In this document: in pieces, positions 1 through 64,000 of the stretch
Position numbering within the stretch: position 1 is the stretch's first letter
Layout of the letters: each line of letters starts with the position of its first letter
NCBI RefSeq assembly: GCF_900455735.1
Contig: NZ_UAUI01000021.1
Location: 1-64,000 of the forward strand
Length of the DNA stretch: 64,000 nucleotides
Direction of reading: 5' to 3'
From: Rhodococcus wratislaviensis
GTDB lineage: Bacteria; Actinomycetota; Actinomycetes; Mycobacteriales; Mycobacteriaceae
Notes under the pieces: model-generated
The model's database searches: none
Told to the model about the DNA's origin: nothing
Seen by the model: only the letters and a program-made list of their open reading frames with translations
Made by a program: the position numbers and the translations under genes

Positions 1-17
1 GGCACCCGGGGAACGTG

Positions 18-329
18 TCAGCTGAAGTGCGCCAGCAGGGCGTCGCGCTGACGGTCGCCGAGGCCACGGAGGCGGCGCGTCGGAGCGATCTCCAGGTTGG
101 CCATGATCTCCTGGGCCTTCACCTTGCCGATCTTCGGCAGGGCTTCCAGAATGGCGCTGACCTTGGTCTTTCCGATGATGTCGTCGACATCGGCCTTGGA
201 AAGGACCTGCTTGAGGGTGATGTCACCGGACTTGAGCTTGTCCTTGAGCTCTGCGCGTGCCTTACGAGCGGCGGCGGCCTTCTCGAGAGCTGCTGCCCGC
301 TGTTCGTCAGTGAGCTGGGGAAGTGCCAC
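18..329 (-). CDS. mihF: Integration host factor, actinobacterial type (mIHF)
   Basis: Small basic nucleoid-associated DNA-binding protein of about 103 residues. The N-terminus (VALPQLTDEQRAAALEKAAA) and C-terminus (APTRRLRGLGDRQRDALLAHF) match the mycobacterial mIHF family closely, including the GKVKAQEIM segment of the helix-two-turn-helix region. The reading frame extends upstream to 413, but the family begins at the VALPQL Val, so I place a GTG start at 329; the upstream residues look like untranslated leader. In relatives the gene usually lies next to gmk, which would be beyond the left edge. The family compacts DNA and supports phage integration; the assignment is from sequence resemblance. 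Confidence 0.95.
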   Translation of the reverse strand: MALPQLTDEQRAAALEKAAAARKARAELKDKLKSGDITLKQVLSKADVDDIIGKTKVSAILEALPKIGKVKAQEIMANLEIAPTRRLRGLGDRQRDALLAHFS

Positions 330-747
330 GATGTCTCCTTCATTCGGGGTACGTATCGAACACCGTAGCGAGAGAACCGCTACTTCACCGCATCCATCGG
401 ACGTGTCGCGCATCCTGTCCGATTCGACGGGCCCCGGCTCACCGCTCCGACGGCGCGAAAAATGCCACGACGCGGGCGGTGTGCTGTGTCATGCTCGACG
501 TGTTCCGATCGGTTCACACGTCGAGTTCAGGAAGGAAGTAGCGATGCGCGCACTGCCCACATCCCACGCAGCCCGCTTGCAGCGGTCACGTACGGGTGCC
601 GCCTCCTCCTTCCCCGCCGGCCGGCAGGGCGAACCCGGGATCATGCCCGCCCCGAAGACCCACCGCTCCGCCCGACACGCCTGACTCGACTGACGTCGCC
701 CGGCGTGCCCCCTCCGCCGCGAACCGACGACAGAACCGAGATCTCCC
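330..747. other. Intergenic region between mihF and the HNH gene
   Basis: About 420 bp between the divergently oriented mihF and HNH genes. It must hold the mihF promoter on the minus strand. The only coding candidate is the 46-codon frame at 544-684, listed separately. I see no RNA gene, repeat or terminator that I can support. Confidence 0.5.
544..684 (+). CDS. Possible 46-residue small protein
   Basis: A short ATG frame of 46 codons, rich in Arg, Ala and Pro, starting at 544. Its main support is a purine-rich AGGAAGGAAG run ending about 7 bases before the ATG, a better ribosome binding site than many real genes here have. The peptide (begins MRALPTSHAARLQRSRTGAA) has no recognisable domain, signal peptide or membrane segment. 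It could be a leader peptide for the HNH gene 63 bp downstream, or a chance frame in GC-rich DNA. Confidence 0.25.
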   Translation: MRALPTSHAARLQRSRTGAASSFPAGRQGEPGIMPAPKTHRSARHA

Positions 748-1299
748 GTGAGGCACTTCTCCCGTAACCCACCCGGCAGCACCCTCGACGCCCGCAGCTG
801 GTCGCGCGCGGATGTGCTGGTCCTCAATGTGACGTACGAGGCCCTCTGCGAGATTCCCGCGGAGCGCGCCGTCGTGCTGATCAGCGTCGGCGCGGCCGAG
901 ACGGTCGCGGATCGGGAGCCTCCGTTCCCGATTCGCTCGCAACACGTCGAGATCAGGCTGCCGCAGACCATTCGTCTGCTGCGCTACGTCTACGTCCAGC
1001 ACTCCGTGCTGGTGACCGACAGCAGCCGCGCGACGTTCGAGGGCGTGTTCCGGCGCGACCGCAATCGTTGCGGCTACTGCGCCGAGCCGGTCGCGACGAC
1101 CATCGACCACGTGCTGCCGAGGAGCCGCGGCGGCCCGAACACGTGGGCCAACCTCGTGGCCTGCTGCGTCCCCTGCAACCAGAGGAAGGCCGACCGCACA
1201 CCGGAGGAGGCGGGAATGCCGCTCCTCTGGGAGCCGAAGGCGCCCCGGCACATCGAAAAGGCGCAGCGGCAGATCTGGAGGGATCTCGCGGCGGTCTAG
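748..1299 (+). CDS. HNH endonuclease domain protein
   Basis: Protein of 183 residues with a C-terminal HNH nuclease fold. A first zinc-knuckle pair CGYC (about residue 109) is followed by TTIDHVLPRSRGG (the DH of the motif), then NLVACCVPCNQRKADRT with the second Cys pair and the final N/K residues. The N-terminal 90 residues are a conserved-looking actinobacterial extension (VLVLNVTYEALCEIPAERAV) without a known function. The start is a GTG at 748; a later GTG near 814 is possible. Such stand-alone HNH proteins are common in actinobacterial genomes and their substrate is usually unknown. A whiB gene follows 59 bp downstream on the same strand. Confidence 0.85.
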   Translation: MRHFSRNPPGSTLDARSWSRADVLVLNVTYEALCEIPAERAVVLISVGAAETVADREPPFPIRSQHVEIRLPQTIRLLRYVYVQHSVLVTDSSRATFEGVFRRDRNRCGYCAEPVATTIDHVLPRSRGGPNTWANLVACCVPCNQRKADRTPEEAGMPLLWEPKAPRHIEKAQRQIWRDLAAV

Positions 1300-1358
1300 C
1301 CGCGAGACCTCCGCACCCGCCTTACCGACCGACCTTCTCCCGGGAGGGGAGATTACCG

Positions 1359-1619
1359 ATGACCGACGTCCTGGACACATCCCTGTCCACTCTGCTGCCC
1401 GCCTCCGACGATCCGGCGGGCTGGGTGAACGCCGCGTGCCGTGCAGACCCCGAGCCGGACCGGTGGTTCCCGTTTCCGACAGAGGATTTCGCGTACGCGC
1501 GCGACGTCTGTCATCACTGCGCACTGCGGACGCGCTGCGAGCTGTTCGCCAGGGCCACCGGTCAGACCGGTGTGTGGGGTGGCAAGGAATTCGATCGGGG
1601 GCGCGAGAAGCGGACGTGA
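1359..1619 (+). CDS. WhiB-family iron-sulfur transcription regulator
   Basis: An 86-residue WhiB-like protein. It shows the four cluster-ligating cysteines in the family pattern: one in NAACRADP, then C-x2-C-x5-C in DVCHHCALRTRC. The family turn motif GVWGG follows, then a basic C-terminal tail (RGREKRT). WhiB proteins bind a 4Fe-4S cluster and act with the principal sigma factor on promoters. The ATG at 1359 is preceded by GGGAGGGGA (1342-1350) at good spacing. The longer open frame upstream overlaps the HNH gene and is not coding. I cannot assign it to a WhiB1-7 class with confidence. Confidence 0.93.
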   Translation: MTDVLDTSLSTLLPASDDPAGWVNAACRADPEPDRWFPFPTEDFAYARDVCHHCALRTRCELFARATGQTGVWGGKEFDRGREKRT

Positions 1620-1640
1620 ATCCGCCCCGCGCGGCCCCGG

Positions 1641-3689
1641 CTACCGGCCCAGGATCTCGGGCAGCGCGACGTCCTCGCCCCGCACGTGCTCGGAGAGGAA
1701 CGACAGCACCACCTGGTACCAGACCTTCGCGTTCTGCGGGGTGAGGATCCAGTGATTCTCGTCCGGGAAGTAGAGAAAGCGGTGTTCGGTGCGACCGTCG
1801 TCGTCCGCGGGCAACCCCGACTCGGACAGCAGCTCGAACCACAGGCGCAACCCGTCGCCGATCGGGACGCGAAAGTCCTTGTCGCCGTGAATGACCAGCA
1901 TAGGAGTCACGATGTCCGCGACGTACAGGTGCGGTGAGTTCTCCACCGCCATCTCGGGCGTCATCTCCCGCTGCCAGTACCAGGCGGCGTCGGTGGTCGG
2001 ACCGAACTGGTCCAGCGCCCACAGGCTCGCGTGGGTGACGATCGCCTTGAACCGGTCGGTGTGTCCGGCGATCCAGTTGGCCATGTAGCCGCCGAACGAT
2101 CCACCCATCGCCGCGGTGCGCTTCTCGTCGATCTCCGGCAGCGCCACCGCGGCGTCGGTGACCGCCATGAGATCGGTGAACGGTGCCTTGCCCCACTTAC
2201 CCCAGCCCCGCTCCACGAACTCCTGCCCGTAGCCGGTCGACAACGCCGGGTCCGGCAGCAGCACGGCGTACCCCCGCGCCACGAGCAGCCACGGGTTCCA
2301 TCGCCACGACCAGGTGTTCCACGAACCGAGGGGGCCGCCGTGCACCCACAGCGCGAGAGGCACCGGCGCGTGGGCGGAGGCGCCGGTCGGCACCGCGAGC
2401 CACGCGCGCACCGCCGCGCCGTCGGCGGCGACGGTCTCGACCTCCGTCAGCGTGCCCGGCAGCTCGGGGAGGTCGGCGGGCGCCTTCAGCAGTGACACCG
2501 CGCCGGTGGTGATATCGATGCGCACCGGGTGCGGCGGCGCCGCGTACGACGCCCGCAGCGCGAACACCGTCGACCCGTCGGGCGCCACCTGCAGGTCGGT
2601 GTACGCGCAGTCGTCGGTCGTCACCCGAGTGGGGTCCGCACCGTCACGGAGGACGAAGATCGGCGCGCGCCCACGATCGTCGGCGGTGACGAGGAGCCCC
2701 GAACCGTCGGACAGCCAGACCACGGACGTGGCCCACCGGTCCCACTCCGGCGCCACCTCCGTGACGGTGCCCGTGTCGAAGCTGTAGCGGTGCAGCGTGA
2801 ATCGAGGCGCGGAGTCGGGTGTCGCATGTGATTCCCGGGTGAACACGACGTGCCGTCCGTCCGGGGAGATCACCGGGTCCGACAGATCGGCGTCGGCGTC
2901 GTCGACGAGGACCGTGCGCGCCCCCGTCTCGGTGTCGACGCGCACCAGGATGTTCCGTATCGACGCCAGCGGACCGGGAACCGTCCACGACGTCACGACG
3001 AAGGCGCCGTCGTCGCTCAGCGCGTAGTTCGCCTCCCGTAGCGCCGGACCCGGCATCGGGGTGAGGTCGGTCAGCTCCGGCTCCTGCCCGTTCTCCGCGA
3101 GCGCGTCCAGTGGGGCGGACAGGAGGTGGGGCACGTCGGGACCGAGATCGTGGTCCCAGTACCGAATCGGGTAGCCCGTGTGCAGGATCGCCGAGACCTT
3201 CTTCTCCTTGCGCTCGGCGCGCACCCGCTCGTCGTCGGCGGACTCGCCCGAACTCCCCAGAACCCCGGTGGTGACGACGAAACGCGACGCGCACCGTGCG
3301 GCGCGGACCCCGGTGATGCCGCCGCCGCGGCGCGCGACGACCACCGCCTCGCCGCCTCGCGCGGGCAGTCGCCACAGGTCGTCCGGAAGGTCGTCCTCGT
3401 CCTGCGTCGGACGGGAGGACGTGAAGAGGAGATCGCCGTCGCTGGTGAACGCCGGGTTGGACTCCCCGCTGCGGCCACGGGTGAGCCGGCGTGCCGCGAA
3501 CTCACCGGTGGGATCGATCTCCCACAGCGCGGTGACGTACTTCGTCGCCTTCTCGTCGAGCGTCGACTGCGCGACGACGAGCCTTCTCCCGTCCGCCGAC
3601 AGCGCGAGGCCGCCGATGCGGCCGAGCGCGAGGTAGTCGTCGAGGTCGTCGAAAGGAGTTCCGGCGTGGAGTTCAGGAATCGCGGTCAC
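1641..3689 (-). CDS. S9-family prolyl oligopeptidase / acylaminoacyl peptidase
   Basis: Serine peptidase of 682 residues with an N-terminal beta-propeller-like half (repeated segments such as LALSADGRRLVVA and PVISPDGRHVVFT) and a C-terminal alpha/beta hydrolase. The nucleophile is Ser531 in GGSFGGYM. The triad Asp is Asp605 in HGDKDFRVP, and the His is His646 in DENHWI. An HGGP oxyanion-hole motif lies in the hydrolase half. There is no signal peptide, so it should act in the cytoplasm on short peptides or acylated N-termini. It is the last gene of a minus-strand group; the upstream neighbour is the siderophore-binding lipoprotein, with no clear functional link. Confidence 0.9.
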   Translation of the reverse strand: MTAIPELHAGTPFDDLDDYLALGRIGGLALSADGRRLVVAQSTLDEKATKYVTALWEIDPTGEFAARRLTRGRSGESNPAFTSDGDLLFTSSRPTQDEDDLPDDLWRLPARGGEAVVVARRGGGITGVRAARCASRFVVTTGVLGSSGESADDERVRAERKEKKVSAILHTGYPIRYWDHDLGPDVPHLLSAPLDALAENGQEPELTDLTPMPGPALREANYALSDDGAFVVTSWTVPGPLASIRNILVRVDTETGARTVLVDDADADLSDPVISPDGRHVVFTRESHATPDSAPRFTLHRYSFDTGTVTEVAPEWDRWATSVVWLSDGSGLLVTADDRGRAPIFVLRDGADPTRVTTDDCAYTDLQVAPDGSTVFALRASYAAPPHPVRIDITTGAVSLLKAPADLPELPGTLTEVETVAADGAAVRAWLAVPTGASAHAPVPLALWVHGGPLGSWNTWSWRWNPWLLVARGYAVLLPDPALSTGYGQEFVERGWGKWGKAPFTDLMAVTDAAVALPEIDEKRTAAMGGSFGGYMANWIAGHTDRFKAIVTHASLWALDQFGPTTDAAWYWQREMTPEMAVENSPHLYVADIVTPMLVIHGDKDFRVPIGDGLRLWFELLSESGLPADDDGRTEHRFLYFPDENHWILTPQNAKVWYQVVLSFLSEHVRGEDVALPEILGR

Positions 3690-3737
3690 GAGTCGTTGGT
3701 ATCACGAACCGGGCTCACACCGTCGGACATCCGCGTC

Positions 3738-4751
3738 TCAGGCGAGCAGGGGCGCGACCCGCGGCGGGATCTCGTTCAACGCGTACGGCAGGCTCAACAC
3801 GGTGCTCCACGCCATCGCCTCGGCGGCGGCGTCCTCGAGTGTGATCGTGCGTCCGGCCTTCACCACGTCGAGTTCCTGATAGATCGGCGTCTTGTCGAGT
3901 TCCGCGCGCAGCTTGTCGCCGTAGCCACCGCCCGCGTACCAGACGAGGAGGTCGACGTTCGCGAGCGACAGCTGCTCCGTGCTGATCTCGGCGAAATTGC
4001 CGGTGATCTGCTCCGTGACAGGGGGGTTGACGAAGCCGAGTTCGGTGAAGAAGCGGACCTTCGGGTCCTCCGGACCGTACACGCCGAACTGCCCCGGGCC
4101 CTTGAGCGCGCCGACGAGGACGGTCTTTCCCGCGAACGCCGGGTTGGCGGCCCGGACGTCGTCGAACTGCGTCTCGACGGAGGACACCAGCTCGGCAGCC
4201 TTGTCCTTCTTGCCGAGCGCGTCGCCGAGAATCCTCGTCTGGTCCTGCCACGGAACGCCGTAGTCGGCGAAGTCCGCGGGCTGCGCCACGGTCGGCGCGA
4301 TGGCGCTCAGCTTGTCGTACTGGGCCTGGGTGAGACCGGAGTAGGTGCCGACCACCAGGTCCGGGGCAATGGCCGCGACCTTCTCGAAGTCGATGTTGGT
4401 CGACGCCGTCCCCACGATCTCGGGCTGCGCGTCGCCGAGGAGGTCCTGCGCCCACGGCCACACGCCGTAGGGGTAATCGCCGTACCAGTCGAACGTGCCT
4501 GCCAGTGGGCCGCCGAGCGCGAGGATCGTGTCCTGGTCGTTGTAGCCCACACTGACGATGCGCTGCGGGTCGGTCGGCACCTGGGTCTCGCCGTACTTGT
4601 GGGCGATGACGGGGCCCGACGGCTCACTGCCGTTGCCGGAGCCGTCGCCGTCCGAGCTGCTGCAGGCCGCGGCGAACGCGAGCAGCGCTCCCCCGGTGCC
4701 CACGAGGAATCCGCGTCGGCTCAGGCCGATCCTCTGTTGACCCACGTTCAT
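3738..4751 (-). CDS. Iron-siderophore ABC transporter substrate-binding lipoprotein (FecB/FepB family)
   Basis: A 337-residue periplasmic-binding-protein of the siderophore class. The N-terminus has a twin-arginine signal (Ser11-Arg12-Arg13-Gly-Phe-Leu) ending at a lipobox with Cys30 (FAAACSSS), so it is probably a Tat-exported lipoprotein. The mature part has typical family segments: PQRIVSVGYNDQDTILALG, a central helix, and EQLSLANVDLLVWYAG. No permease or ATPase gene is adjacent, so it must work with a transporter encoded elsewhere. Overlapping IdeR/DtxR-type boxes 38-66 bp upstream of the start imply iron repression. The ligand cannot be told from sequence. Confidence 0.9.
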   Translation of the reverse strand: MNVGQQRIGLSRRGFLVGTGGALLAFAAACSSSDGDGSGNGSEPSGPVIAHKYGETQVPTDPQRIVSVGYNDQDTILALGGPLAGTFDWYGDYPYGVWPWAQDLLGDAQPEIVGTASTNIDFEKVAAIAPDLVVGTYSGLTQAQYDKLSAIAPTVAQPADFADYGVPWQDQTRILGDALGKKDKAAELVSSVETQFDDVRAANPAFAGKTVLVGALKGPGQFGVYGPEDPKVRFFTELGFVNPPVTEQITGNFAEISTEQLSLANVDLLVWYAGGGYGDKLRAELDKTPIYQELDVVKAGRTITLEDAAAEAMAWSTVLSLPYALNEIPPRVAPLLA

Positions 4752-4788
4752 GCGGCGACCCTCTCGTCTACCAGGTACTACGATCCAC

Positions 4789-4817
4789 TTAGGTAAGGCT
4801 TGCCGAGCTTAGCCTAA
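4789..4817 (-). promoter_or_regulatory. Overlapping IdeR/DtxR iron boxes
   Basis: On the plus strand 4789-4807 reads TTAGGTAAGGCTTGCCGAG. On the minus strand the 19-mer covering 4817-4799 reads TTAGGCTAAGCTCGGCAAG. Both resemble the IdeR/DtxR consensus TTAGGTTAGGCTAACCTAA, and their starts are offset by 10 bp, as expected where two repressor dimers bind opposite faces. The site lies just upstream of the siderophore-binding lipoprotein and overlaps the last codons of the GNAT gene. Binding is inferred from the consensus and context. Confidence 0.75.
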
Positions 4818-5458
4818 GGGGTCGCGCGGACGGGTTCCCGCCACATCGCCCACAGCGTCGGCCCGCCGTCCGGGATCCGGATCTCGCCGGTGACGTCGAA
4901 GCCGAACCGCTCGTAGTAGGAAATGTTGTCTTCCTTGCTCGACTCCAGATACGCCGGGAGCCCCTCGGCATCACACCGGTCCAGCCGCGACCGCAACAGC
5001 GCCTTCCCGTAACCGCCGCCCCGCCCCGCGCTCGACGTCCCGATCGTCGCCAGATACCAGTGCACGGGATCGACCGGGTGTGCGTCCTCGACGGTTCCGC
5101 TCACCGCGGCCCCGACGCCCAGCCTCGAGCCGAACGCGCGGACCAGTCCCGGCAGGCTGAGGAGCGACGACAGTGTCGACTGCTTCCAGCCGCCGGGCGG
5201 ATCCCACATGGCGGCCCCGCGGACCACGCCGTCGCCGTCCTCGGCCAGTTCGGCTCCGCCCCCGGCGAGATGGTGATGGCGGATCTCGACCGCGAACAGT
5301 CTCGGCAGGCCGCGCCGCCTGCGCTCGGGGTCCGGCCACATCCACACCATCACGGGGTCGTCGAAGAACGCGTCGGCCAGGACGCGCGACAATTCGGGGA
5401 TATCGGATCCGGTCGCCGCTCGCACGCTCACACCCATGTCCAGAGGGTACGGGCCCAT
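4814..5458 (-). CDS. GNAT-family N-acetyltransferase
   Basis: A 214-residue GNAT protein. The acetyl-CoA pyrophosphate-binding segment is visible as SSAGRGGGYGKALLRSRL, followed by AEGLPAYLESSKEDNISYYERFGFDVTGEI, the usual motif B region. The N-terminus (VSVRAATGSDIPELSRVLADAFFDDP) is typical of the group. The frame starts at 5458; an internal ATG at 5437 (MGVSVRAAT) fits the family start better. Its 3' end overlaps the iron box of the next gene. Substrate unknown; small amines or antibiotics are typical for this subgroup. Confidence 0.85.
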   Translation of the reverse strand: MGPYPLDMGVSVRAATGSDIPELSRVLADAFFDDPVMVWMWPDPERRRRGLPRLFAVEIRHHHLAGGGAELAEDGDGVVRGAAMWDPPGGWKQSTLSSLLSLPGLVRAFGSRLGVGAAVSGTVEDAHPVDPVHWYLATIGTSSAGRGGGYGKALLRSRLDRCDAEGLPAYLESSKEDNISYYERFGFDVTGEIRIPDGGPTLWAMWREPVRATP

Positions 5459-5566
5459 CGCGCGGGCGCGCCGGAACGACTGGCCGTCGCGCCCGGTTCG
5501 GGGCCACTATGGACTCATGCCCCGACCCTCGCACGCACGCAGACCGAGTGAATCCGGCGGCAGGTG

Positions 5567-6394
5567 ATGGGCCGCGTCACCGCGCGACGCCCGGTCGTCC
5601 GCATCACCGAGCACGGAACGACACGCAGACCCGATTCGCTGGCCGTCGAAGAGCCCCTCGAGATCCGGGTCGGCGGCCGTTCCCTGTCGGTGACGATGCG
5701 CACCCCGGGCGACGACATCGACCTGGTGCACGGATTCCTGCTGACCGAAGGCGTCATCGAGAACCGCGACGACGTGTCCGTCGTCCGCTACTGCGACGGC
5801 GTCGACGAGAGCGGGGCCAACACGTACAACGTGCTCAATGTGGTTCTGGCCGAGGGCGTCCCGGCACCGGGTGGACCGGAACGCCGATTCGTCACCTCGT
5901 CGGCATGCGGGGTGTGCGGCAAGGCGTCGCTGGACCAGGTCCGGACACGGTCACGATTCCCCTTGTCCGGCAACGACTTGTCGGTGACCGCGGCCACGCT
6001 GTCGTCGATGCCTGCCACCCTGCGGGCGGGTCAGCGCATCTTCGATTCGACGGGTGGACTGCACGCCGCGGGCCTGTTCACCCCCGACGGCGCACTCGTC
6101 GCGTTGCGGGAGGACGTCGGCAGACACAACGCCGTCGACAAGGTGCTGGGGTGGGCGCTGACGCAGGACCGGGTGCCGCTGTCGGGCAGCGTTCTGCTCG
6201 TCAGCGGGCGCGCATCCTTCGAACTGGTGCAGAAGTCCGTGATGGCGGGGGTACCGATGCTCGGCGCGGTGTCGGCGCCGTCCTCGCTGGCCGTCGACCT
6301 GGCACTGGAATCCGGCACGACGCTCGTCGGCTTCCTCCGTGGGGAGTCGATGAACGTCTATGCCGGAGCCCAGCGCGTGAAGATCGGGGCCTGA
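5567..6394 (+). CDS. fdhD: Formate dehydrogenase accessory sulfurtransferase FdhD
   Basis: A 275-residue FdhD. The family carries sulfur from IscS to the molybdenum/tungsten bis-MGD cofactor of formate dehydrogenase. Key features are the [11 protein letters not shown] loop with Cys114 and Cys117, the early [13 protein letters not shown] and [17 protein letters not shown] blocks, and the later [15 protein letters not shown] and [19 protein letters not shown] blocks. Met at 5567 is chosen over the Met one codon upstream. No formate dehydrogenase subunit gene is in the window, so the partner enzyme must be elsewhere. The gene ends 9 bp before the convergent pcaJ. Confidence 0.95.
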
Positions 6395-6403
6395 GCGGGC
6401 TTT

Positions 6404-7045
6404 CTAGACGGTGGCGTCGACGAGGAGCTTCGCGCCGGTGGCTGCCTGGACGTCCTCGACGCTGTGGCCGGGCGCGGTCTCGACGAGCCGCAGACCGTCG
6501 GGGGTGACGTCGATGACGGCGAGATCGGTGACGATCTTCTGCACGCAGCGCTTGCCGGTGTACGGCAGCGTGCACTCCTCGAGGATCTTGTGCTCACCCT
6601 TCTTGGTGACGTGATCCATCATCACGATGACCTTGCCTGCGCCGTGGACGAGGTCCATCGCGCCGCCCATGCCCTTGACCATGGCGCCCGGGACCATCCA
6701 GTTGGACAGGTCGCCGTGGCTGCTGACCTGCATGGCGCCGAGAACGGCCACGTCGACGCTGCCGCCGCGGATCATCGAGAAGGAGTCGGAGGAGGAGAAG
6801 AACGCGCCGCCGGGGACCACGGTGATGGTCTCCTTGCCCGCGTTGATCAGTTCGGGATCGACCTCGTCGTCGGTCGGGTACGGCCCGACGCCGAGGATGC
6901 CGTTCTCCGAGTGCAGGATGACGTCCTTGCCGGCCGGGATGTGACCGGGGATCAGGGTGGGCATGCCGATGCCGAGGTTCACATACTGCCCGTCCTCCAG
7001 CTCGGCCGCGACCCGGGCCGCCATCTCGTCACGCGTCCAGCTCAT
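6404..7045 (-). CDS. pcaJ: 3-oxoadipate CoA-transferase subunit B
   Basis: A 213-residue beta subunit of succinyl-CoA:3-oxoacid/3-oxoadipate CoA-transferase. The catalytic Glu lies in [13 protein letters not shown], and the [18 protein letters not shown] and [15 protein letters not shown] motifs are characteristic. With PcaI it transfers CoA from succinyl-CoA to 3-oxoadipate, the step before thiolytic cleavage by PcaF. Its ATG overlaps the pcaI stop by 4 bp (ATGA), indicating translational coupling. Assignment to 3-oxoadipate rather than acetoacetate rests on the divergent pcaHGBLRF cluster. Confidence 0.93.
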
Positions 7046-7791
7046 GCCCGCACCGTCCTGTTCTCGATTCCCGTTTCCTGCTTGCCGACCTCGACCACAC
7101 GCTGGACGAAGATGCCGGGGGTGTGCACCTCGGCGGGATCGATCTCGCCGGGCTCGACGAGGTATTCGACCTGCGCGATGGTGATGCGACCGGCGCCTGC
7201 GGCGTCCGGGTTGAAGTTGCGGGCCGTCTCCCGGTACACGAGGTTGCCGAGGCGGTCACCCTTCCATGCGTGAACCAGCGCGAAGTCGGTGCGGATGGCG
7301 CGCTCGAGGACGAAGGCCTCGCCGTCGAACTCGCGCGTCTCCTTGGGCTTGCTCGCCACCGCGATGCCGCCCTGACCGTCGTAGCGGATCGGCAGACCGC
7401 CGTCGGCGACCTGCGTCCCGACACCGGCGGGGGTGTAGAAGGCGGGGATGCCCGCTCCCCCGGCGCGCATCCGCTCGGCCAGCGTGCCCTGCGGAGTGAG
7501 CTCGACCTCGAGCTCCCCACTGAGGTACTGCCGCGCGAATTCCTTGTTGGCGCCGACGTACGAGCTGATCGTGCGCCGGATCCGGTGCTGCTCGAGGAGC
7601 AGACCCAGACCGAAACCGTCGGTGCCGCAGTTGTTGCTGACCGTCTCGAGGTCGGTCGCACCCTGTGCGAGGAGGGCGTCGATGAGGACCGAGGGGATAC
7701 CGACGAGGCCGAAGCCGCCCACCGCGAGGGACGCTCCGTCGGGGACATCGGCAACGGCCTCGGCCGCCGTTGCGAAGACTTTGTTGACCAT
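7042..7791 (-). CDS. pcaI: 3-oxoadipate CoA-transferase subunit A
   Basis: A 249-residue alpha subunit of the CoA-transferase. The CoA-binding glycine motif [16 protein letters not shown] is near the N-terminus, followed by [14 protein letters not shown] and [17 protein letters not shown]. The longer frame to 7830 runs into the operator region; the family start is [13 protein letters not shown] at 7791. First gene of the pcaIJ pair, transcribed away from pcaH across a 152-bp regulatory region with two matching palindromes. Confidence 0.93.
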
Positions 7792-7812
7792 GTGACCCAG
7801 GCTACCGCAAAA

Positions 7813-7829
7813 TGTTCGAGTAGTGAACA
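7813..7829. promoter_or_regulatory. Putative PcaR operator near pcaI
   Basis: Palindrome TGTTCGAGTAGTGAACA: 5-bp arms TGTTC/GAACA separated by 7 bases, 22 bp upstream of the pcaI start. The same architecture recurs at 7912-7928 near pcaH. IclR-type regulators such as PcaR bind short palindromes of this size, and pcaR is in the adjacent operon. The regulator assignment is inference. Confidence 0.6.
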
Positions 7830-7911
7830 CCCATCCACATTGCGAACAAATTGCGCCCCGCCTGTTGGCCCCATCACAGAACGCGACTACTATGTGCGAA
7901 TAGCGGCCGAC

Positions 7912-7928
7912 TGTTCACATCGAGAACG
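7912..7928. promoter_or_regulatory. Putative PcaR operator near pcaH
   Basis: TGTTCACATCGAGAACG: arms TGTTC/GAACG around 7 bases, 16 bp upstream of the pcaH start. One arm base differs from the perfect copy at 7813-7829. Related half-sites (TGCGAAC at 7841-7847, TGTGCGAAT near 7893) lie between the two copies. Probably the operator controlling pcaHGBLRF; binding untested. Confidence 0.55.
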
Positions 7929-7943
7929 TGAGGATCTTTTTCC

Positions 7944-8657
7944 ATGCTGCATCTGCCAGCCCACCACCACGCCGGGCACGAAGCGAATGCCCCGCTGCTG
8001 TTCCCCGAGTACAAGACGACTCGGCTGCGCAGCCCCAAGAACGACCTGATCCTGGTCCCGCAGCGACTCGGCGAGATCACCGGTCCGGTCTTCGGCGACG
8101 CCGACATCGCCAAGGGTGAGAACGACATGACCCACGCCAACGGCGGCGAGGCCCAGGGACAGCGCATCATCGTCCACGGCCGCGTCCTCGACAGCGCGGG
8201 CAAGCCCATCCCCGACACCCTCATCGAGGTGTGGCAGGCCAACGCCGGAGGCCGCTACCGCCACAAGATGGACTCCTGGCCGGCCCCGCTCGACCCCCAC
8301 TTCAACGGTGTCGCCCGCTGCCTCACCGACAAGCAGGGCCACTACGAGTTCACGACCATCAAGCCCGGCGCCTACCCGTGGGGCAACCACCACAACGCGT
8401 GGCGGCCCGCGCACATCCACTTCTCCCTGTTCGGTCAGGCGTTCACCCAGCGACTGGTCACGCAGATGTACTTCCCGGACGATCCGTTCTTCTTCCAGGA
8501 CCCGATCTACAACTCCGTGCCCGAAGCGGCCCGCGAGCGGATGATCAGCACGTTCGACTACGACCACACCCGCGACAACTGGGCCGTCGGATTCAAGTTC
8601 GACATCGTTCTGCGCGGTCAGGACGCCACCCCGTTCGAGGACCCGGAGGGCCACTGA
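7944..8657 (+). CDS. pcaH: Protocatechuate 3,4-dioxygenase beta subunit
   Basis: A 237-residue catalytic subunit of the intradiol ring-cleaving dioxygenase that turns protocatechuate into 3-carboxy-cis,cis-muconate. The ferric-iron ligands are visible: a Tyr in GGRYRHKMDSW, and the Tyr and two His of GAYPWGNHHNAWRPAHIHFS. The VHGRVLDSAGKPIPDTLIEVWQAN block is the intradiol family signature. First gene of pcaHGBLRF. Its stop overlaps the pcaG start by one base (TGATG), which couples the two subunits. Confidence 0.96.
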   Translation: MLHLPAHHHAGHEANAPLLFPEYKTTRLRSPKNDLILVPQRLGEITGPVFGDADIAKGENDMTHANGGEAQGQRIIVHGRVLDSAGKPIPDTLIEVWQANAGGRYRHKMDSWPAPLDPHFNGVARCLTDKQGHYEFTTIKPGAYPWGNHHNAWRPAHIHFSLFGQAFTQRLVTQMYFPDDPFFFQDPIYNSVPEAARERMISTFDYDHTRDNWAVGFKFDIVLRGQDATPFEDPEGH

Positions 8658-9298
8658 TGATCGACACCCAGAACCCCGACGCCCCGCGCTACCCGGTTTT
8701 CGCCAAGAGCCAGGACGAGGTGCCGTTCGGCGTCACCCCGTCCCAGACCGTCGGCCCGTACGTCCACATCGGCCTGTTCCCCACGTGGGAGAACAGCGGC
8801 GACGCCGTCCCCGAGGATGCGCCGGGACGAATCGACGTGTCCTTCAACGTCATCGACGGAGCCGGTCAGCCCATCGGTGACGCGATGATCGAAACCTGGC
8901 AGGCAGATGCGGCGGGGCGGTTCAACAGCCCCACCGATCCCCGCGGCGCCGCCGAGGCGACCCCCGCCGGCTTCCGCAGCCTCGCCCGCGTGTTCGCCGA
9001 CGAGAGCGGCACGATCGTGGTGCACACGGTCAAGCCGGGTGCCCTTCCCGCCGAGGACGGCGCCGTCGAGGCCCCGCACATCAACGTCGGACTGTTCGCC
9101 CGCGGCATGCTCGAGCGGCTGTACACGCGGCTCTACTTCCCCGAGGACACGGATGCGCACGCGTCGGACCCCGTGCTGTCCGCCGTCCCGGAGGCCGACC
9201 GCCCCAAGCTGATCGCGGAGAAGACGGACCGCGGATACCACCTGACGATCCACGTGCAGAACACGGACGGACGGGAAACCCCGTTCTTCGCCCTGTAA
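8657..9298 (+). CDS. pcaG: Protocatechuate 3,4-dioxygenase alpha subunit
   Basis: A 213-residue alpha subunit, homologous to PcaH but without the full set of iron ligands. It has TPSQTVGPYVHIGL, the intradiol core IDGAGQPIGDAMIETWQADAAG, and EAPHINVGLFARGMLERLYTRLYFPED. The frame continues upstream through pcaH, but the ATG at 8657 immediately after the pcaH stop gives the normal family length. It forms the active-site cavity together with PcaH. Confidence 0.95.
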   Translation: MIDTQNPDAPRYPVFAKSQDEVPFGVTPSQTVGPYVHIGLFPTWENSGDAVPEDAPGRIDVSFNVIDGAGQPIGDAMIETWQADAAGRFNSPTDPRGAAEATPAGFRSLARVFADESGTIVVHTVKPGALPAEDGAVEAPHINVGLFARGMLERLYTRLYFPEDTDAHASDPVLSAVPEADRPKLIAEKTDRGYHLTIHVQNTDGRETPFFAL

Positions 9299-9326
9299 TC
9301 GGTCCCAACGCAGAAAGGTGTCGCGC

Positions 9327-10679
9327 GTGAACTCTCCGGAGCCTTCCCGGGGTGCCCTGTTCGATCCGACGTTCGGTGCCGGCGAGTTGTCGGCGCTGCT
9401 CTCGGACCGGGCGTGGGTCACCGCGATGGTCGAGGTCGAGGGGGCCCTGGCCCGGGCGGAGGCGAAGTGCGACGTCATCCCCGCCGCGTCCGCCGACGCC
9501 ATCTCGTCGGTGTTCGCGCGCGTCGTCGCCGAGGGCTCCGTGGATGTGGACTCCCTCGGCGAGGCGGCCGCAGCGGGGGGTAATCCCGTGATCCCGCTGG
9601 TGAAACTGCTCCGCGGCGAGGTCGCGGCCGCCGATCTCGGGGTGCCCGGAAGCCACGTGCACAAGGGCGCCACGAGTCAGGACATCCTCGACACCGCCCT
9701 GATGCTGCTGTGCCGCCGGTCGGGTGCGCACATCCTGGCGTCCCTCGACGAGGCGGTGGTGTGCGCCGAGGCGCTCGCACGGGCCCAGCGCGGCACCCCG
9801 ATCGCCGGTCGCACACTCGGCCAGCAGGCCCTCCCCACCACGTTCGGCGTGCTCGCCGCCGGGTGGATGACGGCGTTGCACAGGGCTTCCCGTGCACTGT
9901 TCGACGCCCTCGACGGACTTCCCGTGCAACTGGGAGGCGCGGCCGGCACGTCCGCTGCGCTCTACCCGCACGGCCTCGACGTCGCCGACGTGCTCGCCGA
10001 CGAACTCGGGCTGGCACGTCAGGACGTGCCCTGGCACACCGATCGCACCCGCATCGCGCTGCTCGCGTCGGCGCTCGGAACGGCTGCGGGCGCGGTGGCG
10101 AAGATCGCCACCGACCTCGTGTTCCTGTCGTCCACCGAGGTCGGCGAGGTCAGCGAAGGGTCACCCGGCGGTTCGTCGGCCATGCCGCACAAGCGCAATC
10201 CGGTGGCCGCGATCGCGGCCCGCGCCGCGGCCCGCCGCACCCCGGGACTCGTCGCGACGATCCTCGGCTCGATGGATCACGAGCAGCAGCGCGCCGCGGG
10301 TGCCTGGCACGCCGAGTGGGAAACGCTCACGGACCTGCTGCGCCTCACCGGCGGAGCCGTCGCGCGCATCGCCGACTCGCTCGGCGGGCTGAACGTCCAC
10401 CCCGACGCGATGGCCCGCAACCTCGACATCACCGGTGGCCTGCTCCTCGCGGAACGCGTCACCGGCGCCCTGTCCGCCCGCACCGACAACGCGCGCGACC
10501 TCGTCACCGCCGCGTGCGAGACCGGACACCCCCTCGACGAGGATCCGGGGCTCCTCGAATACCTGCAGGCGGACGAGATCCGCGCCCTGCTCGACCCCGC
10601 CGGATACCTCGGCCACGCCCACGACATCGTCGACCGCGCACTGGAGACAGTGGCCCGCGGCCGGGAAGGAACGCGATGA
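9327..10679 (+). CDS. pcaB: 3-carboxy-cis,cis-muconate cycloisomerase
   Basis: A 450-residue member of the fumarase/aspartase superfamily that lactonises carboxymuconate to 4-carboxymuconolactone. The superfamily signature is GSSAMPHKRNPVAA; GSHVHKGATSQDILDTALML carries the first catalytic region. I prefer the GTG at 9327 over the one at 9318 because the AGAAAGG ribosome site (9312-9318) is then 8 bases upstream. Its stop overlaps the pcaL ATG (ATGA). Confidence 0.94.
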   Translation: MNSPEPSRGALFDPTFGAGELSALLSDRAWVTAMVEVEGALARAEAKCDVIPAASADAISSVFARVVAEGSVDVDSLGEAAAAGGNPVIPLVKLLRGEVAAADLGVPGSHVHKGATSQDILDTALMLLCRRSGAHILASLDEAVVCAEALARAQRGTPIAGRTLGQQALPTTFGVLAAGWMTALHRASRALFDALDGLPVQLGGAAGTSAALYPHGLDVADVLADELGLARQDVPWHTDRTRIALLASALGTAAGAVAKIATDLVFLSSTEVGEVSEGSPGGSSAMPHKRNPVAAIAARAAARRTPGLVATILGSMDHEQQRAAGAWHAEWETLTDLLRLTGGAVARIADSLGGLNVHPDAMARNLDITGGLLLAERVTGALSARTDNARDLVTAACETGHPLDEDPGLLEYLQADEIRALLDPAGYLGHAHDIVDRALETVARGREGTR

Positions 10680-11878
10680 CAGTCGCACTCGCACACGAAA
10701 TCTCCGGACCCCGGAACGGCGCAGCGGACGCCCCCGTCGTGGTCCTGCTCGGATCGCTCGGCTCCAACCGGTCCATGTGGGACCCGCAGATCGCGGCGCT
10801 GTCCGACGAATGCCGGGTCGTTGCCGTCGATCAGCGCGGCCACGGCGAATCGCCCGCACCGGACGGCCCGTACTCCGTCCGCGACCTGTCCGAGGACGTC
10901 CTCGCCCTGCTCGACTCGCTCGGAGTCGACGCCGCCCACTTCGTCGGACTGTCCATGGGCGGGGCGATCGCCCAGTGGCTCGGCGCGCACGCCCCGCGCC
11001 GGGTGCTGTCGCTGTCGCTGCTGTGCACCGCCGCGAAGTTCGGTGAACCGCAGGGATGGATCGAGCGGGCCGCCGCGTCGCGCACCGACGGCCCGGAGTC
11101 GCTCGCGGATGCCGTCGTCGCACGGTGGTTCAGTGAGGGGCTCGCCAAGCGTGATCCGGAATTCGTCCGGCACTACCGCGAGATGATCGCGTCGACGTCC
11201 CCCGAGGGATACGCCGCGTGCTGCGACGCCCTCGCCGACTGGGATTTCACCGCCGACCTGTCCCGCATCAGCGCACCGACACTGGTGATCGCGGGTGAGG
11301 AGGACCCGTCCACCCCGCCGTCGGTCATGCAGGTTCTCGCGGACGGCATCACCGGTGCCCGGTTCGAGGTGCTCTCCCCTGCCGCCCACGTCGCGAACCT
11401 CGAGCAGGCAGGCGCCGTCACGGCGCTGCTGCGCGAACACATCGCCGGCGGCGGGTACGCGCGCGGACGTCGCGCCGCGCACGCACAGGGAATGACGGTG
11501 CGCCGCGCGATACTCGGCGACGCGCACGTGGACCGGTCCGTGGCGGGCACCACCGACTTCACGGCACCGTTCCAGGACTTCATCACCCGCACCGCGTGGG
11601 GCGACATCTGGTCGCGCCCCGGACTGGACCACGAGTTGCGGCGGCTGCTCACGATCGCCGTCCTCACCGCGGTCGGCAACGAGCACGAACTCGACATGCA
11701 CATCCGGGCCGCACTCCGCGCGGGTGTCGACGCCGACACCATCGGCGAGGTGCTCCTCCACACCTCCGTCTACGCCGGAGTGCCCAACAGCAATCTCGGG
11801 TTCGCACTCGGCAAACATGCCCTCGCCGACCTGTCCTCCACCGAGACAGAGGCCACGGAGGAGAATTCGCAGACATGA
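10676..11878 (+). CDS. pcaL: Fused 3-oxoadipate enol-lactone hydrolase / 4-carboxymuconolactone decarboxylase
   Basis: A 400-residue two-domain enzyme. Residues 1 to about 255 are an alpha/beta hydrolase (PcaD) with nucleophile Ser93 in GLSMGGAI, VVAVDQRGHGESPAPDGPYS and a C-terminal His in PAAHVANLEQAG. Residues from about 270 onward are carboxymuconolactone decarboxylase (PcaC) with RPGLDHELRRLLTIAVLTAVGNEHELDMHIRAALRAGV. It catalyses two consecutive steps, decarboxylation and lactone hydrolysis, giving 3-oxoadipate. The fusion is known from Rhodococcus opacus and Streptomyces. The start overlaps the pcaB stop and the end overlaps the pcaR start, both by 4 bp. Confidence 0.95.
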   Translation: MTVALAHEISGPRNGAADAPVVVLLGSLGSNRSMWDPQIAALSDECRVVAVDQRGHGESPAPDGPYSVRDLSEDVLALLDSLGVDAAHFVGLSMGGAIAQWLGAHAPRRVLSLSLLCTAAKFGEPQGWIERAAASRTDGPESLADAVVARWFSEGLAKRDPEFVRHYREMIASTSPEGYAACCDALADWDFTADLSRISAPTLVIAGEEDPSTPPSVMQVLADGITGARFEVLSPAAHVANLEQAGAVTALLREHIAGGGYARGRRAAHAQGMTVRRAILGDAHVDRSVAGTTDFTAPFQDFITRTAWGDIWSRPGLDHELRRLLTIAVLTAVGNEHELDMHIRAALRAGVDADTIGEVLLHTSVYAGVPNSNLGFALGKHALADLSSTETEATEENSQT

Positions 11879-12672
11879 CCGCTACCGAACCGACGGAGAA
11901 GATCCTCCCGTCCCCCGACTACGTGCAGTCGCTGGCCCGGGGCCTCGCCGTGATCCGCTGCTTCGACGACCGGAATCAGCGGCGCACGCTCAGTGACGTC
12001 GCCCGTGCCACCGACCTGACCCGCGCCACCGCCCGCCGATTTCTGCTCACCCTCGTCGAACTCGGCTACGTGGCGACGGACGGTTCCGCGTTCTGGCTCA
12101 CCCCGCGGGTTCTCGAACTCGGATACAGCTACCTGTCGAGCCTGTCGCTGCCGGAGGTCGCGCAGCCGCACCTCGAGAGGCTGAGCCACAAGGTCCACGA
12201 GTCGTCGTCGGTGTCGATCCTCGACGGTGCCGACATCGTCTACGTCGCCCGTGTGCCCGTCAGCCGGATCATGACGGTGGGCATCACCATCGGCACGCGG
12301 CTCCCCGCGTACGCCACGTCGATGGGCCGGGTCCTGCTCGCGGGACTTCCCGACGACGAACTCGACACGTACCTCGAAAAGCTCGACATCGAGCGGCTCA
12401 CCGAACGCACGATCACGGCCCGCGACGAGCTGAAAGCTGCGATCCTCGCGGTCCGCGCGGACGGTATCTGTGTACTCGACCAGGAACTCGAAGCAGGCCT
12501 GCGGTCGATGGCCGCCCCGATCCGCAACGCCTCCGGGCTGACCGTCGCCGCGGTGAACATCTCCACTCCGGCAGCGCGATACAGCCTCGTGGATCTGCAT
12601 TCCGATCTCATCCCGTCGCTGCGGGTCACCGCAACCGACATCGAACAGGACCTCGCCACCGTCAATCGCTGA
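11875..12672 (+). CDS. pcaR: IclR-family regulator of the protocatechuate pathway
   Basis: A 265-residue IclR-type protein. An N-terminal winged helix-turn-helix (YVQSLARGLAVIRCF, then RTLSDVARATDLTRATARRFLLTL) precedes an effector domain (ILDGADIVYVARVPV, LPAYATSMGRVLLAGLPDDELD). In related species PcaR controls pca genes in response to pathway intermediates such as 3-oxoadipate or protocatechuate. It lies within the operon it probably controls, overlapping pcaL by 4 bp. Likely targets are the palindromes at 7813-7829 and 7912-7928. Confidence 0.93.
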   Translation: MTATEPTEKILPSPDYVQSLARGLAVIRCFDDRNQRRTLSDVARATDLTRATARRFLLTLVELGYVATDGSAFWLTPRVLELGYSYLSSLSLPEVAQPHLERLSHKVHESSSVSILDGADIVYVARVPVSRIMTVGITIGTRLPAYATSMGRVLLAGLPDDELDTYLEKLDIERLTERTITARDELKAAILAVRADGICVLDQELEAGLRSMAAPIRNASGLTVAAVNISTPAARYSLVDLHSDLIPSLRVTATDIEQDLATVNR

Positions 12673-12693
12673 CGCTGTGACCGAGGAATCTTC

Positions 12694-13920
12694 ATGAAAG
12701 GTCTTTCCATGCGTGACGTCGTCATCTGCGAGCCCCTGCGAACGCCGGTCGGGCGCTTCGGCGGAGTGTTCAAAGACATCACCCCGCAGAGCCTCGCGGC
12801 CACCGTCATCACGGCTCTCGTCGAACGCACCGGCATCGAGGGCAGCCAGATCGACGACGTCATCCTGGGCCAGGCGTCCCCGGGCGGGGAAGCCCCGGCC
12901 ATCGGCCGGATCGCGGCCCTCGATGCCGGACTCGGCATCGACGTCCCCGGCATGCAGGTGGATCGCCGCTGCGGATCCGGTCTGCAAGCGGTCATCACCG
13001 CCGTGCTGCAGGTGGCGTCCGGCGGCAACGACCTCGTCCTCGCCGGTGGCGCCGAATCCATGAGCCAGGCCGAGTTCTACACCAACCCGAACATCCGCTG
13101 GGGCGTCAAGGGCGAAGGCGTGCAACTCGCCGACCGGCTCGCCCGCGCCCGCGTCACCGCCGGCGGGGCGAACTTCCCCGTGCCCGGCGGCATGATCGAG
13201 ACCGCCGAGAACCTCCGCGCCGAATTCGACATCAGCCGTGAAGACCAGGACGCGCTCGCCGTGCAGTCGCACCAGCGTGCCGTCGCCGCGCAGGAATCGG
13301 GACGCTTCGCCGAGGAGATCGTCGGAGTGACGGTGCCGCAACGCAAGTCGGACCCGCTCGTCGTCGACAGGGACGAGCACCCGCGCGCCGACACCACGGT
13401 GGAGTCGCTGTCGAAGCTCCGCGCCATCCGCTCCAAGATCGACTCCGCCTCCACCGTCACCGCCGGCAACGCGAGCGGGCAGAACGACGGCGCCGCCGTG
13501 TGCATCGTGACGACCGCCGAGAAGGCGAAGGAACTGGGGCTGAAGCCCCTCGCCCGCATGGCGTCCTGGGCCGTGGCCGGCGTCCCGCCGCGCACCATGG
13601 GCATCGGCCCGGTGCCCGCCACGGAGAAGGCCCTCGGTCAGGTCGGACTGTCGCTGTCCGACATGGGTGTCATCGAACTGAACGAGGCCTTCGCCGCGCA
13701 GACCCTCGCCGTCCTCCGCAGCTGGGACCTCGACCCCACCGACGAACGCCTCAACCCCAACGGATCCGGCATCTCCCTCGGACACCCCGTCGGCGCCACC
13801 GGTGGCCGCATTCTCGCCACCCTCCTGCGGGAGATGGACCGTCGCGAATCCCGCTACGGGCTCGAGACCATGTGCATCGGCGGCGGCCAGGGACTGGCTG
13901 CGGTGTTCGAGCGGGTCTGA
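12694..13920 (+). CDS. pcaF: 3-oxoadipyl-CoA thiolase
   Basis: Thiolase of 408 residues (403 if it starts at the second Met at 12709). The acyl-accepting Cys93 lies in [11 protein letters not shown]; the other catalytic blocks are [28 protein letters not shown] and [13 protein letters not shown]. It cleaves 3-oxoadipyl-CoA to succinyl-CoA and acetyl-CoA, ending the pathway. Both candidate ATGs have a plausible ribosome site (GAGGAAT and AAAGG). It completes the pathway together with pcaIJ on the other strand. Convergent with hutH, 21 bp apart. Confidence 0.94.
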
Positions 13921-13941
13921 CGCAGAAACGCGGGTCTGTCG

Positions 13942-15489
13942 TCAGGCCAGCGCACCCACGGCACCCTCAGCGGTCTCGAGCAACCTGCCCGAGGCCGCGA
14001 GGGCGACCGCGGCCTCGATCTCCGGCGCGAGGTGACGGTCGGTCCCCGGTCCGTCCACGTGCTCGCGGATCGTGTCCCGCACCGCACCCGTCGCCGGCGA
14101 CGGAGCGAGGGGGGCCCGCAGATCCAGCGCACGAGCGGCCGTCAACGCCTCGATCGCCAGCACCCGGGTCAGCCCGTCGACCGCACGGCGCAGCTTCCGG
14201 GCCGCCGACCACCCCATCGACACGTGATCCTCCTGCATCGCCGACGACGGAATCGAATCCACACTCGCCGGCGCCGCCAGCCGCTTCAGTTCCGAGACGA
14301 TCGCCGCCTGGGTGTACTGGGCGATCATGTGGCCGCTGTCCACCCCGGGATCGTCGGCCAGGAACGGCGGCAGCCCGTGATTGCGGGCCACATCGAGGAA
14401 ACGGTCGGTGCGGCGCTCGCTCATGCTCGCCACATCCGCGACGACGATCGCCAGAAAATCCAACACGTACCCGACCGGCGCCCCGTGAAAATTGCCGTTC
14501 GACTCGACCCGACCGTCCACGGTGACCACCGGATTGTCGATTGCGCTGGCCAGTTCCCACGACGCCACCCGCTCGGCGTGCGCGAGAGTGTCCCGCGCCG
14601 CCCCGGCCACCTGCGGGGCGCACCGCAACGAGTAGGCGTCCTGCACCACCGTGCAATCCGGACCCGTGTGGCTGGCGACGATGCCTGAACCCGCGAGCAA
14701 CCGCGTCATGTTGTCCGCAGCCGCTGCCTGCCCGGGATGCGGCCGGAGCGCCTGCAGGTCGGCGGCGAACACCTTGTCGGTGCCGAGCAGCCCCTCCACG
14801 CTCATCGCCGCGGTGACGTCGGCCAGACGGAGAAGCCCGCGCAGGTCCTCGCATGCCAGCAGCAGCATGCCGAGCATGCCGTCGGTGCCGTTGATCAGGG
14901 CCAGCCCTTCCTTCTCCTCGAGGATCACCGGTGCGATACCGGCAGCGGCCAGCGCCTCCGCGGCCGGCCGCAGTTCGCCGTCCGCGTCCCGCACCGTGCC
15001 CTCACCGATCACCGCGAGCGCGACGTGCGCCAGCGGCGCCAGATCCCCCGAGCACCCGAGGCTGCCGTACTGGTGGACCACGGGGGTGATCCCCGCCGAC
15101 AGGAGCGAGGCGTAGACCTGCGCGACCTCCGGCCGCGCGCCGGTCCTGCCGGTGGCCAGGGTCGACAGTCGCAGCAGCATCAGGGCGCGCACGACCTCGC
15201 GTTCCACCTCGGGGCCGTTCCCGGCGGCATGCGAGCGGACCAGACTGCGCTGCAGCTGCGTCCGTAGCGCCGAGGGGATGTGCCGGGTGGCGAGTGCCCC
15301 GAACCCCGTCGAGATCCCGTACACGGGCTTCGGGTCCTCGGCCAGCGCCTCGATGCGCTTCCGGGTTTCCGCCATGGCCGACATCGCGTCCCGCGAGATC
15401 CGCACCGGCGCGCCGAGACGCGCCACCCGGATCACTTCTTCGGCGGCGACCGCTCCGGTTCCGACCACGACAGACTCTTCGGCTCCCAC
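13942..15489 (-). CDS. hutH: Histidine ammonia-lyase (MIO enzyme)
   Basis: A 515-residue lyase of the MIO family, predicted to deaminate L-histidine to urocanate. Histidase features include VYGISTGFGALA, the Ser-His pair in RSHAAGNG, and the Glu in QEDHVSMG that separates histidases from phenylalanine/tyrosine lyases. The cofactor-forming tripeptide reads Cys146-Ser147-Gly148 (GSLGCSGDLAPLAH) rather than the usual Ala-Ser-Gly; the TGC codon is at 15052-15054. No other hut gene is in the window. The gene is convergent with pcaF, so it is not part of the pca operon. Confidence 0.88.
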   Translation of the reverse strand: MGAEESVVVGTGAVAAEEVIRVARLGAPVRISRDAMSAMAETRKRIEALAEDPKPVYGISTGFGALATRHIPSALRTQLQRSLVRSHAAGNGPEVEREVVRALMLLRLSTLATGRTGARPEVAQVYASLLSAGITPVVHQYGSLGCSGDLAPLAHVALAVIGEGTVRDADGELRPAAEALAAAGIAPVILEEKEGLALINGTDGMLGMLLLACEDLRGLLRLADVTAAMSVEGLLGTDKVFAADLQALRPHPGQAAAADNMTRLLAGSGIVASHTGPDCTVVQDAYSLRCAPQVAGAARDTLAHAERVASWELASAIDNPVVTVDGRVESNGNFHGAPVGYVLDFLAIVVADVASMSERRTDRFLDVARNHGLPPFLADDPGVDSGHMIAQYTQAAIVSELKRLAAPASVDSIPSSAMQEDHVSMGWSAARKLRRAVDGLTRVLAIEALTAARALDLRAPLAPSPATGAVRDTIREHVDGPGTDRHLAPEIEAAVALAASGRLLETAEGAVGALA

Positions 15490-15966
15490 AACCCCCAGTC
15501 TCCCCCGGGGCCGGGCGGAGAGTGAGGAGATTGCGGGAGCGACGACGGCGTCTACAACCGGCCGCGGAGAGCTTCCTCGATTTCGCGTGGCGTCATCAAA
15601 CGTTCGAGTTTTTCACTCGGCCACGAGGACGGACGTCCTTGCAATCGGGCTGATTCGAGTAGAGGGAGAGGGCTGCGGTCCCACCGCAGGATCGAATGAA
15701 CATTCACTACCGATCACTTCCGAACACCGACTCGACAACTTTCCATTTGCGCCATTGCATCGGCGACATTTCGTCGCGCTCTTGACTCATCGCCCATCGT
15801 GCCCCTTTGGTTACACGGTTTCGATGAGGCGCGCGGAAGTGCTGGAAAACTGGGGTCGGGACGAGAATTCAGTGACCTACCGCACACGGCTCCGGCGCGA
15901 GCGCCTACCATGACGGAAAAGTAATTGTTACCTTACGTACCACCTTCCCCTGACTGGAGACAGCCG
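15490..15966. other. Intergenic region upstream of hutH and the SRPBCC gene
   Basis: About 480 bp between divergent genes, visibly richer in A and T than its neighbours. I find no convincing coding frame; the short frames lack ribosome sites and recognisable protein features. It contains a perfect hairpin CTGCGGT-CCC-ACCGCAG (15673-15689) and a small palindrome GAATG-AA-CATTC (15694-15705), either of which could be regulatory. It should carry the promoters of both flanking genes. Confidence 0.45.
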
Positions 15967-16422
15967 ATGGCAAACACCCTCGAAGCAAGCATCGACATCG
16001 ACGCGACCCCGCAAGACGTGTGGGCCGTCGTGTCGGATCTGAAGCGGATGGGCGAATGGAGCCCCCAGTGCCGCACGATGCGCGTCCTCGGTGGCGTCGT
16101 CGAAGAGGGCACCAAGACCGTCAACATCAACCGCAAGGGCCTCCTCGTGTGGCCGACCACGTCGAAGGTCGTGAAGTTCCAGCCGAACAAGGCCATCGCG
16201 TTCCGGATCCTCGAGAACCGCACCATCTGGTCGTACGAACTCGAGCCGACGGCAGGCGGAACCAAGGTCACCGAGCGCCGCGAAGCCCCGACCGGAACGT
16301 CGAAGGTGTCGCAGTTCCTGGTCAAGACCGTCCTCGGCGGCAACGAGGACTTCGAGGTCGACCTCGTGAACGGCATGAACACCACCCTCGCCCGCATCAA
16401 GTCGGCGGCTGAGCGCACGTAG
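15967..16422 (+). CDS. SRPBCC-family (polyketide cyclase/dehydrase-like) protein
   Basis: A 151-residue START-like fold protein. The family opening (ASIDIDATPQDVWAVVSDLKRMGEWSPQC) is followed by alternating beta segments and a C-terminal helix (VDLVNGMNTTLARIKSAA). Such proteins bind small hydrophobic ligands in a helix-grip cavity and are frequent in mycobacteria and rhodococci; no catalytic residue can be assigned. The ATG at 15967 gives the usual length, with GGAGA a few bases upstream. It is a stand-alone gene followed by the hypothetical gene at 16466. Confidence 0.85.
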   Translation: MANTLEASIDIDATPQDVWAVVSDLKRMGEWSPQCRTMRVLGGVVEEGTKTVNINRKGLLVWPTTSKVVKFQPNKAIAFRILENRTIWSYELEPTAGGTKVTERREAPTGTSKVSQFLVKTVLGGNEDFEVDLVNGMNTTLARIKSAAERT

Positions 16423-16465
16423 TCCGGTTGACCCTCGACCTGGTCGAGGCCCCAGCGTGGTCCGC

Positions 16466-16981
16466 ATGGACACACCGGACGCCGTCATGGCGAGGATCGC
16501 GCAGGGGCAGGAACTGGCAGTAGCGGGAGACCGGGAGGGCGCCCGACGCATCTTCGAGAAGGTGTGGGACGCCCTCGCGGGTCCCGGCGAGGACACAGCG
16601 GACCCGTTGCACGTCGTCACGCTGGCCCACTACATGGCTGACGTCCAGACGGACCCCGCCGAGGAACTGCGCTGGGATCTGCGGGCCCTCGCCGCCGCCG
16701 ACTCGCTGACCGACGAGCGAGCTCAGGAACACCACTCCTCGTTGCAGGTCGCGGGGTTCTACCCGTCGCTGCATCTCAACGTGGCGGCCTCTCATCACGC
16801 ACTCGGCCAGTCGTCCGAGGCACGTCATCATCTCGATCGGGCCGCGCAGAGCTGCGAACATCTCGCCGAGGACGGATACGGACGGATGATCCGCGGGGCG
16901 GTCGAGCGCCTGCGCGCAGAACTCGGCGCCGCGACTGTCGGACCGTGGGGGCAGAGTGAGTGCCGTGCTCAGCATCGGTGA
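16466..16981 (+). CDS. Hypothetical protein, TPR-like helical
   Basis: A 171-residue protein predicted to be almost all helix. Segments such as MARIAQGQELAVAGDREGARRIFEKVWDAL and HLNVAASHHALGQSSEARHHLDRAAQSCEHLAEDG have the Ala/Gly/hydrophobic spacing of tetratricopeptide repeats, but I would not call a specific family. Met at 16466 is preferred to the upstream GTG. Its last 26 bases overlap the start of the MerR / clamp-domain gene, so the two are probably co-translated and may work together. Confidence 0.7.
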   Translation: MDTPDAVMARIAQGQELAVAGDREGARRIFEKVWDALAGPGEDTADPLHVVTLAHYMADVQTDPAEELRWDLRALAAADSLTDERAQEHHSSLQVAGFYPSLHLNVAASHHALGQSSEARHHLDRAAQSCEHLAEDGYGRMIRGAVERLRAELGAATVGPWGQSECRAQHR

Positions 16982-17993
16982 ACTCGCCCGGGCGTCCGGT
17001 CTGTCGGTCAGCGCGCTGCGGTTCTACGACAAGGCCGGGGTGGTCACCCCGCACGCGGTCGACCCGCGCACGGGCTATCGCTGGTACGCCGACCGGCACG
17101 TGGACGCGGCGATCCTCGTCGCCGCGATGCGCCGGGTGGGTATGCCGGTGAAGGAAATGGCGGCCGTACTGAGCGGGACGGACGCCCACGGACTCCTCGA
17201 CCGGCATCTCGGCCGGCTCGAGAAGGGGCTGGACGACGCTCGACGCGAACTGGCGAGGATTCACGGACTGCTCGACGCGCGGACGGCACGGGAGTGCACG
17301 GCCGTCCTCCGCACCACCGACCTCCTCACCGCGTTCGGCTCGGTGCGGTTCGCCGCCGACGCCGACTCGGAGTTCCCGGTGTTGCGCGGCTGCCTCCTGG
17401 AGACGGACCACGGCGTGCTTCGGCTCGTCACCACCGACCGCTACCGGCTGGCGGTCGGCACGGTGACCGTTCTCGAACCACCGGACGAGCCGATCTCCGC
17501 CGTCGTCCCGTGCACGTTCCTGGACGACGCGGCCGGTCTGCTGGGTCGCCACGACACGGTGACCGTCGTCGTCGGCTCCGACAGCATCACCCTCCGCTGC
17601 GGCGCCGAACAGCTCAGCACCCGCCTCGTCGAGGGCGCGTTCCCCGACCATCGCAGCCTGTCGCCGCGCGACCCGGGAACCGAGCACACCTTCTCCTCGG
17701 CGGACCTGCGTGCACTTCTCGCGGACGCAGGCGACCGGGTGGATCTCGGCGTTCTCGAGTCCGGCGAGATCGTCGTCGGCAGCCCGGGGACGGATCAGCC
17801 CGTCCGCTTCCATGTGCAGGTGAGCGCCGGTTTTCTCCTCGAAGCCGTCGACGCGCTGCCGGGTGAGCAGCTGACGTTCCAGGTGGGCGGACCCATCACG
17901 CCGCTCGCCCTCCGGCCACGATCCGTTCACACATCGGACCCCGCGAGTGCGTACTCTCTCCTGATGCCGTTGCAGCCGGTAGCGCTCACGTAA
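16956..17993 (+). CDS. MerR-type DNA-binding domain fused to DNA polymerase III beta-clamp-like domains
   Basis: A 345-residue fusion. Residues 1 to about 75 are a MerR winged helix ([26 protein letters not shown], then GYRWY), and about 80-110 form the MerR dimerisation helix. From about residue 118 the sequence follows domains 2 and 3 of the DnaN sliding clamp: [20 protein letters not shown] with TDRYRLAVG, then [12 protein letters not shown], then [18 protein letters not shown], and finally [12 protein letters not shown], matching the clamp's C-terminal MPMRL. Clamp domain 1 is absent, its place taken by the MerR part. It has a GTG start and overlaps the preceding gene. MerR proteins dimerise, so a clamp-like assembly on specific DNA is conceivable, but function is unknown to me. 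Confidence 0.85.
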
Positions 17994-18055
17994 TCTGTGA
18001 GTGCGGCGCGATGGCGCGCAGGCAGCACGTCCGTCCGACACAGTTAGAGGAGCCC

Positions 18056-18769
18056 GTGGCACGCAAGCCCACACCCCCCGGAACCCCGCAATCCACGAGC
18101 GTCGGCCACATCGTCGACCTCGTCCGCGGAGCAGTTCCGCCCCTGCATCCGGCCGGGCTGCCCTTCGTCCTCGCACCACTCGGTGTGGCCGTCCTCGGCC
18201 GCAAGCGCAAGTGGGTCCGGCGTGGAGCGCTGACCTCCGCCGCGGCCTGCGCCGCGTTCTTCCGGCATCCGCACCGCGTTCCGCCGAACCGTGTCGGCGT
18301 CGTCGTCGCACCGGCCGACGGCGAGGTCGCACTCGTCGACTCCGCGGTCCCGCCGTCCGAACTCGACATGGGAACCGAGCCGCTCCCCCGGGTCAGCATC
18401 TTCCTGTCCGTGCTCGACGTGCACGTCCAGCGCAGTCCTGTCGGTGGTGAGGTCACGAAGGTCGTCCACCGGCCGGGCCAGTTCCTCTCCGCCGATCTCG
18501 CCGACGCCAGCGAGGTCAACGAACGCAACAGCATGCTGCTGCACACCCAGGGAGGCCACGACGTCGCCGTCGTGCAGATCGCCGGTCTGCTCGCCCGCCG
18601 GATCGTCTGCGACGCCAAGGTCGGCGACACCCTCCCGATCGGTGACACGTACGGCCTGATCCGGTTCGGCTCCCGCGTCGACACGTACTTCCCGGCGGGC
18701 ACCACGTTGCTCGCCGAGCGTGGCCAGCGGACGATCGGCGCCGAGACCGTCATCGCTCAACTGCCGTGA
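18056..18769 (+). CDS. psd: Phosphatidylserine decarboxylase
   Basis: A 237-residue proenzyme of the short archaeal/actinobacterial class that makes phosphatidylethanolamine. The self-cleavage site is the Gly205-Ser206 pair in [12 protein letters not shown], where Ser becomes the pyruvoyl group. Upstream family blocks are [25 protein letters not shown] and [23 protein letters not shown] choose the GTG at 18056 because of AGAGGAG just upstream; an ATG at 18011 is also possible. Translation is coupled to pssA by a 4-bp overlap (GTGA). Confidence 0.93.
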
Positions 18770-19629
18770 TCGCCAACGCCAAGCAGCAGAGGCGGGGACG
18801 ACCCCAGCAGGCGGTTCGGCTCCTGCCGAGCGTGGTCACGATCCTCGCCCTGTGCGCGGGGCTGTCCGCCGTCAAGTTCGCGCTCGACGGCGACCTGGGG
18901 ACGGCGCTGGCGATGATCGGCGCCGCCGCGGTGCTCGACTCGCTCGACGGCCGCATCGCGCGCCTCCTCGACGCCACCAGCAAGATGGGCGCGGAACTGG
19001 ACTCGCTCGCCGATTCCATCTCGTTCGGTGTCGCACCGGCCCTCGTCCTCTACGTCACACTGCTGGACGGGCAGAGTTTCGGCTGGATCATCGCGCTGAT
19101 CTATGCGGTGAGCATCGTGCTGCGGCTGGCACGGTTCAACACGCTCCTCGACGAGGACGACGCGCCGGGCTACACCAACGAGTACTTCACCGGGGTGCCT
19201 GCGCCGGCGGGTGCGCTGATCGCACTGACCCCGCTGGCCGCCGCCGCGCAGTGGGGTGACGGCTGGTGGTCGTCGTATCCGGTCGTCGTGGCGTGGACCG
19301 TGATCTCCGCGGCGCTGATCGTCAGCCGGATTCCCACACTGGCGCTGAAGACGGTGTCCGTGCCCCCGCGGATGGCGGCCGGTCTACTCGTCCTCGTGGC
19401 GCTCGCGGCGGCGGCCCTGGTCACCTACCCGTACATCCTGCTGATCGCGCTCGTGGCCGTGTACCTCGTGCACATTCCGTTCGCGGTCCATTCCAAGCGG
19501 TGGGTGGCCGCACGCCCCGAGACGTGGGACATCAAGCCGTCCGAGCGGCGGGCCATCCGGCGTCAGCCCGACGCCCGCGGCAGGCGATCCGCCGCACGGC
19601 TCGGACTGCGTCGTCCCCGGGCCCGATAG
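18766..19629 (+). CDS. pssA: CDP-diacylglycerol-serine O-phosphatidyltransferase
   Basis: A 287-residue integral membrane enzyme making phosphatidylserine, the substrate of Psd. The CDP-alcohol phosphotransferase motif is complete: [20 protein letters not shown] followed by [11 protein letters not shown], i.e. DG-x2-AR-x8-G-x3-D-x3-D. Several hydrophobic segments follow, then a basic cytoplasmic tail ([20 protein letters not shown]). GTG start overlapping the psd stop. In mycobacteria the same trio psd, pssA and a CDC48-like ATPase is found. Confidence 0.94.
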
Positions 19630-19656
19630 TTCGCTCCCGCACGTAGGCTCGACGGC

Positions 19657-21840
19657 GTGACCTCACCGGAACTCGCGCTCACAGTCCGACTGAACACCTC
19701 GGCCGCCGACGCCCGGCGCGGCGTGGTCCGGCTGCATCCGGAAGCCCTGGCCGCGCTCGGCGTCCGCGAGTGGGACGCGATCGCCCTCGTCGGCGCGCGC
19801 CGCACCGCCGCGGTGGCGGGTCGCGCGCCGACCGGAACCCCCACCGGGACTGCACTCCTCGACGACGTGACCCTGTCCAACGCCGGGTTGTCCGAGAACA
19901 GCACGGTCGTCGTGACACCGGTGACGGTGTACGGCGGGAAGACGGTGACGGTCAGCGGCTCGAATCTGGCCGTCACCTCCGTCTCCGACGTCACCCTGCG
20001 TCACGCCCTGCTCGGCAAGGTCCTCACGGTCGGCGACACGGTGTCGCTGCTCCCCCGCGATCTGGGCCCCGGAACCAGCACCGCCCCCGCGACACAGGCA
20101 CTGTCCCGGACGTTCGGTGTCGCCTGGACGTCCGAGTTGCTCACCGTCACCGGGGTCGACCCGGCCGGTGGTCCGGTGAGCGTGCAGCCCAACACCGCGG
20201 TCGGGTGGGGTGAGGGTGTGCGCGCGACGGTGTCCGCGGCTCCGCCGCGGTTGCCCGCGCCGCCGGTACCGCCCGCCGAGGAAGTTCCCCCGGTCCCCGT
20301 CGAGGACCTGGTCGGTGCCCACACCCAGGCAGCCAAACTCACCGAGTGGCTCGGACTGGCACTCGACGAACCCGAACTGCTCCGCAAACTGGGGGCCTCA
20401 CCCCATCTGGGCGTCCTGGTGACCGGGCCCGCCGGTGTCGGGAAGGCGACGCTGGCCCGTTCGGTGCTCGCCTCCCGGCGGGTGGTCGAACTCGACGGGC
20501 CGAGTGCAGGCGCGCTGGAAGCCGACTCGCGGCTGCAGCGTGTCACCGCGGCGGTCGACGCGACCCGCAGCGGCGGCGTCCTGCTGATCACCGACATCGA
20601 CGCCCTGCTGCCTGCCACCCCGGAGCCGGTGTCGGCGCTGATCGTCGAACAGCTCCGCCGCGCAGTCGACACCGTCGGCGTCGCGTTCGTGGCGACGTCG
20701 GCGCACCCGGAGTCGGTCGACGCACGGTTGCGCGGGCAGGACCTGTGCGACCGCGAACTCACCCTGACCCTGCCCGACGGCTCCACCCGCCGGGCGCTGC
20801 TGGAACTGCTTCTGCGGAAAGTCCCCACCGACGGGATCGCCCTCGACGCGATCGCGGCCCGCACACCGGGGTTCGTCGTCGCCGACCTCGCCGCGCTGTG
20901 CCGGGAAGCGGCCCTGCGTGCCGCCTCGCGCGCGACCAGGAAACCCGTCGACCCGGCGCTCACACAGGACGACCTGCTCGGCGCGCTCGACGTCATCCGC
21001 CCCCTGTCGCGGTCGGGCAGCGAGGAACTCGCGATCGGCAGCGTCACCCTCGACGACGTCGGGGACATGGTGGAGACCAAGCAGGCGCTGACCGAGGCGG
21101 TCCTGTGGCCGTTGCAGCATCCGGATTCGTTCGCCCGGCTGGGCGTCGATCCGCCGCGCGGAGTGCTGCTCTACGGTCCCCCCGGTTGCGGCAAGACCTA
21201 TCTCGTTCGGGCGCTGGCAAGTTCGGGGCATCTGAGTGTGCACGCCGTCAAGGGCGCCGAACTGATGGACAAGTGGGTGGGCGCGTCCGAGAAGGCGGTC
21301 CGCGAACTGTTCCAGCGGGCACGGGATTCGGCCCCGTCGCTGATCTTCCTCGACGAGGTGGACGCCCTCGCTCCGCGGCGCGGTCAGAGCTCCGACTCCG
21401 GGGTATCCGATCGGGTGGTGGCCTCGCTGCTCACCGAACTCGACGGCGTCGAACCGCTGCGTGACGTGGTCGTCGTCGGCGCCACCAACCGGCCCGACCT
21501 CATCGACCCGGCGTTGCTGCGCCCCGGCCGCCTGGAGCGGCTGGTATTCGTGCCGCCACCGGACGGTGATGCCCGACGCGCGATCCTGCGAACGTCCGGG
21601 AAATCGGTGCCCCTCGCCGACGACGTCGACCTCGACGCCCTGGCCGACGACCTCGACGGCTACTCGGCCGCCGACTGTTCGGCGCTGCTGAGGGAAGCCG
21701 CGCTGGCCGCCATGCGCCGGAACATCGACGCCGCCGACGTCACCGCGGCCGACGTCGCCGAGGCACGCGAAAAGGTGCGCCCCTCACTCGATCCCGAGCA
21801 AGTGGCGCACCTGAAGTCCTATGCGCTGTCGCGCCCGTGA
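19657..21840 (+). CDS. CDC48/p97-type AAA ATPase with two AAA domains
   Basis: A 727-residue protein. Residues 1 to about 190 resemble the CDC48 N-domain (double-psi barrel, LHPEALAALGVREWDAIALVG). The first AAA domain has Walker A GPAGVGKAT with Lys263 and a Walker B LLITDIDAL in which Asp replaces the catalytic Glu. The second is canonical: GPPGCGKT with Lys513, LIFLDEVDALAPRR, and the arginine-finger region RPGRLERLVF. So D1 may bind but poorly hydrolyse ATP, with D2 as motor. The M. tuberculosis counterpart (Rv0435c) has the same neighbours pssA and psd. Client proteins are not evident. The stop codon lies inside the palindrome at 21834-21879. Confidence 0.9.
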   Translation: MTSPELALTVRLNTSAADARRGVVRLHPEALAALGVREWDAIALVGARRTAAVAGRAPTGTPTGTALLDDVTLSNAGLSENSTVVVTPVTVYGGKTVTVSGSNLAVTSVSDVTLRHALLGKVLTVGDTVSLLPRDLGPGTSTAPATQALSRTFGVAWTSELLTVTGVDPAGGPVSVQPNTAVGWGEGVRATVSAAPPRLPAPPVPPAEEVPPVPVEDLVGAHTQAAKLTEWLGLALDEPELLRKLGASPHLGVLVTGPAGVGKATLARSVLASRRVVELDGPSAGALEADSRLQRVTAAVDATRSGGVLLITDIDALLPATPEPVSALIVEQLRRAVDTVGVAFVATSAHPESVDARLRGQDLCDRELTLTLPDGSTRRALLELLLRKVPTDGIALDAIAARTPGFVVADLAALCREAALRAASRATRKPVDPALTQDDLLGALDVIRPLSRSGSEELAIGSVTLDDVGDMVETKQALTEAVLWPLQHPDSFARLGVDPPRGVLLYGPPGCGKTYLVRALASSGHLSVHAVKGAELMDKWVGASEKAVRELFQRARDSAPSLIFLDEVDALAPRRGQSSDSGVSDRVVASLLTELDGVEPLRDVVVVGATNRPDLIDPALLRPGRLERLVFVPPPDGDARRAILRTSGKSVPLADDVDLDALADDLDGYSAADCSALLREAALAAMRRNIDAADVTAADVAEAREKVRPSLDPEQVAHLKSYALSRP

Positions 21841-21879
21841 GTACTTGTTAACCGCCCGCGGTTAACAAGTACTCACGGG
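21834..21879. terminator. Perfect 22-bp inverted repeat, bidirectional terminator candidate
   Basis: Arms 21834-21855 and 21858-21879 are exact reverse complements around a 2-base centre; the arm core reads GTGAGTACTTGTTAACCGC. It lies between the convergent AAA ATPase gene, whose TGA stop is inside the left arm, and the PEP-mutase-family gene. There is no T-run, which is normal for actinobacterial hairpins. Closely related palindromes occur at 42014-42055 and, more diverged, at 62291-62338. Confidence 0.75.
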
Positions 21880-22632
21880 TCAGGACCAGCGGCCGAGGAG
21901 CGTGGCCGCGTGTGCGGCGAGGGCGGCCTGGAAGAACGGGCCGAAGCTCACCCGCGCGACGCCGAGCGGGCCGAAGCTCGCCGGATCGTCCTGATCGGGC
22001 AGACCGATGGCGTTGACGGGCAGCGGGAGCTCCGACGTGAGCCGCTTCTGGGTGGCGTCGTCGTGACGACCCACGGGGTACAGCACATCGGCTCCGGCCT
22101 CGGCAGCGAGCTTCAGCCGAGCGATCGCGCGATCGACACGGTCGGATTCGTCACCCACCTGCTTCACGAACAGGTCGGTGCGCGCATTCACGACCACGTG
22201 GATCCCGGCAGCATCGGCCGCCTGCCGCAATCCTCCGACGAAGTCGGCGTGCTCCTGCGGTTCACGGAGACGCCCACCCTCGCTGTGAACCGTGTCCTCG
22301 ATGTTCAGGCCGACTGCTCCCGCGCCGATCAGACCCTCGATCAGACGGGCTGGCTCGAGCCCGTATCCCGATTCGATGTCGACCGACAGCGGCAGATCCA
22401 CCGCTGCGGTGATCTGGGAGATGCGGTGCAGCAGTTCGTCGAACGTGATCCCCTCGTTGTCGGGCTTGCCGATCGAGTCGGAGACCGGGTGGCTTCCGAC
22501 CGTCAGCGCCTGAAACCCAGCGGACACAGCCAGATTCGCGGACCACGCATCCCACACGGTGGGCAGGATGACGGGGTTGCCGGGCTGGTGCAGCCCCAGC
22601 AGGGTGGTGGCCTTCTCGTTGATCGACGTCAT
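21880..22632 (-). CDS. Isocitrate lyase / PEP mutase family protein
   Basis: A 250-residue TIM-barrel enzyme of the isocitrate lyase / phosphoenolpyruvate mutase superfamily. Recognisable blocks are VILPTVWDAWSANLAVSAGFQALTVGS, the metal-binding strand PLSVDIESGYG, VGLNIEDTVHSEGGRL and VVVNARTDLFV. The family includes methylisocitrate lyase, oxaloacetate decarboxylase and C-P mutases, and which reaction applies cannot be decided here. The full isocitrate-lyase KKCGH loop is not present. The ATG has GAGGAGCCC upstream. Confidence 0.85.
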   Translation of the reverse strand: MTSINEKATTLLGLHQPGNPVILPTVWDAWSANLAVSAGFQALTVGSHPVSDSIGKPDNEGITFDELLHRISQITAAVDLPLSVDIESGYGLEPARLIEGLIGAGAVGLNIEDTVHSEGGRLREPQEHADFVGGLRQAADAAGIHVVVNARTDLFVKQVGDESDRVDRAIARLKLAAEAGADVLYPVGRHDDATQKRLTSELPLPVNAIGLPDQDDPASFGPLGVARVSFGPFFQAALAAHAATLLGRWS

Positions 22633-22744
22633 AGGTGGGCTCCTCGCCTCGGTTGTATTCGATCGGAGTCGTTCTCGGGCACGCCTTCGGTGCCAACGCC
22701 GGGTTCGCCATTTCCATTCCTACCCGCTCGAGTACCGTGAGCGA

Positions 22745-24085
22745 ATGGACTTCCGGGAACCTCTGTCGGCCGCGGCTGCTCTCGCGTCCGGTGCACTGGC
22801 CGGTTTCGTTCTCACCAATCCCCGCAACCGGGCCTGGACGATCAATGCTTCCGACCGGGAGATCGATCGGTGGCTCAGCAGCCAGCCGACGGGTGTGGTG
22901 GTGGCTCTCGTTCTCGCCGTCATCGCGGTGGCCGGTCTGCAACGGTCCGGCTCCCGGCGGGTGTCGTGGCTCCTGGCGGCGGCCTGCGCGCTCGCCCTGA
23001 TCGGCGCGCGCTGGGTGGTGCCGCACGCCGGCGGGGTCGACACGCTGATCGCCCTGCACTTCGCCAAGACCGCGACTGCCGGGTTCCTGCTGGGTGCGGC
23101 GGTCGCCGCGGTGTGGGGTCGCTGGGTTTCGCAGCTGGCGCTGACTCTCGGTGTCGCGAGCGCGTTCCTCCTCGCGAGTGTGCAGCGACTGCCGCGCGGC
23201 GACACCGCGTACGTCGAACCCGCGAGTATGAGCACCTCCGCGATCGGCGAACCCCCGCAGTGGATGCTGATCGCGGTTCTCGTGCTCGCGCTCGCGTCGG
23301 CGGTGGTGGCACGGTCGCAGTTCCGGGTGCAGCGTCCCGACCGGAAGACCCTGCTGACCGCGCTGGTCGGCGCCCTGGCTCTCGCCCTGCTCAACCGGTT
23401 GCTCGGGGCGTGGATCGACGATCAGGAATTCGGCGAACCCCTGACGGTCTGGCTGATCGTCGCATTCTCACTGGCCGTGATTCTCACGGTCACGGTGCTG
23501 ATCGCACGCCGGTTCCCGGGGATCGACGGACGCTTTCTGCTCGCCTCGACCGGTGTCACCGCCGCCGCCGTGCTCGTCCTCGACGACCTCCGCACCCCGC
23601 GGGTGACGACGCCCGCGCCGGCGTTGCTGGCGGTCGGCGTCATCACTCTGGTCGCGGGAATCGCGATAGCGGTCAGGGTCCCACCGAAGTGGCGGCGCCC
23701 GCAGTGGGGACTCTGCCTGGCCGCCGTCGTTCCGCTCCTCGCCGCCGTCTGGCCCGACTTCGGCGACGACGGCGTCGCACTGTTGATCCGGCTGGCCGTG
23801 CTGGGTTGCGGCGCGGGTTTCGCGCTCGCCGCCGCTCTGCCGGGGTCGGCGCCCGTCGCGGTACTCGGTTTCGCGTTGCCGTTCGCGTCGCTGGTGTTCG
23901 TGGCGGCGACCACGGTTCCCCGTAGCCGGGTGGTCTACTCGGGTGCGAGCACCGAACACCGCCTGCCGTCGTCGCCTGCCTCGACCGCCGCGTCCGACCA
24001 CCTCGTCGGCTTCGTGATGCTGCTCGTCGTCGCGTTCTGCGTGTACTCGGTACACGAGCGGCGCAGCACAGCGGAGGTCACCTAG
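22745..24085 (+). CDS. Multi-pass membrane protein of unknown function
   Basis: A 446-residue hydrophobic protein with about nine or ten predicted membrane helices (for example VVVALVLAVIAVAG, WMLIAVLVLALASAVVA, VWLIVAFSLAVILTVTVLIA). I see no transporter or enzyme motif. The start is taken as the ATG at 22745 (MDFREPLSAAAALAS); the frame continues upstream over the divergent PEP-mutase-family gene. The 3' end overlaps the convergent Nudix gene by 4 bp. Confidence 0.7.
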   Translation: MDFREPLSAAAALASGALAGFVLTNPRNRAWTINASDREIDRWLSSQPTGVVVALVLAVIAVAGLQRSGSRRVSWLLAAACALALIGARWVVPHAGGVDTLIALHFAKTATAGFLLGAAVAAVWGRWVSQLALTLGVASAFLLASVQRLPRGDTAYVEPASMSTSAIGEPPQWMLIAVLVLALASAVVARSQFRVQRPDRKTLLTALVGALALALLNRLLGAWIDDQEFGEPLTVWLIVAFSLAVILTVTVLIARRFPGIDGRFLLASTGVTAAAVLVLDDLRTPRVTTPAPALLAVGVITLVAGIAIAVRVPPKWRRPQWGLCLAAVVPLLAAVWPDFGDDGVALLIRLAVLGCGAGFALAAALPGSAPVAVLGFALPFASLVFVAATTVPRSRVVYSGASTEHRLPSSPASTAASDHLVGFVMLLVVAFCVYSVHERRSTAEVT

Positions 24086-24498
24086 TCGAGGAGGCCGAGC
24101 GACTGCAGCCTGCGGAACACGAGCATCGAGCCGGGCGCGACGTCGGGCATGGCCGCGTACTCGGCGACGGTGAAGTACCGGAGTTCGGCGATCTCGCTCG
24201 TCGGCCGCGGCTCTGCGCTCAGTTCGGCGAGGAAGCAGGTCATGTGCAGGTCGGTACCCTCGGGATGTCCGTACGCGGGCGCCTCGAAGACCCCCAGATG
24301 TTCGAGCGTCCCGTCGACGATTCCGGCGTCGAGTTCCTCCCGGATCTCGCGGTGCAGCGCCTGTTCGGCGTTCTCGCCCGGATCGATCTTCCCGCCGGCC
24401 ATGTAGAACGCGGTCTTCCCCACCGATCGGGTCTGGAGGAGTTTCCGGTCGCGGATGTGGGCGAGCGCGGCGGTTCGGATCTCGGCAGGCACCGTCAC
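24082..24498 (-). CDS. Nudix hydrolase
   Basis: A protein of about 138 residues with a complete Nudix box: GGKIDPGENAEQALHREIRE continuing ELDAGI, i.e. G-x5-E-x7-REUxEExGU. It should hydrolyse a nucleoside-diphosphate-linked compound. Start uncertain: GTG at 24498 fits the domain boundary; an ATG frame reaches 24534. Neither has a good ribosome site. Substrate unknown. Confidence 0.83.
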   Translation of the reverse strand: MTVPAEIRTAALAHIRDRKLLQTRSVGKTAFYMAGGKIDPGENAEQALHREIREELDAGIVDGTLEHLGVFEAPAYGHPEGTDLHMTCFLAELSAEPRPTSEIAELRYFTVAEYAAMPDVAPGSMLVFRRLQSLGLLD

Positions 24499-24545
24499 AA
24501 GATAGAACAGTCGGGCCGGCCGCCCATAACACAATGCGCCCCATT

Positions 24546-24627
24546 AGTCCGATTTGCCGCGATTGTAAGTCCGAATAACCGACCCAGTAGGATGTATCCC
24601 GTAGCCCAGTTCGCTAGCTAAGCGAAC
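24546..24627 (+). promoter_or_regulatory. Candidate regulatory region of the Mrp operon
   Basis: Upstream of mnhA the heptamer AGTCCGA occurs twice, at 24546-24552 and 24568-24574, exactly 22 bp (two helical turns) apart. Further on is a palindrome GTTCGCT-AGCTA-AGCGAAC (24609-24627). A -10-like TAGGAT is at 24588-24593. These are visible repeats; an activator or repressor site is inferred. Confidence 0.4.
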
Positions 24628-24694
24628 GGTCTACACGACTCGGTTCGTTTCGTTCCGACACCCCGCCGCCCGCTGACCCCCGACGGAGTGCCTT

Positions 24695-27529
24695 TTGCTT
24701 GCTGTTCTGCTCGCCCATGCCGTTGCCGCCGTTCTGGCTCCGCTTGTGGTGCGCAAGTTCGGCCGCAACGGTTTCTACCCACTCTCCCTCGTCCCGCTGG
24801 CGTCACTCGGATGGGTGATCGCGAACTGGGGCACCGAACAGACCCTGTCCATCGTGTGGGCTCCGGGCCTGTCGATGGACCTCGACTTCTGGTTCGATCC
24901 GCTCGCCGCGATCATGTCGGTGCTCGTGCTGGGTATCGGCACGCTGATCCTGGTCTACTGCGCGCGCTACTTCACCGACGACGAACCCCGGCTCGGCATC
25001 TTCGCCGCCGAGATGGTGGCCTTCGCCGGGGCCATGTTCGGCCTCGTCGCCAGCGACAACATGTTGCTGCTGTACATATTCTGGGAACTGACGACGGTCC
25101 TGTCGTTCCTGCTGGTCGGGCATTACGCCGAACGCGCGTCGAGTCGCCGGGCCGCGACGCAGGCGCTGCTCGTCACCACCGCGGGTGGTCTGGCCATGCT
25201 GGTCGGCATCATCATCCTCGGCCAGGTGAGTGGCACGTACAACCTGTCCGAACTGATCGAGATAGCACCTCGCGGCTGGCTCGCCGGCGTCGCCGTCGTG
25301 CTGGTCCTCATCGGTGCCCTGTCGAAATCCGCGATCGTCCCACTGCACTTCTGGCTGCCCGGAGCGATGGCCGCCCCGACCCCGGTCAGCGGTTATCTGC
25401 ACGCCGCGGCCATGGTGAAGGCCGGCATCTACCTCGTGGCCAGACTGTCGCCCGGGTTCGCCGATTCGGCGCCCTGGCGGTTCACGATCATCACGCTCGG
25501 CCTGCTGACGATGGTCCTCGCCGGGTGGCGGGCGATGCGCGCCTTCGACCTCAAACTGGTGCTCGCGTTCGGCACCGTCAGCCAGCTCGGTTTCATGATG
25601 GTGCTCGTCGGCCTCGGCACCCGCGACGCCGCGCTCGCCGGCATGACGATGGTCGTCGCGCACGCGATGTTCAAGGCCGCGCTGTTCATGGTGGTCGGCA
25701 TCATCGACCACACGACGGGCACCCGCGACATCCGCAAACTCGCGCACCTCGGTGACCGCGCACCCGCGCTCACGGTCGTCGCCGCGCTGGCCGCGGCGAG
25801 CATGGCCGGGCTTCCCCCGTTCCTCGGGTTCGTCGGCAAGGAAGCCGCATTCGACTCCCTGCTGAGCACGACGGTCCTCGCCGACCCGGCGCGGATCGTC
25901 ACCGTCGGCGTCGTGGTGCTCGGTTCGATCCTGACGCTCGCCTACAGCGTGCGGTTCATGTGGGGCGCCTTCGGTCGCAAGCGGCTCGCGCGGCCGAGCC
26001 CGGCCGTGCAGGGCATGCACGCACCCGGACCGTTGTTCCTCGCCGCGCCCGCCGTGCTCTCGGTACTGAGCCTGGCGGCGGGACTCGTGGCGCCGCAGCT
26101 CGAGAAGCTCCTGACGCCGTACTCGCAGACCCTGCCCGCCGAGGGTGTCTCCGACTATCACCTCGCACTGTGGCACGGCGTGAACACCGCCCTGCTGCTC
26201 ACCCTGCTGGTGTTCGCCGTCGGCACCGCGCTCTTCGTGGCGCAGCGCTGGGTCAACCGGTTGCGGTTCGAGCATCCGCCGCTCGGCAACGCCGACCGCA
26301 TCTACGACGCGACGCTGCGCGGCATGGACGCCCTGTCGATGCGGCTGACCGGCGCCACCCAGCGCGGTTCGCTCCCGCTGACGCAGGCGACCATCCTCGG
26401 CACCCTGGTGGTGGTGCCGCTGGTGCTGCTCGTCGTCGGCACGAATACGGGCGCCGACGTCCGGTTGTGGGATTCGCCGGTGCAGTTCGTGATCGGGCTG
26501 ATGATGGTCGCGGCCGCGCTTGCCGCGACGGTCATGCGCAACCGTCTGGCCAGCGTGATCCTCGTCGGTCTCAGCGGCTACGGCTGTGGTGTGCTGTTCG
26601 CCCTCCACGGAGCCCCCGACCTCGCGCTCACCCAGTTCCTGGTGGAGACGCTCACCCTCGTCATCTTCGTCCTCGTGTTCCGGAAGCTGCCCGCCGAGGT
26701 GGACGAGCGCAGGGCCATCGGCTTCAAGATTCCGCGGGCACTGCTGGCGGTCGCGGTCGGTGCCACCATCACCACGATCGGCGCGTACGCCATCAATGCG
26801 CGGAACTCGGTGCCGATCTACGAGCGACTCCCCGACGCGGCGTACTACCTCGGCAACGGCAAGAACGTCGTCAACGTCCTGCTCGTCGACATCCGTGCCT
26901 GGGACACGCTCGGTGAGATCTCGGTGCTGCTGGTGGCGGCCACGGGCGTCGCGAGCCTGGTGTTCCGCAACCGTCGCTTCGGCAGCGCACCCCGGGTGTC
27001 CGACGCTCCCGCGGTCACGGCCGATTCGTCGGCGTCGCATTCCGAGACCACGTGGCTGCTCGGCGGCGAGCTCATCGATCCGAAACACCGGTCACTGGTC
27101 CTCGAGGTGACGACCCGGCTGATCTTCCCCACCATCATGGTGTTGTCGGTCTACTTCTTCTTCGCCGGTCACAACGCGCCCGGTGGCGGGTTCGCCGGCG
27201 GCCTCACGGCCGGTCTCGCGCTGGTCCTGCGGTACCTGGCGGGCGGACGGTACGAACTCGGCGAAACCGTCCCGATCGACGCGGGCAAGATCCTGGGCCT
27301 CGGACTCACGCTTGCCGCGGGCACCGCGCTGGCGTCGCTGTTCCTCGGCGCCCCGGCGCTGTCCTCCGCGGTGTTCGAGGTGACGCTGCCGCTGGTCGGC
27401 CACGTCAAGATGGTCACCGCCCTCTTCTTCGACCTGGGTGTGTATCTCATCGTGGTCGGGCTCGTACTCGACGTGCTCCGCAGTCTCGGGGCGCGTCTCG
27501 ACGCACAGATCGAGGTGAACCAGCGATGA
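24695..27529 (+). CDS. mnhA: Mrp-type Na+/H+ antiporter, fused subunits A and B
   Basis: A 944-residue membrane protein. The long N-terminal part is the NuoL-like MrpA: HFWLPGAMAAPTPVSGYLHAAAMVKAGIY carries the conserved proton-channel Lys and His. After residue about 650 comes the MrpA C-terminal region (PDLALTQFLVETLTLVIFVLVFRKLP). The last 150 residues are an MrpB domain (LIFPTIMVLSVYFFFAGHNA, then PGGGFAGG). No separate mrpB exists, so A and B are one polypeptide. The start is a TTG at 24695 with GGAG 7 bases upstream. First gene of a tight six-gene operon; overlaps mnhC by 4 bp. Confidence 0.94.
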   Translation: MLAVLLAHAVAAVLAPLVVRKFGRNGFYPLSLVPLASLGWVIANWGTEQTLSIVWAPGLSMDLDFWFDPLAAIMSVLVLGIGTLILVYCARYFTDDEPRLGIFAAEMVAFAGAMFGLVASDNMLLLYIFWELTTVLSFLLVGHYAERASSRRAATQALLVTTAGGLAMLVGIIILGQVSGTYNLSELIEIAPRGWLAGVAVVLVLIGALSKSAIVPLHFWLPGAMAAPTPVSGYLHAAAMVKAGIYLVARLSPGFADSAPWRFTIITLGLLTMVLAGWRAMRAFDLKLVLAFGTVSQLGFMMVLVGLGTRDAALAGMTMVVAHAMFKAALFMVVGIIDHTTGTRDIRKLAHLGDRAPALTVVAALAAASMAGLPPFLGFVGKEAAFDSLLSTTVLADPARIVTVGVVVLGSILTLAYSVRFMWGAFGRKRLARPSPAVQGMHAPGPLFLAAPAVLSVLSLAAGLVAPQLEKLLTPYSQTLPAEGVSDYHLALWHGVNTALLLTLLVFAVGTALFVAQRWVNRLRFEHPPLGNADRIYDATLRGMDALSMRLTGATQRGSLPLTQATILGTLVVVPLVLLVVGTNTGADVRLWDSPVQFVIGLMMVAAALAATVMRNRLASVILVGLSGYGCGVLFALHGAPDLALTQFLVETLTLVIFVLVFRKLPAEVDERRAIGFKIPRALLAVAVGATITTIGAYAINARNSVPIYERLPDAAYYLGNGKNVVNVLLVDIRAWDTLGEISVLLVAATGVASLVFRNRRFGSAPRVSDAPAVTADSSASHSETTWLLGGELIDPKHRSLVLEVTTRLIFPTIMVLSVYFFFAGHNAPGGGFAGGLTAGLALVLRYLAGGRYELGETVPIDAGKILGLGLTLAAGTALASLFLGAPALSSAVFEVTLPLVGHVKMVTALFFDLGVYLIVVGLVLDVLRSLGARLDAQIEVNQR

Positions 27530-28092
27530 GCGCGAACATCGGATTTCTCGTCATCATCGGCGTCCTGGTGTCGGCGGGCGTCTACCTGCTCATCGAACGC
27601 AGCATCACCCGCATGCTGCTGGGACTGCTGCTGTTCGGCAACGGCATCAACCTCCTGATCCTCACGTCCGGCGGTACGGACGGCAATCCGCCCATCGTCG
27701 GCCGCGAGTCCATCCACGAGTCGATGGCCGACCCGCTGGCTCAGGCGATGATTCTGACGGCGATCGTCATCACGATGGGCATCGCCGGCTTCGTGCTGGC
27801 GCTCGCGTACCGGTCGTTCAAGATCACCACGCAGGACGCCGTCGAGAACGACCCCGAGGACACCAAGGTCCTGCGGCGCCGGTCGCCCGCCGAGGCCCCC
27901 GACCGCGACCGCTCCGACGACCCGGTCACCGGCGAGCCGAGTTTCAGCGGCGACGCATTCGACAAGGACGGAAACCCCATTCCCCTGGAAGAGCTGAAGA
28001 ACCTCGAAGACCTCGAATGCTACGAAGACCTGCACGAGGGTGACTTCGACGACGAGGACTCCGACAAGGCCGGGATCGGGGAGAAGTCGTGA
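27526..28092 (+). CDS. mnhC: Mrp antiporter subunit C with acidic C-terminal tail
   Basis: A 188-residue NuoK-like subunit. Residues 1 to about 100 hold three membrane helices with the family sequence RMLLGLLLFGNGINLLIL and ADPLAQAMILTAIVITMG. The remaining 85 residues form a hydrophilic, strongly acidic tail (EELKNLEDLECYEDLHEGDF) that is longer than in the usual MrpC of about 110-130 residues. Start ATG overlaps the mnhA stop; its own stop overlaps the mnhD GTG. Confidence 0.93.
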   Translation: MSANIGFLVIIGVLVSAGVYLLIERSITRMLLGLLLFGNGINLLILTSGGTDGNPPIVGRESIHESMADPLAQAMILTAIVITMGIAGFVLALAYRSFKITTQDAVENDPEDTKVLRRRSPAEAPDRDRSDDPVTGEPSFSGDAFDKDGNPIPLEELKNLEDLECYEDLHEGDFDDEDSDKAGIGEKS

Positions 28093-29711
28093 CCATATCC
28101 CCACACATCATCACGGCCCTCGCGCCGCTGCCGGTCCTCGTGCCGATGCTCGCCGCCGCGGCCACGCTGGTGCTCGGCCGGCGTCCGCGAGCTCAGCGGA
28201 TCATCACGCTCGTCGCGTTGATCGGCGTCCTCGTCGTGTCGGGACTACTGCTGTACCTGGCCGACCGCGACGGGACGACGGCCATTCAGGTGGGTGGCTG
28301 GGATTCGCCGATCGGCATCACGCTGGTAGTCGACCGGCTGTCGGCGATGATGCTGGTGGTCTCGTCGATCGTGCTGCTCGCCGTCATGGCATACGCCGTG
28401 GGTCAGGGTATCCGCGACGGCAGTGAGGACCAGCCCGTCTCGATCTTCCTGCCCACGTATCTGGCGCTGACGGCGGGCATCTCCAACGCGTTCCTCGCGG
28501 GCGACCTGTTCAATCTGTACGTCGGCTTCGAGGTGCTCCTCGCCGCCAGCTTCGTGCTGCTGACGCTCGGTGCGAGCGCCGACCGTGTCCGTGCCGGTGT
28601 GTCGTACGTGATGGTGTCGATGGTGTCGTCGCTGATCTTCCTTGCGGGCATCGCATTCGCCTACGCGGCCACCGGAACCCTCAACCTCGCCGACATGGCC
28701 ACCCGCCTCGACGGCATCCCGTCCGGCACGCGCACGGCCATCTTCGGTGTGCTGCTCGTGGCGTTCGGTATCAAGGCGGCGGTGTTCCCGCTGTCGACGT
28801 GGCTGCCCGACTCCTACCCCACCGCGCCCGCACCGGTCACCGCCGTGTTCGCCGGCCTGCTCACCAAGGTGGGTGTGTACGCGATCATCCGCGCGCACAC
28901 GCTGCTCTTCCCGGAGGGCGAACTCGACAACGTGCTGATGGTGTGCGGCCTCCTGACGATGCTCGTCGGCATCCTCGGTGCGATCGCGCAGAGCGACATC
29001 AAACGTCTGCTGTCCTTCACGCTGGTCAGCCACATCGGGTACATGGTGTTCGGTGTCGCGCTGTCGACGCAGTCGGGGCTCTCGGGTGCCATCTACTACG
29101 TGGCCCACCACATTCTGGTGCAGACCACGCTGTTCCTGGTGGTCGGTCTGATCGAACGCCAGGCCGGGTCGTCGTCGTTGCGACGTCTCGGCGGGCTCGC
29201 CGCGGCGAGCCCCGTCCTGGCCATCGTGTTCCTCGTCCCGGCCCTCAACCTCGGTGGCATTCCCCCGTTCTCCGGGTTCATCGGCAAGGTCGCGCTGCTG
29301 CAGGCCGGCTCGGCCGACGCGAGCGTGCTGGCGTGGATCCTCGTCGCGGGCGGAACCCTCACCAGCCTCCTCACGTTGTACGTCGTCGCACGCGTCTGGA
29401 CCAAGGCGTTCTGGCGGGCCCGCGCCGACGCCCCCGAGGGTGATCTCGCGGACGTCAGCCCGTCGGCGCTGCTCGACGAGTCCGAGGCCGACATCTCGTT
29501 CGACGACCGCGCCGACGTGGGCCGTATCCCCGCGATGATGCTCATCCCCACCGTCGCCCTCGTCGCCGTGGGGCTGGCGATGACGGTGTTCGCCGGCCAG
29601 ATCATCCAGATCAGCGATCGCGCGGCGAGCGACCTGCAGAACCGGTCCATCTACATCGACGCCGTCCTCGGCGGGCATCCCGGCGGCGAAGCGCAGGAGG
29701 CACCGCGATGA
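28089..29711 (+). CDS. mnhD: Mrp antiporter subunit D
   Basis: A 540-residue NuoM/N-like subunit with about 14 membrane helices. The channel segment is STWLPDSYPTAPAPVTAVFAGLLTKVGVYAIIR; SDIKRLLSFTLVSHIGYMVFG and LNLGGIPPFSGFIGKVALL follow. Between the last helices is a hydrophilic acidic loop (DAPEGDLADVSPSALLDE). With subunit A it forms the proton-translocating core. GTG start inside the mnhC end; overlaps mnhE by 4 bp. Confidence 0.94.
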   Translation: MTISPHIITALAPLPVLVPMLAAAATLVLGRRPRAQRIITLVALIGVLVVSGLLLYLADRDGTTAIQVGGWDSPIGITLVVDRLSAMMLVVSSIVLLAVMAYAVGQGIRDGSEDQPVSIFLPTYLALTAGISNAFLAGDLFNLYVGFEVLLAASFVLLTLGASADRVRAGVSYVMVSMVSSLIFLAGIAFAYAATGTLNLADMATRLDGIPSGTRTAIFGVLLVAFGIKAAVFPLSTWLPDSYPTAPAPVTAVFAGLLTKVGVYAIIRAHTLLFPEGELDNVLMVCGLLTMLVGILGAIAQSDIKRLLSFTLVSHIGYMVFGVALSTQSGLSGAIYYVAHHILVQTTLFLVVGLIERQAGSSSLRRLGGLAAASPVLAIVFLVPALNLGGIPPFSGFIGKVALLQAGSADASVLAWILVAGGTLTSLLTLYVVARVWTKAFWRARADAPEGDLADVSPSALLDESEADISFDDRADVGRIPAMMLIPTVALVAVGLAMTVFAGQIIQISDRAASDLQNRSIYIDAVLGGHPGGEAQEAPR

Positions 29712-30280
29712 AACGCGAGAGACTTCTCCAGTTCGGCGCGCTGCTGTGGCTGATGGCGGTGTGGATCCTGTTGTGGGGCAACGTCAGCTGGGGCAACATC
29801 CTCGGTGGGCTCGCCGTCGGCGCGCTCATCATGGTGCTCATGCCGCTGCCGCGGGTGCCCGTGGAGGGCCGGGTGCACGTCCTGCCGCTGCTCCGGCTGG
29901 CCGTGATGTTCGTGTACTACTCGCTCCAGTCGAGCCTCCAGATCGCGTGGCTCGCGCTCCGGCCAGGCCCGCCGCCCGTCACCGGGGTCCTGCGCTACCA
30001 GCTGGGGATCAAGTCGGACCTCGTCCTGACCCTGTGCATCGACGTCCTGAACCTCATTCCGGGCACCATGGTCCTCGAGATCGACCAGGTCCGGCGGATC
30101 GTCTACGTGCACGTCCTGGACATGGGCTCGCAGAAGGCGGTCAGCCAGTTCTACCGCACGGTCGCGCAATTGGAACGGCTGTTCATCGCGGCGTTCGAAC
30201 GCGACTCCGACTGGAAACCGAGCCCCTGGCACAACCGCGACCTGCAATACGAAGACCCCACCCAGGAGGGCAGCTCATGA
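29708..30280 (+). CDS. mnhE: Mrp antiporter subunit E
   Basis: A 190-residue subunit with two N-terminal membrane helices (LLWLMAVWILLWGNVSWGNILGG) and the family core VMFVYYSLQSSLQIAWLALRPG, then DLVLTLCIDVLNLIPGTMVLEID. The last 40 residues are hydrophilic. Overlaps both neighbours by 4 bp. Confidence 0.92.
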   Translation: MKRERLLQFGALLWLMAVWILLWGNVSWGNILGGLAVGALIMVLMPLPRVPVEGRVHVLPLLRLAVMFVYYSLQSSLQIAWLALRPGPPPVTGVLRYQLGIKSDLVLTLCIDVLNLIPGTMVLEIDQVRRIVYVHVLDMGSQKAVSQFYRTVAQLERLFIAAFERDSDWKPSPWHNRDLQYEDPTQEGSS

Positions 30281-30537
30281 CGGTCGTCTCGGTCATATCC
30301 GGAATCATCCTGGTCGTCGCCGGGGTCCTGACGACGTTCCGGCTGCTCGACGGACCCAACTCGCTGGACCGTCTCGTCGCCCTCGACACCCTGATCGCGC
30401 TCGCAATGTGCGGGCTCGCCGTGTGGGCCGCGTACACCGGCGACACGACGATCGTGCCCGCCATCGTCGCGCTGTCGTTGGTGGGATTCATCGGCTCGGT
30501 GTCGGTGGCCCGGTTCCGGGTGAGTGACAAGTCGTGA
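30277..30537 (+). CDS. mnhF: Mrp antiporter subunit F
   Basis: An 86-residue protein with three membrane helices and the family block GVLTTFRLLDGPNSLDRLVALDTLIAL. The ATG at 30277 overlaps the mnhE stop (ATGA), and the stop overlaps the mnhG GTG. Confidence 0.92.
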   Translation: MTVVSVISGIILVVAGVLTTFRLLDGPNSLDRLVALDTLIALAMCGLAVWAAYTGDTTIVPAIVALSLVGFIGSVSVARFRVSDKS

Positions 30538-30872
30538 CCACCGCGCTGAACGTCATCGGGGCCACGCTCATGCTGTGCGGCTCGCTGCTCGCACTGACGG
30601 CCGCCATCGCCATCGTCCGGTTCCCGGACACCCTGCGCCGCATGCACGCCGCCACCAAACCGCAGGTGGTCGGTCTCATCATGGTTCTCGCAGGCGCCGT
30701 CCTCGAACTGCGCGGCAACGTCGACATCTGGATGCTGATCCTCGTCGGCATCTTCACCCTGTTCACCGCGCCGGTCATCGCGCACAGCGTCGGCCGGGTG
30801 GCGTACCGGGAGCAGCGAGATCAGGACGGGCTGTTGATGATCAACGAGTTGGAGCCGCCAGAACGTCGGTGA
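30534..30872 (+). CDS. mnhG: Mrp antiporter subunit G
   Basis: A 112-residue protein with three membrane helices and the family block AAIAIVRFPDTLRRMHAATKP. Last gene of the operon. Its final 32 bases overlap the 3' end of the convergent PAP2-family gene, so no intergenic terminator separates them. Confidence 0.92.
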   Translation: MTTALNVIGATLMLCGSLLALTAAIAIVRFPDTLRRMHAATKPQVVGLIMVLAGAVLELRGNVDIWMLILVGIFTLFTAPVIAHSVGRVAYREQRDQDGLLMINELEPPERR

Positions 30873-32181
30873 CCGCCGCCTTCGCGCCGCTGCCCCACCG
30901 CGCGAGTGCGGTGTCGGGCCGGGCGAAGAACGTCGCGTAGAACCCGAGGCTGATCGTGGCGAGGGCGCCGAGCACGAGCGGTCCGGACACCTCGGGGAAT
31001 CGGCCCATCGGCACCGCGAGGTAGCGGTAGCTGAGCAGCAGTCCGGCGAGCACCAGCGCGCCGCCTCCGACGAGGCGGACCCGGAACCAGCCCCACCCCC
31101 GCTCGGGGTCGCGCAACGCGGATTCGATGGTCAGGCACAGGACTGCTCCGGCGACCAGGTCGACGCCGTAGTGGTAGCCGAATCCGAGGGTCGCCGTCAG
31201 CGTGCACACCAGCCAGAACGTGCCGCCGAGGCGCAGCCACCAGGCACCCTGCCGGGAGTGGATGAACAGGGCGAGGGCCCACGCCGTGTGCAGGCTCGGC
31301 ATGCAGTTGCGGGGGGTCACCGAATCGAACGACATCGGTTCAGGTGCGAAGTCGGGTGTCGGGACGAGGTTGGGCCAGTAGTCGCTGACCTGGAACCCCT
31401 GGCCTTCGGTGCCGAACGCGAAGATCGGACCGACCACCGGGAACAGCACGTAGAACACGGGACCGACGAGACCGATCAGCAGGAACGTGCGCACCAGGTA
31501 GTGCGACGGCCAGCCGTTCCGCAGTTGGTAGACGGCCACCGCGATGGCCGCGACCGGCAGTTCGATGTAGACCCAGTGGAGGATGCCGTACCCGACGGGA
31601 CCGAGAGCGTCGACGAACTGCCCCAGGTGCCACGACGGGCTGCCGAGCGCATGATCGGCCAGTTGGGCGTACTCGTCGAGCACCATCGGCCCGGCCATGA
31701 TCGTGACCTGCAGCCAGGCGTCGCCGAATTTGGTCGCGAGTATCAGCAGCGCACCGAGACCGACGCCCTGGAGGGCGCTGCGCCGCTGGTCGCCGGTCCA
31801 GCGGACCGCCGCGTACACGCCCACCGCCGTGAGTACCCAGGTCGCGCCGTTTCCGACGGTCAGCGGGCCGCCCGACAGGTAGCGTGCCGCAGCAACCACG
31901 ACGTCGATGCCTGCTGCGGCGGAGAGTGCGACGACGCGCTGGCGATTGGTGAGCCCGACCATCGCGAGCGCGAGGCCGGCCCACGGGACGGACGCCGACT
32001 TGGGGGTCAGGACGTAGTCGTGGAACAGGCTTTCGAGGGGGCCCTGGAAACCCTGGGTGGACGCGACCACTTGGACCACCACCAGCAGGATCGCCACACC
32101 GAGCGCCCCGCTCGCGACGAACATGCGGGAACGATCGACGGGCCCACCCGGCCGCATAACGGCAACATCGTCGATCGACAC
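30841..32181 (-). CDS. PAP2-superfamily membrane protein (inositolphosphotransferase-like)
   Basis: A 446-residue multi-pass membrane protein. The C-terminal half carries a PAP2/Aur1-like signature: CMPSLHTAWALALF (general His) and GFGYHYGVDLVAGAVL (second His and Asp). The N-terminal half has several further helices. Relatives in actinobacteria handle lipid phosphates or transfer phosphoinositol in envelope lipids; the exact reaction is not decided. GTG start at 32181, with an alternative ATG at 32157. It overlaps mnhG at its 3' end. Confidence 0.82.
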   Translation of the reverse strand: MSIDDVAVMRPGGPVDRSRMFVASGALGVAILLVVVQVVASTQGFQGPLESLFHDYVLTPKSASVPWAGLALAMVGLTNRQRVVALSAAAGIDVVVAAARYLSGGPLTVGNGATWVLTAVGVYAAVRWTGDQRRSALQGVGLGALLILATKFGDAWLQVTIMAGPMVLDEYAQLADHALGSPSWHLGQFVDALGPVGYGILHWVYIELPVAAIAVAVYQLRNGWPSHYLVRTFLLIGLVGPVFYVLFPVVGPIFAFGTEGQGFQVSDYWPNLVPTPDFAPEPMSFDSVTPRNCMPSLHTAWALALFIHSRQGAWWLRLGGTFWLVCTLTATLGFGYHYGVDLVAGAVLCLTIESALRDPERGWGWFRVRLVGGGALVLAGLLLSYRYLAVPMGRFPEVSGPLVLGALATISLGFYATFFARPDTALARWGSGAKAAVTDVLAAPTR

Positions 32182-32242
32182 CCGCCAAGTGTAAACAACA
32201 CGTGAACGGGAAGTGGACGAGTGTCCTGCCCGAGACCGTCTT

Positions 32243-33367
32243 TCAGGTCCCGAGCTCCTTCACCAGCGCATCGACCACAGCCACCAGGTCACCGCCGGTC
32301 GCCTCCGCGACCTGACGTTGCCGCTGGTAGGACGCACCCCGGCGGGGAATCTCCGCGACCGCGGCCAGTTCGTCCGCGCAGCCGAGACGCACGGCGGTCG
32401 GGGCCAGCTTCTCGAGCAGGTCGTTCAGGTCGTCGGTGACGAGCCGCTCGTTGCTGTCCTCGTCGAGGATGATCTCGGCGTCGAGCCCGTACCGCGCGGC
32501 CCGCCACTTGTTCTCCTTCACGTGCCACGGCTGCAGGTTGGGCAGGTTCTCGCCCGCCTCGAAACGCCGGTCCAGGTCGACGATCAGGCAGTGCACGAGC
32601 GCGACGAGGGAACTGAGTTCGGCGCGGGTGGAGATGCCGTCGAAGACGCGGACCTCGATGGTGCCCCACCGCGGCGCCGGCCTGATGTCCCAGTGCATCC
32701 CGCCGATCTTGGTGATCACACCGGTCTTCATCTGGTCGCTGATGAAGTCCTCGTACTGCCCCCAGTTCGCGAACTGGTACGGCAACCCCGCGGTGGGGAG
32801 TTGCTGGAACATCAGCGCACGGTTACTCGCGTACCCGGTGTTGACGCCGGCCCACATCGGCGAGGACGCGGACAGCGCGAGCAGATGCGGGTACCGCTGC
32901 AACAGCGCATTGAGGATCGGGAACACCTTCTGCGGCGAGGACACACCGACGTGGACGTGCACACCCCAGATGAGCATCTGACGGCCCCACCACTGGGTCC
33001 GTTCGATCAGCTCGTCGTAATCCGGTGTGCGCGTGACCAATTGGGTCGACCACTGCGCAAACGGGTGGGTGCCCGCGCAGATGAGATCGACGCCGAGCGG
33101 GTTCGCCGCCCGCCGCAGCAGGTCGAGCGACTCGTCGAGGTCGTCCATCGCCTCACCGACGGTGGAGTGGATCCCGGTGACCAGTTCGACGGTGTTGCGC
33201 AGCAACTCCTTGGTGATCCTCGGATCCTCGGGACCGGCGAGACTCGCCACCGCGTCGAACACCTCCGCGGCCGTGTTGGAGAGATCCCGCGTGACCCTGT
33301 CGACCAGCGCGATCTCCCACTCGACACCCAGCGTCGGCCGCGGCGAACCGGGAAAGGGAACTACCAC
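32243..33367 (-). CDS. Carboxylate-amine ligase, glutamate-cysteine ligase family 2 (YbdK type)
   Basis: A 374-residue GCS2-family protein. The opening GVEWEIALVDRVTRDLSN holds the metal-binding Glu pair; later blocks are GTHPFAQWSTQLVTRTPDYDEL, GVHVHVGVSS and MHWDIRPAPRWGTIEVRVFDG. YbdK proteins have weak glutamate-cysteine ligase activity, and the true substrate is uncertain. The M. tuberculosis counterpart (Rv0433) lies next to sodC, as here. GTG start. Confidence 0.88.
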   Translation of the reverse strand: MVVPFPGSPRPTLGVEWEIALVDRVTRDLSNTAAEVFDAVASLAGPEDPRITKELLRNTVELVTGIHSTVGEAMDDLDESLDLLRRAANPLGVDLICAGTHPFAQWSTQLVTRTPDYDELIERTQWWGRQMLIWGVHVHVGVSSPQKVFPILNALLQRYPHLLALSASSPMWAGVNTGYASNRALMFQQLPTAGLPYQFANWGQYEDFISDQMKTGVITKIGGMHWDIRPAPRWGTIEVRVFDGISTRAELSSLVALVHCLIVDLDRRFEAGENLPNLQPWHVKENKWRAARYGLDAEIILDEDSNERLVTDDLNDLLEKLAPTAVRLGCADELAAVAEIPRRGASYQRQRQVAEATGGDLVAVVDALVKELGT

Positions 33368-33409
33368 GGTTTCGATCCAACCACAGGCCGCAGTGCGCGG
33401 CAGCGCACC

Positions 33410-33435
33410 GACATCCCGGCCGAAGCCGGGATGTC
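33410..33435 (-). terminator. Hairpin terminator downstream of sodC
   Basis: Perfect 11-bp arms GACATCCCGGC / GCCGGGATGTC around a CGAA tetraloop, 8 bp beyond the sodC stop and before the ybdK-like gene. A stable GC-rich stem without a T-run. Confidence 0.65.
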
Positions 33436-33442
33436 ACGCGGC

Positions 33443-34144
33443 TCAGCTGGCGCCGATGACACCGCAGGCCACGCGCGAGCCTGCGTCCCCGGTGTTCAGG
33501 GTTTCCTGATCGGGGGCGGGTGCGTAACGAGTGGGGATGTTGGCGAAATTGTCGGGACCCGAGTGGATCATGACCGCGGTGCCGCTGTCGCCGTTCTTCA
33601 GGTCCTCGACCGTGAAGGCGTCGGTGGTGGTGACCAACTCGGCCGTGCCGTCGGCCAGAACCTGCAGTGAGGTGAGGTCGCCACTCGCGGGGTGGCCCGA
33701 GTGACCTTCGGCCTGGAAGTGCCCGCCCGCGGACAGGAAGTTTCCGGGCGCACCGCCGGTGGGTGCCACGGAGTTCGTCTCACACTTTCCGACGGAGTGC
33801 ACGTGGAAACCGTGGAAGCCGGGGGTCTGATCCTTGACGGAAACGGTGACCTCGACGTGACTGCCTGCCTGCTTGAACGTGGCGGTGCCCACGTCCTCGC
33901 CCTCGGCGTTCTTCAGCGTCGCGCTGACCGCGCCGCTCTCGGCGGATTCACCCGAACCGCTCTCGGCGTCGCCGGGAACGCCTGCGGCGCTGGGATCGGC
34001 GGCGCCGGTCCAGACGGGAGGAGTGGTGCCGGGAACGTCGGTCGGCTCCTCGTTGTTACTGCAGGCGGTCAGTCCGAGTGCTGCAATGGCCACCACCGGG
34101 GTGACAATGCGCCAGGACATCCGACGGGTAGAACTCGAGGCCAT
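33443..34144 (-). CDS. sodC: Cu/Zn superoxide dismutase lipoprotein
   Basis: A 233-residue exported SOD. The N-terminal signal ends at a lipobox ([11 protein letters not shown]), anchoring it to the outer face of the membrane. A low-complexity Ser/Gly/Glu linker precedes the SOD barrel. Metal ligands are in [32 protein letters not shown] (the bridging region) and [10 protein letters not shown], with the C-terminal SRVACGVIG Cys. Start ATG at 34144 with AAAGGAG upstream; the earlier ATG at 34186 lacks one. The family destroys superoxide produced outside the cell. Confidence 0.94.
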
Positions 34145-34217
34145 CAAACCGCTCCTTTGAGGTGGCGAAGAAGTGCATCTGATCATAACCGCGGCGATGG
34201 TGCACCGACCGTCCGGT

Positions 34218-34787
34218 TTACTGCGCGGAGGTGACGATCACGATCACACCCGCAGACGAATTCGCGATACCCGGGAACCGCGGCTGGGCCGACACCCCGA
34301 GCTGCGCGGCGATCTCCGTTGCCGCTTCCTTCTCGGCGGCGGAAGTCCCGTAGTACACCGTGGTTTCGGAGATGGTGCCGTCGCTGTAGTTACCGGTTTC
34401 CGACACCGTCCACCCCGAGGACATCAGTTCGGTGGCCGTCTGGCTCGCGAGACCGGTGACGTTGCTGTTGTTGAGCACCCGCACCGGGACCGACGCCGCG
34501 TCGGCGGACTTCGAGGTGCTCGAGGCGCCGGACGTGATGCTCGCCGCGGAAGCCGAGGTGGCGCCCGCTGCTCCGGCGGCCGTCGTCGGGCGCGCGGCGG
34601 CGGTGGTCGTGGCGGCCGCCGTGGTCGTGACGGTGGCCGCGGTCTCCTCCGAGTCCGAGCCTCCCAGGGAGGCGAACCCGAGACCCGCGAACAGAATCGC
34701 GAGGGCGATCAGCACCATCGCGAGGGCACGTAACGGCGGGCCGGACGATTCGGGTTTCGGAGTACTCACGATGTCGACCTTAGCCAC
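34218..34787 (-). CDS. LytR_C-domain membrane-anchored protein (VirR / Rv0431-like)
   Basis: A 189-residue protein with one N-terminal membrane helix ([19 protein letters not shown]), a long Ala/Thr/Ser linker, and a LytR_C domain ([20 protein letters not shown], then [10 protein letters not shown] at the end). The M. tuberculosis gene at this position, Rv0431 (VirR), affects membrane vesicle release and wall integrity. The homology assignment rests on domain layout and neighbours sodC and the DUF3263 gene. Confidence 0.85.
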
Positions 34788-34793
34788 CGGGTG

Positions 34794-35132
34794 CTACGTG
34801 ACGTCGAACCCGAGGCGACGAGCGGCGCGGGCCTTCTGCCTGCTTGCGCGCAGCCGTCGCAGCCGCTTCACGAGCATCGGGTCGGCGGCGAGCGCCTCCG
34901 GCCGGTCCACCAGCGCGTTGAGAACCTGGTAGTACCTGGTGGCGGACATGTCGAACAGCTCTTTGATCGCTTCTTCCTTCGCGCCGGCGTACTTCCACCA
35001 TTGGCGTTCGAAGGACAGGATGTCGTGCTCCCGACGCGAGAGGCCGTCGTCGCCGACGTCCTTGACCCCCGCCGAGTTGTCGCCGTCGATGCGCTCGGAC
35101 TGGTTCCGACTACGCGCTGTTGCGCCGTCCAT
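34794..35132 (-). CDS. DUF3263 helix-turn-helix-like protein (Rv0430 family)
   Basis: A 112-residue basic protein with the family core LSRREHDILSFERQWWKYAG and KEEAIKELFDMSATRYYQVLNALVDRPEAL, which looks like a small helix-turn-helix. The C-terminus is strongly basic (RRLRASRQKARAARRLGF). It is divergent from def and lies 6 bp before the VirR-like gene on the same strand. Confidence 0.85.
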   Translation of the reverse strand: MDGATARSRNQSERIDGDNSAGVKDVGDDGLSRREHDILSFERQWWKYAGAKEEAIKELFDMSATRYYQVLNALVDRPEALAADPMLVKRLRRLRASRQKARAARRLGFDVT

Positions 35133-35310
35133 CTCACTCCTCGACTACTAGCTCTCGCTCGACCGCAGCGAAACCACGTTCCCCCGGCTCCTCGATCGCG
35201 TGGCCGACCGAGCAACGAATTACACCGCTGTTCTTCAGCGACTATTCAACCATGACGAACGCCGCGGGCAGTGCGAACGGCTCGGGCGCGCCGCACTATC
35301 CTTGACGACC

Positions 35311-35901
35311 ATGGCCATCCTCCCCATCCGGATCGTGGGCGACCCGGTATTGCACGAACCGACCGAGGCAGTGTCCCAGTCACCTGCGGAACTCGCTGAG
35401 ATCATCGCCGACATGTACGACACGATGGACGCCGCCAACGGCGTCGGGCTCGCCGCCAACCAGGTCGGCCTGCCGCTGCGGTTGTTCGTCTACGACTGCC
35501 CCGACATCGACGGAGACGGCACGGCGCTCCGCCGCCGCGGTTGCGTCGTCAACCCGGTCCTCGAAACATCGGAACGACCCGAGACCATGCCGGACCCGGA
35601 CGACGACGTCGAGGGTTGCCTGTCGGTTCCGGGCGAGCAGTTCCCCACCGGACGGGCCGAATGGGCGAAGGTCACCGGCACCGACGCCGACGGCAACGCC
35701 GTCGAGATCGAGGGACGCGGCTTCTTCGCCCGCATGCTGCAGCACGAGGTCGGTCACCTCGACGGCTTCCTCTACGTCGACATGCTGGTCGGCCGCAACG
35801 CGCGTGCCGCCAAGAAGACCATCAAGCGCGCCGGCTGGGGAGTTCCCGGTCTCAGCTGGGTGCCGGGAACGGTCGAAGACCCGTTTGGGCATGACGACTG
35901 A
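35311..35901 (+). CDS. def: Peptide deformylase
   Basis: A 196-residue metalloenzyme that removes the formyl group from nascent proteins. All three motifs are present: [19 protein letters not shown] (Cys ligand) and QHEVGHLDG (two His ligands and the catalytic Glu). An insertion between motifs 1 and 2 is typical of the actinobacterial form. The ATG at 35311 has no ribosome site just upstream, so the mRNA may be leaderless. The 3' end overlaps the next gene by 11 bp. Confidence 0.95.
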
Positions 35902-36856
35902 CATTCCGCTGGGAAGCCGGGTGGTGCTGCGATATCAGCTGCCGCCCGGCCACAGCCATCCGATGACCGATGTCATCGGGGTGCTGGAGAACGTCGAACC
36001 GGTGGTGGTCGTCCGCGCCGCGGACGGCTCCTTCGTCGAGGTGGATCCGGAGCGGGTGATCGCGCTGAAGGCCGTCCCCGCGCGACCGGTGCGCGCGAGC
36101 GAGATCCGATCCCTCGAACTGGCCTCCGCCGACGGCTGGCCGGGTGTCGAGCACACGTGGATCGACGGGTGGCTCGCCCGCTACGGTCACGGCTTCACCG
36201 GACGCGCCAACTCGGCGGCCCCGCTCGGCGACCGTGGGTCGGTCGGCAGTCTGGACGATCTCTCCCCCGGCGGCACGCTCGACCGCCTGCGCGAGTGGTA
36301 CGCCGAGCGCGACCGCCCGCTGCGGTTGCTGATCCCCGACCGGCTGGGCGAGGTACCGCTCGGCTGGAACGTCAGCGACGAAGTGGTCGTGATGGCGGCC
36401 GACATCGACAACCTGGCCCTGCCCGAGGGCCCACGAACCACCACCGTCACCGATCACCCCGACCCGGACTGGCTCGCCCTCTACCGCTACCGCGGGTCCG
36501 CGCTCCCCGACTTCGCGGTCGACGTGCTGGACTCGGTCCGCGGCGGCACCCTCGGGTTCGGCCGGATCGGCGCCGCCGACTCGACGCTCCTCGCCGTCGC
36601 CCGCGGATCCGTCACGTCCGCCCCCGACGACCGCCGGTGGGTCGGGCTCACCGCGGTCGAGGTCGCGGAGGCTCACCGCCGCCACGGGATCGGCAGCCTC
36701 ATCTGCGGCGACATGATCAACTGGGGACGCGAACAGGGCGCGACCCACGCGTGCCTGCAGGTCGCCGTCGAGAACGAGGGCGCGCAGGCGATGTACCGCA
36801 ACCTCGGCTTCGTGGCGCACCACCGGTACCGCTACGCCACCGAACCTGTCGGCTGA
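35891..36856 (+). CDS. GNAT acetyltransferase with N-terminal SH3-like domain (Rv0428c-like)
   Basis: A 321-residue protein. The first 70 residues are a small beta domain ([17 protein letters not shown], then [15 protein letters not shown]). A central part follows, then a C-terminal GNAT domain with [29 protein letters not shown] and [26 protein letters not shown]. The ATG at 35891 lies inside the def 3' end, so translation is probably coupled. Substrate unknown; the order def, GNAT, xthA is the same in mycobacteria. Confidence 0.86.
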
Positions 36857-36890
36857 CAACCTGTCGGCGACGGCCGCTAGGGTGGCTGCC

Positions 36891-37694
36891 GTGCGCATCG
36901 CAACCTGGAACGTGAACTCTGTTCGTGCCCGTACCGACCGGATCCTGGACTGGCTCCAGCGGTCCGACGTCGACGTGCTGGCGATGCAGGAAACCAAGTG
37001 CAAGGACGAGCAGTTCCCGTACGAGCGTTTCCGCGAACTGGGCTACGAGATCGCGCACGTGGGCCTCAGCCAGTGGAACGGGGTCGCGATCGCGTCCCGC
37101 GTCGGTCTCGACGACGTACAGATCGGGTTCGAGGATCAGCCCGGTTTCCACAAGGACCCGGAGGTCGCGCCCGCGCAGGAAGCCCGCGCCATCGGCGCCA
37201 CGTGCAACGGCGTCCGCATCTGGAGCCTGTACGTCCCCAACGGCCGTGAGCTGACCGATCCGCACTACACGTACAAGCTCGACTGGCTGGCGAAGTTGCA
37301 CACCGACGCGGTCGGGTGGCTGGAGCAGAACCCGGACGCGCAGATCGCGCTGGTCGGCGACTGGAACGTGGCCCCCACCGACGAGGACGTCTGGGATCCG
37401 GCGCTGTTCGAGGGCAAGACCCACACATCCGCCCCCGAACGTGAGGCCTTCCAGGCCTTCGTCGAATCGGGGTTCGCCGACGTCGTCCGGCCGCACACCC
37501 CGGGGCCGGGTGTCTACACCTACTGGGATTACACCCAGTTGCGGTTCCCGAAGAAGCAGGGAATGCGCATCGACTTCGTCCTGGGATCGCCTGCCCTCGC
37601 CGGCCGCGTCGACAAGGCCGAGATCGACCGCAACGAACGCAAGGGCAAGGGCGCCAGCGATCATGCACCGGTCATCGTCGACCTCGGCGACTGA
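36891..37694 (+). CDS. xthA: Exodeoxyribonuclease III / AP endonuclease
   Basis: A 267-residue Xth-family nuclease of base-excision repair. Motifs in order: RIATWNVNSVRAR, LAMQETKCKDEQFP, WSLYVPNGRE, ALVGDWNVAPTDEDVWDP, GMRIDFVLGS and KGASDHAPVIVDL with the catalytic Asp-His. The GTG at 36891 has AGGGTGG at good spacing; a GTG at 36882 is an alternative. Its 3' end overlaps the convergent membrane protein by 34 bp. Confidence 0.94.
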   Translation: MRIATWNVNSVRARTDRILDWLQRSDVDVLAMQETKCKDEQFPYERFRELGYEIAHVGLSQWNGVAIASRVGLDDVQIGFEDQPGFHKDPEVAPAQEARAIGATCNGVRIWSLYVPNGRELTDPHYTYKLDWLAKLHTDAVGWLEQNPDAQIALVGDWNVAPTDEDVWDPALFEGKTHTSAPEREAFQAFVESGFADVVRPHTPGPGVYTYWDYTQLRFPKKQGMRIDFVLGSPALAGRVDKAEIDRNERKGKGASDHAPVIVDLGD

Positions 37695-38338
37695 GAACGC
37701 AGCACACCGAGCGCCACGACCGCGCACCCGAACCCGATGAGCACTCCGTGCCCGATGCGCAGTGGGGCGTCCACGTAGAACTGCGGGATGAACAGCGCGA
37801 ACCCCACTGCCATCGGGATCCCCGCCCACCCGGCGAGCAGTCGGGATCGGGCGATCGCGACGGCGGCCGCGCCAGCGCCGACCGCGACGAGTAGCAGTCC
37901 TGCGGCGAACAGCGTCGCCTGGGCCGCGCCCATCCGCACGCTCTCGGCGAGGGTCGTGACGGCCCCCTCGTCCAGGCTGCTGCCGCCCAGGGCGTGCAGC
38001 GCGAACGTTTCGGCACCGTAGTAGGGCAGCGTCAGCCCGATACCGATCCACGACGCCGCCAAGGAGACCACCGCCGCTCGTTCGCCACCCGTCCCCTTCA
38101 GCAGGCCGCTGAGCGCGACGAGCGCAAGACCGAACGCGATGAATCCACCGACGGCGGCGAGGTGGGCGACGAGCCACCACGGTGAGGCGAACTCGGCCCG
38201 TCCGTCGGGGGCCCCGCCCGCCGCGTAGGGACGCACCACGGGGTAGACGACGAACAAGGCGCCGGCCACGGCGAACAGCGCTGCGGCGCAGGTCCCTGCG
38301 ACCCCGGTACGATTCTCGATCCGATCCGACACGGTCAT
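37661..38338 (-). CDS. Small multi-pass membrane protein
   Basis: A 225-residue protein with about six membrane helices (AGTCAAALFAVAGALFVVYP, LVAHLAAVGGFIAFGLALVAL and others), resembling the DUF4386-type integral membrane proteins, though I would not insist on that family. The ATG at 38338 has GAAGGAG 5 bases upstream. The intergenic region just upstream carries repeated AGAGCAGT half-sites, suggesting control by a TetR- or PadR-like repressor encoded elsewhere. Confidence 0.72.
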   Translation of the reverse strand: MTVSDRIENRTGVAGTCAAALFAVAGALFVVYPVVRPYAAGGAPDGRAEFASPWWLVAHLAAVGGFIAFGLALVALSGLLKGTGGERAAVVSLAASWIGIGLTLPYYGAETFALHALGGSSLDEGAVTTLAESVRMGAAQATLFAAGLLLVAVGAGAAAVAIARSRLLAGWAGIPMAVGFALFIPQFYVDAPLRIGHGVLIGFGCAVVALGVLRSQSPRSTMTGA

Positions 38339-38360
38339 GACGACTCCTTCGAGCGTGAGC

Positions 38361-38420
38361 ACTGCTCTCTATGCAGAGCAGTATTCACAGCGGAGCCGCA
38401 GATAGCAAGAGCAGTGCTCT
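38361..38420. promoter_or_regulatory. Operator-like palindromes with AGAGCAGT half-sites
   Basis: At 38361-38382 the 8-bp arms ACTGCTCT and AGAGCAGT flank CTATGC. At 38408-38420 a second palindrome, AGAGCA-G-TGCTCT, reuses the half-site. Both lie in the promoter region of the minus-strand membrane protein gene, 23-82 bp before its start. Half-site length and spacing fit TetR-family operators; the regulator is not in this window. Confidence 0.55.
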
Positions 38421-38431
38421 CGAAAGCGGGG

Positions 38432-38803
38432 CTACCCGGCAATCAGCACGTCGAGATGCTGCGGATTCAGCGCCAGGTAGCGCTGGACATACGTGCAGAT
38501 GGGACGGACCTTCCATCCTCGCCGACGTGCCGAGTCCAACGCCTCGCCCACGAGGAACGCGGCAAGTCCGCGCCCACCGAACTCTTCCTTGACGACCGTG
38601 TGCATGAATGCGACCACCTCGCCGGGCTTGGCGGTGAATCCGGGGATGTCGTCCTCGTCCCGATAGCCGAGGATGCCGACCAACTCGTCCCCCAGCCACA
38701 GATCGAATCGTTCGTGGGCAGGGTTGTCGAGCACGCGAGCATCAGCGGCCGCGATGTTCCCCGGCGACTCGGAACTGTTCGAAATGTGATCCATGACACT
38801 CAT
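38432..38803 (-). CDS. Small GNAT-like acetyltransferase (paralogue 1)
   Basis: A 123-residue GNAT-fold protein of the short YjdJ/Gtn10-like type. It has VLDNPAHERFDLWLGDELVGILGYR, VAFMHTVVKEEFGGRGLAAFLVGEALDSAR (acetyl-CoA binding) and WKVRPICTYVQRYLALNPQ. It is clearly related to the next gene (38896-39282). The start is taken at the ATG at 38803; 38794 is possible and no strong ribosome site is seen. A longer frame upstream overlaps the paralogue and is not needed. Confidence 0.78.
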   Translation of the reverse strand: MSVMDHISNSSESPGNIAAADARVLDNPAHERFDLWLGDELVGILGYRDEDDIPGFTAKPGEVVAFMHTVVKEEFGGRGLAAFLVGEALDSARRRGWKVRPICTYVQRYLALNPQHLDVLIAG

Positions 38804-38895
38804 GGAATCAGTAAGGCGGCATCCTCGCGAGCGGAATCGCCGCCCCCGCAACCGTTTCGTTGCCGACGAGTGCTCGATTCGTGCCCCGACCGCCG

Positions 38896-39282
38896 TCAGC
38901 CCTCCACTGGGACGACGAGGTCGCGGTACTCGGGGTGCGCCGAGACGAAGCGCTGCACGTACGTGCACACGGGCCGTACCTTCCAGCCGTACCCGCGGGC
39001 GAGGTCGAGGGAGCGACCCACCATGAGGGCGGCGAGTCCGCGGTGACCGAAGTCCTCCACGATCACCGTGTGCATGAACGAGACCACAGGCGCCTGCCGC
39101 CCCCGGCCCTTCGGGCCCGGCGGCCGGGCGGCCACCACTCCCACGCCGGCACCGGCGCCGGGCGGCGTGTCCGCGAGGTCGAAATACCCGAGGATGCCGA
39201 CCAGGTCACCACTCAGTCGTAGCTCGAATCGGTTCTGATCGGCGTTGTCGATCACGTCCACAACCTGCGCGTCCGTCAGCAT
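38896..39282 (-). CDS. Small GNAT-like acetyltransferase (paralogue 2)
   Basis: A 128-residue protein of the same type as its neighbour: VIDNADQNRFELRLSGDLVGILGYFD, VSFMHTVIVEDFGHRGLAALMVGRSLDLAR, WKVRPVCTYVQRFVSAHPEY. Between the first two blocks it has a Gly/Pro/Arg-rich insertion of about 25 residues (TPPGAGAGVGVVAARPPGPK) absent from paralogue 1. The start at 39282 has AGGAG six bases upstream. The pair probably arose by tandem duplication. Confidence 0.8.
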   Translation of the reverse strand: MLTDAQVVDVIDNADQNRFELRLSGDLVGILGYFDLADTPPGAGAGVGVVAARPPGPKGRGRQAPVVSFMHTVIVEDFGHRGLAALMVGRSLDLARGYGWKVRPVCTYVQRFVSAHPEYRDLVVPVEG

Positions 39283-39419
39283 GGCTATCTCCTGGGGGTA
39301 TGTGTCGTAATCGAAATGTGATGTTCATCACCCTTTATACCGATGCCGGGAACCGCTGTCCAAGTTTCACCCGAATGTTTACTCAGAGAGATCTCGGTTA
39401 CAGTTTGCGGGACAACTAC

Positions 39420-41162
<1,743 letters not shown>

Positions 41163-41172
41163 GGTCCCCTTC

Positions 41173-42018
41173 GTGAAGCTGCTGCCCCTGACCCCCGACG
41201 GCCAGACCCCCGTCCGAGTCCTCACCATCGCCGGCACCGATTCCGGCGGCGGCGCCGGGATCCAGGCCGACTCGCGGACGATGGCGCTGTGCGGCGTCCA
41301 CGCATGCGTCGCGGTCGCCGCGGTGACGGTGCAGAACTCGGTGGGCGTCAGCGGTTTCCACGAGATTCCGCCGGAGACGGTGGCCGCGCAGGTGCGGTGC
41401 GTCGTCGACGACATCGGGGTCGGGGCAGCGAAGACGGGCATGCTGGCGTCGACGGCCATCATCGAGGCCGTCGCCGCCGTGTGCACCGAGGTCGGGATCG
41501 GCCGCGACCAACCGGTCCCGCTGGTCGTCGACCCGGTGTGCGCGTCGATGCACGGAGATCCGCTCCTGCACGCCGAGGCGCTGGACGCCGTGCGGAACAC
41601 GCTGATCCCGATCGCCACGGTGGTCACCCCGAACCTCGACGAGATCCGATTGATCACCGGCATCGAGGTGGTGGACGACGCGACCGCGCGCCGGGCCGCC
41701 GAGGCGCTGCACGCGCTCGGGGCCCAGTGGTCGATCGTGAAGGGCGGGCATCTCCGGACGTCGGCGTCGAGCACCGATCTGCTGTTCGACGGCGACACGT
41801 TCCTCGAGTTCAGTAGTCCCCGCATCGACACCGGCAACGACCACGGCGGCGGCGACACCCTCGCGGCCGCCATCGCGAGCGCTCTCGCCCACGGGTGGTC
41901 CGTGCCCGATGCGGTGGCGTTCGGCAAGGAATGGGTTACCAAGTGCCTGGAGGCGTCGTACGACCTGGGCGCCGGTCACGGCCCCGTCTCCCCCCTGTGG
42001 CGGCTCCGTCACTCGTGA
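41173..42018 (+). CDS. thiD: Hydroxymethylpyrimidine (phosphate) kinase ThiD
   Basis: A 281-residue ribokinase-fold kinase for HMP and HMP-P. Family blocks: VLTIAGTDSGGGAGIQADSR, GAAKTGMLAS, LVVDPVCASMHGDPLL, TVVTPNLDEIRLITG, and the phosphate loop with catalytic residue in DTGNDHGGGDTLAAAIASAL, where GGGD replaces the more usual GTGC. The GTG at 41173 follows AAGG and gives the family length. The stop codon lies within the left arm of the palindrome at 42014-42055. Confidence 0.93.
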   Translation: MKLLPLTPDGQTPVRVLTIAGTDSGGGAGIQADSRTMALCGVHACVAVAAVTVQNSVGVSGFHEIPPETVAAQVRCVVDDIGVGAAKTGMLASTAIIEAVAAVCTEVGIGRDQPVPLVVDPVCASMHGDPLLHAEALDAVRNTLIPIATVVTPNLDEIRLITGIEVVDDATARRAAEALHALGAQWSIVKGGHLRTSASSTDLLFDGDTFLEFSSPRIDTGNDHGGGDTLAAAIASALAHGWSVPDAVAFGKEWVTKCLEASYDLGAGHGPVSPLWRLRHS

Positions 42019-42055
42019 GTACTTCTTAACGTCCGGCGGTTGAGAAGTACTCACG
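42014..42055. terminator. 17-bp inverted repeat between convergent thiD and cyclase genes
   Basis: Arms CGTGAGTACTTCTTAAC (42014-42030) and GTTGAGAAGTACTCACG (42039-42055) pair with one G-U-type position around an 8-base loop. The stop codons of both convergent genes, thiD and the cyclase, lie inside the arms. The arm sequence is nearly the same as that of the palindrome at 21834-21879. Confidence 0.72.
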
Positions 42056-42905
42056 GGCGGCGGAGCCGCAACCGCCAGATACCGAGGTCGGAGGGCACCC
42101 CGTTGGGCGCGGGGGCGAAGAAGGCGCGTCGCCACGGTTTGACGCCGAGACCCAGTTCGTCGAGGGTGCCCGGCTGCAGACTCGACAGCGTGGCGGACGA
42201 CGCCATCACGTTGCCGTCGCCGCCCAGTTCCATCATGCGTGCCGCGATCGTCACGTCCACGCCGAGCCAGTCGCTGCCGATCTGCCGGGGAACACCGGTG
42301 TGGATGCCGACGCGCATGCGGGGGCGGTAGCCGTCCACCTCCACGTCCGCGAGCGCTTCCTGTGCGGCGAAGACGGCGTCGATCGCGCGGTCCGGGCTGG
42401 GGAAGACGGCCATCACACCGTCCCCCAGGCGTTTCACCACATGTCCGCCCCGGTCGACGATGGGGGTCTCGACAGCACGGGCGACGTCGCGCAGCAGGGC
42501 GAGGGTGGCGCTGTCGCCGGCGGGCAGCGACCAGCTGGAGAACGCGACCAGGTCGGTGAAGACGATGGTCACCTCCTGCGTTCCCCGACCGCGTCCGGTG
42601 CGCTCGAGCAGTGCCTGCCACACCTGCAGCGCGCCGAGGCTCATCTCCCGGGACGCACCCGGCTGGTGGTCGAGGAAGCGATCCGCGACGCGGGCGATGG
42701 CCCGTGCGCTTCCGGGTCCCGCCGTCGACAGTGGGTCGCCGAACGCGGGATCCCCGGGCAGCGCGCGACGGACCCTCCGCAGCCCCTCGATCAGCTGCGG
42801 CTGACGGTTCACCGATCCCACCCAGCCCAGAACCTTGTCGCCTCGTTTCGGTGTCTGCGCAGCGTCGAGTTCGGCACTGTTCTCGTCGGCCGGGTCGTCG
42901 CTCAC
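42051..42905 (-). CDS. Class III adenylate/guanylate cyclase-like protein
   Basis: A 284-residue soluble protein. After an N-terminal helical part of about 110 residues comes a class III cyclase domain: TIVFTDLVAFSSWS (metal Asp), GHVVKRLGDGVMAVFPS (purine-binding Lys and second metal Asp) and GSDWLGVDVTIAARMM. In the last motif the transition-state Arg223 is present, but the usual Asn is Thr219 (V-T-I-A-A-R rather than V-N-x-A-A-R). Activity may therefore be low or altered. It should make cAMP if active. No HAMP or membrane segment is present. Confidence 0.85.
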   Translation of the reverse strand: MSDDPADENSAELDAAQTPKRGDKVLGWVGSVNRQPQLIEGLRRVRRALPGDPAFGDPLSTAGPGSARAIARVADRFLDHQPGASREMSLGALQVWQALLERTGRGRGTQEVTIVFTDLVAFSSWSLPAGDSATLALLRDVARAVETPIVDRGGHVVKRLGDGVMAVFPSPDRAIDAVFAAQEALADVEVDGYRPRMRVGIHTGVPRQIGSDWLGVDVTIAARMMELGGDGNVMASSATLSSLQPGTLDELGLGVKPWRRAFFAPAPNGVPSDLGIWRLRLRRP

Positions 42906-42957
42906 GAGAGTAAGGGTAACCCAGCGTCACATGCACAAACCCGTGACGAATCGGACA

Positions 42958-44412
42958 TCACTCCGCCGCCCGCGCCTTCTCCCGGTCCGCCCCGGTGGGG
43001 ACGCCGTTCGGTCCGGCGAGGGACTCCGCGTACACCCCGACGGCGTATGCGACCGCGGCGGCATTCTCGGCGAGCGCAGCCCGGTTCACGTTCTCGAGGG
43101 TGTCCGTCGCACTGTGGTAGTTCTCGTCGTACACCACACCCGGGGTGCCGCCCCACTTCTGCGCCTGCTCCGGCGTCTTCGTTTCGTCGGCGCCGCTGAA
43201 CACGCCGCCCGACGGGATGCCGTGCTCGATGAACGGACCGTAGTCGGATCGGCCGTCGAAGTCCGTGCCGTCCGCGGCGACGCCCTTGCTCTGCAGGAAC
43301 TCGGTGAACGTGCGTTCGATGCCCGCGGAGCCTTCGGGTCCGGGCCCCTCGCCGACGTTGTCGGAGTTGTCGCCGTCGTACGCCAGGTAGCCGGCGTTCA
43401 CGGAACCGAGCATGTCGAAGTTGAGGTACAGCGCGATGTCGTTCCGCTGGTCCTCGCTGAGGCTGTTCACGTAGGCCTCCGAGCCGAGCAGACCCAGTTC
43501 CTCGGCGCCCCAGAACGCGAAGCGCACCGCGTTGTCGACATCGGGGGAACCGCCGAGTTGTACGGCCGTTTCGAGGGTCGCGGCGACGCCGGTGCCGTTG
43601 TCGTTGATGCCGGGACCGTCCGGGACGCTGTCCAGGTGGGCGCCGACCATCACGACGTCCTCGGCCGAGCCGGTCTTCGTCTGGGCGATGACGTTGCGAG
43701 CGGTGCTCGACTCGGTGGTGGTGTCGAGTGTGAGGGTGACGTCACCCCCGGCCTGCTCGAGTGCGGCCCCGTCCGCCTTGCTCACCCCGCCGGTGGGCAC
43801 CTTGCCCACGTCCGGGTCGCCGAGGGTTCCGCCGCTCATCGGTCCGTCCTCGTTGTTGACGACGATCACGCCTGCCGCGCCGCGCTCGGAGGCCAACTGT
43901 TGCTTGGCCGCGAACGGGCACACCCCGCGGTTCACGAGGACGATCGCCCCGGTCACGTCGAGGCCGTCGTAATCGGTGACCTCGCATCCCGGACTCTCGT
44001 CCTTGGGTGCGGGCACCAGGCGGGCGGTGATCCCCTCCGGACCGGTGGACGGTGAGTACGACAGTGCACGCACCTCGAAGTCACGGTCGCCGGACCTGAG
44101 GGCCTCCGTCCGGACGTCGAACTTGTGGAACTCGAATTCCGGGGTCTGGACGTCGAAGCCCTTGTCTTCCAGCACCTGTGCGACGTAGTCGACACTGGCG
44201 TCGTAGCCGGAGGTTCCGGCCGCGCGGTTACCGTTGTTGTTCTCGGCGATCGTCTGCAGTTGCTCCAGGTGCCCCACCACGCCGCCCTCGGTGACCGAGG
44301 CGGCGAGAGCGCTCGCGTCGACCGGCGGCGAATCGGGTTCGCTCGTCGACGAGCACCCGGCCAAGATCATCGCACCGGCCACTCCGACTGTGAATGCTCC
44401 CCGTAGTCGCAT
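42958..44412 (-). CDS. lpqL: M28-family aminopeptidase lipoprotein with PA domain (LpqL-like)
   Basis: A 484-residue exported zinc peptidase. A lipoprotein signal ends in MILAGCSS. A PA domain (GAIVLVNRGVCPFAAKQQLA) sits inside the peptidase fold. Zinc ligands and catalytic acids lie in MVGAHLDSVPDGPGINDNG, AFWGAEELGLLGSEAYV and YLNFDMLGS, with a later His in ENYHSATDT. The M. tuberculosis gene in the same neighbourhood, next to thiG, is lpqL (Rv0418). It should trim N-terminal residues from peptides outside the cell. Confidence 0.9.
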   Translation of the reverse strand: MRLRGAFTVGVAGAMILAGCSSTSEPDSPPVDASALAASVTEGGVVGHLEQLQTIAENNNGNRAAGTSGYDASVDYVAQVLEDKGFDVQTPEFEFHKFDVRTEALRSGDRDFEVRALSYSPSTGPEGITARLVPAPKDESPGCEVTDYDGLDVTGAIVLVNRGVCPFAAKQQLASERGAAGVIVVNNEDGPMSGGTLGDPDVGKVPTGGVSKADGAALEQAGGDVTLTLDTTTESSTARNVIAQTKTGSAEDVVMVGAHLDSVPDGPGINDNGTGVAATLETAVQLGGSPDVDNAVRFAFWGAEELGLLGSEAYVNSLSEDQRNDIALYLNFDMLGSVNAGYLAYDGDNSDNVGEGPGPEGSAGIERTFTEFLQSKGVAADGTDFDGRSDYGPFIEHGIPSGGVFSGADETKTPEQAQKWGGTPGVVYDENYHSATDTLENVNRAALAENAAAVAYAVGVYAESLAGPNGVPTGADREKARAAE

Positions 44413-44435
44413 GTCGGGAGCCTAACGCAGAAGCA

Positions 44436-44476
44436 CCTGTGGGCCGGCGCGAATGGATTTCGCACCGGCCCACAGG
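44436..44476 (-). terminator. Long hairpin between lpqL and the ABC exporter operon
   Basis: An 18-bp stem, arms 44436-44453 (CCTGTGGGCCGGCGCGAA) and 44459-44476, with one mismatch and the loop TGGAT. It lies about 80 bp past the stop of the minus-strand ABC permease gene and upstream of lpqL, so it most likely ends the ABC operon transcript. Confidence 0.65.
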
Positions 44477-44557
44477 CTCCCGCCCCGCTGTCACCCTCAG
44501 CCAGGTCTCCCGACGATCACCTGGCGGAGGAGCGAGGCGAAAGTACTGTATCGGGTG

Positions 44558-45352
44558 TCAGGCGTCGCGCTTGTTGACGACCACCAGGCCGGCCCCGAAG
44601 ATCACGAAGACGAACACCGCGAAGTACACGAGGCTGCCCCACGGGCCCCAGTGGAATTCGACCCCCTGCGGCGCCCCCAGGAAGTTGTTGGCGTTGAGGA
44701 ACGGCAGGAAGGGCATGATCTTCTCGCCGAACGAGCCGAACAGGTTGAACAGGCTCTCGATCAGCAGCGGCCACAGCAGCAGCAGGGCGATCGCGCCCGC
44801 CGACTGGCGCAGCAGCGTGCCGACGCCGACGGCGAGAACCACGCACAGGAACGCGTAGATCGGGACACCGTAGATCGACCGCCACGCGTCGTCACCCGAC
44901 AAGGTGAGCGCCGCTCCGGCCTCGTCACCCGCGGTCGCCTTGGCGATGGCGTACGCGCCGAAGGTGAGTACGAACGTCAGCACGGCGCCGAACGCGCCGA
45001 TCAGGCCGGCCTTCGCGACGAGGACGGACGCGCGGTTCGGGATGGCCTGGAACGTGGTGCGGATGACGCCGAACCGGTATTCGCTGGTCACGGCGAGCGC
45101 CGCGAGGATCATCAGGACCAGCACGCCGAATCCGGAGACACCGCCGACCGCGTCCGACATCTGCGGCAGGAACGGATCGAAATCCGGTTGCTTACCGTCG
45201 GCGATCTGGTTGTTGAAGGAGTTGATGCTGGCCTTCGCGCTCAGCCCGATGACCGCGGCGAGACCGAGACCCAGCACGATGATGATGACCGTGCACCACC
45301 ACGGCGACCTCGTCGACGTGATCTTGATCCGTTCGGCATTGAGAACAGCCAT
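44558..45352 (-). CDS. ABC-2 type transporter permease
   Basis: A 264-residue membrane protein with six predicted helices: one N-terminal (CTVIIIVLGLGLAAVIGLSA), a large external loop, then FGVLVLMILAALAVTSEYRFGVIRTTF, which is the typical ABC-2 coupling region, and four more. The ATG at 45352 overlaps the stop of the ATPase gene by one base. It forms an exporter with the adjacent ATP-binding protein; substrate unknown, with bacitracin/lantibiotic-type exporters the nearest in style. Confidence 0.88.
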   Translation of the reverse strand: MAVLNAERIKITSTRSPWWCTVIIIVLGLGLAAVIGLSAKASINSFNNQIADGKQPDFDPFLPQMSDAVGGVSGFGVLVLMILAALAVTSEYRFGVIRTTFQAIPNRASVLVAKAGLIGAFGAVLTFVLTFGAYAIAKATAGDEAGAALTLSGDDAWRSIYGVPIYAFLCVVLAVGVGTLLRQSAGAIALLLLWPLLIESLFNLFGSFGEKIMPFLPFLNANNFLGAPQGVEFHWGPWGSLVYFAVFVFVIFGAGLVVVNKRDA

Positions 45353-46293
45353 TACAGTGCACCCCTCATCACATCTTCGACGCCCTCTGCGTGGTACTGC
45401 ACGTCGTCTCCGGTCAACTTCATGAAGGCGTCCTCCAGCGATCCGCGCTGAGATGCCAACTCGTGCAGGACGATGCCCTGCGAACCGGCGATCCCGCCGA
45501 CGACGTCCGTCGACGAATCCACCACGACGAGCGCCTGCTGCCCGTCGGATCCGTCCTCGCGCACGGTGAGCCCGTTGGACGTCAGCGCGCTCCGCAGCGC
45601 GTCCAGCTGTGGGCTCCGCACGCGCACCGTCGATTCCGAGGACTTGCTGACGAACTCGGACACGGTGGTGTCGGCGATCAGACGCCCCCGGCCGATGACC
45701 ACCAGATGTTCGGCGGTGAGCGCCATCTCGGACAGCAGGTGGCTCGACACCAGCACCGTGCGCCCCTCCGCGGCGAGGCGCTGCATGAACTTCCGGATCC
45801 AGACGATGCCCTCCGGGTCGAGCCCGTTCACCGGCTCGTCGAACAGCAGCACCTTCGGGTCGCCGAGGAGCGTGGCGGCCAGGCCCAGTCGCTGGGACAT
45901 GCCCAGCGAGAACCCGCCTGCCTTCTTCCCGGCCACCTCGGTGAGCCCGACGAGGTGCAGCACCTCGTCGACCCGGCTCTTCGGCAGCGAGTTGGACGCC
46001 GCCATCCACTGCAGATGGGCGCGGGCCGAGCGGTTGGGGTGCACCCATTTAGCGTCGAGCAGAGCCCCCACCGTCCGCAGCGGCTGCACCAGGTCGCTGT
46101 ACGGTTTGCCGTCGATCAACGCGCTGCCCGCCGTGGGGCGGTCCAGCCCGAGGATCATGCGCATCGTCGTCGATTTGCCTGCACCGTTCGGGCCGAGGAA
46201 GCCGGTGACCATACCCGGCTTCACGTTGAACGTCAGGTTGTCCACCGCCTTCGTCGCACCGAAGGTCTTTGAAAGTCCCCTCACTTCAATCAT
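45352..46293 (-). CDS. ABC transporter ATP-binding protein
   Basis: A 313-residue ATPase with Walker A GPNGAGKST, signature FSLGMSQRLGLAATLL, Walker B VLLFDEPVNGLDPEG and the switch His in VLVSSHLLSEM. The last 80 residues form the extra domain usual in drug- or peptide-exporter ATPases. First gene of a two-gene minus-strand operon with the permease. Its start lies 112 bp from the end of thiG, with a hairpin between. Confidence 0.92.
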   Translation of the reverse strand: MIEVRGLSKTFGATKAVDNLTFNVKPGMVTGFLGPNGAGKSTTMRMILGLDRPTAGSALIDGKPYSDLVQPLRTVGALLDAKWVHPNRSARAHLQWMAASNSLPKSRVDEVLHLVGLTEVAGKKAGGFSLGMSQRLGLAATLLGDPKVLLFDEPVNGLDPEGIVWIRKFMQRLAAEGRTVLVSSHLLSEMALTAEHLVVIGRGRLIADTTVSEFVSKSSESTVRVRSPQLDALRSALTSNGLTVREDGSDGQQALVVVDSSTDVVGGIAGSQGIVLHELASQRGSLEDAFMKLTGDDVQYHAEGVEDVMRGAL

Positions 46294-46311
46294 GGTGAGA
46301 AGGATGCCGGA

Positions 46312-46341
46312 ACCTGCGGCCGGCGCGCATCGGCCGCAGGT
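46312..46341 (-). terminator. Hairpin terminator of the thiO-thiS-thiG operon
   Basis: Perfect 11-bp arms ACCTGCGGCCG / CGGCCGCAGGT around 8 bases, 65 bp past the thiG stop and just before the ABC ATPase start. Confidence 0.6.
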
Positions 46342-46405
46342 CTACACCCGACTCGTCCCCTGGTACCGGTCGGACCTGAGCGGGACCCCGACGCGACCCC
46401 GAGGA

Positions 46406-47390
<985 letters not shown>

Positions 47391-47392
47391 CT

Positions 47393-48460
47393 CTACCTCG
47401 CTACTTTCTCGAAACGTTCGGGGTCGGCGGCTTTCGCCTCGACCAGTGCCGAGCCCTCCAACAATGCCACCGTCGCGTCGGCGGTCACCGGGGTGAGCAG
47501 GATGCCGTTACGGCCGTGTCCCGTCGCCACCACGACCCGATCGGACACCCGGCCGATCAGCGGCAGGTTGTCCGGGGTCATCGGACGCAGACCCGCCGAG
47601 GTCTCCCGCAGTTCGTACTCGCCGATGGCGGGCATCAGCGCCTCGGCGTCCGCGATCAGGTCCCGCACACCGGCCACCGTGACCTGAATGTCCTTGCCCG
47701 ACTCGTACTGGGTGGCACCGACGACGATGCCGTCGGCTCGCGGAACCAGGTAGGCGGGCCTGCCGTGCACACTGCCGCGGATGGTGCGGCCCGGTGCGGG
47801 AGTCACCCCCGGACGCGAGCGCAACCGCAGGATCTCGCCCTTCACCGGGCGCACCGGAAGCCCGGGCCACAGGGCCGGGGACGCGATGCCCGCGGTGACG
47901 ACGATCTGGTCCGTGTCGAGCCGGTCGAGGCTGTGCACGGCCTCCCCGATCAGCTCCACTCCGGCGTCGACGGCGCACCGCTGCAACGCCTGCAACAGCA
48001 GCCTGTTGTCCACGGCCAGTTCGTCGACGGCCAAGAGTCCCAATCGGACTCCGCGCCCCAGCATCGGCTCGAGGGCGCGCACTTCGGCACGGTTCAGGAT
48101 CTGCAGTTCCCGCCCCTGGGCACCCACCCATTCGGCGATGGTCCGCAGGTCCTCCGCGTCGGCGCCGTCCAGCGCGACGGTGAGCGAACTCTCCGACGTG
48201 AACAGCTCGACGCCGGCTCCGGCCTCGAGTTCCTTCCCGAATTCGGGCCACCGGTCGAGCGACGCGCTCCCCAGTTCGAGGACGCTCTCCTCGCCGGGCC
48301 AGCCCTCGGACAACGGGGCGAGCATGCCGCCCGCCACCCAGGACGCCCCCGAACCGATCGACGGGTCGTACAGCTTCACCGACCAGCCGTTGCGGGCTGC
48401 TCGCCACGCAATGGACAGGCCGATCACTCCGCCTCCGACGACGGATACCGATCTCGCCAT
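47393..48460 (-). CDS. thiO: Glycine oxidase ThiO
   Basis: A 355-residue FAD-dependent oxidase making the dehydroglycine used by ThiG. The N-terminal dinucleotide fold is SVSVVGGGVIGLSIAWRAA; later blocks are PVKGEILRLRSR, YLVPRADGIVVGATQYESG and VATGHGRNGILLTPVTAD. The open frame continues far upstream through the riboswitch; the family start is the ATG at 48460, with GAGGTGG just before it. First gene of thiO-thiS-thiG. Confidence 0.94.
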   Translation of the reverse strand: MARSVSVVGGGVIGLSIAWRAARNGWSVKLYDPSIGSGASWVAGGMLAPLSEGWPGEESVLELGSASLDRWPEFGKELEAGAGVELFTSESSLTVALDGADAEDLRTIAEWVGAQGRELQILNRAEVRALEPMLGRGVRLGLLAVDELAVDNRLLLQALQRCAVDAGVELIGEAVHSLDRLDTDQIVVTAGIASPALWPGLPVRPVKGEILRLRSRPGVTPAPGRTIRGSVHGRPAYLVPRADGIVVGATQYESGKDIQVTVAGVRDLIADAEALMPAIGEYELRETSAGLRPMTPDNLPLIGRVSDRVVVATGHGRNGILLTPVTADATVALLEGSALVEAKAADPERFEKVAR

Positions 48461-48473
48461 TGAACTCCACCTC

Positions 48474-48558
48474 ACTTCCTGCGCCGGCATGATCCGGGTC
48501 AGGTATGACGGTCGGGCTCGGCGTGAGCCCCTCTCAGCCCCACGTTCCCCGGGACTCC
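48474..48558 (-). ncRNA. TPP riboswitch upstream of thiO
   Basis: Read on the minus strand, GGGGCTGAGAGGGGC is followed by ACCTGACCCGGATCATGCCG and GCGCAGGAAG, the conserved THI-box pairs of a TPP aptamer. It ends about 14 bases before the thiO start, with the ribosome site GAGGTGG just outside the aptamer. It should repress thiO-thiS-thiG when thiamine pyrophosphate is abundant. Confidence 0.93.
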
Positions 48559-48595
48559 CGTGTTGCACTTTCACCGTAGAGGCTACCGTCATGCC

Positions 48596-49294
48596 GTGAC
48601 CACCTCGCATCACAGCAACCTCACGGACCGTCGGCGCCGCCTCGGAACAGCACGTTTGTATCTGTGCACCGATGCTCGGCGCGAGAAAGGCGACCTGGCG
48701 CAGTTCGCCGAGGCCGCGCTGTCCGGCGGCGTCGACATCATCCAGCTCCGCGACAAGGGCTCGGCCGGAGAGAAGAAGTTCGGCACGATGGACGCCCGGG
48801 ACGAACTGGCGGCGCTGTCGGTGCTCGCGGCCGCGGCCAGGCGTCACGGAGCGCTGCTCGCGGTCAACGACCGCGCCGACATGGCGCTGGCGGCCGGGGC
48901 CGACGTGCTGCACCTCGGCCAGGGCGACCTGCCCGTCCCGTACGCACGGACCGTGGTGGGTTCCGACGTCCTGATCGGCCGCTCCACCCACAGCCGCGCG
49001 CAGGCCAGCCTCGCGGCGATCGAGGACGGCGTCGACTACTTCTGCACCGGACCGGTGTGGGCCACCCCCACCAAGCCCGGGCGGACCGCGTCGGGCATCG
49101 ATCTGGTGCGATCGACCGCCGACTCCGAGCCGAACCGCCCGTGGTTCGCGATCGGGGGCATCGACGAGGCCCGGGTTCCGGAGATCCTCGCCGCGGGAGC
49201 CTCCCGCATCGTCGTCGTGCGGGCCATCACCGAGGCCCGCGACCCGCAGGCCGCCGCGCGCTCGCTGTCCGCCCTGTTGCAGCAGAGCGCTTAG
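48596..49294 (+). CDS. thiE: Thiamine-phosphate synthase ThiE
   Basis: A 232-residue TIM-barrel enzyme joining HMP pyrophosphate to thiazole phosphate. Family blocks: [70 protein letters not shown] and [22 protein letters not shown] start at 48596, 38 bp from the 5' boundary of the opposite-strand riboswitch, so its promoter must overlap that element. Ends directly against mutT3. Confidence 0.94.
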
Positions 49295-50053
49295 TTACGG
49301 CTGATCCAGCCAGTTCAGCACCGTGGCGGGCGGCAGGACCACGACGGTGGCCGGCAACTGTTCGATCAGGTCGGGGTCGGTGGTGACGACCGCCGTCATC
49401 GTTCCCAGCGTGGTGCCGTGGCCGGCCGGTTCGGCGAGGCGACCGACTGCGTCCGGGGCCTCGAGCACCTCGACGCGCGGCAGCCACCCGTACGTGCCGT
49501 CCGGCAGGTGCACCGTGCGGGGCAGAGCCTTCGACAACTGCGCCAGCGCGCCGCGTTCGCCCAGCACGTCGTGCCGGTCGAGCAGCAATCGCACCTCGGT
49601 GGTGCGCAGTTGCGGCCACCCCGCTTCGAATCCCGGGTGCAGCGGGAGCCCGGCGACGTCGGTTTCCCGCACCCACCGCAGTTCGGTGCTCTCGCCGTTC
49701 GCGACGGTGGGTAGCGGGCGTTCGGCGTCGGCGATCACGGTGGTGTAACTCCAGCCGCTCGCGGCCTTCATCGTGACGACCTCGGTGCGGACGCGGATCG
49801 CTGCACTCTCGATGCCGGCTTCCTCGTGCGCCTCGCGTACCGCGGCGTGGGTGGTGGTCTCGTGGCTGTCCCGGGCACCGCCGGGCAACGCCCAGGTGCC
49901 GCCCTGGTGACTCCAGGCCGCACGGTGCTGCAGAAGCACGGCCGGCGTCTCGTCCGGGAGCGGCGCACGCAGCAACAACCCGGCCGCACCGTGCTTGCCC
50001 CAATGACGACTGCCGTCCGGCCCGGTTGCCCAGCCGTCACCGTCACCACGCAT
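49295..50053 (-). CDS. mutT3: Nudix hydrolase, MutT3-like
   Basis: A 252-residue Nudix protein. The box reads GGARDSHETTTHAAVREAHE followed by EAGI. The N-terminal HWGKHGAAGLLLRAP segment and position next to thiE match M. tuberculosis Rv0413 (MutT3), a nucleotide-pool-cleaning enzyme. The C-terminal 90 residues are an extension of unknown role. Confidence 0.87.
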   Translation of the reverse strand: MRGDGDGWATGPDGSRHWGKHGAAGLLLRAPLPDETPAVLLQHRAAWSHQGGTWALPGGARDSHETTTHAAVREAHEEAGIESAAIRVRTEVVTMKAASGWSYTTVIADAERPLPTVANGESTELRWVRETDVAGLPLHPGFEAGWPQLRTTEVRLLLDRHDVLGERGALAQLSKALPRTVHLPDGTYGWLPRVEVLEAPDAVGRLAEPAGHGTTLGTMTAVVTTDPDLIEQLPATVVVLPPATVLNWLDQP

Positions 50054-50198
50054 CGACTACCCCTGTCCGACCTGATGGGTCTCCCTGCAGTTCCCTCACA
50101 CTAACGGTTTCTTCCGGAACTGCCCGTCGGCAGTCGTGAACCGACCGCTGCTTATATGCTCCCCACAAAGTGCGGCCATGACACAGGAGGGGTGCGAG

Positions 50199-51556
50199 GT
50201 GGTTCTGCGGGAGGCACCGTCGATCGAACCCCGGGGCAGCCGCGCATTGTCCGCCGCCGCGGACGACGACGTCGACCCCGCGATGGCACGCCGCAAGGAA
50301 CTGCGCGCGTTCCTGGTGTCGACTCCCGCCAAGCTCACCGCCCTCGGCGCCCTCCTGGTCCTGCTCACCCTGACCGCCGGCCTCCTGGCCGCCTCGACGG
50401 TGAACAGCAGGGAGGCCACCCTCGACACTGTCCTCGCCGAGACGGAACCGCTGTCGTTCTCGGCGCAGAACCTGTACAGCGCCCTGTCGGTGGCGGACGC
50501 CGCGGCCACGACGGCGTTCATCTCCGGCGGTCTCGAACCTCCCGAACTCCGGGACACGTACACGCAGGCGATCGGCACGGCCTCCGCCGACCTCGTGTAC
50601 GCGTCCGGCGGGCTCGCGGCGAGCGACGTGGACAGCCGGCGCCTGCTCGCCTCCATCTCCACCGACCTCAGCGTCTACTCCGGTCTCGTCGAGACCGCGC
50701 GCGCCAACAACCGCACCGGTCATCCCGTCGGCGCGGCCTACCTCAGCGAGGCGTCCACGCTGATGCAGACGAGCATGCTGCCGATGGCGCAGCAGTTGCA
50801 CGCCCAGCAGGAATCCGACGTCGCGGACACGCAACGGGACTACTCCCGTCCGCCCTGGCTGGCGCTGATCCTGATCCTCGTGGCCCTCGTCGCGCTGCTC
50901 GTCGCCCAGATCGTCATCGCGAGGCTCAGTCGGCGCACGTTCAACCTCGGGTTGATCGTGGCGTCGTCGTGCACGGCGATCCTCCTGGTGTGGATGCTGG
51001 TCGCCGGGTTGGTCTCCTCCCTCGACACCAAGCGGGCACTGACCGAGGGCGCCCGCCCGATGCACGAGTTGACCGCCGCCCGCATCCTGGCCCAGCAGGC
51101 GCGCACCGAGGAGACCCTCAAACTGGTCCGCCGTGACTCGAACGGTGACTACGACGCCGTCTTCGAAGACAAGTCCGGTCAGCTCGACACCCTGCTGTCG
51201 AGCTACCCACACGACGGCGACCGCGCCGTCGGCCACGACGAGGTGGCACGGGCGCAGGAGGCGTGGACGCGCTGGTCCTCGGCACACGACCGCATGAACG
51301 AGATCCTCGCCAAGGGCGACTTCGTCTCGGCGGCAATGGTCGCCATCGGACCGGGACCGTCGGATTCCGCGGCTCAGTTCACCGCCGTCGACGACGCGCT
51401 CACCGACGGAATCGGCGCCGCACGCGACCGGTTGCGGTCGAATGTCGAATCCGCGGCCCGGGTGCTGACCGCGCTCGGTTCCGGTGCCCTCGTCCTGACG
51501 CTGATCGCGTTCGGCGGAATTATCATCGGGTTGTGGCCTCGATTGCGGGAGTACCA

Positions 51557-51560
<4 letters not shown>
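50199..51560 (+). CDS. Membrane protein of the glnX type, first gene of the glnH-pknG operon
   Basis: A 453-residue protein with four membrane helices: one at about 32-55 (ALGALLVLLTLTAGLLAAST), two adjacent ones in the middle (WLALILILVALVALLVAQIVIA and LGLIVASSCTAILLVWMLVAGL), and one at the end. The stretches between are predicted helical and extracytoplasmic. In mycobacteria and corynebacteria the equivalent gene (Rv0412c, GlnX) works with GlnH and PknG to signal external amino acids. I choose the GTG at 50199 for the strong AGGAGGGG six bases upstream; an ATG at 50178 also exists. It overlaps glnH by 4 bp. Confidence 0.88.
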
Positions 51561-54867
<3,307 letters not shown>

Positions 54868-54870
54868 CGC

Positions 54871-56064
54871 TCAGGCCCCGATCAGGTCCGCCGCCGCACG
54901 GGCGATCGCGAACTCCTCGTTGGTGGGCACGACCAGCACCTGCACGTCGGAGTCGTCCGCCGAGATACGGCGTGCGTCCCGGGAATCCGCGCCGTTGCGG
55001 TCGTCGTCGACGACGATGCCGAGGCGCCCCAGCCCGGCCAGGCTGTCGCGGCGGACGTCGACATTGTTCTCGCCGACTCCCCCGGTGAACGTGATGACGT
55101 CGACGCCGCCCAGTTCCACCAGGTAGGCGCCGATGTACTTGCGGAGTCGGTGCACGTACACGTCGTACGCCAACGCCGCGGCCTCGTCGCCCTCGCCGAC
55201 GAGCGTCAGGAGCGCCCGGAAGTCGTTGACACCCGACAGGCCCTTGAGTCCGGAGTGCCGGTTCAGGAGGTCGTCGATCTGATCGACACCCATCCCGCTG
55301 CGGTGCAGGTGCAGGATGACACCGGGATCGACGTCCCCGGACCGCGTGCCCATGACAAGACCCTCGAGCGGGGTCAGCCCCATGCTCGTGTCTATGGCCA
55401 GTCCCCCGCGGATCGCGGACGCCGAGGCACCGTTCCCCAGATGCAGCACGATCTGGTTCAGCTCGGACAGGTCCCTGCCGAGGAAGTCGGCCGCCTGCGC
55501 CGACACGTACTGGTGCGACGTGCCGTGGAAGCCGTACCGCCGGATGGAGTGCTCCCTCGCGACCTGCCGGTCGATCGCATACGTCGACGCCTCCGCGGGC
55601 AGGGTGTGGAAGAACGCGGTGTCGAACACCGCGACGTGCGGGATGTCCGGCAGTTCCTCCCGCGCCACCTCGATCCCGATCACGTTCGCCGGATTGTGCA
55701 GCGGCGCAAGGGCCGAGAGGTCCGAGATGGACTGCACCACCGCGTCGTCGATGATCGTGGGTTCGAAGAACACGTCGCCGCCGTGGACGATGCGATGACC
55801 GACCGCGACGATCCCCGCCTCCCTCAGCGGTCGGCCCACCTCGGCGACGATGTCCGACACCATCTTCAGCCCGGCCCGGTGGTCGGCGATGTGCACGTGG
55901 CGCTCCGCCAATCCGGTGCGGTGGTGATAGACGATGCGCCCCTCGGGTTCCCCGATCCTCTCGATGAGACCGGACGCCGAGGACTTACCGGTGTCCGGGT
56001 GGATCAGCTGGAACTTGATCGACGACGAACCGGAATTGACTACCAGTACGGACCCCTCGGTCAC
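54871..56064 (-). CDS. ackA: Acetate kinase
   Basis: A 397-residue kinase interconverting acetyl phosphate and acetate. Blocks: [82 protein letters not shown] and [18 protein letters not shown] start, overlapping the pta stop by 4 bp, so the pair forms one operon. It ends 3 bp past the convergent pknG. Confidence 0.96.
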
Positions 56065-58196
56065 TGCTCTGCTCCCTGCGCCTGGATCGCGGTGATGGCC
56101 ACGGTGTTCACGATGTCCTCGACCAGCGCCCCTCGCGACAGGTCGTTGACGGGCTTGTTGAGGCCCTGCAACACCGGACCGACGGCGATCGCACCGGCAC
56201 TGCGCTGCACCGCCTTGTACGTGTTGTTCCCGGTGTTGAGGTCGGGGAAGATGAAGACCGTCGCCTTGCCGGCCACTTCCGAATCGGGCATCTTCTTGTC
56301 GGCCACGCTCTGCTCGATGGCAGCGTCGTACTGAATGGGGCCCTCCACCAACAGGTCCGGGCGACGCTCGCGAACAAGTTTCGTCCCAGAGCGCACCTTG
56401 TCGACGTCCGCACCGCTGCCGGAGTCACCAGTCGAGTACGACAGCATCGCGATGCGCGGATCGATGCCGAACTGGGACGCCGTCTGCGCCGAGGAGATCG
56501 CAATGTCGGCCAGCTGTTCGGCCGTGGGGTCGGGCACCACCGCACAGTCCCCGTACGCGAGCACCCGATCGGACAGGCACATCAGGAACACGCTCGACAC
56601 CGTGGACACCCCCGGTTGCGTCTTGATGATCTCGAACGACGGCCGGATGGTGTGCGCCGTGGTGTGCGCGGCACCGGAGACCATGCCGTCCGCGATTCCC
56701 AAGTGCACCATCATGGTTCCGAAGTACGAGATGTCGGCCATCACCTCGCGGGCCCGCTCCACGGTCATGCCCTTGTGGGCGCGGAGCCGCGCGTACTCCT
56801 CGGCGAACGGACCGGCGTGGTCGGACGTCCGGGGGTTCAGCACCTGCGCGTCTCCGAGGTCGACGCCGAGTTCCGCCGCGCGGCGCCGCACCTGCACCTC
56901 GTCGCCGAGAATGGTCAGCGCCGCCACCTGTCGTTGCAACAGTCTCCCCGCCGCGCGGAGGATGCGGTCGTCGTCGCCCTCCGGCAGCACGATGTGCTTG
57001 CGGTCGCGGCGGGCGCGGTCGATCAGCTGGTATTCGAACATCTGCGGCGTCACCACCGAGGGGATCGGCAGCTTCAACCGCTCCAGCAGCGTGGGTGCGT
57101 CCACCCGCAGTTCCATGACGCTCAGGGCGGTGTCGATCTTGCGCTGCGAACCGACCGCCACCCGGCCACGGGTCTGCGCTGCTGCGCTGGCCGTGTCGAA
57201 CGTGCCCAGTTCGGTGGTGAGGATCGGCAACCGCGGCTTCAGGCCGGCCATCAGCTTCGCGATCGCCGAGTGCGGCATCAGCCCACCGTTCATGACGATC
57301 CCCGCCAGTGATGGGAATCCCTCGGCCTCATGCGCGTTCACCATCGCCAGCAGCACGTCGGAACGGTCGGCCGGGGCGATCACCACCGTGCCCTCCGTCA
57401 GCCGTTCGAGAATGTGCTCTGCCGTCATTCCGCCCACCATCACGCGCAGCGCCTCGCGGTGGAGAAGCTCAGGGTCGCCACTGAACAGGCTGCCGTCGAT
57501 CGACTCGAGAAGTTCGGCCATGGTCGGTGCGACCAGCAGCGGGATCTCGGGCAGGCTCCACGCGGGCACACCGGTCGACGCCAACGCGGCGGTGACCGCA
57601 TCGAGCTGATCCGGGTCACAGCGATTCGCGACCACGGCGAGCGGATGGGCGTGGTGAGAAGTTAGTTCACCGATCGCGAGATGGGCGAGTTGCGCGACCT
57701 CCTCGGGGGTGCGCCGGGCTCCCTTCACGGCGAGCAGCACCGGTGCGCCCAGGTTGGCCGCGATCCTCGCGTTGTAGCCGAGTTCGCTCGGGCTCGCCAC
57801 GTCGGTGTAGTCGCTGCCGATCACGACGACGGCGTCGCACTGCGCCGCCACCTGGTGATACCGGGAGACGATCTCGCTGAGCGCGCCGTCGGGATCGGCG
57901 TGGACCTGCTCGTACGTGACCCCGAGGGACTCCTCGTAGCCGACGTCGGCCGTCGTGTGTTCGAGGAGCAACTCGAGGATGTAGTCGGTTTCCTGCGTCG
58001 ATCGGGCAATCGGACGGAAGACGCCCACCCTCGCCGCCGACGCACACAGCATCTGCAGGACACCCAGCGCGATGGTGGACTTGCCGGTGTCGCCCTCCGG
58101 TGAGGCGATGTAGACGCTCGACGGCTGGGGACGGGCGGGCGGATTCACGGGTGAGGGTGTCGCTGGCGCAGCCATGGCCATAGCGTATCCGGCCAC
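56061..58196 (-). CDS. pta: Phosphate acetyltransferase
   Basis: A protein of about 711 residues (start uncertain; ATGs at 58181 and 58175 are alternatives, none with a clear ribosome site). The N-terminal part is a BioD-like P-loop domain ([20 protein letters not shown]), followed by a DRTGG domain, and the C-terminal 320 residues are the catalytic Pta domain ([60 protein letters not shown]). It makes acetyl phosphate from acetyl-CoA; with AckA it links acetyl-CoA to acetate. Confidence 0.94.
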
Positions 58197-58243
58197 CGCC
58201 GCTCGGCGATTGACACCGCACCCGCCGGGCGGTCAGATGACCT

Positions 58244-58753
58244 ATGGCCGAATCACCCTTCCCTGATGTCCGGTGGGGCAGCGAGAACAGCTTCCTCCGC
58301 GAGCCCGCCGCGAAATTTGCCGCCACTCGACCTGGATCGTGGGTGATCCGGAATCTCGCCGGAGTCGACCGCCGGCTCCTCCAGAAGAGCAGGGGACGCT
58401 TCACGATCCTCGGTCCGATCGCCGCACCGGTTGTCCTGCTGACGACGACGGGTCGGAAGTCGGGAGCGCCGCGGACGAGCCCGCTCCTGTACTACCGCGA
58501 GGGAGAGCAGATCTTCGTCGTGGGCAGCAACTTCGGGCAGGATCACCACCCGGCGTGGTCGGGGAACCTCCTCGCCGAGCCGAATGCGAAGGTCACGATC
58601 GGCGGGAAGGACATCCCCGTCACCGCGACCCTCCTCACCGAACCGGAGCGGACGCGGATCTATCGCGAATTCGACGAGATGGTGCGCGTCTACGGCGTCT
58701 ACGAGCACCGAACGAACCGCACGATGCGGGTATTCGCTCTCACCGCCGCGTGA
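58244..58753 (+). CDS. Ddn-like F420-binding nitroreductase-family protein
   Basis: A 169-residue split-barrel protein of the deazaflavin-dependent nitroreductase family. It has VVLLTTTGRKSGAPRTSPLLYYREG and the phosphate-binding SNFGQDHHPAWSGNLLAEPNAKV, the usual F420-contact region. Enzymes of this kind reduce quinones or nitro compounds using F420H2. The F420-reducing enzyme fgd1 is encoded 3.6 kb away. It starts on the opposite strand just upstream of pta. Confidence 0.9.
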   Translation: MAESPFPDVRWGSENSFLREPAAKFAATRPGSWVIRNLAGVDRRLLQKSRGRFTILGPIAAPVVLLTTTGRKSGAPRTSPLLYYREGEQIFVVGSNFGQDHHPAWSGNLLAEPNAKVTIGGKDIPVTATLLTEPERTRIYREFDEMVRVYGVYEHRTNRTMRVFALTAA

Positions 58754-58761
58754 CCCGACCG

Positions 58762-60042
58762 TCATGCCGCGCCCGGGAGCGGCGGCGCGGCCGAGCGGTA
58801 GTGGTGCCCGGTCGGGGTGCCCAGGTCGATGAGGTGGGTGCCGCCGGGGTTGTGTACCGGTCGGGCGGTCCATCCGTCGCCTTCCTTCGCGTAGTTGCAC
58901 GCCTCGCACAGCCCGGACCCGTTGTCCACCGTCGTGGCACCGGATTCTCGGCGGGAGCGAATGTGGTCGTGATGCCGGATCGGCGCATCACACCACGGCG
59001 TACGACACGTCCGGTCCCGCAGATCGATCAGCGTCCTCAGGCTCTTCGGGAACGTGCGCGACGGCGATTCCATCGCCGTCAACGCACCCGACTGCGGGCA
59101 CGAATACACCCGACGCAACGACGTCGCCACGTCACCATCAAGGGCGTCCGCCACCAGTCGCCGGGCGATCCCCGCCGGCACCGGCCCGAACCCCTGCAGC
59201 TGCGCGGCCTCGTGCCCACCGGCCAGCAGTGTCTCGTCCGAGAGCACGAGGTTCACCGCCACCGGCACACCCGACGCCACTGACGCTCCGGTGCCGCGCT
59301 CGAACAACAGGTCCACCATCAGCTGACTGCGGGTGCGACCTCCACTGTTCCCGGTGGCGATCAGGCTGTCCGCATCCCGGCCGAGCGTGGCCTGCAGGCA
59401 CACCGCCTGCTCGACCGGCATCAGCACGCTCAGATACGCCATCGAATCCGGCGCCGGACGGGTCGTCACCCGACGCTCGGACACAGCCTTCCGATGCCGC
59501 CGCATCACGGCCGCGGCGTCGAGTTCGACCGCCAACGCTTTCGCCTGCGCGATCAGCCCGCGGTCGCCGACCCCGTCGAGAGTGGCCGGGTCCGAGCACA
59601 ACCGGCGGTCCACGTTTCCCCGATCCTGCGCCGATAGGCACGCCGTTTCGCGCACCAACAGGGTGGCGCGCCTTTCGTTCAACCGGCCCGACCGCAACAG
59701 GGCCAGGGTGTGGGGCATCTCGTGCACCAGGGCCTGCGCGAAATCGAGATGCCGACCGCCACGATTCGGGGATTCTCTGCGCGCCAACGCAATCTGCGAC
59801 GCAATCCCGCGGCCCCAGTCCGCCCGCGGCAGCCCTCGAGCCCTGCGGTCCGCACGAATATTCGTCGCGACGCCGTCGGTGATCACCGCCTGCACCGCAC
59901 ACCCGACCGACTTCAACGACTCGATCGCATCGAGCCACTCGATCCCCAACCCGGCGTCCCCACCCGTCTCGACGCATCGCAGCCGTGCCGCGAACGCACG
60001 CAACTCGTCCAGATCCGGCGCAATCACATCCCCCACGACCAA
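58762..60042 (-). CDS. DUF222 / HNH endonuclease domain protein
   Basis: A 426-residue protein of the mycobacterial 13E12-like group. The first 300 residues are the DUF222 helical domain (DELRAFAARLRCVETGG, LPHTLA-type LNERRATLLVRETACLS); the C-terminal HNH motif is CRTPWCDAPIRHHDHIRSRR followed by GLCEACNYAKEGDGW. Members are abundant and variable in copy number in actinobacteria; their role is not established. It is convergent with the Ddn-like gene, 8 bp apart. Confidence 0.88.
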   Translation of the reverse strand: MVVGDVIAPDLDELRAFAARLRCVETGGDAGLGIEWLDAIESLKSVGCAVQAVITDGVATNIRADRRARGLPRADWGRGIASQIALARRESPNRGGRHLDFAQALVHEMPHTLALLRSGRLNERRATLLVRETACLSAQDRGNVDRRLCSDPATLDGVGDRGLIAQAKALAVELDAAAVMRRHRKAVSERRVTTRPAPDSMAYLSVLMPVEQAVCLQATLGRDADSLIATGNSGGRTRSQLMVDLLFERGTGASVASGVPVAVNLVLSDETLLAGGHEAAQLQGFGPVPAGIARRLVADALDGDVATSLRRVYSCPQSGALTAMESPSRTFPKSLRTLIDLRDRTCRTPWCDAPIRHHDHIRSRRESGATTVDNGSGLCEACNYAKEGDGWTARPVHNPGGTHLIDLGTPTGHHYRSAAPPLPGAA

Positions 60043-60192
60043 CCTCCCCCAAGGTTCGAATACACGTTCGACTCTAGCAACAGCCCCTGAACAATGGCAA
60101 TAGTCGGCCCTCGTAAAGCGCGTGCAGCGCAGCGCCGTACGGCGCTATACAAGAGATCGCGCACACCTGCGCCCGAGGGAATGGAGACATAA

Positions 60193-60843
60193 TTGCCCAC
60201 GAATGCCGCACCGGATCCGATGACCCTGCACCCTGTTTCGGGTCAGCCTCGAGTTGTCCTGCTCAAACCGCTGATCGAGAACCCGCTGATCGAGGTCGGG
60301 GAGTACAGCTACTACGACGATCCCGAGTTCGCGGACGAGTTCGAAACGCGCAATGTTCTGCACCATTACGGGCCGGACCGGCTGATCATCGGGAAGTTCT
60401 GCGCATTCGCGACCGGGACGACGTTCATCATGAACGGCGCGAATCATCGGATGAGCGGAGTGTCGACCTTCCCGTTTCCGATCATGGGAGGGTCGTGGGC
60501 CCAGCATTCCGATCTGCTCGCCGATCTACCGTCGCGCGGCGACACCGTCGTCGGCAGCGACGTGTGGATCGGAGGCAACGCGACGATCATGCCCGGGGTG
60601 CGTATCGGGCACGGCGCGATCGTGTCGACCGGTTCGGTGGTGACGCGGGACGTGCCGGACTATGCCGTCGTGGGCGGGAATCCGGCCGTCCACCTCAAAT
60701 ACCGCTACTCGGAATCCGAGATCGCCGCGCTGGTGCGGATCGCGTGGTGGGACTGGCCGATTTCGGTCGTCACCGAACATGTGCGGACCATCGCCGCAGG
60801 TACTGTCGAGCAACTCCAGGATGTCGCCGACGGACTCGGCTGA
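60193..60843 (+). CDS. CatB-like hexapeptide O-acetyltransferase
   Basis: A 216-residue left-handed-beta-helix acetyltransferase of the xenobiotic (CatB/Vat) class. The catalytic His is in [16 protein letters not shown]; hexapeptide repeats run through [20 protein letters not shown] and [20 protein letters not shown]; the C-terminal WWDWPISVV block is characteristic. Family members acetylate chloramphenicol or streptogramins, but many chromosomal copies have other substrates. TTG start at 60193 with TGGAGA upstream; an ATG at 60220 is possible. Confidence 0.86.
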
Positions 60844-60844
60844 A

Positions 60845-61111
60845 TCAGCCGAGCGCCGCCTGCGGTGCGTCGGTGTCGAGGTCGAGTTCGCCGTCGTCGG
60901 CGAACACGAGGCGTCCGTCGTCGAGAGCGACGGCCCAGCGGTGCACGGGCGCCCAATCACGTCCGAGGAGTCCCTCCGACTGGGACAGGTCCGCGAAATC
61001 CTCGATCACGACACCGGGTGCGGGAGCGTCGGAGTCGCGACGGACCCGAACGCGGGCGCCGACGACGACGTCGTGGCTGTGGGGCTGTGCGGCACTCTTC
61101 TGATCAGACAT
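60845..61111 (-). CDS. Hypothetical 88-residue protein
   Basis: A small acidic protein with an SH3-like character: VVVGARVRVRRDSDAPAPGVVIEDFADL and HRWAVALDDGRLVFADDGEL. No catalytic motif. The frame starts with a good ATG and stops 2 bp after the convergent acetyltransferase gene. It appears to be a conserved actinobacterial type, but I cannot name a family. Confidence 0.65.
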   Translation of the reverse strand: MSDQKSAAQPHSHDVVVGARVRVRRDSDAPAPGVVIEDFADLSQSEGLLGRDWAPVHRWAVALDDGRLVFADDGELDLDTDAPQAALG

Positions 61112-61298
61112 GGGTTCATTCCGCTTTCTGCAGGGTGATGCCAGGGCAAGGGCTCATCCGGGCCCGCTGCCGAGAACTCACTACAGACGATCGGCAAATT
61201 TTGAGCAAGCCTCGAGTCGGAGTTGTGGGGATCATCACCGAGGCCTTGACGCCCGAGGACCTACCTATTCTTTGTCCACTGTTTGTACACCAGAGGCA

Positions 61299-61327
61299 TT
61301 GACGTCAAGGATCTTCTTCGACATGAT
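61299..61327 (+). promoter_or_regulatory. Candidate promoter/operator of the AurF-like gene
   Basis: A perfect palindrome TTGACGTCAA (61299-61308) also supplies a -35-like TTGACG, and 17 bases later CATGAT (61322-61327) could be the -10. The AurF-like gene starts about 39 bp further on. Promoter and operator role are inferred from position and sequence. Confidence 0.4.
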
Positions 61328-61365
61328 TAGGTGTAACTGCTGGACACACTGACATGGAGGATTTC

Positions 61366-62280
61366 ATGGCACGCTCGACGCTCGCTATCCGTAATCCGAA
61401 GATCACGGATCGCCAGGACACCGGCGCCCGGCTTCTCCAGTCCTCCGCACGCATGTCGTACGACCCGACCGTCGAGGTCGACTGGGACGCGCCCGTCCCC
61501 GACGACCTGTACGGCCTCACACCCGAGTGGTCCACGCTGTACGGCACGCCGATGTGGGACGAGATGACGTTCGAACAGCAGATCACGCTGACGAAGCACG
61601 AGGTGTCCTCGATCATGGGGACCGGAATCTGGTTCGAGATGATCCTCCAGCAGATGGTCATCCGGGACATGTACGCCACGGACGCGTCGCAGGCCCATTT
61701 CCAGTTCGCGCTGACCGAGGTGGCCGACGAGTGCAGGCATTCGGTGATGTTCGCGCGCACCGCCGAGAAGTTCGGGTGCCCCTCCTATGTTCCGCGCAAG
61801 TCGGTGGTGACGCTGGGTCGCGGGTTCAAGGCGCTCGCCTCGGGAGAGGTCGCGTACGCCGGCATTCTCGTCGCCGAGGAGATCCTCGACGTCATGCAGC
61901 GCGACTGGATGAAGGACACACGCGTCCAGCCGATCGTCCGCGTCACCAGCAAGATTCACGTGGTCGAAGAAGCGCGGCACATGCGCTTCGCCCGGGAGGA
62001 GTCGCTGCGACGGGCTCAGGGCATGAGCAAGGCACACCGTGCGGCGAGCCGCGCGTGCATCGCGATCGCGTCGAACCTGATCGTCTCCAGCATGATCAAT
62101 CCCGCCGTCTACGCGGCAGCCGGGCTGGACACCGAACGCGCGTTGCGCGAGGCGAAGAACAACCGGTTCCGGGCCGAGAAGATCCGTGAGAGTTCGCAGC
62201 CGCTCATGCGGTTCCTGGACGATGCCGATCTGCTCGGCGGTCCGTCCCGCCATCTCTACAAGCGCGTGAACATGCTCTGA
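61366..62280 (+). CDS. AurF-like diiron oxygenase
   Basis: A 304-residue helical protein of the AurF p-aminobenzoate N-oxygenase type. Carboxylate/His ligands are visible in KHEVSSIMGTGIWFEM, TEVADECRHSVMF, LVAEEILDVMQRD and HVVEEARHMRF. The ATG at 61366 has GGAGG (61357-61361) at ideal spacing, so the ATG at 61354 is rejected. Members oxidise aryl amines or other small molecules using two irons; the substrate here is unknown, and no biosynthetic cluster surrounds it. Confidence 0.85.
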   Translation: MARSTLAIRNPKITDRQDTGARLLQSSARMSYDPTVEVDWDAPVPDDLYGLTPEWSTLYGTPMWDEMTFEQQITLTKHEVSSIMGTGIWFEMILQQMVIRDMYATDASQAHFQFALTEVADECRHSVMFARTAEKFGCPSYVPRKSVVTLGRGFKALASGEVAYAGILVAEEILDVMQRDWMKDTRVQPIVRVTSKIHVVEEARHMRFAREESLRRAQGMSKAHRAASRACIAIASNLIVSSMINPAVYAAAGLDTERALREAKNNRFRAEKIRESSQPLMRFLDDADLLGGPSRHLYKRVNML

Positions 62281-62290
62281 GGCGCTCCGC

Positions 62291-62338
62291 GCCCGTGAGT
62301 GGTTGACGAGTCACTGCACTCGCTAACCACGCACGGGC
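62291..62338. terminator. 21-bp imperfect inverted repeat between convergent AurF-like and fgd1 genes
   Basis: Arms 62291-62311 (begins GCCCGTGAGTGGTTGAC) and 62318-62338 pair with three mismatches around CACTGC. It shares the outer CCCGTGAGT and the GTTGAC/GTTAAC core idea with the palindromes at 21834-21879 and 42014-42055. It sits 10 bp after the diiron oxygenase stop and 11 bp before the end of fgd1. Confidence 0.65.
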
Positions 62339-62349
62339 GGCGAAGCCGC

Positions 62350-63357
62350 CTATCCCCGCAACCGCGGCGCGAGATCCCGCTCGAAGAGTTCCAGGAACCG
62401 CTTCTGATCGTGGCCGGGAGCGTGGAACACCAGGTGGTTCAACCCCGCATCGAGATACGGGCGGATCTGCGCCACCGCCTCATCCGGATCCGACGCCACG
62501 ATCCACCGCTTCGCCACCTGCTCGATCGGCAACGCATCGGCCGCCTTCTCCATCTCGATCGGATCGTCGATCGAGTGCTTCTGCTCCGGCGTCAACGACA
62601 ACGGCGCCCAGAACCTCGTGTTCTCCAGCGCCAACTCCGGATCCGTGTCGTACGAAATCTTGATCTCGATCATCTTGTCGATCTCCGCCACATCACGGTC
62701 CGCCTTCTCCGCCCCCTCCGCGACGGCAGGCATCAACTTCTCCGTGTACAGCTCCATGCCCTTACCGGACGTGCAGATGAACCCGTCACCGCTACGACCG
62801 GCGTACCGGGCCACCACCGGACCACCGGCGGCGATGTACACCGGAATCCCTCCCTCGGGCACGTCGTAGATCGACGCCCCCTTCGTGGTGAAGTACTCCC
62901 CCTCGAAATCGACCCGGTCGCCGAGCCACAGTTCGCGCATCAACCGGACCGCCTCCCGCAGCCGCGCGAACCGCTCCTTGAACTCCGGCCATTCCCCCGC
63001 GAAGCCTGTCGCGATCTCGTTGAGCGCCTCTCCGGTGCCCACCCCGAGCATGATCCGCCCCGGATACAGACACCCCATCGTCGCGAACGCCTGCGCCACC
63101 ACCGCCGGGTTGTATCGGAACGTCGGCGTCATCACCGATGTCCCCAACTGCAACCGCTCCGTCCGCTCCCCGACCGCCGTCATCCACGCCAACGAGAACG
63201 GCGCATGACCACCCTCGTGCCGCCACGGCTGGAAATGATCCGACACCGTCGCCGAATCCATACCGTGTGCCTCCGCCAGAACACCCAGCTCCACCAACTC
63301 CCGCGGACCGAACTGCTCCGCGGACGCCTTGTAACCGAGCTTGAGTTCGTGGGCCAC
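62350..63357 (-). CDS. fgd1: F420-dependent glucose-6-phosphate dehydrogenase
   Basis: A 335-residue luciferase-like TIM barrel that oxidises glucose-6-phosphate and reduces F420. The sequence follows mycobacterial FGD1 closely: [75 protein letters not shown] and IYIAAGGP-type [21 protein letters not shown] place the start at the GTG at 63357, where AAGGAG lies 6 bases upstream; the GTG at 63378 would add 7 residues. It supplies F420H2, presumably to enzymes such as the Ddn-like protein at 58244. Confidence 0.95.
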
Positions 63358-63412
63358 CGTGTACTCCTTCGTCTTCACGTCCGGTTCGCGAGATGCAAAC
63401 CTCTTCTGCAGG

Positions 63413-63754
63413 TTAGAGCGCGGCCACCAGGCTGGCGAGCGCCGCTCCCAGTGCCACCACCGTCAGTGTCACCGCGAACAGCCACAACTCGTGGGGCGGC
63501 GGCATCGGTGATCCGTCGCGCAGGGCCTTCTCGACCTGCGACCACCGCCGCATGCCGACGAGGGCCGCGGCTGCGGCGAGACCGATCAGGATCAGGCCGA
63601 GGGTAGTCCGCACCCACCCGGTGCTGAATTCGGGGACCAGGTGGATCATCGCGATGCCACCGGCCAGAAGTGCGAGCGAACTTCGCATCCAGGCGAGGAA
63701 CGTCCGCTCGCTTGCGAGGGTGAAACGCTCGTCGGGCCGGTCGTTGTCGGTCAC
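63413..63754 (-). CDS. DUF202 (YidH-type) membrane protein
   Basis: A 113-residue protein with three membrane helices and the DUF202 opening [27 protein letters not shown]. Function unknown. It is divergent from the mycolyltransferase-like gene and followed, on the same strand, by fgd1 55 bp later. Confidence 0.87.
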
Positions 63755-63846
63755 CGAATCATCTTTACACCGGTTCGCTGGAACCGCACCAAGCAGGTAC
63801 CCCGCAGTCCTAGATTGGAAGGGCAGGCCACAGCCAGGGGGCGTCC

Positions 63847-64000
63847 ATGCGACCGTTCGAAGCTCTGCGATCCGCGTTCTCTCTGCGTGTAGTGGCGGTG
63901 ATGCTGCTGGTCGTATCCGGGTGGGCGGTGCTCGGTCCGCCGGCGGCGTCGGCGGAGCCCCGCATCACCAGGGTGGACGTGTATTCGGAGTCGATGGGCC
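63847..64000 (+). CDS. Secreted esterase / mycolyltransferase-like protein (truncated by window)
   Basis: Only the first 51 codons are inside the window. An N-terminal signal peptide (VVAVMLLVVSGWAVLGPPA) ends at a likely ASA-EP cleavage site. The mature start ITRVDVYSESMG resembles the beginning of antigen-85-type mycolyltransferases of corynebacteria and rhodococci, which attach mycolic acids to arabinogalactan and trehalose. ATG with AGGGGG 5 bases upstream. The family call rests on about 15 residues. Confidence 0.6.
   Translation, partial: MRPFEALRSAFSLRVVAVMLLVVSGWAVLGPPAASAEPRITRVDVYSESMG

Follow-up and report, generated by a model that had tools for sequence, protein, structure and literature searches.

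A MerR-type regulator of Rhodococcus wratislaviensis containing sliding-clamp domains 2 and 3, its predicted operator and its possible role as a sensor of clamp ligands

TipAL and BmrR are MerR activators of the drug-sensing kind, each with a large effector domain, and Hda and YabA are regulators that bind the sliding clamp, DnaN. Antibiotics binding DnaN include griselimycin from Streptomyces and mycoplanecin from Actinoplanes, with the corresponding clusters holding the extra DnaN copies GriR and MypR as DnaN-encoding self-resistance genes, according to one article (PMC10817943). The locus described here is found in the window, by which we mean the whole 64,000-nucleotide stretch of Rhodococcus wratislaviensis DNA that was analysed, and encodes a protein with traits of each of these systems. 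It resembles TipAL and BmrR in its MerR helix-turn-helix, in a promoter whose 19-bp spacer holds a palindrome, and in that it is predicted to regulate itself and, in some lineages, to have exporters as targets, but its effector part is a fragment of a sliding clamp and it has a TPR partner gene. It holds domains 2 and 3 of DnaN with the core of the partner pocket; unlike DnaN it lacks domain 1, has lost conserved basic residues and, here, the Ile272/Leu273 segment, and is fused to a MerR part. By hypothesis it would share with GriR and MypR the tie of a clamp homologue to clamp-targeting antibiotics, in this case as a regulator without domain 1 and not as a DnaN-encoding resistance gene. As for Hda and YabA, clamp binding would be coupled to control, with the difference that they bind the clamp whereas this regulator itself carries a clamp-like pocket. 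Among the titles and abstract openings listed in searches of the open-access PMC literature, none described this fusion, the operator or the target genes; the protein belongs with the MerR regulators, and what is new is the type of its effector domain. The features of the locus are as follows.

15967-16422: SRPBCC protein resembling polyketide cyclases, lying upstream of the operator
16428..16458, + strand: MerR-type promoter/operator preceding the TPR gene, with the exact 22-base site at 16428-16449
16428-16433, + strand: -35 element TTGACC of this promoter
16433-16449, + strand: palindrome CCTCGACCTGGTCGAGG, inside the 19-bp spacer
16453-16458, + strand: -10 element CAGCGT of this promoter
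16466..16981, + strand: TPR-like partner protein, 171 aa, with homologues beside fusions and a weak Pfam TPR_2 match
16956..17993, + strand: MerR-clamp fusion regulator, 345 aa, GTG start, intact ORF, overlapping the TPR gene by 26 nt
16956..17174, + strand: MerR winged helix-turn-helix, residues 1-73 (Pfam MerR_1, 1.7e-11, residues 6-73)
17187..17279, + strand: putative MerR dimerisation helix, residues 78-108, by position, with conserved L81, H84 and L88
17295..17678, + strand: sliding-clamp domain 2, residues 114-241, by profile-profile comparison with DnaN domain 2
17679..17978, + strand: sliding-clamp domain 3, residues 242-341, with C-terminal LMPLQ, by profile-profile comparison with DnaN domain 3
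18011..21840, + strand: psd, pssA and CDC48-like double AAA ATPase genes, starting 17 bp downstream of the fusion (Pfam/NCBIfam)

The N-terminal part of the fusion protein scored 44.5 bits against Pfam MerR_1, above the cut-off of 21.6, and in a search of PDB sequences its helix-turn-helix matched both TipAL and BmrR (the latter listed as multidrug-efflux transporter 1 regulator, 1.1e-9), with the best clamp chain at 3.1e-13. Of the clamp part, Pfam DNA_pol3_beta_2 covered residues 122-231 (2.6e-17) and NCBIfam TIGR00663 (DnaN) residues 117-255 (2.8e-21), the latter with 75.9 bits and thus below its model cut-off of 137.65, and domain 3 was weak in single-sequence searches. The assignment of domain 3 was settled with a profile of the family. 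Using a family alignment of 56 members, with 50 rows used for the clamp part, against a profile of 18 DnaN including that of E. coli, residues 114-341 corresponded to E. coli DnaN 126-366 (probability 100, E 2.5e-40), residues 116-238 to domain 2 (99.9%, E 1.9e-33) and residues 240-345 to domain 3 alone (98.9%, E 3.8e-17), while the MerR part gave no clamp match in this comparison with DnaN. The sequence-only reading had proposed exactly such a fusion of a MerR DNA-binding part to clamp domains 2 and 3, to be abandoned if the C-terminal 230 residues had no profile match to the clamp; that test was run, and the match at E 2.5e-40 together with the MerR_1 hit bears the proposal out. Of the three domains of a clamp subunit only two are present, the match starting at E. 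coli DnaN 126, as expected from the proposed loss of domain 1, and the clamp landmarks pointed out at that time (TDRYRLA, FPDxR and Met-Pro) were conserved across the family. The conserved linker segment between the two parts is a putative dimerisation helix, through which the protein would dimerise as a MerR regulator.

Relatives were sought within the phylum, in a scan of contigs of close relatives, and in plasmid and phage collections. The closest named contigs were those of R. opacus (89% identity), R. koreensis (87%) and R. jostii (82%). The fusion was present in 82 of 298 genomes sampled across the order and, in the phylum sample, also in another order of the same class, and it is thus found in Rhodococcus and several other families of the class, a recurrence showing that it is no chance or frame artefact. 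Fusion-positive genomes were here chosen by hand as those whose match began within the MerR part and extended at least to residue 172, with the addition of one (G268) whose match stops early near a contig end; two with MerR-only matches (G271 and G176) were scored as fusion-negative, a class that may include misses since the searches across order and phylum scored no more than seven candidates per genome. The branch of the window protein was separate in the protein tree from a second branch, whose members are about 25-35% identical to it. Within the genus, 22 of 28 genomes matched at 1e-12 or better and the gene was not detected in six; two of the 22 had it broken into two pieces, and the match in another was limited to 77 residues. 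The fusion gene of R. koreensis and that of one further genome of the genus are split between two frames. Absence and broken copies within the genus together show that the gene is dispensable. A frame break near the start was also seen in the fusion gene of one genome of another order.

Plasmid relatives were found in 8 of 72,556 records (Streptomyces, Kitasatospora and Embleya). In the three plasmid regions opened, the fusion was labelled as a MerR family transcriptional regulator and had an operator at two, four and three mismatches, respectively, and in two of these regions a TPR homologue was the next gene. On a Streptomyces atratus plasmid, a gene with the annotation aminoglycoside phosphotransferase follows the fusion at a distance of about 600 bp. 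An origin in defence systems or phages was discarded as an idea, with PADLOC giving just one short match in the helix-turn-helix part and the phage collection having no record that covered 80% of the fusion query.

The residues of the clamp pocket that takes up partner peptides, together with the Ile272/Leu273 ring contact, are listed in one review (PMC11139829). As judged from where that list falls, the pocket sits between domains 2 and 3, and keeping precisely these two domains would serve the reading of ligands. In the window protein, subsite I of the pocket includes L143, T160, Y163, R164, L165 and P230, all in clamp domain 2. Over the 56 family rows, and using clamp numbering, the core of this subsite was retained as L155 in 52, T172 in 55, Tyr at 175 in 48 and R176 in 55, with L177 in 47, P242 in 55, and M362 and P363 in all 56. 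The 18 pocket positions of the published list had a mean retention of 0.55, compared with 0.27 for random clamp positions (0 of 10,000 draws). Set against other DnaN-conserved positions in 35 representatives, pocket retention was 0.62 versus 0.42 (p 0.04), a modest contrast implying that part of it may be conservation of the fold. We therefore regard the support from pocket retention as genuine but moderate. An earlier suggestion that the clamp fold serves as a sensor or partner platform is probably correct.

The pocket was also remodelled: Arg at 152 was found in none of the 56 rows, Arg replaced Gly/Ser at 174 in 51, and N320 and R365 were kept in 19 and 21 rows, respectively. The family-specific Arg at 174, the loss of R152 and the variability of N320 would suit a generic sensor of small molecules or proteins, in which the clamp fold is a co-opted scaffold and the pocket takes an unrelated ligand, or in which the TPR protein is the partner of the pocket in a feedback loop. 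We consider such a sensor unlikely, with subsite I and the C-terminal Met-Pro being near-invariant even though many members are just 25-35% identical to the window protein; the predicted targets, given below, bear on it from both sides.

An open clamp or a decoy, both raised in the sequence-only reading, would engage DNA or replication proteins in the manner of a clamp, tethered by the MerR part, and clamp homology as such agrees with this. The Ile272/Leu273 segment of the ring interface is, however, deleted in the window protein, and the corresponding segment had 8-12 residues in 40 of the 56 fusion rows compared with 16-17 in 18 of 18 DnaN, a shortening that is not universal since 15 rows carry 17-24 residues, with one row having no letters there. 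At positions 205, 269 and 282, which we take to be basic residues lining the inner channel of the clamp, Arg was found in 1, 4 and 6 of the 56 fusion rows as opposed to 16, 18 and 15 of the 18 DnaN, and Lys at 198 was found in a single fusion row, such that the family has not kept the conserved basic residues of DnaN. Because the ring-closing segment is deleted or altered and these basic residues are mostly lost, the idea of an open clamp on DNA was not supported. The MerR-type promoter described below, which is conserved and tracks the presence of the fusion, also speaks against it, and a decoy leaves the operator and its targets unexplained; we thus find either role very improbable.

The TPR gene and this promoter, both absent from the sequence-only reading, are the strongest functional evidence at the locus. 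The promoter consists of TTGACC, 19 bp holding CCTCGACC.GGTCGAGG, and then NANNNT, and the same design recurs before fusion genes of other actinobacterial genera, with palindromes such as CTTCGA....TCGAAG or CCTCGACC.GGTCGAGG and the start codon shortly after the hexamer. In 56 of 56 family sites NANNNT followed exactly 19 nt after TTGACC, and all 56 predicted sites thus place the palindrome inside a promoter with a spacer of the 19-20 bp typical for MerR; the 19-bp spacing is given as a hallmark of MerR promoters in one article (PMC1526738). Of 55 relatives, 41 had an operator with at most four mismatches in the 150 bp that precede the start of the fusion, compared with 0.18% of single-base shuffles, although in one locus (L115) the best match was out of register with the visible promoter. 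Thirteen of the other 14 relatives are rows of the genus with the TPR gene first, the remaining one being L113. In such TPR-first loci the element sits ahead of the TPR gene instead: among further Rhodococcus loci searched, a site with at most two mismatches preceded the TPR gene in 14 of 15, broken copies included. Recognition of the TTGACC-palindrome promoter by the fusion protein, and autoregulation of the fusion as a MerR regulator, are well-supported predictions from these patterns.

In the 7.78 Mb genome of the window the exact 22-base pattern had one site, that at 16428, and the site of the window operon was likewise the sole match to the 31-base promoter pattern at no more than one mismatch. 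None of 19 other loci drawn from loose matches (100 of the 140 places at three mismatches or fewer) had a -10 hexamer, and at exporters or dnaN of this genome no operator was seen.

Across the 298 genomes, the exact 22-base element occurred at 50 sites. These were spread over 42 genomes, and all but two of the 42 carry the fusion (40 of 42, p 3e-24); a reversed control pattern occurred in none. Thirty of these sites lay before the fusion or its operon and six before unlinked TPR genes, with two before an exporter gene of the major facilitator type here called MFS-A, six before another, MFS-B, and four upstream of dnaN; for the last two sites, in genomes without a detected fusion, no query matched downstream. 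Unlinked TPR genes had an operator at three mismatches or fewer in 21 of 46 cases in fusion-positive genomes versus 0 of 40 in fusion-negative genomes (p 2e-7), as counted over 86 TPR loci that leave out hits beside the fusion and some weak hits (e.g. G031, G050 and G238). Outside one genus, designated g23, the 31-base promoter pattern matched in 44 of 48 chosen fusion-positive genomes at 51 sites, of which 43 lay before the fusion or its operon, six before TPR genes, one before an MFS gene and one before a different MerR gene. That 49 of these 51 sites in the 48 chosen genomes serve almost solely the fusion and the TPR gene is what a generic sensor would lead one to expect.

The TPR gene of the window is probably leaderless, its ATG lying 7 nt after the -10 element, as deduced from promoter spacing, and its TPR_2 match (0.0011) was below the cut-off. 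A TPR homologue adjoined the fusion in 31 of 56 rows; in the 14 rows with the TPR gene upstream, all were from the genus of the window, and the 17 with it downstream came from this genus and from other families. The TPR family also matched in 90 of 298 genomes and was found away from the fusion, and adjacency of TPR genes was for this reason rejected as evidence by itself and the operator test relied upon instead. By eye, no clamp-binding motif was seen in the TPR protein, where a PSLHLNL stretch resembles an ordinary TPR helix. The psd, pssA and AAA genes are possibly co-transcribed with the fusion, and together with the SRPBCC gene they were neighbours only in Rhodococcus loci among those compared. 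As neighbours varied between the other lineages looked up, the neighbourhood alone names no targets, and it was rejected as a guide to them. The SRPBCC protein had a weak match, far below the cut-off, to the model of the Rv0910 toxin family. One relative without a detected fusion had a TPR gene lacking an operator, before three genes sized like psd, pssA and the AAA gene.

Genus g23 belongs to a family (f15) other than that of the window and is probably Micromonospora. Here, an operator lay just before the start of 8 of 8 MFS-A orthologues versus 0 of 21 paralogues fetched (27 were listed), with 4 of 12 genomes searched holding MFS-A paralogues only. Before MFS-B the operator occurred at six exact sites, one ORF being assigned by family search and five by 69-82% similarity. 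An MFS gene 37% identical to MFS-B was likewise preceded by an operator in a single genome, which belongs to a different family. Exporters bearing the operator were thus seen in two lineages only; in three genomes fetched from a third family, an MFS gene beside the fusion had no operator of its own.

Furthermore, in 11 of 12 g23 genomes an operator facing dnaN was found about 690 bp upstream of that gene, eight of these sites having at most three mismatches and three having four. The four exact sites at dnaN were found through the operator itself and are for that reason no independent test. At three mismatches or fewer, dnaN had no operator in any of the 17 other fusion-positive genomes, one of which (G106) had a four-mismatch hit elsewhere without a -10 element, nor in any of 29 fusion-negative dnaN loci read; in all, 29 of 30 fusion-positive and 29 of 30 fusion-negative loci were read, the unoriented G254 and the main dnaN of G157 being left unscored. 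G157, a genome without a detected fusion, has a second DnaN that is 38% identical to the DnaN query. The dnaN site lies inside the dnaA-dnaN intergenic region, a putative origin, near DnaA-box-like repeats. A hidden gene between operator and dnaN was rejected, as open stretches differed in frame and length in an alignment of 16 genomes. Since the stretch up to dnaN contains such repeats and shows no reading frame shared by these genomes, the target of the site could also be the origin, whose firing it might influence.

These sites, together with the retained pocket core, would fit a homeostat of clamp or replication state, in which the clamp-like domain either reads free proteins with clamp-binding motifs (polymerases or repair factors) or contends with DnaN in binding such proteins, and so tunes transcription of dnaN or the origin region and of the TPR gene. 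Yet dnaN is a target in just one genus, the exporters do not fit, and the gene is undetected in 6 and in pieces in 3 of the 28 genomes of the window's genus; a gene missing or broken in members of the genus is not a core replication control, and we hold the homeostat to be doubtful. The same exporters and dnaN sites, pointing to clamp-directed ligands in one genus, also count against the generic sensor.

Taken together with the clamp-derived pocket, exporters and dnaN among the g23 targets point to clamp-binding ligands. The explanation we put first, which in our judgement stands about evenly between right and wrong, is that of a MerR activator controlling its own gene; its effector domain would mimic the pocket of the clamp and sense molecules that bind there, possibly antibiotics of the griselimycin type. 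Dimerisation, promoter binding, activation by a ligand, the identity of that ligand and the part played by the TPR protein are inferences, and the course of events would be as follows. A dimer of the fusion protein would sit through its MerR parts on the palindrome inside the 19-bp-spaced promoter, and its clamp-like domain would take up a ligand that fits the pocket; the likeliest candidate is a natural product directed at the clamp, for instance a peptide of the griselimycin type. The ligand-bound protein would then distort the promoter, such that the TPR gene and the regulator itself are switched on. In genus g23 it would raise exporters as well as dnaN, whose product is what such ligands truly target. 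Counting against this activator of clamp-ligand response is that the TPR-fusion operon appears to be its sole predicted target in the window genome. Also against it, operators are limited to one genus at dnaN, where the site is remote from the gene and falls within a putative origin, and to two lineages at exporters, and the pocket is remodelled at positions 152, 174, 320 and 365.

The protein described here unites the pocket of a replication clamp with a MerR switch for which an operator and few targets are predicted, and with such an operator and so small a target set the question of what is sensed reduces to a single reporter experiment. If clamp ligands prove to be the inducers, nature would have supplied in the fusion a biosensor for anti-tuberculosis leads directed at the clamp, and an example of a drug being sensed by a copy of its own target. 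More tentatively, and with somewhat less confidence than the activator itself, we propose that the family constitutes an antibiotic sensor by target mimicry, in which those two thirds of an essential replication protein that bind the drug have been reused as the ligand domain of a switch, so that an antibiotic blocking the clamp would raise the regulator and its TPR partner, together with exporters and the true clamp in some of the lineages.
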